Source: Bacteroides sp. (lineage in GTDB: Bacteria; Bacteroidota; Bacteroidia; Bacteroidales; Muribaculaceae). Taken from it: a stretch of 64,000 bases of DNA. The first letter of the stretch is position 1. Every line of letters begins with the position of its first letter. The position numbers were made by a program, and so were the translations under genes. Below are positions 1 to 64,000 of the stretch, piece after piece. The notes under the pieces were generated by a model. That model made no database searches. It saw only the letters and a list, made by a program, of their open reading frames with translations, and was not told the DNA's origin. The DNA lies in assembly GCA_014802015.1 (NCBI GenBank), contig JAAVDB010000011.1:16159-80158 (forward strand), written 5' to 3'.

Positions 1-1
1 C

Positions 2-1378
2 GAGACAGCAAAGAAATTATATCACGAGCATGCAGCCAAGATGCCCATCATCGACTATCACTGCCACCTCATCCCCAAGATGGTAGCCGATGACCACCGA
101 TTCAAATCCATCACAGAGATATGGCTCGGCGGTGACCACTACAAATGGCGCGCAATGCGCTCCAACGGCGTAGAGGAGCGTTTCTGCACCGGCACCGACA
201 CCACCGACTGGGAGAAGTTCCAGAAGTGGGCCGAGACAGTACCCTACACCTTCCGCAACCCCCTCTATCACTGGACACACCTTGAGCTCAAGACAGCCTT
301 CGGCATCGACAAACTGCTCAACCCCGAGACAGCACGCGAGATCTATGACGCCTGCAACGACAAGCTGCTCAACGATCCCAACATGACCGCACGCGGACTT
401 ATGCGCCGCTACAACGTCGAGACCGTCTGCACCACCGACGATCCCGTCGACACACTCGAATACCACAAGGCCGTACGCGACAGCGGATTCGAGATCAAGA
501 TGCTCCCCACATGGCGTCCCGACAAAGCTATGGCCGTAGAGGATCCCGCCGAGTTCCGCGCTTACGTCGAGAAACTCTCCGAGATGTCAGGCGTGACCAT
601 CAGCAAGTTCAGCGACATGATAGACGCCCTCCAGAAGCGTCACGACTTCTTTGAGGAGATGGGTTGCCGTCTCTCTGACCACGGCATCGAAGAGTTCTAT
701 GCCGCCGACTACACCGATGCCGAGATCGAAGCCATCTTTGACAAGGTGTACGGAGGCAAGGAGCTGACCGGCGAAGAGATCCACAAGTTCAAGAGCGCCA
801 TGATGATCGTATTCGGCGAGATGGACTACAACTCAGGCTGGACACAGCAGTTCCACTACGGAGCCATCCGCAACAACAACTCAAAGATGTTCAAGCTCCT
901 GGGTCCCGACACCGGCTTTGACTCAATCGGCGAGTTCAACACCGCCAAGAGCTGCGCCAAGTACCTCGACCGCCTCAATTCACGTGGCAAACTCACCAAG
1001 ACCATCATCTACAACCTCAACCCCTGCGCCAACGAAGTCATCGCCACAATGCTCGGCAACTTCCAGGACGGTTCTATCCCCGGCAAGATTCAGTTCGGAT
1101 CGGGATGGTGGTTCCTTGATCAGAAGGACGGCATGCAGAAGCAGATGAACGCCCTCTCGCTCCTGGGTCTTCTCAGCCGCTTTGTAGGTATGCTCACCGA
1201 CTCACGCTCATTCCTCTCATATCCTCGTCATGAATACTTCCGCCGCACACTCTGTAACCTCGTCGGCGACGACATCGAGAAGGGTGAACTCCCCTACACC
1301 GGCTACGAAGAGAAGCGCGTCAACCAGATGATCGAGGACATCTGCTACAACAATGCCAAAAACTACTTTAAATTTTAA
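2..1378 (+). CDS. uxaC: Glucuronate isomerase (5' end lies outside window)
   Basis: Frame is open to the window edge (ETAKKLYHEHAAKMPIIDYHCHL...); MPIIDYHCHL and overall length fit UxaC. The ORF-track start at 41 is internal. Confidence 0.93.
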   Translation, partial: ETAKKLYHEHAAKMPIIDYHCHLIPKMVADDHRFKSITEIWLGGDHYKWRAMRSNGVEERFCTGTDTTDWEKFQKWAETVPYTFRNPLYHWTHLELKTAFGIDKLLNPETAREIYDACNDKLLNDPNMTARGLMRRYNVETVCTTDDPVDTLEYHKAVRDSGFEIKMLPTWRPDKAMAVEDPAEFRAYVEKLSEMSGVTISKFSDMIDALQKRHDFFEEMGCRLSDHGIEEFYAADYTDAEIEAIFDKVYGGKELTGEEIHKFKSAMMIVFGEMDYNSGWTQQFHYGAIRNNNSKMFKLLGPDTGFDSIGEFNTAKSCAKYLDRLNSRGKLTKTIIYNLNPCANEVIATMLGNFQDGSIPGKIQFGSGWWFLDQKDGMQKQMNALSLLGLLSRFVGMLTDSRSFLSYPRHEYFRRTLCNLVGDDIEKGELPYTGYEEKRVNQMIEDICYNNAKNYFKF

Positions 1379-1381
1379 TAC

Positions 1382-2881
1382 ATGGCAACAGCAACAACAC
1401 CCCTCTCCGCAGCCAATCAGAAAATGACCAACTTCCGTTGGGTCATCTGTGCGCTGCTCTTCCTCGCCACGACCGTCAACTACATGGACCGTCAGGTGCT
1501 ATCACTCACCTGGAAAGAGTTCATCGCTCCCGAATTTCACTGGACCGACTCCAACTACGGTCTGATCACCGCAGTGTTCTCCATCGTCTATGCCGTTGCC
1601 AACCTCCTTGCCGGCCGCTTCATCGACTGGATGGGCACTAAGAAAGGTTACCTCTGGGCCATCGGCGTATGGTCAGCCGGCGCCTGCCTTCACGCCGCTT
1701 GCGGCTGGGCCACCGAGCATGTCGTAGGCATGCATGACGCAGCCGAACTGCTCGGCGCCACCGGTGACGTCGCCATCATGATCGCCACCGTATCGGTCTA
1801 CTTCTTCCTTGCGGCCCGTACCATCCTCGCCCTCGGTGAGGCCGGCAACTTCCCCGCCGCCATCAAGGTGACCGCCGAATACTTCCCCAAACGTGACCGT
1901 GCGTACGCCACCTCAATCTTCAATGCCGGATCGGCAGTCGGCGCTCTCGTAGCCCCGTTCTCGATCGGCCCGCTCGCCACATTCTTCAAGAATATAGGCT
2001 GGGGCAACGGCTGGGAGATGGCATTTATCGTCATCGGTGCCCTCGGATTCGTGTGGATGGGCTTCTGGGTAGTTCTCTACAAGGAACCGGCCAAGAATCC
2101 CCGCGTCAACGCAGCCGAGCTCGCATATATCGAGCAGGACAATCACGAAGCCAACGAGACTCCCCGACAGAAAGCTGTCGAAGAGGAGAACGAGGCAACA
2201 ATCCCCTTCTGGAGCGTATTCAAGTATCCCCAGACATGGGCAGTGTTCTTCGGCAAATTCCTCTCTGACGGAGTGTGGTGGTTCTTCCTCTTCTGGACAC
2301 CCGCCTACATCACCGACGTGTTCAAACTGTCGACTTCGTCCGGCGAGGGTATGCTGATGATCTTCGTGCTCTATCTCATCACCATGCTGTCGATATATGG
2401 CGGTAAACTCCCGACCATCTTCATCGACCGCGCCGCACGCAAGGGCATCAACATCAACCCCTACGCCGCACGTATGCGCGCCATGCTCATCTTCGCAGTG
2501 TTCCCCCTGCTCGCACTTCTCGCCCAGCCCCTGAGCGGTGTTTCACCCTGGCTCCCCATCATCATCATCGGTATCGCAGGTGCGGCCCATCAGTCTTGGA
2601 GCGCCAACATCTACTCGGTGGTAGGTGACATGTTCCCCAAGTCGACAATCGCTACAATCATCGGTATCGGCGGTATGGCCGGCGGTATCGGATCATTCCT
2701 GATCAACTACTGCTCGGGTATCCTCTTCGACTACTCGGCACAGACCAACATGTCGTTCATGAGCTTTGAAGGCAAGCCCGCAGGTTACTTCATCGTGTTC
2801 TGTATCTGCGGCGTAGCCTATCTCGTAGGCTGGTGCATCATGAAGCTCCTCGTGCCCCGCTACAAGCAGGTGATCCCCTGA
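1382..2881 (+). CDS. MFS transporter, hexuronate (ExuT-like) family
   Basis: Starts 3 bp after uxaC; ~12 TM helices, MDRQVLSLTWKEF and GxxNFPAAIK motifs typical of anion:cation symporter/hexuronate transporters. Confidence 0.85.
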   Translation: MATATTPLSAANQKMTNFRWVICALLFLATTVNYMDRQVLSLTWKEFIAPEFHWTDSNYGLITAVFSIVYAVANLLAGRFIDWMGTKKGYLWAIGVWSAGACLHAACGWATEHVVGMHDAAELLGATGDVAIMIATVSVYFFLAARTILALGEAGNFPAAIKVTAEYFPKRDRAYATSIFNAGSAVGALVAPFSIGPLATFFKNIGWGNGWEMAFIVIGALGFVWMGFWVVLYKEPAKNPRVNAAELAYIEQDNHEANETPRQKAVEEENEATIPFWSVFKYPQTWAVFFGKFLSDGVWWFFLFWTPAYITDVFKLSTSSGEGMLMIFVLYLITMLSIYGGKLPTIFIDRAARKGININPYAARMRAMLIFAVFPLLALLAQPLSGVSPWLPIIIIGIAGAAHQSWSANIYSVVGDMFPKSTIATIIGIGGMAGGIGSFLINYCSGILFDYSAQTNMSFMSFEGKPAGYFIVFCICGVAYLVGWCIMKLLVPRYKQVIP

Positions 2882-3096
2882 TCCAAAAGTCAGTGACCGC
2901 GCCACAGGCGCATGACTGACACACAACCATAACATGACGCCTGTCCGGCACACAGCCGCGACAGGCGTCATTATAAACATGGAAAATATCCGAAAAATTC
3001 GTGCCAAAAAAATTTTGACGATTAAAGTAAAAGCAATAAATTTGCATCACTTTTCAACAATAACGAAGTTTTTTATCCAATTTAATTTACTTAACA

Positions 3097-3270
3097 ATGG
3101 CTTACGTAATTACCGACACTTGCATCTCCTGCGGAGCTTGCGCTGCTGTATGCCCCACCGAATCAATCTCTGAGGGCGCAGAGCACTACGAGATCAATCC
3201 CGACACCTGCATCGACTGCGGTGCATGCGAGGGTGAGTGCCCCACCGGCTCAATCCATCCCGGAGAATAA
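3097..3270 (+). CDS. 2x[4Fe-4S] ferredoxin, 57 aa
   Basis: MAYVITDTCISCGACAAVCPTESISEGAEHYEINPDTCIDCGACEGECPTGSIHPGE*; two CxxCxxCxxxCP motifs. Absent from the ORF track (short). Confidence 0.93.
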   Translation: MAYVITDTCISCGACAAVCPTESISEGAEHYEINPDTCIDCGACEGECPTGSIHPGE

Positions 3271-3325
3271 TTGCCATCATTCCCGCATGATGACGGGAAT
3301 ATGAGCATCTGAGCGATCAGACATA

Positions 3326-3368
3326 ATCGAGGCAGACAGGCCACAGGCCGTCAGCCTCGATTTTTTTT
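3326..3368 (+). terminator. Intrinsic terminator after ferredoxin
   Basis: ATCGAGGC...GCCTCGAT hairpin followed by T8. Confidence 0.85.
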
Positions 3369-3556
3369 ATCCGGCTGATATTGCAACCGCAAGAGCCGGG
3401 AAAGTGTGAAAAATTTTTACCATCTTTTTGAGCGTTTTGACTGCTTTTATACACTGTTTCCGTTCCTTTTCATACAATAAGTCACACATTTCACCACTTT
3501 GCTTTTCGCGCTGAAAACATCGCTGAAAAGATATGTTTCATAACACATTTTCGTGC

Positions 3557-3588
3557 TTGACAATTTAAAAAATCTATTGCTACATTTG
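3557..3588 (+). promoter_or_regulatory. Bacteroidetes-type promoter upstream of gdhA
   Basis: TTG at 3557-3559, 21 nt spacer, TACATTTG at 3581-3588 (consensus TTG / TAnnTTTG). Confidence 0.6.
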
Positions 3589-3673
3589 CATCGGATTAGG
3601 TCGGCAACCATTATTGCAACCCGTCTGAATCACCTGTTAAATCTACACAAAACAACCATTTAAAACCTAAACC

Positions 3674-5011
3674 ATGGATATTAACAATATTCTCAATGGT
3701 CTTGAAGCCAAACATCCCGGCGAAAAGGAATACCTTCAGGCAGTAAAGGAAGTGCTCATCTGCGTAGAAGATGTCTACAACCAGCATCCTGAATTTGAAA
3801 AAGCAAAAATCATCGAGCGCATGGTCGAGCCCGACCGTATCGTCACATTCCGCGTCACATGGGTAGACGACCGCGGCGAGGTGCAGAACAATATCGGCTA
3901 TCGCGTACAGTTCAATAACGCTATCGGCCCGTACAAAGGGGGCATCCGTTTCCACGCATCAGTCAACCTCTCTATCCTCAAATTCCTCGGATTTGAGCAG
4001 ACCTTCAAGAATGCCCTCACCACCCTCCCCATGGGCGGAGCCAAGGGCGGCAGCGACTTCTCGCCCCGCGGCAAGAGCGAAGCCGAGATCATGCGCTTCT
4101 GCCAGGCATTCATCCTCTGCCTCTGGAAAAACCTCGGTCCTGACCGCGACGTACCCGCAGGCGACATCGGTGTAGGCGGCCGCGAAGTGGGCTACATGTA
4201 CGGTATGTACAAGAAGCTCGTCAACGAGTGCACCGGCACATTCACCGGCAAAGGTCTTGACTTTGGCGGCTCACGCATCCGTCCCGAGGCTACCGGATTC
4301 GGCGCCCTCTACTTCGTGCAGAACATGCTCGCCAAGAAGAACGACACCATCGAGGGCAAGACTATCGCTATCTCAGGTTTCGGCAACGTGGCATGGGGTG
4401 CAGCGCTCAAGGCTACACAGCTCGGCGGTAAGGTCGTTACCATCTCAGGCCCCGACGGCTACATCTACGATCCCGAAGGCATCACAGGCGACAAGATCGA
4501 CTACATGCTCTATCTCCGCGCCACCGGTGAGGACATCGTCGCACCATACGCTGAGAAATACCCCGAAGCCACATTCTATCCCGGCCGCAAACCCTGGGAG
4601 CAGAAAGTCGACATCGCCCTCCCCTGCGCTACTCAGAATGAGGTCGACGGCGAGGATGCCCGTCAGCTCGTGGCCAACGGCGTGCAGATCGTAGCCGAAG
4701 TCTCCAACATGGGTTGTACACCCGAAGCAATCGATACATTCATCGAAGCCCGCGTCAACTACGCGCCCGGCAAGGCTGTTAACGCCGGCGGTGTAGCCAC
4801 CTCAGGTCTTGAAATGAGCCAGAACGCCGAGCATCTCCAGTGGAGTGCCGAAGAGGTTGACGAACGTCTCCACGAGATTATGAGCAATATCCACCACCAG
4901 TGCGTAGAGCACGGCACGGAACCCGACGGATTCATCAACTACATGAAGGGTGCAAACATCGCCGGATTCATGAAGGTGGCAAACGCAATGATAGGTCAGG
5001 GTATCATTTAA
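3674..5011 (+). CDS. gdhA: Glutamate dehydrogenase (NADP-type, 445 aa)
   Basis: PYKGGIRFHASVNLSILKFLGFEQTFKNALTTLPMGGAKGGSDF motif, length, C-terminus ANAMIGQGII. Confidence 0.95.
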   Translation: MDINNILNGLEAKHPGEKEYLQAVKEVLICVEDVYNQHPEFEKAKIIERMVEPDRIVTFRVTWVDDRGEVQNNIGYRVQFNNAIGPYKGGIRFHASVNLSILKFLGFEQTFKNALTTLPMGGAKGGSDFSPRGKSEAEIMRFCQAFILCLWKNLGPDRDVPAGDIGVGGREVGYMYGMYKKLVNECTGTFTGKGLDFGGSRIRPEATGFGALYFVQNMLAKKNDTIEGKTIAISGFGNVAWGAALKATQLGGKVVTISGPDGYIYDPEGITGDKIDYMLYLRATGEDIVAPYAEKYPEATFYPGRKPWEQKVDIALPCATQNEVDGEDARQLVANGVQIVAEVSNMGCTPEAIDTFIEARVNYAPGKAVNAGGVATSGLEMSQNAEHLQWSAEEVDERLHEIMSNIHHQCVEHGTEPDGFINYMKGANIAGFMKVANAMIGQGII

Positions 5012-5076
5012 TATTCCCGTAACCACGTTAAGAAAAAACCTATTGGACTATACCTAACATCAAAATCCTGATTTTA

Positions 5077-5115
5077 GAGCGCAGGGCATTCACCTCCCTG
5101 CGCTCATTGTTTTTA
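5077..5115 (+). terminator. Intrinsic terminator after gdhA
   Basis: GAGCGCAGGG...CCCTGCGCTC then ATTGTTTTTA. Confidence 0.85.
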
Positions 5116-5259
5116 TGACACTGTTTTATGCCGATAAACATCAGGATTTGTTTTGTCATTCGTAATATATTTACGACCTTTGCAACGATTTTATTCAATC
5201 TCACAATCGCAAATACCGAAAAACTATAACATTCATCACCTTAAACATCTGAAATTACA

Positions 5260-6549
5260 ATGGTAACTGCTATCGTAATCTTCTTTATCCTCGGCTATCT
5301 GTGCATCGCTCTTGAGAGCGTGCTCAAGATCAACAAGGCCGTACCCGCACTGCTCATGTGCGTGGTGTGCTGGACCCTCTATGCCTGTGGCGGCGGACCA
5401 GCCGACGGCGAAACGTCCGAACGACTGCTTCACCATCTCGGCGAGACCTGCGAGATTCTCTTCTTCCTGATGGGAGCCATGACCATCGTCGAGATTGTCG
5501 ACGCCAACGGCGGATTCTATTTCGTCAAGGACGCGTTGGCCACCAAGAGCAAACGCGCGCTGCTGTGGCGCATCACGTTTATGACCTTCATCCTCTCGGC
5601 CATCCTTGACAACCTCACCACCAGTATCGTAATGGTGATGGTGCTCCGCAAACTCGTGGCCGACAGCAAGGATCGCATGCTGTTCGGCGGCATGATCGTC
5701 ATCGCGGCCAATGCCGGCGGTGCCTTCTCGCCCATCGGTGACGTCACCACCATCATGCTTTGGATCAAGGGCATGATCACCACCGGCGGAGTGCTGTCAC
5801 AGCTCTTCCTCCCCTCGCTCGTGTCGGCACTCGTATCGATGCTCTGCGTCAGCATCTATCTCAAGGGCGATCTCGTTATGCCCGAGCAGAACGAAGCTCC
5901 CGGCGCCACCAATAACCCCGACCGTCTGCTCATACTCTGCATCGGTGTCGGCGGTCTGATCTTCGTGCCTATCTTCCGTATGCTCACCGGCCTCGCACCC
6001 TTCATGGGCATCCTCCTCGCGCTCGGCGTGCTGTGGCTCGTGAGCGAATACCGTTGCAACCGCTACGCGCTCCTGAGCAACAACAGCCACCTGAAGGTGA
6101 CCGACCTGCTCGCACGCATCGACATGGCTACAATCCTCTTCTTCCTCGGCATCCTCCTTGCCGTTGCCACCCTTCAGGAGACCGGAGTGCTCACATCGTT
6201 CGGCGCATGGCTCAACGAGGCCTCCAACGGCAACCACTATCTCGTCACCGGCATCATCGGTGTCGTGTCGAGTATCGTCGACAACGTGCCCCTCGTGGCA
6301 GGATGTATGGACATGTATGCCATCGCACCCACAGGCGACTTTGCCGCCGACGGTCTCTTCTGGCAGCTCCTCGCCTACTGTGCCGGCGTGGGCGGTTCTA
6401 TGCTCATCATCGGCTCGGCCGCAGGCGTTGTGGTCATGGGTCTCGAAAAGATCAGCTTCGGCTGGTATCTGCGCCGCTTCACCTGGATCGCCTTCGTGGG
6501 CTACATCGCAGGTATCGGCGTCTATGCGCTTGAGACACTGTTATTCTAA
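5260..6549 (+). CDS. nhaD: Sodium:proton antiporter, NhaD family
   Basis: Polytopic protein with ILDNLTTSIVMVMVLRKL, NAGGAFSPIGDVTTIMLWIKG, SSIVDNVPLVA motifs. Confidence 0.88.
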   Translation: MVTAIVIFFILGYLCIALESVLKINKAVPALLMCVVCWTLYACGGGPADGETSERLLHHLGETCEILFFLMGAMTIVEIVDANGGFYFVKDALATKSKRALLWRITFMTFILSAILDNLTTSIVMVMVLRKLVADSKDRMLFGGMIVIAANAGGAFSPIGDVTTIMLWIKGMITTGGVLSQLFLPSLVSALVSMLCVSIYLKGDLVMPEQNEAPGATNNPDRLLILCIGVGGLIFVPIFRMLTGLAPFMGILLALGVLWLVSEYRCNRYALLSNNSHLKVTDLLARIDMATILFFLGILLAVATLQETGVLTSFGAWLNEASNGNHYLVTGIIGVVSSIVDNVPLVAGCMDMYAIAPTGDFAADGLFWQLLAYCAGVGGSMLIIGSAAGVVVMGLEKISFGWYLRRFTWIAFVGYIAGIGVYALETLLF

Positions 6550-6562
6550 TTAATCCACATCT

Positions 6563-6625
6563 GCGGACTGCAGCAAGGGGCACACATCAATACCGTAGCT
6601 CCTCCTGCAGTCCGCTGTTTTTTTA
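6563..6625 (+). terminator. Intrinsic terminator after nhaD
   Basis: GCGGACTGCAG / CTGCAGTCCGC 11-bp perfect stem followed by TGTTTTTTTA. Confidence 0.75.
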
Positions 6626-6631
6626 TCTACT

Positions 6632-7291
6632 ATGCTTACAAGGATCATCCTCAGCCTCACAGCGACGGCCGCACTGCTGACAGCTTCATGCGCGGGCGGA
6701 GGCGACGGCCCGGACTACGGTAACGACTCGGACCACAACGTGACGTTCGAGTCATCCGACCTGTCACTCTTCGAGCTGCGCCACCGCGTCAGGAACGTGA
6801 CCACCACCACATACTATGACGTCACTCCGGGCCCCGACTCCGTAGCGGTCGACACCATGCCTGACAAGCGCATCACCACCGTGATATACTTCGACTCGCT
6901 GGGACGCTATGTGACGCGGAGGGACGAACGCATACGCCGCGATGCGGAGGGACGCATCACGCGCTGGGAGGATCATAGGCCCAACCTGCGCCGTCTGCAT
7001 GGAGGATTCCTGAAGGATACACTATCGTACACTCACGTCTCACCCAACGTGGTGCAGACATCCGGCATGGGCGATTATGCCGTCACGGTCTATGATGACT
7101 CACACCGCATCGTCGGACAATACACCGACCCGCTTGTCGACGGTGAGCACACAGCCGTCTTCAACATCTACCGCGACGAGGACAGCCGCGGCAACTGGAC
7201 CGAACGTCTCAGCATCTGGACCACCCAGACACCCGGCAACCGCCCTCACGTCTCCTACTCGCTCGACCGCAGGCAGATCGTGTATTATTGA
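6632..7291 (+). CDS. Hypothetical lipoprotein
   Basis: Signal/lipobox-like LTASCAGGG; no recognised domain. Confidence 0.6.
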   Translation: MLTRIILSLTATAALLTASCAGGGDGPDYGNDSDHNVTFESSDLSLFELRHRVRNVTTTTYYDVTPGPDSVAVDTMPDKRITTVIYFDSLGRYVTRRDERIRRDAEGRITRWEDHRPNLRRLHGGFLKDTLSYTHVSPNVVQTSGMGDYAVTVYDDSHRIVGQYTDPLVDGEHTAVFNIYRDEDSRGNWTERLSIWTTQTPGNRPHVSYSLDRRQIVYY

Positions 7292-7301
7292 ACACCGGTA
7301 T

Positions 7302-7820
7302 TCAACCTATCTTCCTCCACTTGCGGCGCGGACGCATGGCGAGGATAGCCGCACGACGTATGCGTCGCGGCAACAATGGCTCAGACCCTTCTTGCTGCTG
7401 CGTGACATTATCCGTGTGCATGGGCATCTCCGGATCATTCACTTTGTCATCAGACATGGGTAATATGCCATCGGCTTTATTATTCTTCGGCATATCTTTC
7501 TTTTTCTCATCAGGAGCCACGGATGTCACCTGTGGTTCAGCCTCGGCCTTACGGTGACGCGGGCGACGTGCGCGGGCCGAACGCTCGATGGCCTTGTCGA
7601 TCTCAAAACGGAGCATTTCAAACGTTATGGCCGTATATTCGTCGAGGTGTGAGGCATAAGACTCGCGGTCACCGGCCAGATACTTGTCGAGCGCATCAAT
7701 CATATCGGCGCAACGGTTGTCCATCGGCACGACGGCATATATTCGGCGTACGAATGTGTCGTAAGCCCTCTGGGAGACAGGTCGGAAATGAGGAATGGGA
7801 CGGGGTAGTTTACGTGACAT
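7302..7820 (-). CDS. Hypothetical protein (start at MSRKLPRPIPHF likely)
   Basis: Ordered ORF with high-GC coding; basic, low-complexity C-terminus. Track ORF start at 7904 is probably over-extended. Confidence 0.55.
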   Translation of the reverse strand: MSRKLPRPIPHFRPVSQRAYDTFVRRIYAVVPMDNRCADMIDALDKYLAGDRESYASHLDEYTAITFEMLRFEIDKAIERSARARRPRHRKAEAEPQVTSVAPDEKKKDMPKNNKADGILPMSDDKVNDPEMPMHTDNVTQQQEGSEPLLPRRIRRAAILAMRPRRKWRKIG

Positions 7821-8002
7821 AATATTCAGGTTTTGCGTTAAATATTCTGCCACAAAGTTACAATCGTACCACCCCCTAAAGGGTGCGATAATGTCGCGAA
7901 GCAACGAAAAAATTTATATACAAAAAATCGCCATTTCGGGAACGGTATTGTTTCAGATATGGCGGATTCTTTTTAGAGAATGTAAGTTTGTAAAACTAGT
8001 CT

Positions 8003-8245
8003 TTATAAATTCAGGTATTTATAGCATACCCGCACAATTAAGGACAAAACCCATAACGATAACCCTATCAAAATGACTCCAATAATCCAGAGAATTCCTA
8101 CCATCACACCATAAGCAAAAACTCCTATACTTGCAAATAGTCCAATCACGATTAAAATCTCAGCAAAAAATTTTAATACTACTGCTGGAGTACAAGGATA
8201 ATCTCGGGTGATTTGAGAAGTAATACTTTCTTTGTCGTTGTTCAT
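8003..8245 (-). CDS. Small membrane protein with two hydrophobic segments (80 aa)
   Basis: MNNDKESITSQITRDYPCTPAVVLKFFAEILIVIGLFASIGVFAYGVMVGILWIIGVILIGLSLWVLSLIVRVCYKYLNL*; the track ORF extends upstream through a structured region. Confidence 0.5.
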   Translation of the reverse strand: MNNDKESITSQITRDYPCTPAVVLKFFAEILIVIGLFASIGVFAYGVMVGILWIIGVILIGLSLWVLSLIVRVCYKYLNL

Positions 8246-8299
8246 AATAGATTTTATTATTGATTGTGTTGCAATATTGCCACTATTACCACCCGACCA

Positions 8300-8495
8300 A
8301 TATAATAAATGGCAGGCTTTCGTGTCCTGTACGATCCAGAGGTACTGCCATACCCACACAACATACAGAAACACTAAGCCCACCAAGCAGCCATACCCAG
8401 ACAGGTACGGCAAAACAGTGGGCGTTTAGTGTTTTGTCCTCGTTGTGTTGAAAATTGGCAGTTTTCTGAATCGAGTACAATAACATTAAACGCTA
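8300..8495 (-). ncRNA. Candidate structured RNA / 5' leader (rod-like hairpin plus second stem domain)
   Basis: Nested complementary arms: 8356-8362/8442-8448, 8369-8377/8426-8434, 8378-8383/8418-8423, 8390-8397/8404-8411 (one pair is G.U only if the minus strand is RNA); second domain 8309-8315/8345-8351. Confidence 0.5.
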
Positions 8496-8661
8496 TGCGT
8501 CAAAAATAACATGATACCACTCCTGATATCTCGTACAAAAATAGTGTAATTATTTGATTTGAACAATATTTGATTATTATTCTTAGCGAGTATCAGATCC
8601 GGCAAATATAGATTTACAATTTTTATGTTGATTTATAAGACTTTATATCAGATTAAATTGT

Positions 8662-8669
8662 TATATTTG
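8662..8669 (+). promoter_or_regulatory. Putative -7 element upstream of the 8761-9800 operon
   Basis: TATATTTG matches TAnnTTTG. Confidence 0.4.
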
Positions 8670-8760
8670 CAAACGGTTAAAAATAACCATCATAAAATTA
8701 TCTGTTAATCAGTTCGATTGTGCATTATAACCATAGTTTCATCTTAAAGGCATAAAAAAT

Positions 8761-9063
8761 ATGGGAAAATCTTATACTGAAATTGTAGAATTAATTGATG
8801 CGCATTTAAAAAAAAGCGGAAGACGTTACTATTCCGAATTTTATATTGGAGTGTCTCAGAATGCCACTAAAAGATTATTCGAGGAACACCATGTTGATAT
8901 GAAAAATTCATGGTGGATATATGCTACTGCTGATTCATCTGAAATCGCAAAGGAAGTTGAGGAGCATTACTTAGGACTTGGTATGCGTGGAAATGACAGA
9001 GATGAAAATAACAATTCGACAATGGTATACAGCTATGTCGTAACCCCTACAACAACCGAATAG
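8761..9063 (+). CDS. Small GIY-YIG-like protein (100 aa), putative
   Basis: FYIGVSQNATKRLFEEH resembles the YIG...R...H part of GIY-YIG nucleases; downstream SSEIAKEVEEHYL supplies a possible Glu. AT-rich gene. Confidence 0.5.
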   Translation: MGKSYTEIVELIDAHLKKSGRRYYSEFYIGVSQNATKRLFEEHHVDMKNSWWIYATADSSEIAKEVEEHYLGLGMRGNDRDENNNSTMVYSYVVTPTTTE

Positions 9064-9065
9064 GT

Positions 9066-9800
9066 ATGGAGACATATAATCAGATACAAAAGCGATTTGT
9101 CGTTTTTTTAGATATAATGGGCTTTAAAGATAGGGTTGCAAGAAGTTCTCCAGAGAATTTATACTCAGAACTAACTGAATTTAATAAAGACATAACGAAT
9201 ATCATTAATTCTTCGAAAAAAATTGACACTCACGAACTGTCTCAGCTATCTGGCAAATCAGATATTGCATTAATCTCCGGACGTGAAAATGTTAACAACA
9301 TTATATTGGCACAATTTTCTGACAGTATTGTTTTGTTCAGCAATGACAATTCAAAAGAGAGTTTATTAGCAATATCTAACGTTGCCAGACAAATAATGAT
9401 TTCGGCAATTAATCGAGATAAACCAATCCCATTAAAAGGTGCTTTGGCTGAGGGAGAGATAACTTGCGATATGCCAAAACAACTATTTTTTGGCCAAGCT
9501 TTAATTGATGCATATCTTTTAGAGGAAAATGTACAGTATTATGGAATTGTAGTGCATCATACCGCTGAAAAATCAGTTATAAATTTGAATGAAAAAATAT
9601 TTAAGGACTCTTTGGTTCCGTTAAAAAGCGGTAAAATAAATCATTATGAGTTAGTTTGGTATAATGACTCCGCTTTTGATATTAAATCCGGCTTAGATAG
9701 AATAAGACTAAGCGTATCGGATTCTCCAAGGAAATATGTTGATAATACTAATAGTATAATTAGTAGCTATAACGATGCCCAGACTTCTCACACTATGTAA
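9066..9800 (+). CDS. Class III nucleotide-cyclase-like domain protein (244 aa), putative
   Basis: FVVFLDIMGFK (D16) and FSDSIVLF (D86) as candidate metal-binding Asp; PLKGALAEGEI...FFGQALIDAYLLEE resembles the cyclase G-x-G / N-A-x-R-L-E region. 2 bp after the preceding CDS. Confidence 0.55.
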   Translation: METYNQIQKRFVVFLDIMGFKDRVARSSPENLYSELTEFNKDITNIINSSKKIDTHELSQLSGKSDIALISGRENVNNIILAQFSDSIVLFSNDNSKESLLAISNVARQIMISAINRDKPIPLKGALAEGEITCDMPKQLFFGQALIDAYLLEENVQYYGIVVHHTAEKSVINLNEKIFKDSLVPLKSGKINHYELVWYNDSAFDIKSGLDRIRLSVSDSPRKYVDNTNSIISSYNDAQTSHTM

Positions 9801-9830
9801 GTAAGAGTCTAATCCATCCATCGAAAAGAA

Positions 9831-9864
9831 CGGAGTCCGCGTCAATATCAAGACGCGGACTCCG
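9831..9864. terminator. Bidirectional terminator hairpin between convergent genes
   Basis: CGGAGTCCGCGTC-AATATCAA-GACGCGGACTCCG, 13-bp perfect stem. Confidence 0.75.
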
Positions 9865-9895
9865 TCGTATATTCAGGATTTTCCTATTCTTCCGA

Positions 9896-11410
9896 TCAGT
9901 CGATGAGGGCGTGGCCGGTCATCTCTGACGGCTGGGGCATGCCCATGATCTTGAGGATGGTGGGAGCGACGTCGGCGAGACGGCCGTTCTCGACATGAGC
10001 ATCCTTGTTTTCAGTTACGTATACGCAGGGCACGGGGTTGAGCGAGTGTGCTGTGTTGGGAGTGCCGTCGGGGTTGATAGCGTTGTCGGCATTGCCGTGG
10101 TCAGCGATAATGATAGTCTCGTAACCGGCAGCCTTGGCAGCCTCTACGGTATCCTTCACGCAGTCATCAACAGCCTTGACAGCCTTGCAGATAGCCTCGT
10201 ACACTCCGGTGTGGCCCACCATGTCGCCGTTGGCATAGTTGACTACGATAAAATCGTATTTTTCCGACTTGATGGCCTCGACCAGCTTGTCCTTTACCTC
10301 GTAAGCGCTCATCTCAGGCTTGAGGTCGTAGGTGGCAACCTTGGGCGAAGCGACAAGTATGCGCTCCTCACCTTCGTAGGGAGCCTCGCGTCCGCCGTTG
10401 AAGAAGAATGTCACGTGTGCATACTTCTCGGTCTCGGCGATGTGGAGCTGCTTCTTGTGATTGTTTGACAGATACTCGCCGAGGGTGTTCTCAACATTCT
10501 CCTTGGGGAAGAGGATATGCACACCTGTGAACGATGCATCGTAAGGGGTCATGCAGTAATATTGCAGACCGGGGATAACCTTCATGTCGGCCTCGGGTAT
10601 GTCGTGCTGAGTCAGGGCTATGGTAAGCTCCTTGGCACGGTCGTTGCGGTAATTGAAGAAGATAACGGCATCGTCCTCCTTGATGGTACCGTCGACGTTA
10701 GCGTTATTGATAGGCTTGATGAACTCGTCGGTCACGCCCTCGGCATAGCTCTCCTCAACAGCCTTGACCATATCGGTAGCCTGTTTGCCCTCGCCCTTGA
10801 CGAGCAGATCGTAAGCCACCTTGACACGCTCCCAGCGCTTGTCGCGGTCCATTGCATAGTAACGGCCGATGATCGAAGCCACCACTCCGGCGCTCTTGGC
10901 GCAGTGAGCCTGAAGTGCTTCGATGAAGCCCTTGCCGCTGTGGGGGTCGGTGTCACGGCCATCCATGAAGCAGTGGATGTAGACCTTCTCAAGACCGTAC
11001 TCCTTGGCGATGTCGCAGAGAGCATAGAGGTGTTCGAGCGATGAGTGCACGCCGCCGTCGCTGGTGAGGCCCATGAAGTGAATGGCCTTGCCGTTGTCAC
11101 GGGCGTATGAGAATGCGCTCACGATCTCGGGATTCTTGAGGATAGACTTGTCGGCACAGGCCTTGTTGATTTTCACGAGATCCTGATAGACCACGCGGCC
11201 GGCGCCGATATTGAGGTGACCCACCTCTGAGTTGCCCATCTGGCCGTCGGGCAGACCTACGTTCTCGCCCGAAGCCTGGAGCTGGCTGTGAGGATAGGTG
11301 TTGATGAGATAGTCCCAGTAAGGTGTGGGAGTCGACGAGATGGCATCGCTCTTGGTATGATTGCCGATGCCCCATCCGTCGAGGATGATTAACAATGCTT
11401 TCTTTGCCAT
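9896..11410 (-). CDS. gpmI: 2,3-bisphosphoglycerate-independent phosphoglycerate mutase
   Basis: [38 protein letters not shown] motifs. Confidence 0.96.
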
Positions 11411-11461
11411 AATATATATGTACGCTTATTGAAGATAATTAGTTTTTAGAATGGTGCAAAG

Positions 11462-12856
11462 TTAACACATTTTTTTGGTCCTGTCAACGCACGACGGCAG
11501 CTCTTCAGGATAATGTGTGACAAATATCAGCGATGATCCGCGCGATGACACCATGCGGTCTATCACACGGCGCACCAGCTCTTTATTGTACGGATCGAGT
11601 CCCTGAAACGGCTCATCGAGCACCAGCAGGGCCGGCTGACGGGCGAATGCCCGCGCCAGGAGCACCATCCTCTGCTCGCTCGACGACAGCGTCGAGAAGT
11701 CGCGTCCGGCCAACGCTCCGATGCCGAGACACTCCAGCCACGCCTCGGCGATGGCCGTCTCGGTGGGCGTGTGCGGTCGGTAACGCTCCAGCACGGGACG
11801 CATACCCTCGACCACTATACCCCGCACGGGGAGCTTGCTGCGGAAATACAGCTGCATCTCGGGACACACATAGCCGATATTGTTCTTGATGTCCCATATC
11901 GACTCGCCCGAACCACGCTTATGGTCAAATATCACTATATCGTTGGCGTAGGCCTGCGGGTTGTCACCGCACACCATACTCAGCAACAATGATTTTCCCG
12001 AACCGTTAGGCCCGGTCAGCATCCATCGCTCGCCACGGCGCACCTCCCAGTCGAGTCCCTTGAAGATGTCGCGCCCGCCATATCCGGCATGACCGCCCCG
12101 GATGCTGAAAGCCATCTCGTGAGGGGGTATATCATCAGGAGCATCGGGCAGTGTGACATCACTGTCGCCGGTGAGTCGGGATGACTCTGCATCCTCATCC
12201 TCGCCGACAAAACGGCATCCGTCCAGACGCAGCACGGCATCCGTGCATTCAGGCGTCTCGTCAGGATCACAGAGCAGAAGCACCACATTGAGCCCTCGGT
12301 CACGCAGAGCCGCGAGCGCGTCCTTCAGCTCGCCGCGTGACGGAGCGTCAAGTCCGATAAACGGATTGTCAAGCACAAGGATGTCAGGCGCGGCAAGCAG
12401 GGCATTGATTATAAGCAGTTTTCTCAACTCGCCGCTCGACAAGTAGTTGATGCGTTTCTCCGCCGCTCCGGCAAGTGACAGACGGGCTGACATGTCACGC
12501 CACAACTCACTGTCCATAGCCTTGCCGAATATGTCGGCCACCGTGGGGACATATTCATTCTCGCTTGACTCAAGGCGCTGGTCATAACGCAGCACATCAA
12601 CTCCGGTAAACGAGTGTATATCCGTAAATGCCAGCATCCTGACACTCATACCCTCGCGGGCGAACCTCAGACGGTTGCCGAAGCCGAAGCGCCCGCGCTC
12701 CAGCACATATCCCAGCGTCGTCTTGCCCGAGCCGTTGGGTCCTGTCACAGTCGTGATGCCGGCCGGAATACCAAGTCCCTGCGCACCTGTCAGTCTCACA
12801 GGACCGAAACACAGATCGGGCGACAGGAACTCAATTATATAATCATTTTGTCGCAT
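11462..12856 (-). CDS. Tandem-domain ABC ATPase (ModF/PhrA-like)
   Basis: Two Walker A motifs (GPNGSGKTT, GPNGSGKSL); Walker B LVLDNPF and LVLDEPF; no TM segments. Confidence 0.8.
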   Translation of the reverse strand: MRQNDYIIEFLSPDLCFGPVRLTGAQGLGIPAGITTVTGPNGSGKTTLGYVLERGRFGFGNRLRFAREGMSVRMLAFTDIHSFTGVDVLRYDQRLESSENEYVPTVADIFGKAMDSELWRDMSARLSLAGAAEKRINYLSSGELRKLLIINALLAAPDILVLDNPFIGLDAPSRGELKDALAALRDRGLNVVLLLCDPDETPECTDAVLRLDGCRFVGEDEDAESSRLTGDSDVTLPDAPDDIPPHEMAFSIRGGHAGYGGRDIFKGLDWEVRRGERWMLTGPNGSGKSLLLSMVCGDNPQAYANDIVIFDHKRGSGESIWDIKNNIGYVCPEMQLYFRSKLPVRGIVVEGMRPVLERYRPHTPTETAIAEAWLECLGIGALAGRDFSTLSSSEQRMVLLARAFARQPALLVLDEPFQGLDPYNKELVRRVIDRMVSSRGSSLIFVTHYPEELPSCVDRTKKMC

Positions 12857-12974
12857 ACGAGGGCAAAGTTACTAATTATTTCCACTCTTTAGAAAATTTG
12901 TTGGAAATATGAGCAAACATTGATATTGAAAAAATTGTTAACTTTGCAGACTCAAATGTTTCAACTTATATAAA

Positions 12975-13946
12975 ATGATTGTACTTAAACGGCTTTATAT
13001 CTTAGGGATCGGTATAATCTATGCCGCGACGGCATCAGCAGCATCCCCCGCCGCAGAGAAAGTTGTGCCCCTGCGTTACGGCGACATGGAGCACTGGACT
13101 CAGCGCAACATCAGCGAATCGGCCGTAATCGGCGGTGCGAAAAAGACTCTATATGAAATCGGTGTAGACTCCGTCATCAACGGCAACATACCCTACCGCA
13201 ATCTCGGAGGTTCACCCTGGGGCACATCCAATGTCATGGCAAAAGTGGCCGGTGTGGTCAAGACCAACAACACCGTCAGCCCCGACACCCACAACGGCGG
13301 ACGATGCGCCAAGCTCACCACCCACATCGAGTCACTCAAGGTGCTCGGGCTCGTCAACATCGACGTGCTCGCCGCCGGATCGATATATCTGGGCGACATA
13401 CGCGAGCCGGTGACCGGCACCAAGGACGGTGTGAAGGCTCTCAACTGGGGCATACCGTTCAAACAGCGTCCCAAGGCTCTGAGATATGACTACAAGATAC
13501 AGACCCCCGGCACACCCAACCGCGTCAAGCAGACCGGTTTCAGCCACAAGTCCACCGTCAATGGTCCTGACTATTGCGTGACGCTGTTTCTGCTCCAGAA
13601 CCGCCACGAGGATGCCTCGGGCAATATCACGGCCGAGCGTGTGGGCACTATGATCGTCAAGTATGCCAAGAGCACATCAGGATGGGTGGACAATGCCACT
13701 TACGAGATTCTCTATGGCGACATCACCGGCCGCAAGGACTATGACGCCTCACTCATGGGGCTGCGTGACTTCGACTATGCCACCAACAGCAAGGGTGTCA
13801 ACGTCCCCGTCCGCGAGACCGGATGGGCTGCTCCCGGCACCGCCCCTACCCACATGGTGCTACAGTTCTCGTCAAGCCATGGGGGTGCATTCATCGGCAC
13901 GCCGGGCAACACTATGTGGGTCGATAACGTGAGACTCGTATATTGA
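12975..13946 (+). CDS. PCMD-domain (putative carbohydrate metabolism) secreted protein
   Basis: Signal peptide; typical YDYKIQTPG and C-terminal GTPGNTMWVDNVRLVY. Confidence 0.65.
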   Translation: MIVLKRLYILGIGIIYAATASAASPAAEKVVPLRYGDMEHWTQRNISESAVIGGAKKTLYEIGVDSVINGNIPYRNLGGSPWGTSNVMAKVAGVVKTNNTVSPDTHNGGRCAKLTTHIESLKVLGLVNIDVLAAGSIYLGDIREPVTGTKDGVKALNWGIPFKQRPKALRYDYKIQTPGTPNRVKQTGFSHKSTVNGPDYCVTLFLLQNRHEDASGNITAERVGTMIVKYAKSTSGWVDNATYEILYGDITGRKDYDASLMGLRDFDYATNSKGVNVPVRETGWAAPGTAPTHMVLQFSSSHGGAFIGTPGNTMWVDNVRLVY

Positions 13947-13991
13947 TTCAATAGATTGTCTGACAACAATTGTTAATCCGACCGACACACA

Positions 13992-15149
13992 ATGATCACA
14001 CGCCTGAGACACATATCACTGCTCCTCGCGTTTCTGCTCCTCGCACCATGCGTGCGTGGTCAGGAGACGGCCGACAGCGCATCATCAGCCCGGCGCGGCA
14101 ACATTGTGAGCCGCATCATCAATTACTTCAGCGAGAGTAACAAACCGCGCGACACATCCAAACTCGACTTCAGCCTCATCGGTGGCCCCTACTACTCGTC
14201 AAGCATGGGATTCGGCATCGGACTCGTAGCCTCAGGCCTCTACGGCACAGGCGTGTCCGACTCGCTCATCCCTCCCTCCAACGTCTCGTTCTTCGGCAAG
14301 GTGAGTACCAAAGGATTTGCCACGCTCGGCATCGAGGGCACGCACATCTCGCCTGAAGACACATACCGCGTCACGTATCACACCGAGTTCTTTTCCGATC
14401 CGAGCGATTACTGGGGCATCGGCTATGAGATGAACAATAACAATGCCAATAAGTCGACACTCAAGCGCATCGGAGCCAAGGGTAACTTTGAATTTCTCTA
14501 CCATCTCGGTGCGCATCTGTATGTCGGACCGCTCGTGGTGGTCGACTACATCCATGCGTTCGAGATCGAGCGCCGCTCGCTGCTCGACGGACAGCGCACT
14601 ACGCTATGGAGCTACGGCGCAGGCGTGACACTGTCATACGACTCGCGCGACGTCCTGACCAATCCTCACTCAGGCTACTACGCATCGGTGTCACAGAGTT
14701 TCCGTCCGAGGTTTCTCGGCAACCGTTATGCGTTCAGCACCACCGATATACAGTTTGACATGTACCGCACCCCATGGGAGGGGGGCATCATCGCCACCGA
14801 CATCAGGGGCAAATTCAATTTCGGCAACCCTCCGTGGAATCTCATGGCCCTCACCGGCGGATCGCACTTCCTGCGCGGATATTACGAGGGTCGTTACCGC
14901 GACGACCACATGATGGCTGTACAGGTCGAGTTGCGTCAACACGTGTGGCGACGCAGCAGCCTCGTGGCATGGCTCGGCGCCGGCACGGTATTCTCACATC
15001 TCAAAGACATAACGTTCGGTCACCTACTCCCCAACTGGGGCGTAGGCTACCGATGGGAATTTAAGAAAGATGTCAACGTACGTTTTGACGTAGGCTTCGG
15101 CAAACACGGTCAGAACGAATTCATGTTCGGCATCAACGAAGCATTCTGA
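13992..15149 (+). CDS. BamA/TamA-type outer-membrane beta-barrel protein
   Basis: Signal peptide; repeated amphipathic strands; LSYDSRDVLTNPHSGYY and FLRGYYEGRYRD motifs; VGFGKHGQNEFMFGINEAF terminus. Confidence 0.75.
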   Translation: MITRLRHISLLLAFLLLAPCVRGQETADSASSARRGNIVSRIINYFSESNKPRDTSKLDFSLIGGPYYSSSMGFGIGLVASGLYGTGVSDSLIPPSNVSFFGKVSTKGFATLGIEGTHISPEDTYRVTYHTEFFSDPSDYWGIGYEMNNNNANKSTLKRIGAKGNFEFLYHLGAHLYVGPLVVVDYIHAFEIERRSLLDGQRTTLWSYGAGVTLSYDSRDVLTNPHSGYYASVSQSFRPRFLGNRYAFSTTDIQFDMYRTPWEGGIIATDIRGKFNFGNPPWNLMALTGGSHFLRGYYEGRYRDDHMMAVQVELRQHVWRRSSLVAWLGAGTVFSHLKDITFGHLLPNWGVGYRWEFKKDVNVRFDVGFGKHGQNEFMFGINEAF

Positions 15150-15163
15150 TAAAGTAACTATCT

Positions 15164-16873
15164 ATGGACCTGCTACAGCATTTTCGCCGCGTCGACGGAC
15201 CGCGTTGGCTCGCGTTAGCGCTCTTTACAATACTTCTGCTCCCTAACATCGGACTCTCTATCCTCGACCCGATGTCTGCCGGTGCGAGGGTGTGCAATAT
15301 CATTCTCCCCGCATCGCTCTATCTGCTGCTGGTGTCGGTGCTGAGAAATCCCGCACGTAGCGTATGGATGTGCTTCCCGCTTATATTCCTGTCCGCCTTC
15401 CAGCTCGTGCTGCTCTACCTCTACGGCCACTCCATCATAGCCGTGGACATGTTTCTCAACCTCGTGACCACCAATTCGTCCGAGGCATTGGAATTGCTCG
15501 GCAGTATGCTCCCCGCCATGGTGGGTGTCATCATCATCTTCGTGCCGATACTCTACATAGCCGCCGTCAAGGCACGCTGCAGCGACTTCACGCTGTCATA
15601 CGACTTTATGCACAAAATGCACGTGGCCGGCCTCGGTGGTGCTCTGGCCGGCGTGATATGCCTCGGATTCTGCACGATAGCCGGAGGGTATAGCGTCAGA
15701 GACGACCTGTATCCTGTCAACGTATGCTATAATATATATCTTGCCGTCGACCGCTCGGTGCGCACGGCCGAATACGCCGAGACGAGCCGTGACTACAGAT
15801 TTGACGCCGCCACAACTCACCCTGCCGACAGCGCCGAGGTGTATGTACTGGTGATCGGTGAGACTGCCCGCGCGGAGAATTTCGGCCTCTACGGTTACGA
15901 CCGCGACACCACCCCGCGCCTGTCGGCCCGTCAGGGACTCATAGCATACACCGATGCCTACACTCAGTCCAACACCACTCACAAGAGCGTACCGATGCTG
16001 CTGTCAGCCGCCTCGGCTGATGATTATGACCGCATATACAGCGAGAAGGGCATCATCGCGGCATTCCGCGAAGCGGGATTCAAGACCGTATTTCTCTCCA
16101 ATCAGCGCCCCAACCATTCGTTCATAGACCTTCTGGGGAGTGAGGCCGAGACATGCCGTTTCCTGAAAGAGGAGCTCGGAGCAGGAGACAATCCGCCCGA
16201 CGCAGACCTGATCGAAGAGACAGCCCGTCTGCTCGATGCGACTGACGATACAGGCAAAAGGTTGATAGTGCTCCACACCTACGGTTCGCACTTCCGTTAC
16301 AACGAACGCTATCCGCACTCGTCAGCCCGATACCTGCCCGACGATGCCTCGGAGGTGACTGCGGCCAATCGCGACAACCTCGTAAATGCCTACGACAATA
16401 CCATAGTCTACACCGACAGCATCCTTGATGCGCTCATCACGTTGCTCGACCGCCGTCCGGCTCACACGGCGATGCTCTACACCTCCGACCACGGAGAGAA
16501 TATATTTGATGACGAGAGGGGAATGTTTCTCCACGCATCCCCCCGTCCGTCACCCCACGAGCTGCACGTGCCGCTGATGATATGGATGTCGGACGGCTAC
16601 AGAGAGGCATATCCGGCGACCGACTCCATCCTCAGCGCCAATGCTGACCGCAGGGTATACACATCGGCATCGGTGTTCCACACCATGCTCGACCTCGGAG
16701 GCGTATCGGCCAAGTCATACGTTGACTCGCTCTCGCTCGCCTCACCGCGTTTCCACTCGGGGCAATATCACTATCTCACCGACCGCAACATCGCACAGCC
16801 TGTGGAGAAAGTTCTAAACAGCCCACGGGGGACGGAGACCTCACTTGGTGCCGAGACGGAGCACCACAAATGA
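15164..16873 (+). CDS. Phosphoethanolamine transferase (EptA-like, sulfatase fold)
   Basis: N-terminal TM bundle; VLVIGETARAENFGLYGYDRDTTP, TQSNTTHKSVPMLLS, YTSDHGENIFDD. Confidence 0.85.
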   Translation: MDLLQHFRRVDGPRWLALALFTILLLPNIGLSILDPMSAGARVCNIILPASLYLLLVSVLRNPARSVWMCFPLIFLSAFQLVLLYLYGHSIIAVDMFLNLVTTNSSEALELLGSMLPAMVGVIIIFVPILYIAAVKARCSDFTLSYDFMHKMHVAGLGGALAGVICLGFCTIAGGYSVRDDLYPVNVCYNIYLAVDRSVRTAEYAETSRDYRFDAATTHPADSAEVYVLVIGETARAENFGLYGYDRDTTPRLSARQGLIAYTDAYTQSNTTHKSVPMLLSAASADDYDRIYSEKGIIAAFREAGFKTVFLSNQRPNHSFIDLLGSEAETCRFLKEELGAGDNPPDADLIEETARLLDATDDTGKRLIVLHTYGSHFRYNERYPHSSARYLPDDASEVTAANRDNLVNAYDNTIVYTDSILDALITLLDRRPAHTAMLYTSDHGENIFDDERGMFLHASPRPSPHELHVPLMIWMSDGYREAYPATDSILSANADRRVYTSASVFHTMLDLGGVSAKSYVDSLSLASPRFHSGQYHYLTDRNIAQPVEKVLNSPRGTETSLGAETEHHK

Positions 16874-18877
16874 TTCGGCCGGCACGGCGTAATCCTTGAG
16901 CACAACCGTACGCTTGCCTTCACGCACCAGTCTGTCAGCAAGTTCAGCGGCAGACAACGACTCACGGACTATTTCACTGTGACACTCCAGATTGGTTCCT
17001 TCAAGGGCCGAAACCTTTGAGGTCGGGGTGAGACGCATGACGTCGACACCCGTTATCCCGCTACCGCGCTTCATGCCGTCGAGCCTTATATCCACAGTTC
17101 GGGCCTCGGATGAGGTATTCACAATCTTGACGATATATTCATCCGACCCGCGGTCGAGCACGGCCGACGCATACAGACCGTTCTGGCCGTCAAATCCTGC
17201 TACGGGACGTCCGTCCATCGTGAGGCGCAGCAGGTCGGTACCCTTGTTGAGCGAATACATCTGCTGGACGTTGTAGGATGAGGTCTTGGACATCGACCGG
17301 TTGTCAAACCATATCATGTCAGGACGCCACTGCCACCCTTTGACATGAGCGAACAGAGGTGCATACGTGGCCATGGTGACAATATCGGCGTTGCGCTCGA
17401 ACCCTGTCATCATCGCCGCTTCGAGCAGAGCGGTATTGTAGTGATTAAATTTCTTGCCCTTGCCGTGACACGCATACTCGCCCGCGAACACTTTCGGCCC
17501 CCGGCGGTCGTATGAATCATAGCGCGTGGCGGAGCCGGCAAACCAGTCCTCAGGCTTGTAATAATGTTCGTCGACAAGGTCTACGCCGAGGCGCTTCATC
17601 TCGGGCCACAGATAGTCAAATTTGTCACCGTCGGGACTCGGGCCGGACGATCCGACAATCATGATGTCGGGATAACGTGAGCGGATGGCCTTGACAAACG
17701 GCGCGAGACGCTCGACATACTCAGGCCCCCACTGCTCGTTACCGATAGCCAGATATTTTAGTCCGAACGGCTCTGGATGTCCCATCGAGGCACGCAGTCC
17801 GCCCCAGGTGGTAAGGGTGTCACCGTTGGCAAACTCTATCAGATCAAGCGCATCGTCGATGTACGGTTGCAGACTGTCTACCGGCACGTGTACCTCGGGA
17901 CTATTGTTCTGGTACTGACACGCGAGGCCGACACTCAGCACCGGCAGAGGCTCGGCACCGATATCCTCCGACAGCAGGAAATATTCATAAAATCCCAGAC
18001 CACCGCTCTGATAATAGTCGGGATAGAAACGGTCGGCAAACGTATAGTGCCAGCGGTTGGTGTTGAGGGGACGGTTCTCGACCGGACCTACAGTATTTTT
18101 CCATTGGTAACGGTCACCGATCTCAGTGCCTTCGACGATACATCCGCCGGGGAAACGGAACACCCCCGGATGCAGGTCATACAGGGCCTGGGCGAGATCC
18201 TTGCGCAGACCGCCGGGACGACCGCGCCATGTATCGGCAGGGAACAGCGACACATGGTCCAGATCAACCGCGAGCCCACCGTCAGGCTTGCCCAAGACAA
18301 CACGTAGCACACCGTTGTCAACATCAAACGATGGCTTGAGACTACACTCGTAACGTTGCCACTCGCCCGACTCCACCTTTATCTCGGCCTTGGCCGCAAT
18401 CTGACTGTTGCGTCCTGAGGCAGGATCAGCGATCTCGGCGAGAATCTTTGCCGGACGCGACCCTTCGGCGAGGCGGGCCCACACCGAGAACACATACTCC
18501 TGACCCTTGACGGCCGTCACGCCGAAAAATCCCTCGTTCTGCAGTCCTGAATACTTGTGTCCGTGACCGGCCGACGACAGCCGCACATAATGAGGATTAC
18601 GCTCGAACGGTGCATCATCGGTCAACACCTCGACCTGCCCGAACGACTGCCATCCGCTCAGAGCCTGAGGGAACTCAAATGACCGGTTCTTGACCAGTTC
18701 GGCATACAGGCCACCGTCTGCGCCGTAATTTATATCTTCAAAAAACAGGCCGTACATCGTCGGTGCAATCGGAGCGACCGACTCAGCCACCTTAACATCG
18801 AGCACCTCGGCGGCACACACACCGGCCCCGCCTGACAGCGCCACAGCAACAGCCATCAACAATCTATTCGGATTCAT
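16841..18877 (-). CDS. Alpha-L-arabinofuranosidase (GH51-like)
   Basis: Signal peptide, MYGLFFEDINYGADGGLYAELVKNRSFE, FRFPGGCIVEG, LAIGNEQWGPEY (acid/base NE), VDEHYY. Confidence 0.88.
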   Translation of the reverse strand: MNPNRLLMAVAVALSGGAGVCAAEVLDVKVAESVAPIAPTMYGLFFEDINYGADGGLYAELVKNRSFEFPQALSGWQSFGQVEVLTDDAPFERNPHYVRLSSAGHGHKYSGLQNEGFFGVTAVKGQEYVFSVWARLAEGSRPAKILAEIADPASGRNSQIAAKAEIKVESGEWQRYECSLKPSFDVDNGVLRVVLGKPDGGLAVDLDHVSLFPADTWRGRPGGLRKDLAQALYDLHPGVFRFPGGCIVEGTEIGDRYQWKNTVGPVENRPLNTNRWHYTFADRFYPDYYQSGGLGFYEYFLLSEDIGAEPLPVLSVGLACQYQNNSPEVHVPVDSLQPYIDDALDLIEFANGDTLTTWGGLRASMGHPEPFGLKYLAIGNEQWGPEYVERLAPFVKAIRSRYPDIMIVGSSGPSPDGDKFDYLWPEMKRLGVDLVDEHYYKPEDWFAGSATRYDSYDRRGPKVFAGEYACHGKGKKFNHYNTALLEAAMMTGFERNADIVTMATYAPLFAHVKGWQWRPDMIWFDNRSMSKTSSYNVQQMYSLNKGTDLLRLTMDGRPVAGFDGQNGLYASAVLDRGSDEYIVKIVNTSSEARTVDIRLDGMKRGSGITGVDVMRLTPTSKVSALEGTNLECHSEIVRESLSAAELADRLVREGKRTVVLKDYAVPAESFVVLRLGTK

Positions 18878-18956
18878 GGTAATAGGAGGTAATAATAAAA
18901 CGCAACAAATTTAGGAATTTAAAAGAATACTTTCAAAAATTCCTTCCGATAGTTTC

Positions 18957-19254
18957 AGACCCCGTTCCCCAATATTTGTTAACGCTGAGGTCGCATATCT
19001 CCGAGTGATTTTTGTGATGGAACGAAGGAGCGATGGGGTTCCATCGTGACTGAGTGACAACACAAAAAGTACCGGAGAGATGCGCCTGTAAGGTAACTTT
19101 TCGTGATATAAATTACCATCGCCTCGGCCAATCGTCACGCATCTGCGTCCGCTTGTTTCGGTCTCGATGGGACTCCATCGCTCCCTCACTGCGCGAACAC
19201 AGCTGCGTAACGCTTGACCGCCTCAGCATTAACAAATATTGGGGAACGGGGTCT
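18957..19254. mobile_element. MITE-like/intergenic inverted-repeat element, copy 1 (298 bp)
   Basis: 34-bp TIR agaccccgttccccaatatttgttaa(c/t)gctgagg at both ends in inverted orientation; near-identical to 53026-53286. Confidence 0.75.
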
Positions 19255-19257
19255 CAA

Positions 19258-20460
19258 TTATGATTTCAGGAACTCGCGTAGTGAAACCATTCTGATACCA
19301 TCCTGAGTGTTAGGAGCCGAATCACGCAGTGTGACCAGTATTTTTTCGTAATTATCCGGAATTGAGGACAGATTACCCAGCTCACGTTCAGCAGTTGTCG
19401 GCTGATCGATATTCACTGCCACTTGAACATAGACTGTCTCGCCATTCTTCTCGGCCACAAAATCCACTTCTCGCCCCTGAGACTTTACTCCGGTCATTAT
19501 CTTGTAGCCTTTGAACGCAAGGTGATTATATACGGCATTTTCAAGAATACCGCTGATATCCTTGGGCCTGTAACCTATGATACTGTTCCTGATACCAAGA
19601 TCCTCGAAATAATATTTCTCTCCGATCTCAAAATATCTTCTGCCTTCTATATCCCAACGTCTTGATTTATTAATAATGTAAGCCTCACAGATATGATCGA
19701 CGTACGACTGCACCGTCGATACCGTTCCTCCTACCCGTTGGGATTTTAAATAATCTGCAATACGCTTGGTCGTCACCAACTGCCCGGTATTGTCTGCCAG
19801 AAACATCAATAACCGGGACAGGAAATCAGTGTTACGCAGCGAGTGACGGTCAACAATATCGCGATACACAAGAGCATCGGTTATACCTGTCAGATATTCA
19901 TTCCAATACTCCTGTGAGGTAAGATTTCGGAGGTAAGGCATCCCTCCGAATCTTAGAAACAGGTCAAGCGATGAATCAGAATCTTCGAGCGAATGAAATA
20001 TCAGAAATTCTTCATAACTGAGAGGATGGACTCTTATCTCCACACTTCGTCCGGCCAACCGTGACGCTATTTCCGATGAAAGCATGGCCGAATTGCTTCC
20101 CGTGACATAAATATCGTTTTCGGGATTGAGGTTAAGCGATCGGATAACCTTATCAAATCCCTCCACCTCCTGTATCTCGTCAACAAAGATATAATTCTTA
20201 TGTGCCGATGATAATTTTGATGTTATCTCGTCATTCAGTTCCTGAGCCGTCGAGATATGAGAAAACGCAAAATCCTCAAGATTTATTCTGACAAAATTTG
20301 CTTCAGGATTAATTTGCCTGATCTCACTCTCCACTGCGTTGAGGATATAACTCTTTCCGACTCGGCGCTGTCCTGTCAGCACTTTAATCACGCCTTTATT
20401 TACAAAAGGCATGATCTTCTCAAGATAACAGGGGCGCGGTATATTGACAATAGTTTCCAT
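19258..20460 (-). CDS. AAA ATPase with DUF4143-type C-terminus
   Basis: GQRRVGKSYIL Walker A, YIFVDEIQEV Walker B, LSYEEF, GREVDFVAE nuclease-like motif. Confidence 0.85.
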   Translation of the reverse strand: METIVNIPRPCYLEKIMPFVNKGVIKVLTGQRRVGKSYILNAVESEIRQINPEANFVRINLEDFAFSHISTAQELNDEITSKLSSAHKNYIFVDEIQEVEGFDKVIRSLNLNPENDIYVTGSNSAMLSSEIASRLAGRSVEIRVHPLSYEEFLIFHSLEDSDSSLDLFLRFGGMPYLRNLTSQEYWNEYLTGITDALVYRDIVDRHSLRNTDFLSRLLMFLADNTGQLVTTKRIADYLKSQRVGGTVSTVQSYVDHICEAYIINKSRRWDIEGRRYFEIGEKYYFEDLGIRNSIIGYRPKDISGILENAVYNHLAFKGYKIMTGVKSQGREVDFVAEKNGETVYVQVAVNIDQPTTAERELGNLSSIPDNYEKILVTLRDSAPNTQDGIRMVSLREFLKS

Positions 20461-20553
20461 TACATCCTAAACTTTTTGCAAAAATAATAAAAGTTTCCAT
20501 TATATCCTAAACTTTTGCGGGAATCCACGAAAGTTTAGGATGTAATGGAAACT
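20452..20553. repeat. 24-bp motif x3 (two direct, one inverted) around the ATPase start codon
   Basis: agtttccattacatcctaaacttt at 20452-20475; one-mismatch copy at 20492-20515; perfect reverse complement at 20530-20553. Confidence 0.85.
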
Positions 20554-20594
20554 TTTTTATCGTAATAGTGGGCTGTTAACGCAATAGAGATGTA

Positions 20595-21500
20595 TCAAAA
20601 TGTCACCTGGAGTGAGAAACCTTTGTAGGAGTCGGTTATGACGGGCGAGATGGAGCTTGTCACCTTCGTGCCGGCACAGTGGGTGTTGCGACCGCGGAAC
20701 AGGTCAACCGCTTCATTGACCGGATCAAGGAAGAAGACTGCTATATTACCTAACACTTTCGAGCCGAGCAGATGATAGTCGTCCTCGACAATGTGACGCT
20801 TGGCACGGTAAAAACATTCACCCATGACACTGCCTACGATCGGTGTGATGAAGATGTCCTGAATAGAAGGACGCTCCATGAACGCCTCGATGCCAAACTC
20901 CCACCCTATGGTCGAGACACATGCGCTGTACAGAAACGATCGCCAGAAGTTAAATCCGCACGAACGCGCCGACATGAAGTAGGCGGCTCCGGCGTAAGGA
21001 TGCAGCACGAAGTTGAATACGGGATTATCATGGTCCCACTCGGGTCCTTGACGCAACACGTGATTGCGCCAGCGCTTGAACATGGGTACGTTGCGTATCT
21101 CGGCCCTGTTCCATGCCGTAGCATCGGCCGGCAGACACTCAAGCACGAGTAGCGTAGAGACGTATGCCCCCGCCAGTACGGCCGTATTGGTCCACATCCT
21201 CTTCCAGTCGGGTGAATTGAGCGTCATGGAATAAGGGTGGCAATAGATTGACTTGAAGTCCGGAATATCGATGAGTCCCGCATGTTCGATGTCGGCGGTA
21301 ATTACATCGAGCTGCTGCTCGCTCACCACCGAGTCGGGCAGTATCACCTCGTCCACCACATCGGTCACCATCAGTCCGGCCGTATCGGCGGGCAGAGTGA
21401 TGTCGGGATATACGGTTGCAAGAGAAGGGTCTGGGGTCTCTCCCTTCGCGCATACCAGCGTAAATACGCTCAACAGAATTGTCGGGAGAATGCGAATCAT
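20595..21500 (-). CDS. DUF3943-like membrane-associated protein
   Basis: Signal peptide MIRILPTILLSVFTLVCA; NPVFNFVLHPYAGAAYFMSARSCGFNFWRSFLYSACVSTIGWEFGIEAFMERPSIQD. Confidence 0.7.
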   Translation of the reverse strand: MIRILPTILLSVFTLVCAKGETPDPSLATVYPDITLPADTAGLMVTDVVDEVILPDSVVSEQQLDVITADIEHAGLIDIPDFKSIYCHPYSMTLNSPDWKRMWTNTAVLAGAYVSTLLVLECLPADATAWNRAEIRNVPMFKRWRNHVLRQGPEWDHDNPVFNFVLHPYAGAAYFMSARSCGFNFWRSFLYSACVSTIGWEFGIEAFMERPSIQDIFITPIVGSVMGECFYRAKRHIVEDDYHLLGSKVLGNIAVFFLDPVNEAVDLFRGRNTHCAGTKVTSSISPVITDSYKGFSLQVTF

Positions 21501-21684
21501 AATATAAATAGTTAAATGTGAAAAGTGAGAATTTATTATTAAAACCATTTGGATTAACTATGGGTTCATACAATCGGGCCCAAAATGAGCGACGATACCT
21601 AAAAAAAGCGACGTTACCTTCTAACTTTTTCAGCCGTTTGTGTGTTATCTGATTACACGTTAATCAACTAAACTATTTTCGATT

Positions 21685-23136
21685 ATGAGACGACTGGTAT
21701 GCATGGTCATAACAATGACCTTCGCCACAATGATGGCGATGGCCGACACGCAGGCCGATTTCAACCGTTATATAAAGGAGTACAATACTCAGATGTCCTC
21801 GCATCAGTATCTCCCGGCGTCACGCTCCATTGCCAACGCGGCCAAGGTGTGCGGTGAGATTCACAATTACGACGGTGCGTTCAAACTGCTTGACGGGATG
21901 GACCGCAGCATGGCCGAACGCAATGTGCGTCCCGACTCGCTCCCGCAGCCGTACTTCTACACCGCCAAGGCCCGTTACAATCTGTATCGCGGCATGAACA
22001 ACAACGCCAACGCCGAGAAGTGGCTCAAAAAGATGGGCGAGTATGCCCGCACCGCCGATCAGCGTGACATCACAAACGACATGCTGTTTACCGAAGCGCA
22101 GTTCTATTACGCGACCGACCGCAACGAACTGGGTGACCGCTGCATAGCACGCCTCATCAAGCAATATGAGTCAGGCAACGACTACAAGGCCGCCGACACC
22201 GCCTATCAGCGTCTTATCGACGAGGCCGTCTCGGCCAACGATGCCGGAATGGTGGAGCGCACCTACGAGAGCTATATGCAGTGGAGCGATTCGATCGATG
22301 CCATCAATGCCGACACCGAGTTAGGCAAGGTGAAAAAGGAGATGGCCGAGACCGAGGCTCAGGTGGCTCAGAAACAGAGTACGATCAATTCGCGCACCAG
22401 TCTGATGGTGATATTCATAACCCTTTTCGTCATCTCGCTGTCAGCTCTGGGCATGGGTGCCGTGCTGTACTGGCGCGCACTTGCCAAAAACCGCCACATC
22501 CGCCAGATGGCGCAGGAGGCCGACCGCCGTAATGCTGCCAAGAGCGCGATGCTTCAGAATATGTCCTCGACCATGGAGCCGGCTCTCGACCGTCTCGATC
22601 CCGCCGATCCTGCCGTGCAGACCCTCAAGGGCTATGTCAGGAAGGTCGGCGAACTCTCGGAGGTGGACAGCGCCCCTGTAGCCGATCCCTCCGAACTTGA
22701 GGAAGTCAACGTCAGCGAACTTGCCTCGGCGTTGTCAGAGGAGATCCGCCCGCAACTGCGCCGCGGCGTGACGCTCAATCTCGACGGCACACGCGGATCA
22801 GCCCGCTTGGACCGCGAGGGGGTCATGAAGATTCTAACCCATCTGCTTGAGAACGCGGCCAAATATACGCCCGAAGGGGGCAAAGTGACGCTCGCATTCC
22901 GCAAACGCGGAGCTAACAGCTATCAGTTTATCGTCTCCGATTCAGGCCCCGGCATCCCCGCCGAGGAGCGTGAAGGATTATTCCGGGCATTCAACTCCTC
23001 ACACGACATCACCGAGGGTGGTGACAGACTCGGATTGCCGATATGCGCCCTGCGCGCCGAGAAGATGGGCGGCTCGCTCACACTCGATCCCACAGTGACC
23101 CGTGGCGCCACATTCATACTGTCAGTCAAGGGTTAG
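21685..23136 (+). CDS. TPR-like plus HATPase sensor protein, degenerate histidine kinase
   Basis: Signal peptide, helical repeat region, TM, coiled linker; ILTHLLENAAKYTPEGG (N box), VSDSGPGIP (G1), GDRLGLPI (G2). H-box His absent. Confidence 0.75.
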   Translation: MRRLVCMVITMTFATMMAMADTQADFNRYIKEYNTQMSSHQYLPASRSIANAAKVCGEIHNYDGAFKLLDGMDRSMAERNVRPDSLPQPYFYTAKARYNLYRGMNNNANAEKWLKKMGEYARTADQRDITNDMLFTEAQFYYATDRNELGDRCIARLIKQYESGNDYKAADTAYQRLIDEAVSANDAGMVERTYESYMQWSDSIDAINADTELGKVKKEMAETEAQVAQKQSTINSRTSLMVIFITLFVISLSALGMGAVLYWRALAKNRHIRQMAQEADRRNAAKSAMLQNMSSTMEPALDRLDPADPAVQTLKGYVRKVGELSEVDSAPVADPSELEEVNVSELASALSEEIRPQLRRGVTLNLDGTRGSARLDREGVMKILTHLLENAAKYTPEGGKVTLAFRKRGANSYQFIVSDSGPGIPAEEREGLFRAFNSSHDITEGGDRLGLPICALRAEKMGGSLTLDPTVTRGATFILSVKG

Positions 23137-23170
23137 AGCCGGTTAGACATACATATATTGCCACACAACT

Positions 23171-23204
23171 ACGCCCGACGCATCATGCACGATGCGCCGG
23201 GCGT
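23171..23204. terminator. Bidirectional terminator hairpin
   Basis: ACGCCCGACGCATC-ATGCAC-GATGCGCCGGGCGT. Confidence 0.7.
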
Positions 23205-23222
23205 TAACTTTATGTAATTATA

Positions 23223-24470
23223 TTACAGCTTACCCGTCACAAGCTTGGCGGCAAGGATCAGGGCTCGCGATGTGGCCGAATTGATGATGCGTTCGCGCGA
23301 GCCGTTGAAACGCGCCGTCTCATACACCTCACGATCGCCGCATCGGGCACAGATGCACACGGTGCCAACGGGTTTCTCCTCTGTGCCCCCTCCGGGACCT
23401 GCAATGCCGCTCGTAGCCACCGACACGTCCGAACCGGTCACGCGACACACTCCGCCAGCCATCTGACGCACCACGGGTATGCTGACCGCTCCGTGGGCCT
23501 CTATATCAGCGGCATCTACTCCCAGCACATTGATCTTCACCTCATTGCTGTAGGACACAACGCCGCCGTTCACCACATCCGACGCTCCGGCTATCAGTGT
23601 GAGTTCATGTGCTATATTGCCACCTGTGCAGCTCTCGGCCGTAGCCATGGTGAGACCGCGCCGACGGCACTCGTCAAGAACGATCTCGGCCGGAGTGAGA
23701 TCCCTGTCAGCTAGGACAGCCGGGCCGAGAATCTCTTTCAGGCGCGACGTCTCACGGTCTATCTCCTTAACAATAAAATCCCGGTCGGGGTGATGTCCGT
23801 CCAGACGCAGGCGTATCAGACCCGGCTTTGGCAGATAGGCGAGATGCAGATATTCGGGCAGAGCATCCTCCCACGGTGCTATCTTCATGGCCAGAGCGCT
23901 CTCGGTGTAGTCAGTCACCATCAGCACGCGGTGTTCGATGTTGACCTGCGACGGAAAACGTTCGAGCAGTGCGGGAAACACCTCCTCGGCCATCACCGTA
24001 GAGGTCTCGAACGGCACGCCAGGCATCGACACGAGCACCTTGCCATCACGCTCAAACCACATGACGGGTGCTGTGCCCACACGGTTCTGAATCACACGGC
24101 ACGAGCTGGGCACGATGGCCTGAGCCTCGGTGAGAGGATTCATCTTCAGACCTCGCCGGCCGAAGATGCGGTGAATATTCTCGGTGACCGAAGGGTCGGT
24201 AATCATCTCGCCGCCGAAATAATCGCGCAGCACGGTCTTGGTGATGTCATCGCGGGTAGGTCCGAGTCCACCGGTAGTGAGTACGACATCGCTGCACGCA
24301 AAGGCCCGGTCGATGGCACGGCGTATGTCATCAGCCTTGTCGCTCACAGTCTGCACATCATTCACTTCCCAGCCGTATGGCGAGATGTAGCGGGCTATCC
24401 AGCCCGAGTTCGTATCGGTGACCTGCCCTATCAGCAGCTCGTCACCTATTACTATAATGCTTACTTTCAT
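23223..24470 (-). CDS. cinA: CinA family nicotinamide-nucleotide amidohydrolase
   Basis: IGDELLIGQVTDTNSGWIA, TTGGLGPTRDDITK, ATAESCTGGNIAHELT, ATSGIAGPGGGTEEKPVGTV. Confidence 0.93.
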   Translation of the reverse strand: MKVSIIVIGDELLIGQVTDTNSGWIARYISPYGWEVNDVQTVSDKADDIRRAIDRAFACSDVVLTTGGLGPTRDDITKTVLRDYFGGEMITDPSVTENIHRIFGRRGLKMNPLTEAQAIVPSSCRVIQNRVGTAPVMWFERDGKVLVSMPGVPFETSTVMAEEVFPALLERFPSQVNIEHRVLMVTDYTESALAMKIAPWEDALPEYLHLAYLPKPGLIRLRLDGHHPDRDFIVKEIDRETSRLKEILGPAVLADRDLTPAEIVLDECRRRGLTMATAESCTGGNIAHELTLIAGASDVVNGGVVSYSNEVKINVLGVDAADIEAHGAVSIPVVRQMAGGVCRVTGSDVSVATSGIAGPGGGTEEKPVGTVCICARCGDREVYETARFNGSRERIINSATSRALILAAKLVTGKL

Positions 24471-25483
24471 ATCGTGGTGCGTGCGTACGGGACACTGTCG
24501 TAACGGCAGAAGTCGCGGTCGAGATATTTGTAATAGCCTGCGATTGCCACCATCGCGGCATTGTCGGTGGTGAACACGCGCGGCGGGATAAACGCCGTGA
24601 GTCCGCGGCGGGCGCAGTATTGCTCCACGGCGTCGCGCACGCCCGAATTGGCCGACACGCCACCACCGATTGCTACCGTGCGCACACCTGTCTGTCGGAC
24701 TGCCTTGTCGAGCTTGTCCATGAGAATATCTATAATGGTCTTCTGCAACGAGGCGGCCAGATCGGCACGGTTTTTCTCTATGAACTCAGGGTCGAGCTTC
24801 AGATTGTCGCGCAGTGTGTAGAGGAATGAGGTCTTTAGTCCGCTGAAGCTGTAGTCGAAGCCGGGTATATGCGGCTTGGCAAACTTAAAGCGTGACGCAT
24901 CACCCTCGGCCGCCAGACGGTCTATGTGCGGTCCGCCGGGATAAGGGAGTCCCATCACCTTGGCACACTTGTCAAATGCCTCGCCGGCCGCATCATCGAT
25001 GGTTCGGCCCAGTATCTCCATATCGTTGTAATTGCGCACGAGTATAATCTGACTGTTGCCACCCGAGACGAGCAGGCACAGGAACGGATATTCGGGCACG
25101 GGATCATTCTCCTCGCGGCGTATGAAGTGTGACAGCACGTGACCATGCAGATGATTGACATCCACGATAGGCACCCGCAGTCCGAGCGACAGGCCCTTGG
25201 CAAACGATGTGCCGACATGGAGCGATCCGAGCAGGCCCGGACCGCGCGTAAAGGCGATGGCCGTCAGGTCATGACGATCGATGCCGGCACGCTTTAGGGC
25301 CGTGTCGACCACAGGCACGATGTTCTGCTGATGGGCGCGCGACGCCAGCTCGGGCACCACACCGCCATACTCGGCATGGACATCCTGCGAAGCTATCACA
25401 TTGCTCAGAAGCACGCCGTCACGTATCACGGCTGCCGACGTGTCGTCACACGACGATTCTATTCCCAATACTGTTATACTCAT
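24467..25483 (-). CDS. tsaD: tRNA N6-threonylcarbamoyladenosine synthase TsaD
   Basis: LGIESSCDDTSAAV, HQQNIVPVVD, GGGVSANSGVR; ATGA overlap with cinA. Confidence 0.95.
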   Translation of the reverse strand: MSITVLGIESSCDDTSAAVIRDGVLLSNVIASQDVHAEYGGVVPELASRAHQQNIVPVVDTALKRAGIDRHDLTAIAFTRGPGLLGSLHVGTSFAKGLSLGLRVPIVDVNHLHGHVLSHFIRREENDPVPEYPFLCLLVSGGNSQIILVRNYNDMEILGRTIDDAAGEAFDKCAKVMGLPYPGGPHIDRLAAEGDASRFKFAKPHIPGFDYSFSGLKTSFLYTLRDNLKLDPEFIEKNRADLAASLQKTIIDILMDKLDKAVRQTGVRTVAIGGGVSANSGVRDAVEQYCARRGLTAFIPPRVFTTDNAAMVAIAGYYKYLDRDFCRYDSVPYARTTI

Positions 25484-25689
25484 ACTTTATAATAGGTGTA
25501 TTTCTATTACCCGTCGCAAAATTACTAAATTTTTAGCACAAATATCCTCCCCCCTCCGTAAATCATGTGTGAGGACATCTTCTAATCTTTTTGCAAGTTC
25601 TGATAAATTATACTACTTTTGTAATGGTCTGAATCGCGAAGAGTCGTATGATTACGGACCGAATAAATAATTAAGCGTGTTTTTTTAGC

Positions 25690-25890
25690 TTAATCCTTCC
25701 CTAACGAAATCTGCAAAATTTCACATTCTTGAAGAGGACTAAGCAGCCTAAACAGCGCTTCCGTTTGTCGTAACATCTTTACGGCAACCATTGTGCATGT
25801 ATGACAGCGAACACTATCGCCGTCATGCGTGCACAGAGGTGTGTCGTTATCGATAACCGGCTGCGCGGGGCTGCAGGCTGATACCTTCAA
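25690..25890 (-). CDS. Possible small protein (weak)
   Basis: ORF with CHTCTMVAVK, weakly reminiscent of CxxCxxVV segments of small Bacteroidetes proteins; overlaps a strong hairpin, so may be non-coding. Confidence 0.2.
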   Translation of the reverse strand: MKVSACSPAQPVIDNDTPLCTHDGDSVRCHTCTMVAVKMLRQTEALFRLLSPLQECEILQISLGKD

Positions 25891-25937
25891 GAAGGCTATT
25901 GCAGATGCCGGTTAGGGGGGTTATGCACTGTTCCCCC
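25793..25937 (+). ncRNA. Candidate structured non-coding segment upstream of HTH gene
   Basis: 18-bp hairpin 25793-25810/25817-25834; nested stems 25854-25861/25907-25914, 25871-25875/25900-25904, 25884-25887/25892-25895; G/C hairpin 25915-25937 then GCGTTTTGT. Confidence 0.4.
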
Positions 25938-26023
25938 GCGTTTTGTATAAACACTCCCTTGCTGCATCGGCCGACTCAACGGGAACTACGGCCCCCGCAG
26001 ACGGGAACATCCAAGGGTCACTT

Positions 26024-26251
26024 ATGACACCAATCGGCAAACTGATCAAGGATGAACTGAAGGCTCAGGAACGGAGCGTTTCATGGTTTGCCCGCAAGCT
26101 TCATCTCGACAGGTCAAACGTCTACCGTCTATTTCAGAAAAACTCGATCGACACCGACCTGCTCAGCCGAATCTCGATAATACTTGGCCGGAACTTTTTC
26201 GAGCCGTTATCGGACAATATCAAGGAGCGCAACCGCACTCCCGGACAGTGA
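26024..26251 (+). CDS. Small XRE-like HTH protein (75 aa)
   Basis: MTPIGKLIKDELKAQERSVSWFARKLHLDRSNVYRLFQKNSIDTDLLSRISIILGRNFFEPLS; helix-turn-helix pattern. Track start 25943 likely upstream of the real one. Confidence 0.65.
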   Translation: MTPIGKLIKDELKAQERSVSWFARKLHLDRSNVYRLFQKNSIDTDLLSRISIILGRNFFEPLSDNIKERNRTPGQ

Positions 26252-26319
26252 AAAACCGACGTCCGCCCCACTCCACATCCTCGCCGCGTGCAGCGGCGAC
26301 CTACCGACGACAGCACTTA

Positions 26320-26361
26320 CGATGCAGACATCGCGACACTCATGTCGCAATGTCTGCATCG
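26320..26361. repeat. Long hairpin downstream of HTH gene
   Basis: CGATGCAGACATCGCGACA-CTCA-TGTCGCAATGTCTGCATCG: 19-bp stem, one mismatch. Confidence 0.8.
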
Positions 26362-26668
26362 CTTATTTTCACATTTGTTATCTGCATGATAATCTACATG
26401 TTAAAGCGTTTAACGCATTTGTAAATATCGCCACACTTGCGTGTCAATGTCGCAATATACTTACCCGCCCCATCTCGGCCTATTGATGTAATTTTGCATT
26501 TGAAAATAGCTCTACATCCCGGATGTGGATAACAATACATGGCGTTATGCGGATGACATTGATGCACAAATTGAAAGACACACCGGTAAGAGCACTGCAA
26601 AACAAGGCAAATATACATATTTATATATATATCAGTACAACTTTTTTATTAACCATAAATAATTACTT

Positions 26669-29600
26669 ATGAAGAAAACGTTTCTCAAAGCTTCGTTTTT
26701 CTCATTAATGCTCGGCGCACTGCCGGTCGTAACCCTGACCGGATGTAAGGACTACGATAGCGATATCGACAGCCTTACCCAGCGTGATGACACCCTGCAG
26801 AAAGAGATTAACGACAAACTCGCTCAACAGTCCGAAGCACTCGGCAATCAGCTCAGTGCTCTCGAAACTGCTCTCAGCGATCTTGATGCAGAAGCAGCAC
26901 GTGCAGCAGCCGCAGCTAAAACCGCTGCCGACAATGCCCAGGCTACAGCCGACCAGGCTGAGGCAAACGCTCAGGCCGCCAACGCCAAGGCTCTCGCAGC
27001 CGAGGCCGCCGCAGCTCAGGCCAAGGCCGACGCTGTCAAGGAAGCCATCGAACAGGTCAAGGCTCTCCAGACTACAGTAGACGGCCAGATCCAGGCTCTC
27101 GAACAGAAATATGGCCAAGACTACACCGAACTCGCTGCAGCTGTAGCTAAAGCAGCTACAAGCGAGGATCTCAATAAAGCTGTGGGTCAGCTTCAGGACG
27201 CTATCAGCGCCTCTACACTGACTCAGGCCGACATCGAGAATATGCTCTCAGAGCAGCTCTCGCAGATCAATGAGAACACCACCAAGATTTCTGCCATCAG
27301 CGGTTCGATCGACGGTATCAACACCGAGATCAATACTCTGAAGTCAGATCTCAGCGGTAACTCTAAAGCTATCGCAGACGAGGCCGCCCGTATCAACACG
27401 ATCGTCAACACCACTATCCCCGGCATCGAGAGCAACATCACCGCACTTGACACCAAGTTTACCCAGGACATCGAGAGCCTGAACAACTTCAAGACCTCTG
27501 CCGAGACTCAGCTCAGTGCCCTCAACACATTCCAGAGCACTTACGAGAGCCTGCTCCAGAATCTGAAGGGTATCGACTTCGCTGACATCCAGACCCGTCT
27601 GAGCAGCGCTGAGACCAAACTCACCGACGCACTGGAGAAAATCGGTAACAACGCAAGCGAAATCACCTCTATCAACGGCCTTATCACTGAACTCCAGAAT
27701 AAGGATACACAGATTGATTCAGAGCTTACAGCTATCAATAACAGCATCCAGTCAGCACAGGGTGACATCACAAAGATCAGCGGTGCACTCAGCACTCTCA
27801 GCAGCTCGCTCTCTAAGCGTCTGACCAGCGTGACACTCGTGCCCACTCTGTATGTTCAGGGCATACCCACCATCGAGTTCTACTCGGCATCATTCAAGCC
27901 CCTCGGCGCACTCAACGCCGCCACCGGTATCTATGCTCCCGCCGCAGCCAACGCTCAGGAGAAGATGATCACCAACAACGACACCGAGATCCGCTATCGC
28001 CTCAGCCCCGCAGGTGTAGGCCTCTCTGACATAGGTGAAGTGACCTTCGTACAGCAGACAGCCGCTTCGCGTGCCGCCGAGACTCCCGTCATCAAGGTGG
28101 TAAGCTATGACAAGGAGGATGACGGCGTACTCGTAGTGACCGCTACAAAGGATACAAACGTCACCACAGGTTCAATCAACGAGGCTCCCGGCGGTAAGAT
28201 CTATACCGTAGCTCTCAAGGTGCCCGTAGCTCCCAAGAACTACTTCTCATGGACAGACGAGAACGGTAACAAGGTAACCGAAGATGCCGCCGACGCAGTC
28301 GTTTACTCTGAATACTGCCGTCTCGCCGAGTCAAGCTTCACTCCCGAAATCGCTCAGGCTGGCACCAGCCCCGTCGACCACTTCTGGGATGCAACGACTA
28401 TCTGGGACACCAATGACATCGTAGATCCCGTTGACGAAATGTCATTCGTATCAGAAGGTTATAACCTCCTTGACCTCGTAGCCGGCTGTATGAAGGAAGG
28501 CACCAACCACACCATCATGTCAGCTACCCAGCTTAAATCGTTCGGATTCACATTCGAGTTCAGCATACCCAAGCAGGCATACGAGCTCGACGGTGTAAAC
28601 CAGCAGGAGTTCGCTAAGATCGAATCTGACTCGCTCCTCGTTCCCACTCAGCCCGCCAACCTTACCTCGGCAAGCCGTGTAGGTAAGACTCCTATCGTCA
28701 GCGTGGCCATGAAGTATGGTAACGATGTAATCGATCAGCGCTTCTTCAAGATCGAGTACACCATCGATGCTGAGGAGAAAGACTATGAGATCGACGTATT
28801 CAGCAAGGAACTCTCTTGCGAGGACATCGTATCCAACGTGACCTGGACCGTATTCATGGATTCAGTTGTCAACAAGCTGCCCTTCGAGATGAACAAGGAT
28901 GAGTTCCTCGCCAACTACACCACCGCAGGTGCTGACGGCGTAACAGTTAATGCTGATGCCACCGCAGCCAACTACATCACATGGACAGTAGAGGCTTGGG
29001 AGACCGGCAACCTCGGCGGTAAGGACAAGAAACTCCAGAAGGTTCTCACCTACACCTCGACCACAGGTTTCCCCGAAATCACCGTAACTCTCAACGGTAC
29101 TATCGAATGGCCCGAGACTCTCCCGTCACTGGGTTCAACATCAGTATCATACTGGAACGACGGTGTAATGCGACTCCTGCCCGAGGCTATGGAAGAGGGT
29201 AACCCCGACGGTAAGACAGCAACCTACAACACCAACATCCTTATCGGACGATTCGCTCCCTATCTCAAGGATCTCAGCACCTGTGCTCAGTGGGATATCC
29301 GTATCAAGGAAGCACCGACCGGATTTACCGTAGGTGGCGACAATGACTACTCAGTCATCATAGGTACGGAGACAGCAGCCTCTATCTGGCACGACGCAGA
29401 TGATCACGATCCCATGAGCCTCGGTGACGCAGACGCCAAGGGCGCTCTCAAGGAGGTATTCTTCTACATCGACAACAATCCTGCCGGTATCAAGCTCGTA
29501 GAGGACGAGGCAACCGTATCACTCGGCTGGTACATCTACCTCAACGGTACTCAGGAAGATGGCGAAGGCAACAAATACTATAACGAGTACGTGCTCAACA

Positions 29601-30007
29601 GCACCAACCTCCAGATCATCAAGCCCCTCGTAAGCGTCAACACCGCTACCGGCCTGTCTGTCACTCAGTCAGCTACAGTACAGACTGTTGAACTTGCTGA
29701 AGGCATGACATTCACCGACTGCTACGGCAATACCTTCGGTGAGGACAGCCCGTACTACGGCTACTATGACATCACCGATGTTAAGTGGCTCAACGACATG
29801 ACTGTCATCGAGGCCGACGGTAGCGAACGTACTCTCGACGAACTCAACCTCAAGGCTATGGTTGACGAAGCTACCGGCACACTTACCTTCACCGGTAACG
29901 GTATCGCCCAGAACAAGGCTCAGACTCTTGTTATCCCCGTAGAGGTAACTCACAAGTGGGGTGTGCTCAAGAGCACTATCAATGTTACAATACAACCTAA
30001 ACTTTAA
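26669..30007 (+). CDS. Large surface lipoprotein with N-terminal Ala-rich coiled coil (1112 aa)
   Basis: Lipobox LTGCKDYDSDID; ~350 aa of Ala/Gln/Leu heptad-like sequence followed by a large beta-rich region. Confidence 0.75.
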   Translation: MKKTFLKASFFSLMLGALPVVTLTGCKDYDSDIDSLTQRDDTLQKEINDKLAQQSEALGNQLSALETALSDLDAEAARAAAAAKTAADNAQATADQAEANAQAANAKALAAEAAAAQAKADAVKEAIEQVKALQTTVDGQIQALEQKYGQDYTELAAAVAKAATSEDLNKAVGQLQDAISASTLTQADIENMLSEQLSQINENTTKISAISGSIDGINTEINTLKSDLSGNSKAIADEAARINTIVNTTIPGIESNITALDTKFTQDIESLNNFKTSAETQLSALNTFQSTYESLLQNLKGIDFADIQTRLSSAETKLTDALEKIGNNASEITSINGLITELQNKDTQIDSELTAINNSIQSAQGDITKISGALSTLSSSLSKRLTSVTLVPTLYVQGIPTIEFYSASFKPLGALNAATGIYAPAAANAQEKMITNNDTEIRYRLSPAGVGLSDIGEVTFVQQTAASRAAETPVIKVVSYDKEDDGVLVVTATKDTNVTTGSINEAPGGKIYTVALKVPVAPKNYFSWTDENGNKVTEDAADAVVYSEYCRLAESSFTPEIAQAGTSPVDHFWDATTIWDTNDIVDPVDEMSFVSEGYNLLDLVAGCMKEGTNHTIMSATQLKSFGFTFEFSIPKQAYELDGVNQQEFAKIESDSLLVPTQPANLTSASRVGKTPIVSVAMKYGNDVIDQRFFKIEYTIDAEEKDYEIDVFSKELSCEDIVSNVTWTVFMDSVVNKLPFEMNKDEFLANYTTAGADGVTVNADATAANYITWTVEAWETGNLGGKDKKLQKVLTYTSTTGFPEITVTLNGTIEWPETLPSLGSTSVSYWNDGVMRLLPEAMEEGNPDGKTATYNTNILIGRFAPYLKDLSTCAQWDIRIKEAPTGFTVGGDNDYSVIIGTETAASIWHDADDHDPMSLGDADAKGALKEVFFYIDNNPAGIKLVEDEATVSLGWYIYLNGTQEDGEGNKYYNEYVLNSTNLQIIKPLVSVNTATGLSVTQSATVQTVELAEGMTFTDCYGNTFGEDSPYYGYYDITDVKWLNDMTVIEADGSERTLDELNLKAMVDEATGTLTFTGNGIAQNKAQTLVIPVEVTHKWGVLKSTINVTIQPKL

Positions 30008-30062
30008 TAAATACTCCACCATCAAAAACAGGTAGATACTACTTGACAGATGACAACCGAGG

Positions 30063-30103
30063 TGCCCCGGACGCAGCGAATGCGACCGGGGCATCTACTT
30101 TTT
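30063..30103 (+). terminator. Intrinsic terminator
   Basis: TGCCCCGG...CCGGGGCA with inner CGCA/TGCG, then ATCTACTTTTT. Confidence 0.75.
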
Positions 30104-30177
30104 CTATGCCTGAAAGCCTATAGATTTCACTGCCGGATGCGTCTATAATTACAGTAATCCTAAATCACATTATTATC

Positions 30178-32004
30178 ATGAAAAAAGACCGTTCCAAACT
30201 AAAATGGCCTCTGACACTCCTTCTGACATTGTTACTGACCGCTCTCGCCTCTTGCTCCGATACAACCGAGGATCTGCTTCAGCAACCCGAGCCGGAGCCG
30301 GAGTCACCTGCTGCGCAAATCACCGTTACAGCATCAGATAATGTCACGCTGACACGACGGGAGTCACGCGATGTCACCATCACATTCGGCGGGACGGGAT
30401 ATGAAACACTGCAGTGGACGTGCACTTCCGTCGATCCGGCCATCGCGACAGCCACGCGCAAGAATGATAACACAGTGTCCATAACAGGCGTGACTGCCGG
30501 CAAGACTACCGTTACAATCGAAGCGACAGCCGGCGAAGCCACTGCCACAGCTGAAATCGCAGTGACTGTCGAGCAGGGCACCGTGAGAATCCTTGCCATC
30601 GGCAACAGTTTCTCGCAGGATGCCGTCGAACAATATCTCTATGATCTGGCTAAAGCAAGTAATATCGATGTGGTCATCGGCAACCTATATATCGGAGGAT
30701 GCGATCTTGATAAGCATCTGGCCAATCTTCAGAGCAACGCAGGGGCCTACGAATACCGTAAGGTTGTAGACGGCGAGAAGAAAAACCGCACCGGTGTGAG
30801 CTGTGGCGAGGCTTTAGGCGATGAGCCGTGGGACTATATCAGCCTGCAGCAGGCAAGCGGCAAGTCCGGCCGATACGAGACTTACACATCTCTGCCTCAG
30901 ATCATAGACCTGATCTCGACAAAAGTTCCGGACGCGACAATGATATGGCACCAGACCTGGGCATACGCTGCAAGCTCCAATCATGAGAGTTTCCCGGCCT
31001 ACGGCAACAATCAAAAGACGATGTACGACGCGATCGTCTCATCAGCACGTCGCGCCATGACTGACAACAGCGCCCTGAAGATAATGGTCCCCTCCGGGAC
31101 GGCAATCCAGAATGCCCGCACTGCATACGTAGGCGATGTGTTCAACCGCGACGGTTATCACCTCGAAGTCACCTACGGACGCTACACGGCTGCATGTACA
31201 TGGTTTGAGGCTATCTTCGGTATCGATGTCACCACCACAGACTATGCACCGGCAACCGTGTCGGACGAGATGGCCGCAATAGCGCGCCTCGCTGCTCACC
31301 GCGCTGTCTCTGCACCCGATCGCGTGACCGAACTGACCGAATACTCACGTCCTGCGGTTAAGGAGGGTGATCTCACCGCTCCCGTATATGTCGACTTCGG
31401 CCCCAACACTCTCTCGGCCTCTCCGTGGAACAACTTTACATCCTACGAACCGTCAGACGCGCAGGTGTGGCTAAAGGACAGCGAGGGTAATTTTGTCAGC
31501 ACTGGCATCAGCATCCTCGGTGGATTTACCGGATCATATCTCGGCGTCAGCGGTGAGGACAAGCACTCGGCCATCACGGCATCGGGCACCGAATTTCCCA
31601 TTACCGCATGGAAGGACGGCCTTATCGCAGCAGGCAGCAAAGGAGCGGGCAATACAGCTCCGGGACGCCTTGCCGTAACGTCACTCAATCCGTCAATGAG
31701 ATACGACTTAACACTGATGGCCGTTCGCTATAACGGCAGCCGGGATGCCAGAATCACATCCTACAGAGTGGTCGGAAAAACGACCTCAGAGGATAAGCAA
31801 ATCAAGCAGGGCCTTAAAATCGCCTCTTCGGGCAACGGTGTCTACCCATCGTTTGACAAGGTGCCGTTTGAAGAATATGCCGTGACTTTCAGCGCAGTCG
31901 AGCCCGCCGCCGACGGCACAATCACTATCGAAGTGACCGGCATCGACACCGGCACAGCTGCCGAGGGCCACCTAAATGCATTGGTTATCTCTCCGTCAAA
32001 ATAA
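30178..32004 (+). CDS. Lipoprotein with Ig-like (BIg2-type) domain plus DUF4886/SGNH-like hydrolase domain
   Basis: Lipobox ALASCSD; VSITGVTAGKTTVTIEAT Ig-like repeat; RILAIGNSFSQDAVEQYLYDLAKA and GDVFNRDGYHLEVTYGRYTAAC. Confidence 0.75.
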   Translation: MKKDRSKLKWPLTLLLTLLLTALASCSDTTEDLLQQPEPEPESPAAQITVTASDNVTLTRRESRDVTITFGGTGYETLQWTCTSVDPAIATATRKNDNTVSITGVTAGKTTVTIEATAGEATATAEIAVTVEQGTVRILAIGNSFSQDAVEQYLYDLAKASNIDVVIGNLYIGGCDLDKHLANLQSNAGAYEYRKVVDGEKKNRTGVSCGEALGDEPWDYISLQQASGKSGRYETYTSLPQIIDLISTKVPDATMIWHQTWAYAASSNHESFPAYGNNQKTMYDAIVSSARRAMTDNSALKIMVPSGTAIQNARTAYVGDVFNRDGYHLEVTYGRYTAACTWFEAIFGIDVTTTDYAPATVSDEMAAIARLAAHRAVSAPDRVTELTEYSRPAVKEGDLTAPVYVDFGPNTLSASPWNNFTSYEPSDAQVWLKDSEGNFVSTGISILGGFTGSYLGVSGEDKHSAITASGTEFPITAWKDGLIAAGSKGAGNTAPGRLAVTSLNPSMRYDLTLMAVRYNGSRDARITSYRVVGKTTSEDKQIKQGLKIASSGNGVYPSFDKVPFEEYAVTFSAVEPAADGTITIEVTGIDTGTAAEGHLNALVISPSK

Positions 32005-32029
32005 GATAAATTACACATACATTAATATA

Positions 32030-32071
32030 TAACGAGAGGTGGATCGCAACTACGCGGTTCACCTCTCGTTA
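32030..32071. terminator. Bidirectional terminator hairpin
   Basis: TAACGAGAGGTG...CACCTCTCGTTA 12-bp stem between convergent genes. Confidence 0.75.
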
Positions 32072-32113
32072 TACTTGAATTGATGATATATGTATTTTAT
32101 TACGGGCCCGGGA

Positions 32114-32815
32114 TTACTGGAGCGTGCCGTTATTGGCGGCATCGATCATCTGCTGGTTGGCTGTGATATAGATCTCGACGCGACGGTTCTGGGCACGGCC
32201 CTCGGGTGTAGCGTTGGATGCGATGTAGTCCTGCATGGGGAGACCTTCGGCCGAAAGACGTGTGCCTGACACTCCGCTGTTGAGGAGGTAATTGCGCACT
32301 GCATCGGCACGGCCGGTGGCTACGCGCTCGTTGACCTGAAGTGAGCCGGTATCATCGGTGAAACCGTAGATCTGCACGTTGGTGTCGGGATTCTGAATGA
32401 GCGATGCGGCAAACTTGGTGAGGTCAGTCTTGGCATTGGCGCTGAGTGTGGTGCCGTTGGTGGGGAAGAGGATTCCGCCGTTGAATGTCACCTTGATGGC
32501 CTGAAGACCGTTGGCATCTGTTGTCTGCTCGATCTGAGCCTGCTTGGCGAGTTCGGCCTCAAGTTCAGCCTGCTGCTTGTCCATCTTCTTACCGATGAGC
32601 ACACCGGCACCTGTACCGACGGCCGCACCGATAGCCGCGCCGATAGCCGCACCCTTGCCGCCACCGATGAGTGCACCGATACCTGCGCCTACGCCGGCAC
32701 CGCCGCCTCCGCCGATAAGGGCACCCTTACCTGTATTTGTCATTGACGAGCATCCTGTCATGCCGAGCACACACACGGCGAGCACCGGGAGACCTATAAC
32801 CTTTAGAAGTTTCAT
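32114..32815 (-). CDS. OmpA-family lipoprotein with glycine-zipper region
   Basis: Lipobox GMTGCSS; Gly/Ala zipper; C-terminal IYGFTDDTGSLQVNERVATGRADAVRNYLLNSGV and NRRVEIYI. Confidence 0.88.
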   Translation of the reverse strand: MKLLKVIGLPVLAVCVLGMTGCSSMTNTGKGALIGGGGGAGVGAGIGALIGGGKGAAIGAAIGAAVGTGAGVLIGKKMDKQQAELEAELAKQAQIEQTTDANGLQAIKVTFNGGILFPTNGTTLSANAKTDLTKFAASLIQNPDTNVQIYGFTDDTGSLQVNERVATGRADAVRNYLLNSGVSGTRLSAEGLPMQDYIASNATPEGRAQNRRVEIYITANQQMIDAANNGTLQ

Positions 32816-32881
32816 CTCTTTTTTTAGTCTTTTAAGTTAATTCTGTTAATTTTTCAAAGTGCAAATATAGGAATTATTTTT

Positions 32882-33037
32882 TTAAAATCCCATATTCAGC
32901 AACGGAGTGGCGAATGCGGCCACATCGGTATCGCCAAGCAGGTCGGCCACTGAGAGCCATACCAACAGCAATACAATCAATACTATAGCTCCGATAACGA
33001 GCCATGTCGATACTCCCTTTGATTCCTTTCTACTCAT
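32882..33037 (-). CDS. 51-aa single-pass membrane protein
   Basis: MSRKESKGVSTWLVIGAIVLIVLLLVWLSVADLLGDTDVAAFATPLLNMGF*, read directly; below track size cutoff. Confidence 0.5.
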   Translation of the reverse strand: MSRKESKGVSTWLVIGAIVLIVLLLVWLSVADLLGDTDVAAFATPLLNMGF

Positions 33038-33188
33038 AGTACAATAGTTGTTATTCAGTTATTATATATATGAAAACATCTGAAAGTGGATAATTGTTAG
33101 AGGAATTTTTGTTAATTTTGCGAATAAAGTTATCAAAAGTGTCTCGGCCGACGCCGAAACCTCTGATTTTTAACATATAAATCCTCAG

Positions 33189-33788
33189 ATGGGAGAATAC
33201 AACCGAATGCAGATAATCAAGCGCCGATTCTTCGCCATGCGCAACGGCATCATAGCCGACACCCTGCGCAAAGCGGGGCTCGACTACCGTATGGTGTTCG
33301 GTCTTAATCTGCCTCAGATCACCGAGATCGCAGCCGACCAGCCCAAGGAGGCCGCTCTGGCCGAGGAGTTGTGGGCCGACCGCCGCACGCGCGAGAGCCT
33401 GCTGCTCGCACCGATGCTCTATCCGTCCGACGCGATGGATGCCGCCACGGCATTGCGATGGATGAATGAGGTCACGACCACCGAAGTGGCCGACGTGCTG
33501 TGCCTGCGACTGTTGCGCTACGTCAACGGTGCGTCCGACCTGGCCACGTCAGCCATGACTTCTGACAGTCCGATGGTGAGATATACCGCTCTGAGGCTCA
33601 TGCTCAATCTGCTGAACTTATCGGCCACTCCGGCCGGACAGAAGGCAGGACTGCCTGACACAGTCACGCTGGCCCGCGCATACCGCCCCTTTGCCGAGGC
33701 CGAACAGGCTGCGGAAGAACCGGTGACACGCACCGTGGCCCGACAATTGGCCGAAGAAATCGCATTCCTGCTCGAAGATGACGAGTAA
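33189..33788 (+). CDS. Hypothetical helical protein
   Basis: Complete ORF with Bacteroidetes promoter-like TTGTTAATTTTGCG upstream; helix-rich. Confidence 0.55.
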   Translation: MGEYNRMQIIKRRFFAMRNGIIADTLRKAGLDYRMVFGLNLPQITEIAADQPKEAALAEELWADRRTRESLLLAPMLYPSDAMDAATALRWMNEVTTTEVADVLCLRLLRYVNGASDLATSAMTSDSPMVRYTALRLMLNLLNLSATPAGQKAGLPDTVTLARAYRPFAEAEQAAEEPVTRTVARQLAEEIAFLLEDDE

Positions 33789-33829
33789 ACGGCATATCCG
33801 GATAATTATCAATACATTCAATACACATT

Positions 33830-35479
33830 ATGTTTAAGAATCAACCTGCGGGTCTCTATGTGCTGGCGCTGGCCAATACGGGCGAACGTTTCGGCTACTA
33901 TACGATGCTCGCAATCTTCCTGTTGTTCCTTCAGGCCAAGTTCGGACTCGACTCGGCCGTGTCGGGACAGATCTATGCCGGATTTCTGGCTCTCGTCTAT
34001 TTCATGCCGCTCGTAGGCGGCTGGGTTGCCGACAAGTGGAGTTTCTCAAAGTGCGTTGTGTCGGGCATCTTCGTCATGCTTGCGGGCTATGCCATCATGT
34101 CCATTCCTACAGCCATACGTTCGGACTCGTCGCTGGTCATACTGTGTGCCGCACTTCTCCTCATAGCCGCAGGCACAGGCCTGTTCAAGGGCAATCTGCA
34201 AGTGATGGTAGGCGACCTGTATAACGAAGCCCGCTACAGCGGACAGCGTGACGCCGCATTCTCAATCTTCTATATGGCTATCAACATCGGCTCGATGTTC
34301 GCGCCGATGGCTGCGACCGAGATGTGCAACATAGCCCTTAATGCAGCCGACCTCACATACGTATCCGCCCTCCCGGCGCTCTGTAACGGTTATCTGAGCG
34401 GCGCTGAGAACGGTGCCGAAATCGTGCAACTGGCCGCCGAGAACGGCATGACCGTTGGCAGCGACATCGCCTCGTGGGCGGCGGGTTACATCACCACACT
34501 GTCCACCGGCTACAGCTATGCCTTCGGACTGGCATGCATATCGCTGGTGGTAAGTTTCCTCATCTTCTCACTCGGCCGCCGCACATACGCACATATTATA
34601 AAGGACAGCAACAAGAAGAATCCCGAGGCCAAGGCTCAGACCGAGGATGGCCCTGAACTCACGCCTGCCGAGACCCGTCAGCGCATCACAGCACTGCTGC
34701 TCGTGTTTGCCGTGGTAATCTTCTTCTGGATGGTGTTCCAGCAGAGCGGCGCCACACTCACCGAGTTTGCCAAGAACTGCACATCGTCCGAGGCCTCCGG
34801 CTGGACCCGTATCGGATTCAACATCTGGGCACTCATGCTCGTGGTAGCCGTAGTGTACGCATGGTTCAGCTTAGTGCAGAGCAAGGGTCGCACCACTAAA
34901 ATCATTTCGGCTGTCATATTCATAGCCGCCATCTGCGGCATCGGTTACTGTTATCATATCACACCTGCCGTTGTCACCGGTCTGCAACCTCAGATATTCC
35001 AGCAGTTCAATCCGTTCTATGTAGTAGCGCTCACCCCCGTGTCACTCGCATTCTTCGGCTGGCTGGCCCGCAAGGGTAAAGAGCCCTCGGCTCCGCGCAA
35101 GATCGGTTACGGCATGGTTATGGCCGCAGTAGCATACGGTGTTATGCTCTTAGGTTCGCTGTCAATCAGCGGCACATCGGGTGCCGTGTCACCCAACTGG
35201 CTCATCGGTACATATTTCCTGCTCACGATCGCCGAGCTGCTCCTGTCGCCGATAGGCATATCGTTTGTCAGCAAGGTCGCACCTCCCAAACTCAAAGGCT
35301 CGATGATGGGCGGATGGTTTGCCGCGACAGCCATCGGCAACTATCTCGTATCCATCCCCATGCTGCTGTGGGGCAAGATACCGGTATATATGCTGTGGGG
35401 CGTTCTGGCACTGATATGTCTCCTGTCGGGAGCATTCATATTTTCGATAATGAAACGTCTCGAAAAGGTGTCGGAATAA
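33830..35479 (+). CDS. POT/PTR-family peptide MFS transporter
   Basis: NTGERFGYYTMLAIFLLFLQ, GLFKGNLQVMVGDLY, ELLLSPIGISFVSKVAPPKLKGSMMG. Confidence 0.9.
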   Translation: MFKNQPAGLYVLALANTGERFGYYTMLAIFLLFLQAKFGLDSAVSGQIYAGFLALVYFMPLVGGWVADKWSFSKCVVSGIFVMLAGYAIMSIPTAIRSDSSLVILCAALLLIAAGTGLFKGNLQVMVGDLYNEARYSGQRDAAFSIFYMAINIGSMFAPMAATEMCNIALNAADLTYVSALPALCNGYLSGAENGAEIVQLAAENGMTVGSDIASWAAGYITTLSTGYSYAFGLACISLVVSFLIFSLGRRTYAHIIKDSNKKNPEAKAQTEDGPELTPAETRQRITALLLVFAVVIFFWMVFQQSGATLTEFAKNCTSSEASGWTRIGFNIWALMLVVAVVYAWFSLVQSKGRTTKIISAVIFIAAICGIGYCYHITPAVVTGLQPQIFQQFNPFYVVALTPVSLAFFGWLARKGKEPSAPRKIGYGMVMAAVAYGVMLLGSLSISGTSGAVSPNWLIGTYFLLTIAELLLSPIGISFVSKVAPPKLKGSMMGGWFAATAIGNYLVSIPMLLWGKIPVYMLWGVLALICLLSGAFIFSIMKRLEKVSE

Positions 35480-35597
35480 CCGATTATCAACCTACCAGAC
35501 ATCCGGAAAGTGTTGCAAAACACCTCCCGGATGTTTTGTATTACGGCTCTTTTATCGTAAATTTGCACACCCTCTAAATCAAATCCATAACAACACT

Positions 35598-37121
35598 ATG
35601 TTCAAAGATCAACCCAAGGGCCTCATACCTGCGGCCTTGAGCAACATGGGCGAACGATTCGGCTACTACATCATGAACGCCGTGCTCGTGCTCTTTCTCT
35701 GCTCCAAATTCGGCTTGTCGGAAGAGACCAGTGCCCTCGTCTACTCGTTCTTCTACGCCGGCATCTATCTACTCAGCCTCGTGGGCGGTGTCATCGCCGA
35801 CCGTACCCGCAATTACAAGGGTACTATCATCAGCGGCCTCATTATTATGACCGCCGGCTATGTGATACTCTCCATCCCCATTCTGTCGACCTCCGACAAC
35901 ATGTCGTGGTTGCTGCCGCTCACATGCTTCGCACTGTTCCTCATCGCTTTCGGTAACGGCCTGTTCAAGGGTAATCTTCAGGCTATCGTAGGTCAGCTCT
36001 ATGACAACCCCACCTACGCCTCCAAGCGCGATTCAGGCTTCCAGATTTTCTACGTATTTATCAATGTAGGCGGCGTGTTCGCACCCCTGATCGCCCCCAT
36101 GCTCCGCAGCTGGTGGCTGGGTGTACACAATCTCACCTACAATGCCAAGCTCCCCGCTCTCTGCCACGAGTACCTGAGCGTCACCGACAATATGTCGATG
36201 GAGAACACCAACAACCTCTATGAGCTCATCACAGCCACCGGCGGCGATGCAGCAGGCGACATCTCGGCATTCTGCACACAGTATCTCGACGTGTTCAACA
36301 CCGGCATCCACTACTCGTTCATCGCGTCGGTTGCAGCAATGCTCATCTCGCTCACCATCTTCCTGGTGTCAAAGAAGGGTCTCCCCACTCCCGTTGCCAA
36401 GGCCAAGGAGCAGGGCGTACAGATCTCGGACGAGGAGCGCCGTGCAATGGCATCTGAGATACGTCAGCGCATGCTCGCCCTCTTCGCAGTGCTCGGTGTC
36501 GTGATCTTCTTCTGGTTCTCATTCCACCAGAACGGCACATCACTCTCACTCTTCGCGCGTGACTTCGTCAAGACCGACTCGATCGCACCCGAGGTGTGGC
36601 AGCTCATCAACCCGTTCTTCGTGATCGTGCTCACCCCTGTGGTGATGTGGTTCTTCAGCGCACTCAAGCGCCGCGGCATCGAGATCTCGACCCCCAAGAA
36701 GATCGGTATCGGCATGGGACTCGCCGGACTGGCATTCCTCTTCCTCGCCATCTTCTCCAACGCCATGCACTATCCTTCGGCCGAGACATTCCGCGCCCTC
36801 CCCGTGGCTGAGTCAAGCAGCATGCTCGCAGGTCCGTGGGTACTCATCCTGCTCTACTTCTTCCTCACCGTGGCCGAGCTCTTTATCTCACCCTTAGGTC
36901 TGTCATTCGTATCAAAAGTAGCCCCCAGCCACATGCAGGGTCTGTGTCAGGGTCTGTGGCTCGGCGCCACCGCACTCGGTAACCTGCTGCTGTGGATCGG
37001 CCCGCTGATGTATAACGCATGGCCATTGTGGCAGTGCTGGACAGTGTTCCTCGTAGTCTGCCTCGTGTCAATGGGTGTGATGTTCGCTATGGTCAACTGG
37101 CTGGAACGCGTCACCAAGTAA
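35598..37121 (+). CDS. POT/PTR-family peptide MFS transporter (second copy)
   Basis: NMGERFGYYIMNAVLVLFL, GLFKGNLQAIVGQLY, ELFISPLGLSFVSKVAPSHMQGLCQG. Confidence 0.9.
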   Translation: MFKDQPKGLIPAALSNMGERFGYYIMNAVLVLFLCSKFGLSEETSALVYSFFYAGIYLLSLVGGVIADRTRNYKGTIISGLIIMTAGYVILSIPILSTSDNMSWLLPLTCFALFLIAFGNGLFKGNLQAIVGQLYDNPTYASKRDSGFQIFYVFINVGGVFAPLIAPMLRSWWLGVHNLTYNAKLPALCHEYLSVTDNMSMENTNNLYELITATGGDAAGDISAFCTQYLDVFNTGIHYSFIASVAAMLISLTIFLVSKKGLPTPVAKAKEQGVQISDEERRAMASEIRQRMLALFAVLGVVIFFWFSFHQNGTSLSLFARDFVKTDSIAPEVWQLINPFFVIVLTPVVMWFFSALKRRGIEISTPKKIGIGMGLAGLAFLFLAIFSNAMHYPSAETFRALPVAESSSMLAGPWVLILLYFFLTVAELFISPLGLSFVSKVAPSHMQGLCQGLWLGATALGNLLLWIGPLMYNAWPLWQCWTVFLVVCLVSMGVMFAMVNWLERVTK

Positions 37122-37136
37122 TCAGACCGATTCCTG

Positions 37137-38042
37137 ATGGGCAGACTTGCAATAGTTACCCAATCATACCGTAAAGATATGCGGGAGTGTGAACTGCTAT
37201 GCGAAAGCATACAGCGGTTCGCACCCCCGCATATTCCACATTATATATTTGTCAACGATGAGGACTATGATCTGTTCCGCGCCAATCCACGACTGAATGG
37301 CAGCGAGATCAGACGCAAAGGCGAAGTGCTGCCGTGGTATATGTTCCGTTTCCCCATGCGCATATTGGGGCATCACTATCATCTCAGCCCGTTCACAATC
37401 CCCGTCAGAGAGTGGATCATTCAACAGATATGCAAATTAGGGGTCTTCGATGTGCTTCCGGATGACATCGACACCGTGATGCACGTCGACTCGGAGTGCG
37501 TGTTTCTGCGTCCGTTTGACGAAGACTCGGTGTCACGCATACGTCCCGACGGCGGTCGCGACTGGGTGCTGTACAAACGCATCTGGGAGGATGAACCGAG
37601 CCATGACGAATATATGAGTGTGGCACGCCGGTTGCTCCCCATCCCGGCTGACAATAAAATAGACGGATACACCTACATGGCGCAACCGACGATAATGGTT
37701 AAGGAGAATGTCCGCGACATGCTCAGACACATCTCGGCCTCATCGCTGTCAGGTGACTGGCGGCTGAAACTGAGCAACACCTATCGTTTCAGCGAATTTT
37801 ACCTGTACTGTCTGTATTCGGAATATGCCCTTAACATGCGCAACCATTATCTGACTGACACCCGGCTGTTGCCTGTCATGCATATAGCCCGGTTCGGTGA
37901 CACGGCCGGACTGGCACACAGCATCCGGGAAAAAATGTCGGAATATCCTTATCTCGGAGTATGTCTCCAGAAAGGCAACCGCAACGAGGCGACATCGCTC
38001 ACCCACGATCAGATACATGACACGGTGACCTCTCTGTTCTGA
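37137..38042 (+). CDS. DUF6492-like putative glycosyltransferase
   Basis: IVTQSYRKDMRECELLCESIQRF and VMHVDSECVFLRPF (DxD-like). Confidence 0.6.
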   Translation: MGRLAIVTQSYRKDMRECELLCESIQRFAPPHIPHYIFVNDEDYDLFRANPRLNGSEIRRKGEVLPWYMFRFPMRILGHHYHLSPFTIPVREWIIQQICKLGVFDVLPDDIDTVMHVDSECVFLRPFDEDSVSRIRPDGGRDWVLYKRIWEDEPSHDEYMSVARRLLPIPADNKIDGYTYMAQPTIMVKENVRDMLRHISASSLSGDWRLKLSNTYRFSEFYLYCLYSEYALNMRNHYLTDTRLLPVMHIARFGDTAGLAHSIREKMSEYPYLGVCLQKGNRNEATSLTHDQIHDTVTSLF

Positions 38043-38050
38043 CTAAGATT

Positions 38051-38575
38051 ATGAAACGCAAATTCTTCCTTATATTATATTACGGATTTGCCACACATCT
38101 GCCTGACTCATATCTGCCTGTGATCGGCAAGATATGCAACCGCATACGCATCTTCTGCTGCCGGCACATATTTCACAAATGCGCCGACATCGACACGATC
38201 AACCGCAACGTGTATTTCGGCAACGGAGCCAGAATCGAGATCGGCGAACATAGCGGCCTGGGTGCAAATTCACACATTACCAACAACATCAAGATAGGGC
38301 GCGATGTGATGATAGCCCCCGAGCTGCACGTCGTGTTCCGCAATCATAATATCAGCGACATCAACGTGCCGATGCGAGTCCAGCCCGAACTGCCCGAGAC
38401 AACCGTCACCATCGAGGATGACGTGTGGATCGGACAACGTGTGATAATTCTGCCCGGGCGCACCATAGCCAAGGGGTCGGTGGTCGGAGCCGGATCAGTC
38501 GTGACGAAGGACTTCCCTCCTTACTCGATCATAGGCGGCAACCCCGCACGGCTGATACGTTCACGTCTTTCCTAA
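38051..38575 (+). CDS. Hexapeptide-repeat (LbH) acyltransferase
   Basis: IEIGEHSGLGANSHITNNIKIGRDVMIAPELHV...VWIGQRVIILPGRTIAKGSVVGAGSVVTKDFPPYSIIGGNPARLIR. Confidence 0.88.
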   Translation: MKRKFFLILYYGFATHLPDSYLPVIGKICNRIRIFCCRHIFHKCADIDTINRNVYFGNGARIEIGEHSGLGANSHITNNIKIGRDVMIAPELHVVFRNHNISDINVPMRVQPELPETTVTIEDDVWIGQRVIILPGRTIAKGSVVGAGSVVTKDFPPYSIIGGNPARLIRSRLS

Positions 38576-38647
38576 ACTTGCACTGTTTCTTGTATATAGT
38601 GTAATTATTGCGTAACTTTGCGCGCCCAATCAATCACATTTTCCACA

Positions 38648-41008
38648 ATGCGCAATTTCTACGCCAAGAGTACCCTCAGGCTGGTAATGCTAACCCTGTC
38701 GGTTATCTTAACATTCAGAGCTGCAGCCGAAGAGTCGGCGACAGTCTATGCCGAGGCCGATTCATCAGCATTATCACTCGGTGAGGTTCGTATCACATCA
38801 ATCAAACAGTCGGCATCGCTGCTGCGTCAGCCAGTGACCGTCACGACCATCAACCGTCAGCAGATCGAGCGCTATAATATCACCGGTATGAAAGGGGTCA
38901 GCGAGATCGCACCTAACTTCTTCATGCCCGACTACGGGTCAAAAATGACCTCGTCGATATATGTCCGCGGCATCGGTGCCCGCATTGACCAGCCGGCTGT
39001 AGGTCTTAACGTCGACAATATCCCTTACCTCAACAAGAATGCATTTGACTTCGACATGTTTGACATCGAGCGTATCGAAGTGCTCCGCGGCCCGCAGTCC
39101 ACTCTCTACGGCCGCAACACCATCGCCGGACTCATCAACGTCTACACCCTGTCGCCAATGTCATGGCAGGGGGTGCGCGTCATGGCCGAGGGGAGCCTTC
39201 CCGCAGGCTACCGCGCAGGTGTGGGAGTGTACGCCAAGCTCGCTCCGCGCGCGGGCATGAGCATCAACGGTTATATCGCGCATTCGGGCGGATATTACCG
39301 CAACGCATATAATGGCGAATATGCCGACCGCACTACCGACTTCTCGGGCAGATGGAAGACCGTGTGGCGTCCCTCAGGCCGTCTGAATATCGAAAATGTG
39401 TTCTCGGCCGGACATGCCCGTCAGAACGGTTATCCATACGCATTTGTCGAGACAGGCGAGATCAACTATAACGACACCTGCTTCTACCGCCGCACATCCG
39501 TCACCGACGGACTCACCGTGCGTTGGGCCGGTGATAATTTCAGCATTGCGTCCATCACGGGCCTGCAATATCTCAGCGACAATATGACGCTCGATCAGGA
39601 CTTCCTGCCCGAGAGCTACTTCAACCTCACCCAGCGCCAGCATGACCGCAGCATCACGCAGGACATCGTGATGCGTGGCTCGAAGGGCAATTACTCATGG
39701 CTCGCCGGCGTGTTCGGGTTCTATAAATATGGCTCGATGGCCGCCCCGGTGACATTTAAGGAGGATGGCATCAACGAACTCATCCTCAGCAATGTCCGCG
39801 GCAATATGCCGTCATTCATCCAGCTCGAATGGGATGAGGATAATTTCCTGCTCGGCAGCGACTTCCGTCACCACGTCAACGGCGCGGCCATCTATCATCA
39901 GAGCTCGTATGACCTGGACAGATGGACCTTCGCGCTGAATATGCGGTTCGATTACGAGCACACGGCACTCTCCTATCACAATTACTGCAACACAGGAGCT
40001 TCGGGCACAGTCAATCTCCCGCAGTTGCCGCGCCCCATCGGCTTCACATTACCTGCCGAAATCGACCTCTCCGACCGTCTCAAGCAGTCATTCCGCCAGT
40101 TCCTGCCCAAGATCAGCGTCACATACAATCTCAAGAACTCGGCCGTATTCCTGTCAGTAGCCAAGGGCTACAAGTCGGGAGGCTTCAACACACAGATGTT
40201 CAGCAACTTCCTACAGGAACGTCTGATGACACAGATGCGCGACGAGGCCAACAACCTCATGCAGGGCATGATGGGCGGCATGGGCGGAGGTGGCGTACGC
40301 CCTACAGCCGAGGGGGATAATACTCCCGCCACAGCGGCTCAGGCAGGATATTCGGCCGACGACTATGTGTCGTATAAGCCCGAGACGTCGTGGAACTATG
40401 AACTCGGCGGACACTTCTCATGTGACAACGAGCGCGTCTACTCGACCTTCGCACTCTATTACATCGACCTTCGTGACCAGCAGGTGACGCTGTTCCCCGA
40501 GGGATTGTCCACAGGCCGACTGATGGCCAATGCAGGACGCACCCGTTCGTATGGTGCGGAGCTTACCATCCGTTACACTCCGACTACACGCTGGCGCTTT
40601 GACCTCGCATACGGATATAACAACGCTACATTCCGGCACTTCAATAACGGTAACGCCGATCTGTCGGGACTGCGTGTACCCAACACCCCATCCAACACAC
40701 TCTTTCTGGCAGCCTCCTACCGCCTGCCTGTCAGCGCGGGATGGGTGGACGCCGTGAGCTTCAGTCCCAATCTGCGCGGCACCGGCTCGATCTATTGGGA
40801 TGAGGAGAATATCTACCGCCAGCCCTTCTACGCCGAGCTCGGCGCGTCAGTACGTTTCGAGCACTCACGCTACTCGCTCGACATCTGGGGCAAGAACCTG
40901 ACCGACACGAAGTTTAACGTATTCCGCTACGAATCCATCGGCCACAACTTCATGCAGAAAGGCAAACCGGTGAGAGGCGGTGTCACACTGCGCGTCACAC
41001 TTGACTGA
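38648..41008 (+). CDS. TonB-dependent receptor
   Basis: Plug domain (PVTVTTINRQQIERYNITGMKGVSEIAPN, RIEVLRGPQSTLYGRNTIAGLINV) and C-terminal barrel; signal peptide from MRNFYAKS. Confidence 0.9.
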   Translation: MRNFYAKSTLRLVMLTLSVILTFRAAAEESATVYAEADSSALSLGEVRITSIKQSASLLRQPVTVTTINRQQIERYNITGMKGVSEIAPNFFMPDYGSKMTSSIYVRGIGARIDQPAVGLNVDNIPYLNKNAFDFDMFDIERIEVLRGPQSTLYGRNTIAGLINVYTLSPMSWQGVRVMAEGSLPAGYRAGVGVYAKLAPRAGMSINGYIAHSGGYYRNAYNGEYADRTTDFSGRWKTVWRPSGRLNIENVFSAGHARQNGYPYAFVETGEINYNDTCFYRRTSVTDGLTVRWAGDNFSIASITGLQYLSDNMTLDQDFLPESYFNLTQRQHDRSITQDIVMRGSKGNYSWLAGVFGFYKYGSMAAPVTFKEDGINELILSNVRGNMPSFIQLEWDEDNFLLGSDFRHHVNGAAIYHQSSYDLDRWTFALNMRFDYEHTALSYHNYCNTGASGTVNLPQLPRPIGFTLPAEIDLSDRLKQSFRQFLPKISVTYNLKNSAVFLSVAKGYKSGGFNTQMFSNFLQERLMTQMRDEANNLMQGMMGGMGGGGVRPTAEGDNTPATAAQAGYSADDYVSYKPETSWNYELGGHFSCDNERVYSTFALYYIDLRDQQVTLFPEGLSTGRLMANAGRTRSYGAELTIRYTPTTRWRFDLAYGYNNATFRHFNNGNADLSGLRVPNTPSNTLFLAASYRLPVSAGWVDAVSFSPNLRGTGSIYWDEENIYRQPFYAELGASVRFEHSRYSLDIWGKNLTDTKFNVFRYESIGHNFMQKGKPVRGGVTLRVTLD

Positions 41009-41149
41009 CAGCCCGGTCCGCTGACAGACAAAACAGTTTCTAACATCTGTTGAGTATTATTATGATATACGGCTTTACACTGGCGCAATAATACTCGGCC
41101 GGTAACGTTTTTGAATGAGTAACAACAATGAAAACAGTTAGATAAATAT

Positions 41150-42097
41150 ATGAAAAAACATCTCCTTCTATCCGCTCTCATACTCCCTGCGGCTCTGGCG
41201 TTCACCTCATGTCTTGACACCAATGACAACCGTCAGGAACAGAATATAAACTACGGTGGCTCACTATGCTTCAACTACGTCACCGACATGCAGGATCCGA
41301 CGGCCGAATCGTTCGTGTCACTGTCACCGAATTATTCGTTCCTGATCGAATATTTCAGCGCGACAATGACAACGAGCATGTCCAATATCCGCCTCACGGC
41401 CGACGGCTCGCCGCTCACATTCAAGACCCCCGAACTCAAGGCATCCAACACCAACAACGGCAACACCATCTCGTGTAACGTCACCGATGTCGTACCCGAG
41501 GGTCAGACCCAGAGCTACGTGTTCGACAAACTCAACATCAACATCACCGAGCGCACTCTTGCCAGCTCAACGGGCGTGTACAAGTATTCTCCCATCTACG
41601 ACGTGCGTTACACTATCAACAACCGTTATAACGTAAGGGTACTTCCCGCTTACTATGACGTGGTGGGCAAACTGACCTCAACAGCTACAGGCACAACCGA
41701 CTCACACGAGGGCAAAATGTCGATCGTATCGCTGTCACTCAACCCCAACTCGTCTGCTCCCGCTACAGGTAAGGCCAAGCTTGAGATATATGACGTATCG
41801 TTCAAAGCCGACTTCACCGAGTCACGCATCATCGCCGAGGATATCCCCTACACCATCACCCCGTCAGGCGTGAGCATCCACACTGAGTCGGGCACAGTCT
41901 ACAAGATCAAGGATGTGACCGGCAAAGAGATACAGGGTGCAGGACTCTCGGATATCATCATCACCGTAGACGTACCCTCGGGTTCGACCTCCTTCTCTCT
42001 CCATGCCAATGTCACCGGTCTTCAGGGCGAAAATGATGCTGTCGACTATGATCTGTCAGGTCGCCTCCAGTATTATTACAACTCGACCTCAAACTAA
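41150..42097 (+). CDS. Hypothetical lipoprotein (316 aa class), secreted
   Basis: Signal + lipobox AFTSCLDTND; beta-rich; likely co-located with TonB receptor. Confidence 0.6.
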   Translation: MKKHLLLSALILPAALAFTSCLDTNDNRQEQNINYGGSLCFNYVTDMQDPTAESFVSLSPNYSFLIEYFSATMTTSMSNIRLTADGSPLTFKTPELKASNTNNGNTISCNVTDVVPEGQTQSYVFDKLNINITERTLASSTGVYKYSPIYDVRYTINNRYNVRVLPAYYDVVGKLTSTATGTTDSHEGKMSIVSLSLNPNSSAPATGKAKLEIYDVSFKADFTESRIIAEDIPYTITPSGVSIHTESGTVYKIKDVTGKEIQGAGLSDIIITVDVPSGSTSFSLHANVTGLQGENDAVDYDLSGRLQYYYNSTSN

Positions 42098-42220
42098 CTC
42101 AATTGTTAACATAGGTTAAAGTCACATATACCTTGAACCATCCGCCATGCGCCGTGTTATAATGATGTAGTTACTATTATTTGCACTGTGTTTTCATGGT
42201 ATTAGATTTAAGGTTAAAGA

Positions 42221-42256
42221 AAACGGGCCGTCGAGATGATGGCCCGTTTCTTTTTT
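42221..42256 (+). terminator. Intrinsic terminator
   Basis: AAACGGGCC...GGCCCGTTT then CTTTTTT. Confidence 0.85.
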
Positions 42257-42290
42257 CATGCAAACAGGTTATCTCTGACAAAAAATTATG

Positions 42291-42298
42291 TATCTTTG
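42291..42298 (+). promoter_or_regulatory. Putative -7 element of nadB
   Basis: TATCTTTG. Confidence 0.45.
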
Positions 42299-42314
42299 CG
42301 CATAGAAATATGCA

Positions 42315-43904
42315 GTGACCATGACACGCAAATATGATTATCTCGTTATAGGGTCAGGCATCGCCGGAATGAGCTTTGCCCTCAAGGTGGCCGGACACGG
42401 CACCGTGGCCCTCGTCTGCAAGACCACACTTGACGAAGCCAATACAGCCCTCGCTCAGGGCGGAGTGGCATCTGTGACCAATCTTGAGGTCGACGATTTT
42501 GACAAACACATACATGACACCATGGTGGCCGGCGACTGGCTCAGTGATCCCGAAGCCGTCGAGAAAGTGGTGCGCAACGCACCCTCTCAGATCGAGGAAC
42601 TGATACGCTGGGGTGTGGACTTCGACAAGAAGGAGGACGGGACATTCGATCTGCACCGCGAGGGTGGACACTCCGAGTTTCGCATACTCCACCACGCCGA
42701 CAACACCGGATTCGAGATCCAGGATTCGCTCATCAAGGCTGTCCGGGCCAATAAGAATATCGACATATACGAACATCATTTCGCCATCGAGATCATCACC
42801 CAGCACCATCTGGGCAAGATCGTGACCCGCCGCACGCCCGACATCACATGTTACGGCGCATACGTGCTGGACACGGAGACCGGCACGGTCGACACCTTCC
42901 TGTCACGCATCACCCTCATCGCCACCGGCGGATGCGGAGCCGTATATCAGACCACGACCAACCCGCTCGTAGCCACCGGCGACGGCATCGCCATGGTGTA
43001 TCGCGCCAAGGGTACAGTCAAGGACATGGAGTTCATACAGTTTCACCCCACGGCACTGTATCACCCGGGCGACCGCCCGTCATTCCTCATCACCGAGGCC
43101 ATGCGCGGTTACGGCGCCGTGCTGCGCAACAAACGCGGCGAGGAGTTCATGCACAAATATGACCCGCGCCTGTCACTGGCTCCGCGCGACATCGTGGCCC
43201 GAGCCATCGACTCGGAGATGAAACTATACGGTGACGATCACGTCTATCTCGATGTCACCCACAAGAATCCCGAGGAGACCAAACGCCACTTCCCCAACAT
43301 CTATGCCAAATGTCTGTCGCTCGGCATAGACATCACCAAGGATTATATCCCCGTAGCACCCGCAGCCCACTATCTGTGTGGCGGCATCAAGGTCGACACC
43401 AACGGTGAGTCGTCCATCAAGCGGCTGTATGCCGTGGGCGAATGCTCGTGCACAGGTCTGCACGGGGGCAACCGTCTGGCATCCAATTCACTGATCGAGG
43501 CTGTCGTGTATGCCGACGCCGCCGCCAAGCACTCGATGTCGCAGATCAGCCATTACGACCTGCGTACCGACGTGCCCGAGTGGAACGACGAGGGCACACG
43601 CCACCCCGAAGAGATGGTGCTCATAACCCAGAGCATCAAGGAGGTCAACCAGATCATGGGCACATACGTGGGCATCGTACGTTCGGACCTGCGTCTTGAC
43701 CGAGCATGGAACCGTCTCGACATTCTATACGAGGAGACCGAACGTCTGTTCAAGTGCTCAAAGGCATCGCGTGAGATATGCGAGCTGCGCAATATCATCA
43801 ATGTCGGATACCTCATCATGCGTCAGGCCAAGGAGCGCAAGGAGTCGCGCGGACTTCATTACACTGTCGACTATCCCCATAAAGATATAAAAAATCAGGA
43901 GTAG
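42315..43904 (+). CDS. nadB: L-aspartate oxidase
   Basis: YLVIGSGIAGMSFALKVA, NTALAQGGVASV, HREGGHSEFRILH, EFIQFHPTALYHPG, GLHGGNRLASNSLIEA. Confidence 0.95.
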   Translation: MTMTRKYDYLVIGSGIAGMSFALKVAGHGTVALVCKTTLDEANTALAQGGVASVTNLEVDDFDKHIHDTMVAGDWLSDPEAVEKVVRNAPSQIEELIRWGVDFDKKEDGTFDLHREGGHSEFRILHHADNTGFEIQDSLIKAVRANKNIDIYEHHFAIEIITQHHLGKIVTRRTPDITCYGAYVLDTETGTVDTFLSRITLIATGGCGAVYQTTTNPLVATGDGIAMVYRAKGTVKDMEFIQFHPTALYHPGDRPSFLITEAMRGYGAVLRNKRGEEFMHKYDPRLSLAPRDIVARAIDSEMKLYGDDHVYLDVTHKNPEETKRHFPNIYAKCLSLGIDITKDYIPVAPAAHYLCGGIKVDTNGESSIKRLYAVGECSCTGLHGGNRLASNSLIEAVVYADAAAKHSMSQISHYDLRTDVPEWNDEGTRHPEEMVLITQSIKEVNQIMGTYVGIVRSDLRLDRAWNRLDILYEETERLFKCSKASREICELRNIINVGYLIMRQAKERKESRGLHYTVDYPHKDIKNQE

Positions 43905-43987
43905 ACACAACAAAATCACTCTTACGGGCTTTATAATTATATAACCCGTTAATATCTCCGACAATCAGACTCGTACGCAACGTCATA

Positions 43988-44641
43988 TTGACCCTCATCA
44001 CCATCCTGTCCGCCACCGCAACTGATGCAGTGGCGCAGGATGTCGTTGTAAAAGCTCCGTCGGCCGAGGAGATCGAGCAGATCGAGGCCCGCGGCGGACG
44101 CAAACGCCCCATCGAGGGCTACTACTTCTTCACGCCCGAGAACAGCGAGGACGGTGAGGAGGCCCTGATGCTGGTGATGACCGAGGTCACAGTGTTCCCT
44201 CCGCTGAAATTCAAGAACAAGAAGGAGGAGGAATTTTACTGGAAGACCGTGCGTGACGTGCGCAAGACCCTCCCATACGCAAAACTCATCTGCGAGACTC
44301 TTATCGAGACATACGAATATATCGAGACCTTCCCCACGCAGAAAGAGCGCGAAGAGCATCTCAAGAAGATGGAGGGTGCTGTGTTCGAGCAATACAAACC
44401 TGTGCTGAAGAAGTTTACAAAGAGTCAGGCCCAGATGCTGATCAAACTCATCAACCGCGAGACCAACCAGTCGAGCTATAACATACTCAAAGCCTTTCTC
44501 GGCTCATTCAGAGCAGGATTCTGGCAGACATTCGGACGATTTTTCGGCGTGAATCTCAAGACCACCTACAATCCCGACAAAGACCGTAAGGACGCCATCA
44601 TCGAACGCGTTGCCACCCTCGTCGAGCAGGGTGAACTTTGA
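43988..44641 (+). CDS. DUF4294-like protein
   Basis: VTVFPPLKFKNKKEEEFYWKTVRDVRKTLPYAKLICETLIETYEYIETFP; TTG start uncertain. Confidence 0.7.
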   Translation: MTLITILSATATDAVAQDVVVKAPSAEEIEQIEARGGRKRPIEGYYFFTPENSEDGEEALMLVMTEVTVFPPLKFKNKKEEEFYWKTVRDVRKTLPYAKLICETLIETYEYIETFPTQKEREEHLKKMEGAVFEQYKPVLKKFTKSQAQMLIKLINRETNQSSYNILKAFLGSFRAGFWQTFGRFFGVNLKTTYNPDKDRKDAIIERVATLVEQGEL

Positions 44642-44670
44642 GCCGTGAGAACCGAGGGGTGATCATCTTT

Positions 44671-44708
44671 CTCTTATATACATACAAAACTCTTATATAC
44701 ATACAAAA
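44671..44708. repeat. 19-bp tandem duplication ctcttatatacatacaaaa
   Basis: Two adjacent identical copies 44671-44689 and 44690-44708. Confidence 0.85.
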
Positions 44709-45151
44709 AATGGCCCGGCGGGTTAATATGTACCACTTGCCGGGCCGGTGTGTGTAGATTACGGAAATGGCCTCTTTTGGCCTTTCCAAGGCCTTTACGG
44801 CTAAAGGCCTTTATTACTTTGCCGGAACTGAACCGTTCACTCGACTTTCGTAGAGTTGCAAGCCCTGCGCCGGAGATTGCGAAGTCACCCGGTGAGGGCG
44901 CTTCACATAGCCTGAGGCTCGTTGCCAAAGACTACTATGTGAAAACCTACGGGGAGATTCAACTGCCCTCTGTCGAGGTGAGCGGCACTCCTTTCGTGCT
45001 TTCATCATTACTAACGCTGACACACGCCGGATGGTTTTGGAGGCATGGTTTAAAATAAGTGAAATACTTTTTAGCAGGTTTAACGCCGGATTTCTCGCAG
45101 AAAAAACCTAACTTTGTATCCGTATAACCATCACACAAACGCGCCGGACGC

Positions 45152-45976
45152 ATGAAGAGAGACCGCAACATACAGTCACCACGTCACCGGGAGAGCGCCG
45201 TCAAGCCGAAAAAAGCTCTCGGTCAGCACTTTCTCACTGACGAATCGGTCGCAGCCCGCATCGCCGCCACACTCGATCCATGGCAGGGATTGCCGGTGCT
45301 CGAAGTCGGCCCGGGCATGGGCGTCCTCACAAAGTATCTGCTTGCGGCCGGACATGATGTCAAGGTGGCCGAAATCGACTCGGAGAGCATCGAATATCTG
45401 CGCTATCATTTCCCCGACCTGCACGGACGCATTCTCGATGCCGACTTTCTCAAACTCGACCTGGCGGCACTCTACGGTGAGGGGCAGAAGTTCTGCGTCA
45501 TCGGCAACTATCCCTACAACATATCGTCACAGATATTCTTTCACATCCTTGAATATAAGGATCAGGTGACCGCATGCTCGGGCATGCTCCAGCGCGAGGT
45601 GGCCGAGCGTCTCGCCGCCCCCGAGGGCACCAAAGCCCGAGGCATACTCAGCGTGCTGCTTCAGGCATGGTATGATGTGCGCTACCTGTTTACCGTCAGT
45701 GAAAATGTATTCAATCCTCCGCCCAAGGTCAAGAGCGGTGTCATAATCATGACGCGCAACGACGTCACGTCACTCGGCTGTGACGAACGTCTGTTCAAGA
45801 CCGTCGTGAAGACCACTTTCGGCCAGCGGCGCAAGACCATACGCAACTCCGTGCGCGGACTCTTTCCGGCCGGTGTCCCGTTGCCCGACTCGCCATTGCT
45901 CGCCATGCGTCCCGAACAGCTGTCGGTGGCGCAGTTCATTGAGCTGACACAGCTATGTGAATCACTCAGAGGCTAA
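45152..45976 (+). CDS. rsmA: 16S rRNA (adenine1518-N6/1519-N6)-dimethyltransferase
   Basis: KKALGQHFLTDESVAARIA, VLEVGPGMGVLTKYLL, GNYPYNISSQIFF. Confidence 0.95.
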   Translation: MKRDRNIQSPRHRESAVKPKKALGQHFLTDESVAARIAATLDPWQGLPVLEVGPGMGVLTKYLLAAGHDVKVAEIDSESIEYLRYHFPDLHGRILDADFLKLDLAALYGEGQKFCVIGNYPYNISSQIFFHILEYKDQVTACSGMLQREVAERLAAPEGTKARGILSVLLQAWYDVRYLFTVSENVFNPPPKVKSGVIIMTRNDVTSLGCDERLFKTVVKTTFGQRRKTIRNSVRGLFPAGVPLPDSPLLAMRPEQLSVAQFIELTQLCESLRG

Positions 45977-45997
45977 CAATCACGAGACAAAAATGCA

Positions 45998-47359
45998 ATG
46001 AAAGAGTTTACACCGGAATATCTGGAACAACTGCGCGAAATAATACATGAGCATGCCGACGAGGCTGCACGCGAGGCACTTAACGACCTCCACCCCGCCG
46101 ATATCGCCGACCTGTACCGTGACCTCGCTCTGGAGGAGGCCGAGTATCTGTTCAGACTTCTTGACGAGGAGGCTCAGGCCGATGTGCTCATGGAACTTGA
46201 CGAGGACGAGCGCGCCCGACTGCTCAGCAAGATGGACGCAGAGGACATCGCCAAGCAGATCGAGCACCTCGACACCGACGATGCCGTCGACATCATTCAG
46301 GAGCTCGATGCCGAGGAACGCGACAAGATTCTAAGCCACATCGACGACGTCGAGCAGGCCGGCGACATCATCGACCTGCTACAGTATGACGAGGACACGG
46401 CCGGCGGACTCATGGGCACCGAGATGATCGTGGTCAACGAGAACTGGAGTATGCCCGAGTGCATCAAGCAGATGCGTATGCAGGCCGAAGATATGGACGA
46501 GGTCTACTACGTCTATGTCGTGGACAACGATGACCGCCTGCGGGGCACCCTGCCGCTTAAAAAGCTTATCACTCACCCCTCCGTGTCAAAGATCAAGCAT
46601 GTGATGGAGGATGATCCCGTGGCCGTTAAGGCTGATACGCCGATTGACGAAGTGGCACTCGACTTTGAGAAATATGACCTTGTGGCAATGCCCGTCATCG
46701 ACTCGATAGGCCGGTTGCTCGGACGCATCACGGTCGACGACGTGATGGACAAGGTGCGTGACCTCAGCGAGCGCGACTATCAGCTGGCATCAGGTCTGTC
46801 GCACGACGTGGAGAGCGATGACAAACTCTTCGCTCAGACCAAGGCGCGTCTGCCATGGCTGCTCATAGGTATGATCGGCGGTCTGTGCAACTCGTTTATA
46901 CTCGGCAAGTTTGAAGGCGGATTCGTAGTCGATCCCGCCCTCGCACTGTTCATCCCCCTTATCGGAGGCACCGGCGGTAATGTCGGCACCCAGTCATCGG
47001 CTATCGTAGTGCAGGGTCTGGCCAACGGCTCGCTTGACATCAAGAAGTCGGCCCGTCAGCTGCTCAAGGAGCTTGGCGTGGGACTGGTCAACGGCGGTAT
47101 AATCGCATTCCTGGTATTTCTATACAATTTCTTCACCATCGGACAGGGCCATGAGGTCACCACGTTCGCAGTCAGCATCTCACTGTTCTGCGTCGTGATG
47201 TTCGCATCTGTTTTCGGCACATTCGTCCCACTGACGCTGGAAAAACTCAAGATAGACCCGGCACTCGCCACAGGCCCCTTTATCTCAATCACCAACGACA
47301 TTATCGGCATGCTTATCTACATGAGCATATCCTCGTGGCTGATCATAGCGTTCAATTAG
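45998..47359 (+). CDS. mgtE: Magnesium transporter MgtE
   Basis: LHPADIADLYRDL N-domain, CBS domains, LIPLIGGTGGNVGTQSSAIVVQGLA. Confidence 0.94.
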   Translation: MKEFTPEYLEQLREIIHEHADEAAREALNDLHPADIADLYRDLALEEAEYLFRLLDEEAQADVLMELDEDERARLLSKMDAEDIAKQIEHLDTDDAVDIIQELDAEERDKILSHIDDVEQAGDIIDLLQYDEDTAGGLMGTEMIVVNENWSMPECIKQMRMQAEDMDEVYYVYVVDNDDRLRGTLPLKKLITHPSVSKIKHVMEDDPVAVKADTPIDEVALDFEKYDLVAMPVIDSIGRLLGRITVDDVMDKVRDLSERDYQLASGLSHDVESDDKLFAQTKARLPWLLIGMIGGLCNSFILGKFEGGFVVDPALALFIPLIGGTGGNVGTQSSAIVVQGLANGSLDIKKSARQLLKELGVGLVNGGIIAFLVFLYNFFTIGQGHEVTTFAVSISLFCVVMFASVFGTFVPLTLEKLKIDPALATGPFISITNDIIGMLIYMSISSWLIIAFN

Positions 47360-47972
47360 ACCCGTTCTCAGATTTTGGCCGTCCTCCGAAGTATTTGAGG
47401 CGTGATTTCTTCTTTACCTTGGGATGAGTCTGAAACTCCATGCTGTTGACATCGAGAATCTTGATGCCGAACAATCCCGTACGTACAGGCACCGACACCG
47501 AGTCTCCGTCACGTACATTCCTGTAACGGTCATAGTTGACACTTATGATTTTCGGATCGGTATCAGCAAGATTGACACGCAGACTGTAGACATAATATTT
47601 CTCACCCGTAGCCACATATCTGCGTCCGACCCGGCGCGTGCGGTGACGCTCCTCCTTGAAATGTGCGGTGACCACTCCCCGCTCGGTATGCGCAGTGTCA
47701 CGGTCACTGAACGTATCGTTCAGCAGGAAGAATATGAATGAGAGCAGCGCGGCTGTAAATACCGCATGACACACATAGTTGAATGCCATCGACTGCGAGC
47801 CGGTGAGGTAACGCCACATACGCCACAGATGCAGCCCGGTGGCCAGACCGACGGCAAACGCCACGGCAGGGACTATCCACCAGTCGATGACCGAGCCGGA
47901 ATAAAGCAGCATAGCCCATCCGCTCATCACGAGCAGTGTCAAAACGGTCAATCCTATCAATACGTTTCTCAT
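47352..47972 (-). CDS. Membrane protein, hypothetical
   Basis: Several TM helices then soluble domain; 3' end overlaps mgtE by 8 bp convergently. Confidence 0.6.
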   Translation of the reverse strand: MRNVLIGLTVLTLLVMSGWAMLLYSGSVIDWWIVPAVAFAVGLATGLHLWRMWRYLTGSQSMAFNYVCHAVFTAALLSFIFFLLNDTFSDRDTAHTERGVVTAHFKEERHRTRRVGRRYVATGEKYYVYSLRVNLADTDPKIISVNYDRYRNVRDGDSVSVPVRTGLFGIKILDVNSMEFQTHPKVKKKSRLKYFGGRPKSENGSN

Positions 47973-47996
47973 AATCAACGAGTAAGTAAAATGCAA

Positions 47997-48030
47997 GGCC
48001 TCTCCCTCACGGATGTGCGAGGGAGAGGCC
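47997..48030. terminator. Terminator-like hairpin
   Basis: GGCCTCTCCCTC...GAGGGAGAGGCC perfect 12-bp stem. Confidence 0.65.
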
Positions 48031-48046
48031 GGTATAATAATCGTTA

Positions 48047-50575
48047 TTACAATACTTTCACTTCATGCTGTCCGTCAGCCAGATGCACGATATATGTGCC
48101 GGCGAGGGGTATCACACGCTGAGTCTCGGCATCAAACGTCGAGAATGCGTTGCCGTCAAGTTCGAGCTCGACATTGACAGTCTTGCCTGCGGGGATATTG
48201 ACACGTTTGAAACCTTTAAGGCTCTTGATGGGGCCTGACTTGTCGGCCGGATTGCTCACATAGAGCATTACGACCTCATCGCCATCCATCTTGCCTGTAT
48301 TGGTAACGGGGACTGTCACTTTGACAGACTCTCCGGCCTTGATCTTACTTGACGAGAAGCCAGGCTTGCCGTACTCGAACGTGGTGTAGCTCAGACCGTG
48401 ACCGAAAGGATAGAGAGGTTCACCCTTGAAGTAGCGGTATGTGCGGCCAACCATCGAATAATCCTCGAAATCGGGAAGCTGCGAATCATCCTTGTAGAAT
48501 GTGACGGGCAGACGTCCGCCGGGATTGTAGGCACCGAAGAGCACGTCGGCCACAGCCTGACCACCCGCCTGACCCGGATACCATGCCTGAAGGATAGCGT
48601 CGCAGATCTCATCCTCGGGAGCGAGACCCACGGCCGAACCTGAACAGTTGACAAAGACCACCTGCTTGCCGGCCTCTTTGAGTCGCTTGATGAACTGACG
48701 CTGCACGGTGGGGAGTTCGATGGTCTCGCGGTCACCGCCACGGAATCCGGGCAGCGTCACACGCATCTCCTCACCTTCAAGCCGGGGCGAGATGCCACCT
48801 ACGAATATCACTACATCGGCATCGGCCAGATCCACGTCAGCGCGAGGCACCGAGACTATATCGAAATTAAGTGTCGCGTCTCCGTCATAGTGCTTGTAAC
48901 GCAGCTCCAGATCATGACGCTCGCCCTTGGATACAGTGAACATATATGATGCCTTATGATCCTGACGGGCATCCTTGTCACGCGCCATAACGACCTTGCC
49001 GTCAAGAAGCACAGCCTCGTCACCACGGCTTGATTCGTACGTGAGCATGTAATCGCCGTCAGCCGGAGCCACAAATGTGCCTTTGAAAACTCCGCCGAAA
49101 TCGGTGAGATTGAGTCCGGGAGCGAACACGGTGGCACCTCCGCCATCCAGCGTCATCGGTGAAGTGTAAACGGCCGTAGCGACAGGTGCGCCGGTGAAGT
49201 CATGTCCGTTCCAGTAGGAGGCTTTCATACCACCTTCGATTTTGTCAAACTGTGACTCCATGTTATCGCTCACCACATGCGAGCATCCACGCTCATACAC
49301 AGCTGTGGGCACATATCCGCGTACACCTTCGAGCACGGTCGACGTGTGAGTGGGGAATCCATTGTAATTGGCCCACTGCATTACAGAATCATTGGCATTC
49401 GGACCCATGACATAAATCTTCTTGCCCGACTTGGGATCGAGGGGCAGGATGCCGTTGTTCTTGAGCAGAGTCATAGACTTGCGCGCCATCTCAAGCGCCT
49501 TGGCAGCGTGGGCCGGAGTGTCAAGATGAGTCTCGGCGGTATAGCTGTTCCAGGGCACATCGGCAGCATTGTCAATCTCGCCGAGGCGATAACGGTAATC
49601 GAGCAGTTTCACTACGGCCGAGTCGATGAATGCCTCGGTGATGAGTCCCTGATCGTAGGCCTTGCGCAGATTCTTGTAAACGCCTCCGCACTCCAGATCG
49701 GTACCCGACATCACAGCATCAGCGCCTGCATGAGCATCGGACGGATGCGTGTGGTGCGAGTTGACACCGGTAAAGTCGCTGATAGCACCGCAGTCTGACA
49801 CGATGATATTCTTGTAGCCCCATTCGTTGCGGAGAATCTGCTGGAGCAGTTTTTTACTTGAGCAGCAAGGTTCGCCCTCATAACGGTTGTAGGCACACAT
49901 CACCTGAGCCACATCCTCGTCGACAAGCGCCTTGAATGCAGGCAGATAAGTCTCCCACAGGTCGCGAGGATCTATATCCTTGGCATCAAACGAGTGACGG
50001 TTCCATTCCGGACCGCTGTGCACGGCAAAGTGCTTGGCTCCGGCGAGCGACTTCATATATTTACCCCCCTTCGGGCCCTGAAGGCCATTGACCACGGCGA
50101 CGCCCATACGTGATGTCAGATAGGGATCCTCACCGTAAGTCTCCTGACCGCGTCCCCAACGCGGGTCACGGAAGATGTTGATGTTAGGGGTCCAGAATGC
50201 GAGACACTGATAGCGTTTGAGCGGACCGGCAGCTCTGAAACCGTTGAACTTCGCGCGGGCTTCGTCACTGACTATCGCAAAGGTCTCGCCGACAGCATCG
50301 TCATCAAATGTAGCGGCCATGCCTATGGTCTGCGGAAACACCGTAGCCAATCCGGCACGGGCAACACCGTGAAGCGCCTCGCTCCACCAGTGAAACTGAG
50401 GGATGCCAAGCCGCTCGATAGCGGGTGAGGAATCCATCATAAGAGAAATTTTTTCGTCGAGAGTGAGTTTCCCAAGCATCTCCTCCGCCTTCTCGCGCGA
50501 AGTCTGCCCCATCACAGATAGCGCGCTGACAGCACACAGTGATGCCATCAAATACTTTTTCACGGCCTTCATCAA
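48047..50575 (-). CDS. GH3 beta-glucosidase/xylosidase with PA14-like insert and Fn3-like C-terminus
   Basis: Signal peptide; LGIPQFHWWSEALHGVARAG, KHFAVHSGPEWNRHSF, VSDCGAI, YKHYDGDATLNFD insert, FGHGLSYTTF. Confidence 0.92.
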   Translation of the reverse strand: MMKAVKKYLMASLCAVSALSVMGQTSREKAEEMLGKLTLDEKISLMMDSSPAIERLGIPQFHWWSEALHGVARAGLATVFPQTIGMAATFDDDAVGETFAIVSDEARAKFNGFRAAGPLKRYQCLAFWTPNINIFRDPRWGRGQETYGEDPYLTSRMGVAVVNGLQGPKGGKYMKSLAGAKHFAVHSGPEWNRHSFDAKDIDPRDLWETYLPAFKALVDEDVAQVMCAYNRYEGEPCCSSKKLLQQILRNEWGYKNIIVSDCGAISDFTGVNSHHTHPSDAHAGADAVMSGTDLECGGVYKNLRKAYDQGLITEAFIDSAVVKLLDYRYRLGEIDNAADVPWNSYTAETHLDTPAHAAKALEMARKSMTLLKNNGILPLDPKSGKKIYVMGPNANDSVMQWANYNGFPTHTSTVLEGVRGYVPTAVYERGCSHVVSDNMESQFDKIEGGMKASYWNGHDFTGAPVATAVYTSPMTLDGGGATVFAPGLNLTDFGGVFKGTFVAPADGDYMLTYESSRGDEAVLLDGKVVMARDKDARQDHKASYMFTVSKGERHDLELRYKHYDGDATLNFDIVSVPRADVDLADADVVIFVGGISPRLEGEEMRVTLPGFRGGDRETIELPTVQRQFIKRLKEAGKQVVFVNCSGSAVGLAPEDEICDAILQAWYPGQAGGQAVADVLFGAYNPGGRLPVTFYKDDSQLPDFEDYSMVGRTYRYFKGEPLYPFGHGLSYTTFEYGKPGFSSSKIKAGESVKVTVPVTNTGKMDGDEVVMLYVSNPADKSGPIKSLKGFKRVNIPAGKTVNVELELDGNAFSTFDAETQRVIPLAGTYIVHLADGQHEVKVL

Positions 50576-50689
50576 TAAAACAAGGTTAGTAGTTATTAAA
50601 AAATTGAGTTACTTATGCGAACAAAGTTAATCAAATAATCCAAAATACGCAACCGCAACTCAAGACCGAGACATCAAATCGACATATTA

Positions 50690-50794
50690 TCAATCGAATC
50701 TTTCGACAAGGCTGACAAGCTGTTCTCTAAGAGGGATGAGATCATAAGTCATAGTCGCAAACAGTCGTTCTTTATCACGGATTGTTTCTCTCAT
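50690..50794 (-). pseudogene. Truncated HepT (DUF86/HEPN)-like remnant, 34 aa
   Basis: MRETIRDKERLFATMTYDLIPLREQLVSLVERFD*; start resembles DUF86 proteins (MRExIRDKxRL) and overlaps the MNT gene end. Confidence 0.5.
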
Positions 50795-51086
50795 AGATCA
50801 GAATTTTATCGCGATTGACTGAGGGGATAGCAAACGGACGCAATGTATCCATCTCAACAAGATCTACATCCCTATGTAAAATAGATGTCAATGCCGTGTG
50901 CATGCCACCCATCGTAAAAAGGGTGATCGTCTCATGCGGATCAAATTCAAGCAGAATATCTACATCACTGTGAGCTGATTCCTCTCCACGGGAATACGAC
51001 CCGAACAACCACGCCCTGAGTACCGGCTGAGTCGACAAATAACGCCTCAGCTGCGGGATGAGATTATCTATCGTATAGCGGGTCAT
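50775..51086 (-). CDS. MntA-like minimal nucleotidyltransferase
   Basis: LFGSYSRGEESAHSDVDILLEF = GSx10DxD. Confidence 0.88.
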   Translation of the reverse strand: MTRYTIDNLIPQLRRYLSTQPVLRAWLFGSYSRGEESAHSDVDILLEFDPHETITLFTMGGMHTALTSILHRDVDLVEMDTLRPFAIPSVNRDKILIYERNNP

Positions 51087-51289
51087 AAATCAGACAGTTC
51101 ATGTATTTTAGTGCACAAATATAATAATTCTTTGTAATGCAAACAATTTCATAACTCACATTTGAATAATTTCTATTGAAAAAATTCTTTAGAGACTGCA
51201 TTATTTCAAGCGAGCTGTGTTAAACATTATTCGGGAAGAAGTGTTAAATTTGTGACCATGAATCCGAATATTAACTAAAACTCCCATAT

Positions 51290-53026
51290 ATGGAAATTAA
51301 TCTCAAGGACATCCACTCACCGGCCGACATCAAGGGCCTCGATCTCGAACATCTGCATCTGCTCAGTGGCGAACTGCGAGCCGCACTCATGCGCAAACTC
51401 GCCGCTCACGGCGGACACGTCGGCCCGAATCTCGGTGTCGTAGAAGCCACCGTGGCACTTCATTACGTATTTGATGCTCCGAGCGATAAAATAGTATTTG
51501 ATGTATCGCATCAGAGTTATGTACACAAGATGCTGACCGGACGTATCGAGGCATTCATCGACCCGGCCAAGTATGATGACGTGACCGGCTATACGTGTCC
51601 CGGAGAGAGTGATTATGACCTGTTTGAGGTCGGACACACCTCGACATCGATCTCACTTGCTACCGGTCTTGCCAAAGCCCGTGACCTGAAGGGCGGCAAA
51701 GAGAATGTCATCGCATTCATCGGCGATGCATCGCTCGGTGGCGGCATGGCTCTCGAAGCCCTCAACTATGCGCCCGAACTCGGCAGCAATATCATAATCA
51801 TCCTCAACGACAACCAGATGTCGATCGCTGAAAATCACGGCGAGCTCTACAATCATCTGGCCGAACTGCGCAAGACCAACGGCACATCGCCCAACAATAT
51901 ATTCAAGGCACTCGGATACGAATACATCTATGTAGGCGAAGGCAACGATTTACGTGCCCTGATCCATGCCTACAAGGCCGCCAAGGATCAGCCTCGCGCC
52001 GTACTCGTGCATATCAACACGATGAAAGGTATGGGCCTGCCGTGCGCCGAGAGCAACCAGGAGGCATTCCACTTTGCCGCTCCGTTCGATCTGAAAACCG
52101 GTGCTCCGGCCAATCCGCTTGATGCCGAGAGCTATGACGACATGTTCGCACGCAAAATGCTTGAACACACCCGTGCGGACAAGAATGTAGCGGTAATGAC
52201 CGCAGGTACACCCGGAGCCTTTGGGCTGACACCGGCCGTGCGCGATGCGATGGGTAGTCAATACATCGACACCGGCATCGCCGAGCAGGACTGCGTGACA
52301 ATGGCCGCCGGTCTCGCTAAGGGTGGCGTGCGCCCGGTGATGGGTGTCGTGGCGACATTCATCCAGCGTGCTTACGACCAATTGTCACACGATGTGGCCA
52401 TCAATAATCTTCCCGCGGTATTCGTAGAGTTTTACGGCAGCCTGTTCGGTATGAACGACATGACACATCTGGGATTCTTTGACATCGCAATGATCTCAAA
52501 TATCCCCAACATACGCATGCTTGCACCGGCCACAGCCGAGGAATACATCGCTATGCTTGATTATGCCATCGGTCAGACCGATCACCCCGTAGTGATACGC
52601 ACTCCCGGTGGAGCCGTATCGCATCAGTCGACGCCGGTCAATACCGATTTCACCCGCTACGACATCGTCGAGGAGGGTGCTGACGTCGCACTGATCGCAG
52701 AGGGTCCGATGCTCGGCATAGCCCGCAAAGCGGCCGCCCTGCTCCGCGACAAGGGTGTCACGCCCACAGTCATCAATCCGCGTATTCTGTCGCAGGTCGA
52801 CACGGAATGTCTCGATACGCTCAAAGGCTACCGTCACGTTATAACAGTGGAGGACGGCATTATCGACGGTGGATTCGGACAGAAGGTAGCGTCATATCTC
52901 GCTCCGACCGGCATACGTGTTACATGTCTCGGACTCAAGAAAGAATTTGAAGACCGTTATAAAGTAGCCGACCTGCTCCGCGATAACTCTCTCACACCCG
53001 AGCAGATCGCCGAATTGGCTATCTAA
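51290..53026 (+). CDS. 1-deoxy-D-xylulose-5-phosphate synthase-like transketolase
   Basis: HVGPNLGVVEATVALHYVFDAPSDKIVFDVSHQSYVHKMLTGR, GHTSTSISLATGLAKARD, LNDNQMSI, DTGIAEQ. Confidence 0.85.
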   Translation: MEINLKDIHSPADIKGLDLEHLHLLSGELRAALMRKLAAHGGHVGPNLGVVEATVALHYVFDAPSDKIVFDVSHQSYVHKMLTGRIEAFIDPAKYDDVTGYTCPGESDYDLFEVGHTSTSISLATGLAKARDLKGGKENVIAFIGDASLGGGMALEALNYAPELGSNIIIILNDNQMSIAENHGELYNHLAELRKTNGTSPNNIFKALGYEYIYVGEGNDLRALIHAYKAAKDQPRAVLVHINTMKGMGLPCAESNQEAFHFAAPFDLKTGAPANPLDAESYDDMFARKMLEHTRADKNVAVMTAGTPGAFGLTPAVRDAMGSQYIDTGIAEQDCVTMAAGLAKGGVRPVMGVVATFIQRAYDQLSHDVAINNLPAVFVEFYGSLFGMNDMTHLGFFDIAMISNIPNIRMLAPATAEEYIAMLDYAIGQTDHPVVIRTPGGAVSHQSTPVNTDFTRYDIVEEGADVALIAEGPMLGIARKAAALLRDKGVTPTVINPRILSQVDTECLDTLKGYRHVITVEDGIIDGGFGQKVASYLAPTGIRVTCLGLKKEFEDRYKVADLLRDNSLTPEQIAELAI

Positions 53027-53286
53027 GACCCCGTTCCCCAATATTTGTTAACGCTGAGGTCGCATATCTCCGAGTGACAGCACAAAAAGCGCCGGAGATA
53101 TGCGCCTGTAAGGTAACTTTTTCACATCGTCATACATCAAAAAATTACCATCGCCTCGGCCAATCGTCACGCATCTGCGTCCGCTTGTTTCTGTCACGAT
53201 GGGACTCCATCGCTCCCTCACTGCGCGAACACAGCTGCATAACACTTGACCGCCTCAGCATTAACAAATATTGGGGAACGGGGTCT
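53026..53286. mobile_element. MITE-like/intergenic inverted-repeat element, copy 2 (261 bp)
   Basis: Same termini and core as 18957-19254; terminal A coincides with last base of the upstream stop codon. Confidence 0.75.
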
Positions 53287-53311
53287 AAGACAGCAACTGA
53301 AAGACAGACAT

Positions 53312-53362
53312 AAAATCAGAGGGCGTTTAACATTTGTTATTAAACGCCCTCTGATTTTTTGT
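53312..53362 (+). terminator. Intrinsic terminator
   Basis: AAAATCAGAGGGCGTTTA-ACATTTGTTAT-TAAACGCCCTCTGATTTTTT. Confidence 0.85.
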
Positions 53363-53363
53363 C

Positions 53364-53371
53364 TACCTTTG
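53364..53371 (+). promoter_or_regulatory. Putative -7 element of GH105 gene
   Basis: TACCTTTG, 19 bp before ATG. Confidence 0.45.
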
Positions 53372-53389
53372 CGGTATATAACCTTAGCC

Positions 53390-54709
53390 ATGAAAAAACT
53401 GTTTCTTCTGACTGTAGCGGCCGTTGCCGTGCTGTCTGTTTCGGCTCAACTGCCTTCGGGCGCCGATATAATGTCCGTAACCGAAAGGGTCGCTGACAAA
53501 TTTATCGCTTCATATCCCGATGTGGGGGCCAAGAGTTATGTCGGAGGTAAGGAACGTAACAGTAAGATATGGACACGAGGTGTGTTTTACGAGGGGCTGC
53601 TCAATGCCTATCGTGAGAATCCGCGTGCCGACTGGCTGAAATATTGCACCGACTGGGGCGACTTTCATAAGTGGGTGAGCAGTTCGAACAATGAGGCAAA
53701 GTCACACAACGCCGACTATCAGTGCTGCGGTCAGGCATATCTTGAGATGTACGCCATGGATCCCGAACAGGAAATCAGAATGGAACATATCAAGATGAGA
53801 ATTGACCAGATGATCGCGACCGGACGCAACGACTACTGGTATTGGGTAGATGCGATACAGATGAGTATGCCGGTCATGGCTATGCTCGGAGACATCACCG
53901 GCGATCCCGTCTACTGGTCATCCATGTATGATCTCTACACCTTTACACGCGACAAGCAGGGTGGTAACTCCAAGGGAGGTGGCAGCCCTCTGTTCAACAC
54001 CGAGACCGGCCTGTGGTATCGCGACTATAAGTTTGATCCTCCCTATCGCGACAAGACCGAGAGCGACAAGGATTGCTATTGGAGCCGTGGCAACGGCTGG
54101 GTCTACATGGCTCTGGCAAGAGTGATGCAGTTCACTCCGGCCGACGAGAGCCATCGGGCCGGATATGAGACAGACTTCAAGACCATGAGCGAGGGGCTGA
54201 AAAATTGTCAGCGCACCGATGGCTCTTGGAGCGTCAGCCTGGCCGCGCCCTCCAACTTCGGAGCGGCCGGAAGCGAGGGGCCTGAGATGACGGGCACTTC
54301 GCTATTTGTAGGCGGCATGGCCTGGGGAGTACGTACCGGTCTACTCGATGCCGAAATATATATGCCTGTAATCGAGCGTGGATGGGAGGCCATGAGTGCC
54401 GCTGTGCATCCCGACGGTAAGGTAGGCTATATACAGGGAACAGGCTCGTCCCCGGAGGACGGAGGCCCCATAACGTATGACTCGACACCTGACTTCGAGG
54501 ACTTTGGCGTAGGATGCTGGCTGTGGGGTGCGTCAGAAGTACACGCCCTCGCACTTAAACTCGAAAGTGAGCAGAGCGTGATTACCGACATCGAGGCTGA
54601 CGACCCGGACTTCGACGACAACTTTTATGACCTCATGGGACGGCGGGTCAGCCAACCGTTGCCGGGACATATCTATATCCACCGCAGAAAGTGCATCATC
54701 TGCCGTTAA
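53390..54709 (+). CDS. GH105/GH88-like unsaturated glucuronyl/rhamnogalacturonyl hydrolase
   Basis: Signal MKKLFLLTVAAVAVLSVSA; WTRGVFYEGLLNAY, YWYWVDAIQMSMPVMA, YWSRGNGWVYMALARV. Track start 53246 lies inside the repeat element. Confidence 0.85.
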   Translation: MKKLFLLTVAAVAVLSVSAQLPSGADIMSVTERVADKFIASYPDVGAKSYVGGKERNSKIWTRGVFYEGLLNAYRENPRADWLKYCTDWGDFHKWVSSSNNEAKSHNADYQCCGQAYLEMYAMDPEQEIRMEHIKMRIDQMIATGRNDYWYWVDAIQMSMPVMAMLGDITGDPVYWSSMYDLYTFTRDKQGGNSKGGGSPLFNTETGLWYRDYKFDPPYRDKTESDKDCYWSRGNGWVYMALARVMQFTPADESHRAGYETDFKTMSEGLKNCQRTDGSWSVSLAAPSNFGAAGSEGPEMTGTSLFVGGMAWGVRTGLLDAEIYMPVIERGWEAMSAAVHPDGKVGYIQGTGSSPEDGGPITYDSTPDFEDFGVGCWLWGASEVHALALKLESEQSVITDIEADDPDFDDNFYDLMGRRVSQPLPGHIYIHRRKCIICR

Positions 54710-54750
54710 TCCGCTACATATACCATAAATCAATATTTCTAACAAATATC

Positions 54751-56169
54751 ATGAAGAGATTCATCACAGGCATTTTCGCCTTTATGTTAGCATGCGGTGT
54801 GTCCGCTCAGAACAAAGATTATTCCCGTTATTACGACGGATTGCCGATAGAAATCAAACAGGTATCTGCCATAACTTTTCCCGACCGGTCTACCGACATC
54901 ATCCGGCACGGAGCCGTTGGCGATGGCGTCACTCTGTGCACGGGTGCCATCCAGAGCGCTATCGACTCGCTTGCGGCCTTGGGAGGCGGACGTGTGGAAA
55001 TACCGATGGGCGTATGGCTCACCGGCCCGCTCGAACTCAGAAGCAATATCAATCTTGTACTCGACAAGAACGCCATCCTGTATTTCTCGCCCGACAAATC
55101 ACTCTACGTCGATTCCGAGCCCAAGGCCTCGCGGTTTCGTCCCTGCATTACGGCCGTGAGATGCACCAATATAGGTATTACCGGCAACGGTATGATCGAC
55201 GGTAACGGTGCGCAGTGGCGCCCTGTAAAACGCGGCAAGGTCAGCGATGTCGAGTGGCGCGATTATCGTGACATGGGAGGCGTTGAACTCCAGGACGGCA
55301 ATATGTGGTATCCGTGGAAGATGAAATCAGGCTATCCCGACATGGCCGCGACTCCCGAGAAACAGGAGAAGAAGCGCAACGACCTGTTTCGAGTATTCTA
55401 TTGCGAGAACATCCTGCTCGAAGGGGTGACATTCCAGAATGCACCGAAATTTCATGTCCATCCCTTCAACAGCCGCAACATCATCATGGACGGCATCACC
55501 GTACGCTGTCCGTGGAATGCTCAGAACGGCGATGCCATCGACCTGAGCGACTGCCACCGGTGCCTCATCGTCAACTCGACTGTCGATGCAGGTGATGACG
55601 GTCTGTGCCTGAAGAGCAGCGAGCATAAGAAGGGCACAGACATCAACGGTGTGCAGGACGTATTGCTGCGTTACAATACAGTCTATCACGCTCACGGCGG
55701 ATTTGTGATCGGCAGCGAGGACATCTGCGGCATCACCCGTGTCGTGGCCACCGACTGCCGGTTCTCGGGTACAGATACGGGGCTGCGCTTCAAGAGTGCG
55801 ATCAGTCGCGGAGGACGCACTCAGGACATATACATCTCCGACATAATGATGGCTGACATCCGCGGAGAGGCTATAGTCTTTGAATGCACATACAACCTTG
55901 CAAACGCCAATGTCAAACCCGGCGAGGTGGATCAGACCAAGCCGTATAATATCCCTGAATTTACCGACATACACATCAGTGACATCATCTGCCGAGGATG
56001 CAAGACCGGCATCAAGGCCTCGGGACTGGCCGGATATGACTGCGTGCACGACATAGACATCTCCGACTGTACCCTCGTCTACACTCGTGACTCAACCATC
56101 ATCGACCCCTCGACCGCGCGCCTCAACCTCAACAACGTCCGCCTCATCCCCGCCAAGAAGGCCGAATGA
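54751..56169 (+). CDS. GH28 polygalacturonase-like
   Basis: Signal peptide; NGDAIDLSDCHRCLIVNSTVDAGDDGLCLKSS, GGFVIGSE. Confidence 0.88.
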   Translation: MKRFITGIFAFMLACGVSAQNKDYSRYYDGLPIEIKQVSAITFPDRSTDIIRHGAVGDGVTLCTGAIQSAIDSLAALGGGRVEIPMGVWLTGPLELRSNINLVLDKNAILYFSPDKSLYVDSEPKASRFRPCITAVRCTNIGITGNGMIDGNGAQWRPVKRGKVSDVEWRDYRDMGGVELQDGNMWYPWKMKSGYPDMAATPEKQEKKRNDLFRVFYCENILLEGVTFQNAPKFHVHPFNSRNIIMDGITVRCPWNAQNGDAIDLSDCHRCLIVNSTVDAGDDGLCLKSSEHKKGTDINGVQDVLLRYNTVYHAHGGFVIGSEDICGITRVVATDCRFSGTDTGLRFKSAISRGGRTQDIYISDIMMADIRGEAIVFECTYNLANANVKPGEVDQTKPYNIPEFTDIHISDIICRGCKTGIKASGLAGYDCVHDIDISDCTLVYTRDSTIIDPSTARLNLNNVRLIPAKKAE

Positions 56170-56277
56170 ACGGCTTTCTCACTGTTAAATTACGACACAA
56201 ATCCGGTCAAAAGGTGCGATAATGTCGTAATGCATGAGATTTTATAAAAATCAATATCAGCAAAAATTACAACAAAA

Positions 56278-56308
56278 TTGTCAAGTCTCAAAATTTGATG
56301 TAAATTTG
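56278..56308 (+). promoter_or_regulatory. Bacteroidetes-type promoter ahead of structured RNA region
   Basis: TTG 56278-56280, 20-nt spacer, TAAATTTG 56301-56308. Confidence 0.6.
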
Positions 56309-56354
56309 CATCATATTCTCACGGGAATACCACTCTTTTCAATCATAGCTCAAT

Positions 56355-56475
56355 CGCTGTCTGAACCACCACCTCGATCAAAGAACGAGCTATTTACAAT
56401 CTACATTGGGATTCGTGCCTCATAGCGCGGACTTGTCCCATAGTAGATTGTAGCCTGTGGTGGGCTAAGACAGCG
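56355..56475 (+). ncRNA. Candidate structured RNA / 5' leader
   Basis: Nested helices 56355-62/56468-75, 56366-70/56459-63, 56397-404/56443-50, 56407-11/56436-40, 56414-18/56425-29, plus a side hairpin CTCG..CGAG. Confidence 0.55.
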
Positions 56476-56582
56476 TATGGCGAAAGTCTGCGCTCTTTTT
56501 GTCTCTTTAAACACGCATTCTTCGCCATTAATTATCATATTGAATGGCAATAATGCAAAACACCAAATATCATCACAGACAA

Positions 56583-57125
56583 ATGAAAAAAGAAATCGAA
56601 TTGTGGAAAAGCGTAATGTCATGTATGCTCATAGTTGCACTCATGTTGTGCTCTCCAATCGAAATGATTGCACAAACTACCAACAATAGGAATAATGTTT
56701 TGGAGAGTGGTACACCTCTAATGCTTCGGTTAAATGAAGACTTTAGATCCGACAATAAAGCCGATACCGGAATTATTAATGCGATCGTAGATACAGATGT
56801 GTATTCTGCTGACGGAGCAAGAGTTTTAATTAAAGCCGGAACACCTGCCATTATCGAATTTACGGTAGAATCCAACGGTTCATGGGGTAAAGCCGGCAAA
56901 ATATGTCTTACTCATGCTACAACTAAAGCAATCGATAACAAACGCGTATCACTTCGTCTCAGCAATTGCCAAAAAGGAGGGAGTAAACTCGGTGGCGTAA
57001 TAGCCTTGTCAATAATATTTTTCCCCATCGGCCTACTCAGCGGATGCATGAAAGGTAGTATGCCTAAAATTCCTAACGGCACTATATTCAATGCGTCTGT
57101 CATACAGGATGTCACAGTTGAATAA
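56583..57125 (+). CDS. Hypothetical exported protein (AT-rich gene)
   Basis: Signal peptide-like MKKEIELWKSVMSCMLIVALMLCSPIEMIAQ; C-terminal hydrophobic GVIALSIIFFPIGLLSG. Confidence 0.6.
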   Translation: MKKEIELWKSVMSCMLIVALMLCSPIEMIAQTTNNRNNVLESGTPLMLRLNEDFRSDNKADTGIINAIVDTDVYSADGARVLIKAGTPAIIEFTVESNGSWGKAGKICLTHATTKAIDNKRVSLRLSNCQKGGSKLGGVIALSIIFFPIGLLSGCMKGSMPKIPNGTIFNASVIQDVTVE

Positions 57126-57133
57126 TCAGAAAC

Positions 57134-57167
57134 AATAAAGTCTCTACTTCATAGTGGAGACTTTATT
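57134..57167 (+). terminator. Intrinsic terminator-like hairpin
   Basis: AATAAAGTCTC...GAGACTTTATT. Confidence 0.7.
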
Positions 57168-57285
57168 GCTTTAAAGCACGCATAGTTCTTAAATATAGTC
57201 ATTTTTAATCCATTCTTTGTCAAAAATTTGTATCTTTGCAACTTTAAAATACGAATCACAAGCATCTCTCTCATATTTTTAAAGT

Positions 57286-58431
57286 ATGCAGAATATCATA
57301 TTGTTTGACCCGGTCAAGGTCCGCGAGGCTCTGCTCCCGCTCACTTATACACGTCCGGTGGCGTTGATACGTCACGGCATCACCACGATGCTCGAAAAGT
57401 GGCAACGCGCCATCGAGGGAACATATTCATTTGAGACTCAGGACTATCTGAGCATGAAATATCCCCTCACGCTCTCGTCCGACGGCAATGACCTGTATAT
57501 CGCAGCCAACCTTCACCCCGACACTCAGCTGGTCGATGCGATTCTCGCTCTCGCTCCTGACTGCAGCCTGACCCTGAACGGGGAAGTGATAGCCCGACGC
57601 GGCAACGGCGAGGCGGGTTCGACTGAGTATACCGGCACACCGTTAGCCATCAATCACATCTGGGAGATATTCTCGCTCAATGACGAGGCGTTGCGCCGCG
57701 ACTTCGCGCAACTCACCGCAGGCCGTAAGTCACAGCCGCTGAGTGACACGTGCACACTGATCGGCGATCCGGCCGACCTGTTTATCGAGGAAGGAGCCAC
57801 AGTCGAGGGTGCGATAATCAATGTCAAGAAAGGTCCCATATACGTGGGACGTGACGCCGAGGTCATGGAAGGCGCCTGTCTGCGCGGCCCCATCGCCCTG
57901 TGCGAACACGCCGTGGTCAATATGGGAGGCAAAATCTATGGAGCCACCACACTCGGCCCATACTGCAAGGTCGGCGGCGAGCTTAACAACGTAGTGATGA
58001 CGGGATATTCCAACAAGGCTCATGACGGATTTCTCGGCAATGCCGTGATCGGCGAGTGGTGCAACCTCGGAGCCGGATGCACGGCTTCAAATCTCAAGAA
58101 CACCTACGGCAACATCAAGCTGTGGAGCATCGGCGACGGCCGCTATGTCAAGACCGGGCTGCAATTCTGCGGCCTGATCATGGGCGACCACTCCAAGGCC
58201 GGCATCAACACGATGTTCAACACAGCCACCATCGTAGGTGTAGGTGTAAACTTCTACGGAGCCGGATTCCCGCGCACTTACTTACCCTCGTTCACCCAGG
58301 GCTCGACAGCCGGCATGAGCGAGGTGAGCATGGACGCATTCTTCGAGACCGCATCAAAAGTCATGGCCCGTCGCCATGTGGAGCTGACCGAGATAGACAA
58401 AGAAATACTCATCAGCATACGCGAATTGTAA
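57286..58431 (+). CDS. GlmU-family sugar nucleotidyltransferase/LbH protein
   Basis: ILFDPVKVREALLPLTYTRPVALIRHGI; LbH repeats, NLGAGCTASNLKNTYGNIKLW. Confidence 0.85.
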   Translation: MQNIILFDPVKVREALLPLTYTRPVALIRHGITTMLEKWQRAIEGTYSFETQDYLSMKYPLTLSSDGNDLYIAANLHPDTQLVDAILALAPDCSLTLNGEVIARRGNGEAGSTEYTGTPLAINHIWEIFSLNDEALRRDFAQLTAGRKSQPLSDTCTLIGDPADLFIEEGATVEGAIINVKKGPIYVGRDAEVMEGACLRGPIALCEHAVVNMGGKIYGATTLGPYCKVGGELNNVVMTGYSNKAHDGFLGNAVIGEWCNLGAGCTASNLKNTYGNIKLWSIGDGRYVKTGLQFCGLIMGDHSKAGINTMFNTATIVGVGVNFYGAGFPRTYLPSFTQGSTAGMSEVSMDAFFETASKVMARRHVELTEIDKEILISIREL

Positions 58432-58457
58432 ATCAACACATAACAAAATACACCTCA

Positions 58458-59657
58458 ATGCCCCAGGTATCCGAACGCGGCGAGCTAATGCCCGCCTCAC
58501 CTATACGCCGTCTGGTGCCGTTGGCCAATCAGGCCAAAGCCCGCGGCATCAAGGTCTATCACCTCAACATCGGCCAGCCCGATGTGCCGACTCCCCCCGA
58601 AGGACTTGCGGCACTCAGGAACATCAACCGTGACGTGCTGGAGTACAGTCCGTCAGACGGCCTGCTGTCACTGCGCCAGAAGCTGAAAGGTTACTACAAA
58701 CGGTTCAATATAGATGTTGATGTCGAGGACATCATCGTCACCACAGGCGGCTCCGAAGCCGTGCTGTTCGCCTTCATGGCATGTCTCGATCCGGGCGACG
58801 AGATAATCGTCCCCGAGCCGGCCTACGCCAACTACATGGCATTTGCCATCTCGGCGGGAGCCAAGATCGTGACCGTCCCCTCAAGCATCGACGAAGGGTT
58901 TGCCCTACCGCCGGTCGAAAAATTCGAGGAGCTCATCACTCCGCGCACCAAGGGTATACTCATCTGCAACCCCAACAACCCGACCGGCTACCTCTACACG
59001 ATGAAGGAGATGCTCCAGATCCGTGACCTGGTGAAGAAATATGACCTCTTTCTCTTCTCCGACGAGGTATATCGCGAGTTCTGCTACACGGGCGCGCCCT
59101 ACATCTCGGCATTCCATCTGCCCGGCATCGAGGAGCAGGTAGTGCTGGTGGACTCCGTGTCAAAACGCTACAACGAATGCGGCATACGCATCGGCGCCCT
59201 CATCACCAAGCATCCCGAGCTGAAGAAGAATGTGATGAAATTCTGTCAGGCGCGTCTCAGTCCGCCACTGCTCGGCCAGATCGTTGCCGAAGCGTCGATC
59301 GACACATCGCCCGAATATATGCTCGCCACTTATAATGAATATGTCGAGCGCAGAAAGTTCCTCATCGACCAGCTCAACAAGATACCCGGTTGCTATACCC
59401 CCATACCCATGGGAGCATTCTACACCGTGGTCAAACTCCCCGTCGACGATGCCGACAAGTTCTGCCAATGGTGTCTTAGCGACTTCGATCTGGACGGCGA
59501 GACCATTTTCATGGCACCCGCATCGGGATTCTACACCACCGAGGGCATGGGCCGCGACGAGGTGCGCATGGCCTACGTGCTCAAGAAGGACGACCTGGCC
59601 CGTGCCATGAAGATCCTCGATGCCGCCCTCAAGGCTTACCCCGGACGCACTATCTGA
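58458..59657 (+). CDS. PLP-dependent aminotransferase (class I/II)
   Basis: HLNIGQPDVPTPPEG, NPNNPTGYLYT, SVSKRYNECGIRIG. Track start 58056 is over-extended into the previous gene. Confidence 0.9.
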   Translation: MPQVSERGELMPASPIRRLVPLANQAKARGIKVYHLNIGQPDVPTPPEGLAALRNINRDVLEYSPSDGLLSLRQKLKGYYKRFNIDVDVEDIIVTTGGSEAVLFAFMACLDPGDEIIVPEPAYANYMAFAISAGAKIVTVPSSIDEGFALPPVEKFEELITPRTKGILICNPNNPTGYLYTMKEMLQIRDLVKKYDLFLFSDEVYREFCYTGAPYISAFHLPGIEEQVVLVDSVSKRYNECGIRIGALITKHPELKKNVMKFCQARLSPPLLGQIVAEASIDTSPEYMLATYNEYVERRKFLIDQLNKIPGCYTPIPMGAFYTVVKLPVDDADKFCQWCLSDFDLDGETIFMAPASGFYTTEGMGRDEVRMAYVLKKDDLARAMKILDAALKAYPGRTI

Positions 59658-59674
59658 AACATAAAACTCAACAC

Positions 59675-60916
59675 GTGAACCGCAAGGATTTTGAGATAAT
59701 GGCCCCCGTGGGGTCGTACGAATCACTTCACGCAGCCATCGAGGCCGGAGCCGACGCCGTGTACTTCGGTGTCGAAGGCCTCAACATGCGTGCCCGCTCA
59801 TCGGTCAACTTCACCCTCGACGACCTGCGCCGCATCGCCGCCATCTGTGACGAGGCCGGCGTCAAGAGCTATCTCACCGTCAACACCATAATATATAATG
59901 ATGAGATAGCCAAATGCCACGCCGTGATCGACGCCGTCAGGGAGTCAGGCATCTCGGCCATAATCGCCAGCGACATCGCCGCAATCAGTTACGCCCGCAG
60001 CATCGGCGTGGAGGTACACATATCCACTCAGGTGAATGTCAGCAACATCGAGGCTGTACGATTCTATTCTCAATGGGCCGACGTGATGGTGCTGGCCCGC
60101 GAGCTATCGCTCGAACAGGTCACCGAGATACACGAAGCCATCATCCGCGACAACATCCGCGGACCGCGCGGCGAACTCATCCGGCTCGAAATGTTCTGTC
60201 ACGGCGCACTATGCATGGCCGTGTCAGGCAAATGCTACCTGAGTCTGCATGAGATGAATTCAAGCGCCAACCGCGGGGCATGCACACAGATATGCCGTCG
60301 GGGCTATCGTGTCACCGACGTCGAGACCGGCGACGAACTCACAGTCGAGAACAAATACATCATGTCGCCCAAGGACCTCAAGACCATCCACTTCCTCAAT
60401 AAAATGATCGATGCGGGAGTCACGGTGTTCAAGATCGAAGGCAGGGCACGCGGCCCCGAGTATGTGGCACTGACCGTGCGCGCCTATTCCGAGGCCATCC
60501 AGGCTATATGTGACGGCACATACTCCGACGACATGATACACCGCTGGGACGAATCGCTGTCAAAGGTCTTCAACCGCGGATTCTGGGACGGTTACTATAT
60601 GGGACAGCGACTCGGTGAATGGTCGTCAAAATACGGTTCGTCCGCCACAAAGGTCAAGCGCTATATAGCCAAAGGCGTGCGTTACTTCCCCAAACTCGGC
60701 GTAGGCGAGTTTCTCATGGAGGCCGGCGAGCTTCATCCCGGCGATGAAATCGTAATCACCGGCACCGACACCGGCGCCATAATCATGACCGTCGACGAGT
60801 TGCGTCTCGAATATGATCCCGTACCCGTCGTGAAGAAGGGTGACAGTTTCTCACTCAAGGTCCCCCGTAAGATCCGCCCCTCCGACCGCATGTATCTGTG
60901 GGAGGATGTAAAATAA
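59675..60916 (+). CDS. Peptidase U32 family protein (GTG start)
   Basis: EIMAPVGSYESLHAAIEAGADAVYFGVEGLNMRARS, MFCHGALCMAVSGKCYLS, GACTQICRRGY. Confidence 0.92.
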   Translation: MNRKDFEIMAPVGSYESLHAAIEAGADAVYFGVEGLNMRARSSVNFTLDDLRRIAAICDEAGVKSYLTVNTIIYNDEIAKCHAVIDAVRESGISAIIASDIAAISYARSIGVEVHISTQVNVSNIEAVRFYSQWADVMVLARELSLEQVTEIHEAIIRDNIRGPRGELIRLEMFCHGALCMAVSGKCYLSLHEMNSSANRGACTQICRRGYRVTDVETGDELTVENKYIMSPKDLKTIHFLNKMIDAGVTVFKIEGRARGPEYVALTVRAYSEAIQAICDGTYSDDMIHRWDESLSKVFNRGFWDGYYMGQRLGEWSSKYGSSATKVKRYIAKGVRYFPKLGVGEFLMEAGELHPGDEIVITGTDTGAIIMTVDELRLEYDPVPVVKKGDSFSLKVPRKIRPSDRMYLWEDVK

Positions 60917-60945
60917 TCCTGCCACGGTCAACGTTATAATAGATA

Positions 60946-62478
60946 ATGACGACCGATACTGTATCAAATAACAAACGGATTGCCAGGAACACATTATATA
61001 TGTACCTGCGCATGGGTGTCACGATGATAGTGCAACTCTATACATCGCGCATCGTCCTTGACACGCTCGGCATAGACAATTACGGCATCTACAACATCGT
61101 CGCCTCGGTGATCATCATGTTCACCTTCGTGAGCGGACCGCTCTCATCGGCGACACAGAGATTTTTCAACTTCGAGCTGGGACGGCCCGGCGGGGGCGAT
61201 ATATGCAAGCTGTTCAACATCTCGCTGATAGCCTATCTCGCACTGACCGCGCTGCTGCTGATTGTGATCGAGACCGTCGGCGGATGGTATGTCGCCAACA
61301 GGCTCAACGTGCCGCCTGACAGAGTCTCGGATGCCGTCTGGGTATTTCATCTGTCGGTCATATCGCTCGTATTCTCCCTACTCAACACCCCCTTCGTATC
61401 GCTCATCCTCGCACACGAGAGGATGGATTTCTACGCCTACATGAGCGTGGCCGAAGTGCTCTTCAAGCTTGCCAACGCCTACTCGCTCGTATACTTCGCG
61501 GGTGACCGTCTGAAGCTTTACGCAGTCAATCAGCTGGCCATCGGCATCATCGTCGGCATCAGCATCATCATATACTGTCACCGCAAGTTTCGCTACGTGC
61601 GCATCCGCCGTGTATGGGACAAACAGATATTCAAGTCACTGCTGTCATTTTCGGGATGGACACTGCTCAGTTCAGTCACCACCATGGGAGCCACAAGCGG
61701 TGTCAACGTGCTGCTCAACTCGTTCTTCGGCGTCGCGGTCAACTCGGCTATGGGCATAGCCACACAGGTGAGCACGGCCATCAATCAGTTTGTCACAAAC
61801 TTTCAGATAGCGTTCAACCCGCAGATAGTCAAATACTGCTCGGCCGGGCTTATCGACCAGATGCAGTCGCTGGCCTATCGTGCCGCCAAGATCTCCTATC
61901 TGCTGCTGCTCATGCTCGTGTGTCCGTTATTCTTCAACATCGACTTCGTGCTGGGAATCTGGCTCAAGGATGTGCCCCCCTACACCGGCGCCCTCTGTCT
62001 CGGTCTTATAGCATGGTCGCTGCTCGAATCACTGATGGCCCCGCTCTGGACATCGGTCACGGCTACCGGCAAGGTCAAGGTCTATCACATCACGATGAGC
62101 ATCATCATCGCATTTGTGTTCCTTATGTCATGGGCATGCCTGGCCGCAGGCTTCTCACCCGTATCGGTGGTTGTGGTCAAATGCCTCATCGACGTCGTAC
62201 TCATCGCTACACGACTGCTGTTCGCACACCGGCTGATAGGCTTCTCGATACGCGCATACATGTCAGATGTGATCTCGCCCGTTGTATCGGTAACCCTGCT
62301 GATCGGCTGTATCGTCTGCGCCGCCGACATGCTTCCGCTCGAAGGCTGGTCAAAACTCATCACATCCTATAGTATAGATATGCTGCTCATCATGCCAATG
62401 ATATACTTCTTAGCGTTCAACCGTGACGAACGGGCAGCCATCACAGGCATGATACGCAAGAAACTACAGATAGCCTGA
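60946..62478 (+). CDS. Polysaccharide flippase / MATE-type membrane protein
   Basis: NTLYMYLRMGVTMIVQLYTSRIVLDTLGIDNYGIYNIVASVI; 12+ TM helices. Confidence 0.87.
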   Translation: MTTDTVSNNKRIARNTLYMYLRMGVTMIVQLYTSRIVLDTLGIDNYGIYNIVASVIIMFTFVSGPLSSATQRFFNFELGRPGGGDICKLFNISLIAYLALTALLLIVIETVGGWYVANRLNVPPDRVSDAVWVFHLSVISLVFSLLNTPFVSLILAHERMDFYAYMSVAEVLFKLANAYSLVYFAGDRLKLYAVNQLAIGIIVGISIIIYCHRKFRYVRIRRVWDKQIFKSLLSFSGWTLLSSVTTMGATSGVNVLLNSFFGVAVNSAMGIATQVSTAINQFVTNFQIAFNPQIVKYCSAGLIDQMQSLAYRAAKISYLLLLMLVCPLFFNIDFVLGIWLKDVPPYTGALCLGLIAWSLLESLMAPLWTSVTATGKVKVYHITMSIIIAFVFLMSWACLAAGFSPVSVVVVKCLIDVVLIATRLLFAHRLIGFSIRAYMSDVISPVVSVTLLIGCIVCAADMLPLEGWSKLITSYSIDMLLIMPMIYFLAFNRDERAAITGMIRKKLQIA

Positions 62479-62518
62479 GCGCATAATCATTAATCACACG
62501 ACATCCGTATCACATTAT

Positions 62519-63244
62519 ATGAATCTGGCCGTAATCTTTGCCGGCGGTGTAGGCAAACGCATGAACAACAATTCGCGTCCCAAGCAGTTTCTCGAACTCA
62601 ACGGGAAACCGATCATCATATACACCCTTGAACTCTTCGACGCTCACCCGCAGATCGACGGCATAATCGTGGCATGCGTGGAGGGATGGATACCGTTTCT
62701 CGAACGCTACATACGCCAGTTCGGACTGACCAAAGTGGTCGGCATCGTGCCGGGAGGCGCCTCGGGTCAGGCATCAATCTACAACGGTCTGTGCGAGGCC
62801 GAGCGATACGCCGCCGGACATGAGGATGACACGATAGTGCTGATACATGACGGCGTGAGGCCGCTCATCAACGAGCAGACCATCACCGACAACATCGCCA
62901 AAGCCCGCCGGTCAGGCAGCTGCATCACCTGCATCCCCGCCATCGAGACATTTGTCGTGAACATGCCCGACGGCACGCATTCCATCCCCGCACGTGAGGA
63001 TTCGCTGATAGCCCGCGCGCCTCAGACATTCCGTCTCACCGACATTCTCACGGCCCACCGCAAGGCCATCGGCGAGGGGCACAACGACTTCATCGACAGC
63101 TGTACGATGATGCACCACTACGGATATGACCTGACGATGACCATAGGGCCGTCGGAAAATATTAAGATCACAACCCCCTCTGACTTCTTTGTGTTCCGAG
63201 CCATGATCGCAGCCAAAGAAAACGAGATAATTTTCGGCATCTGA
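62519..63244 (+). CDS. IspD/TarI-family cytidylyltransferase
   Basis: AVIFAGGVGKRMNNNSRPKQFLELNGKPIIIYTLE, VLIHDGVRPLI, ARAPQTFR. Confidence 0.88.
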   Translation: MNLAVIFAGGVGKRMNNNSRPKQFLELNGKPIIIYTLELFDAHPQIDGIIVACVEGWIPFLERYIRQFGLTKVVGIVPGGASGQASIYNGLCEAERYAAGHEDDTIVLIHDGVRPLINEQTITDNIAKARRSGSCITCIPAIETFVVNMPDGTHSIPAREDSLIARAPQTFRLTDILTAHRKAIGEGHNDFIDSCTMMHHYGYDLTMTIGPSENIKITTPSDFFVFRAMIAAKENEIIFGI

Positions 63245-63245
63245 T

Positions 63246-64000
63246 ATGATAAGCCTGTCCACACCTGTAGTCACTAAGGATATGCAGGAGATCTGCTGTC
63301 GGATTCCCGTCAGCGAGTTCGACGGCAAGACGGTACTCGTCACCGGGGCCAACTCCATGCTCGGCACGTATACGGCATATTCGTTCCTGCACATGGCGGA
63401 GCATGAGGGCATCCGCGTAAAGACCGTCGTGCTGACACGCTCCATCGACCGCACGCGCGAGCTGTACCGTGAATCGCTCGACCGTCCATGTTTCGACATT
63501 ATATCCGGCGACATCACCCGGCCGATCGATTACGACGGACCGGTGGACTATATATTCCACTTCGCAGGCAACGCCTCACCCCGCGCCATCAATACCGATC
63601 CTGTAGGCATACTCCGCAGCAACCTCACAGGCACATTCAACGTCATGGACTTCGCACGCGTTAAAGGGGCAAAGGTCATCTTCGCCTCCACCCGCGAGGT
63701 CTACGGCGCTTCGGACGAGCAATCACTGTCCGAGAGCTCGTTCGGCCGACTTGATCCGATGGACAACCGTTCATGCTATCCCGAGAGCAAACGTGCGGCC
63801 GAGAGCATACTGCGCGCGTTCCATCTGCAATACGGCGTCGAGTGCGTGAGCGCACGCATAGCCCACTGTTACGGTCCGGGCATGAAGACCGACAACGACG
63901 GACGCGTGATGGCCGACTTTATCGGCGACGCTGTCAACGGGCGTGACATCACGCTCAACAGCGCCGGTGATGCGGTCAGAGCGTTCTGCTACCTGTCCGA
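63246..64000 (+). CDS. NAD-dependent epimerase/dehydratase (3' end beyond window)
   Basis: MISLSTPVVTKDMQEICCRIPVSEFDGKTVLVTGANSMLGTYTAYSFL...FASTREVYG...SCYPESKRAAE; open at window edge so missing from ORF track. Confidence 0.88.
   Translation, partial: MISLSTPVVTKDMQEICCRIPVSEFDGKTVLVTGANSMLGTYTAYSFLHMAEHEGIRVKTVVLTRSIDRTRELYRESLDRPCFDIISGDITRPIDYDGPVDYIFHFAGNASPRAINTDPVGILRSNLTGTFNVMDFARVKGAKVIFASTREVYGASDEQSLSESSFGRLDPMDNRSCYPESKRAAESILRAFHLQYGVECVSARIAHCYGPGMKTDNDGRVMADFIGDAVNGRDITLNSAGDAVRAFCYLS

Follow-up and report, generated by a model that had tools for sequence, protein, structure and literature searches.

Two open reading frames separated by only 2 bp make up the locus, and both are read in the same direction (Table 1). 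Their products are termed P1 and P2. The translations match exactly the protein sequences quoted in an earlier note, which was made from the sequence of the window, i.e. the whole 64,000-nucleotide stretch of Bacteroides DNA that was analysed. The genes are located in an island with a GC content of 33.5% (position ~7900 to 9830), compared with 53.2% for the whole window. The minimum of the 1040-bp GC content of the window falls inside this island. The layout described in the earlier note, a closely spaced gene pair on the + strand in an AT-rich patch, is thus borne out.

Table 1. Features of the P1-P2 locus; positions refer to the window.
Feature	Position	Strand	Basis
P1, 100-aa GIY-YIG-like protein	8761..9063	+	ORF list, homologue/profile comparison, AlphaFold model
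P2, 244-aa protein with predicted class III cyclase fold	9066..9800	+	ORF list, fold search, alignment
Metal Asp residues of P2	D16 = 9111-9113; D86 = 9321-9323	+	alignment
Putative Bacteroides-type -7-like element TATATTTG	8662..8669	+	sequence only
14-bp perfect hairpin with T tail	9830..9865 (arms 9830-9843 / 9852-9865)	-	fold z = -6.5
Phosphoglycerate mutase gene, convergent with P2	9896-11410	-	
AT-rich island with P1-P2 and a small membrane-protein-like ORF	7905..9830		33.5% GC

An upstream element had been noticed as well. TATATTTG is indeed present, 91 bp 5' of the P1 start codon, and its role as a promoter is putative; a pattern scan for the Bacteroides -33/-7 promoter gave no match. 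The strong hairpin that follows the genes had been described as a terminator. The hairpin exists and its predicted fold is strong, but its T-run is on the - strand. Most simply, it is therefore the terminator of the phosphoglycerate mutase gene, and the idea of a dedicated terminator of the P1-P2 pair was rejected. Possibly, the hairpin also ends P2 transcripts.

The ORF at 8003-8413 (-) of the AT-rich island codes for a small, membrane-protein-like product. It is listed with a TTG start; an alternative ATG start is located at about 8284, giving 93 aa from the internal Met. At locus L004, a similarly hydrophobic 109-aa ORF is found after P2 (6007-6336, - strand).

Fold and active-site residues of P1 and P2

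Tyr28, Arg38, His43, Glu67 and Tyr90 are conserved in P1. The first four occur in the order and with the canonical spacing of GIY-YIG domains, including the usual distance of 10 residues between Tyr and Arg. The window P1 has no match in Pfam. Its homologue at L004 matches PF01541 with 23.2 bits, above the gathering score of 22.6 bits, the P1-like protein of L030 reaches a score equal to the cut-off, and that of L029 has an E-value of 0.001. A profile of ten P1 relatives was compared with that of 25 ordinary GIY-YIG domains from the phylum. The two align with P = 4.5e-5, and Y28-G30, R38, H43 and E67 coincide with the nuclease motif. The GIY-YIG likeness proposed in the earlier note has thus held up, and P1 is a remote GIY-YIG homologue. 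It has the Tyr, Arg, His and Glu residues of the GIY-YIG nucleases (PF01541) and matches their profile over the core, but it comprises only 100 residues, and its activity is putative.

The AlphaFold model of P1 is good (84.1) and consists of a helix, strand 27-32, a helix, strand 52-57, a helix and strand 88-93. Helix 5-18 precedes strand 27-32, and the N-terminal GIY strand of the nucleases is missing. The C-terminal strand 88-93 (MVYxYVV) resembles a GIY strand and is the only other candidate. With this strand moved to the front of the sequence, the Pfam and hhalign scores rose in several tests, but not in all. The hhalign score increased from about 30 to 34.6; with some linkers none of 40 shuffled sequences reached 34.6, with others this was not the case. 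This is suggestive, and the C-terminal strand may replace the missing GIY strand. A Foldseek search of the PDB with the P1 model gave no significant match. Among the viral folds of BFVD, two of the top three matches were GIY-YIG proteins, all non-significant with E above 0.09. In the window P1, NDRDENN is present where most relatives carry a GGG loop. The last six residues, TPTTTE (9043-9060), are identical in all close homologues despite low model confidence at these positions.

P2 matches phrog_23933 over residues 7-184 (E 6.8e-12), and the Pfam family Guanylate_cyc at a sub-threshold E-value of 0.023. The AlphaFold model of P2 has low confidence (mean pLDDT 49.7, pTM 0.55), the N-terminal half being better. 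All seven matches at E<0.001 in a PDB fold search with this model are class III cyclases, and several of the cyclase matches have r.m.s. deviations of about 2.1-2.3 Å for about 130 residues. A non-cyclase enzyme, GTP cyclohydrolase III, is present among the lower-ranked matches. An alignment of 19 divergent P2 sequences shows seven invariant residues (D16, G19, F20, S85, D86, G125, G143), and 18 of the rows have Lys or Arg at position 124. P2 is thus predicted to have a class III cyclase fold, and the earlier description of P2 as cyclase-like with both metal-site Asp residues stands.

Positions of P2 were assigned to canonical class III positions by our own motif alignment. By this assignment, the transition-state Asn/Arg pair is absent (position 147 is I, V, S or N, mostly I or V, and position 151 varies between L, K, E, Q, F and I), and the usual base-reading Lys is missing. 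Since Asn and Arg are not conserved while the metal Asp residues are invariant, the metal site is kept and standard cyclase chemistry is doubtful. No entry for the P2 family was found in Pfam, NCBIfam or PADLOC. Of 344 genomes from the order, 20 contain members of the wider family, in most cases as single genes coding for about 245-290 aa, and P2-like genes often occur without P1. A P2-like domain is also present in the second half of a 603-aa protein (L073:4497-6308), which has no Pfam match anywhere.

Linkage, transfer and genomic surroundings

A scan of genome contigs with P2 revealed six loci (L004-L009) with 67-80% identity. Each of the six has a P1 homologue directly upstream of P2 in the same orientation (99-100 aa, 60-71% identity). 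L010 is apparently the same contig as L004, both being 41761 long, and was left out of the count. An eighth pair, L027, has a P2 frame broken by a frameshift. Including the window, P1 directly precedes the close relatives of P2 in eight of eight genomes, with a gap of 2 bp or an overlap of a few bases. The flanks of L005 and L009 are 91% alike and were treated as one site, so that about seven independent sites remain. In pairs with estimable dS, pairwise dN/dS is about 0.07-0.17 (P1) and 0.05-0.17 (P2); dS is saturated in many P2 pairs. The gene pair is under purifying selection. Together with the order and spacing conserved in eight genomes, this means that the arrangement is not due to chance. 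Adjacency of the two genes is conserved across Bacteroidales. The earlier note had named two adverse outcomes, no similarity to either fold and genes that never co-occur; neither was observed.

The similarity between the window and L005 is confined to 8755-9761, i.e. to both genes, and the flanks are unrelated. L006 and L007 are from MAGs labelled Paludibacteraceae and Bacteroidaceae, respectively. They have a 1809-bp block with 96.4% identity in common, in different surroundings, and the L007 cassette is near tyrosine recombinases. Of 297 genomes from the family, 5 have a P2 match, and the genus of the window is represented among these by the window's genome alone. Within the genus the site between the conserved neighbour genes is variable, and G117 carries a gene for 792 aa there. 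The pair is a small, horizontally moving cassette, the two genes of which are transferred together. Some copies may be decaying, since the window P1 has lost the GGG loop and P2 of L027 is frameshifted.

Besides P1-P2, the 1809-bp block includes a small divergent ORF upstream of the pair on the - strand (L006:296-709, 137 aa; L007:5138-5455, 105 aa before a stop). The 137-aa product from L006 has no match in Pfam or PADLOC. Searches of plasmid and phage sequences with P1 and its homologues gave no match. For P2, a search of plasmids gave one match, a Bacillus wiedmannii protein (L003:4419-5735) in which a P2-like domain is fused behind a DUF262-annotated part.

The close P1-P2 pairs are mostly surrounded by housekeeping genes and not by defence islands, which speaks against a role in defence. 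Relatives of P1 and P2, on the other hand, are found near defence genes. At L029 and L079 the P1-like gene adjoins the type I restriction gene HsdS, in islands with genes for a CBASS CD-NTase and HNH-SAVED (assigned by PADLOC matches for L029 and by sequence resemblance for L079). The P1-like gene is directly followed by one for a small membrane protein at L030 and L079; BLASTP detected no likeness between the two membrane proteins. The P1-like gene of L028 is preceded by a gene for a protein with a HEPN motif (RNWIGH), which overlaps its start. P2-like genes are located close to OloA/OloB (L058), near a DUF499 gene (L063) and, at L062, ahead of DruF and DruE homologues at a distance of 20 bp. 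In this last region (L062:624-4743), the P2-like gene is a possible unlisted component of a Druantia-type operon. A defence role of P1 and P2 is credible by guilt by association, i.e. from the surroundings of their relatives. No PADLOC model convincingly matches P1 or P2. Weak matches to CARF8 (PADLOC) and to DUF5669 and Promethin (Pfam) were judged to be noise.

Possible function of the gene pair

Pycsar, with which the earlier note had connected the pair, is also a two-gene unit containing a divergent class III cyclase-fold protein with both metal Asp residues. P2 additionally has a Phe (F14) two residues before D16, corresponding to F60 of AnPycC and F100 of EaPycC, which precede the first metal Asp by two residues (PMC11224242). 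P1 has no cyclic nucleotide-binding domain according to Pfam and PADLOC, unlike PycTIR and PycTM. The pyrimidine-reading residue sets of Pycsar are Y/D/R, F/K/F or F/R/Q (PMC11224242), whereas A82, F84 and V89 are found at the other such positions of P2, as judged by distance from the Asp, and there is no Lys or Arg near the second Asp. PycC has an N-terminal hallmark helix (PMC11224242), for which P2 leaves no room, as its first strand starts from residue 8 in the low-confidence model. The Asn/Arg pair and a PADLOC match to the pair are missing as well. Membership in Pycsar is thus not supported: the unit would work like Pycsar but is not Pycsar. With CBASS and Panoptes, it has in common the logic of a nucleotidyl-cyclising enzyme plus effector, and P1-like genes are present in CBASS-containing islands; however, P2 has no CD-NTase match. 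GIY-YIG proteins are present in the defence systems PD-T4-3 and PD-lambda-1 (PMC10952713). A pairing of GIY-YIG and class III cyclase-like proteins was not found in the literature searched, which consisted mostly of papers available without subscription.

The best explanation, a tentative one with less than an even chance, is that P1-P2 is a horizontally moving module, most likely directed against phages or mobile elements, in which P2 switches on the nuclease P1. P2, as a metal-dependent nucleotide-binding protein with a cyclase fold, would sense or convert a nucleotide upon invasion and would then switch on P1. As a very small GIY-YIG-type nuclease, P1 would in turn damage nucleic acid. The computations show the gene pair with its strict linkage, its mobility and its purifying selection, the cyclase fold of P2 with the conserved metal Asp residues, and the remote GIY-YIG homology of P1; from these we infer the nuclease activity of P1, the nucleotide chemistry of P2, the control of P1 by P2 and the role in defence. 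P2 as the switch and P1 as the effector are favoured, since the catalytic residues of P1 are retained beside almost all partners. A reading in which P1 is a minimal GIY-YIG nuclease with a circular permutation that several defence architectures use as a plug-in effector, and P2 a member of a large class III cyclase-fold family in which a nucleotide is made or consumed by a non-standard mechanism to control P1, is unlikely.

The main rival is a reversal of the roles, since P1 is also seen beside other effector-like genes. The partner of P1 or of a P1-like protein is P2 in eight genomes, a membrane protein in L030 and L079 and the HEPN-motif protein in L028. P1 would then be a shared recognition or regulatory part with a swappable effector as partner, and P2 a metal-dependent enzyme that consumes a nucleotide instead of making a signal. 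The presence of GTP cyclohydrolase III among the fold matches is consistent with this, and the loss of Asn and Arg speaks against ordinary cyclase chemistry. However, Tyr, Arg, His and Glu, which are retained in P1-like proteins beside nearly all partners, are needless for a pure sensor, and the membrane proteins of L030 and L079 are not detectably alike. The reversal is thus rather unlikely. The small upstream gene, the 2-bp gap, the mobility and the sporadic distribution are also typical of toxin-antitoxin pairs, in which one protein would inactivate the other by direct binding and the genes would be kept for stability of the cassette, not for phage defence. Conserved catalytic residues in both P1 and P2 are unusual for an antitoxin, and P2-like genes are frequent without P1, which makes this improbable.

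The ordinary chromosomal genes around most close pairs would agree with two genes for housekeeping or regulation that travel with mobile DNA as cargo unrelated to defence. The rarity of P2 in the family and the recent transfer with unrelated flanks are ill-suited to a housekeeping role, and the probability of this explanation is low. Least probable is an inhibitory signal: P2 would constantly make a nucleotide that silences P1, and removal of the signal by a phage would free the nuclease. Panoptes has a two-gene layout. P1-P2, as a two-gene unit with a small cyclase-fold enzyme, resembles this published system in its logic (PMC12657218, PMC12657230). The effector type of P1 is different, and the likeness of P2 and its partner to Panoptes is one of two-gene logic.

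If P1-P2, under the favoured reading, is a defence unit, immunity based on cyclase folds extends beyond Pycsar and CBASS to a GIY-YIG type of partner. The invariant metal Asp residues of the P2 family without the standard transition-state residues pose a concrete chemical question. The presence of P2-like genes beside genes of the Druantia and Olokun types points to a shared accessory not listed in PADLOC.

The window contains a second patch of lower GC content with an ORF for a 400-aa ATPase-like protein (19258-20460, - strand). From reading of its sequence, this protein resembles DUF4143-type ATPases.
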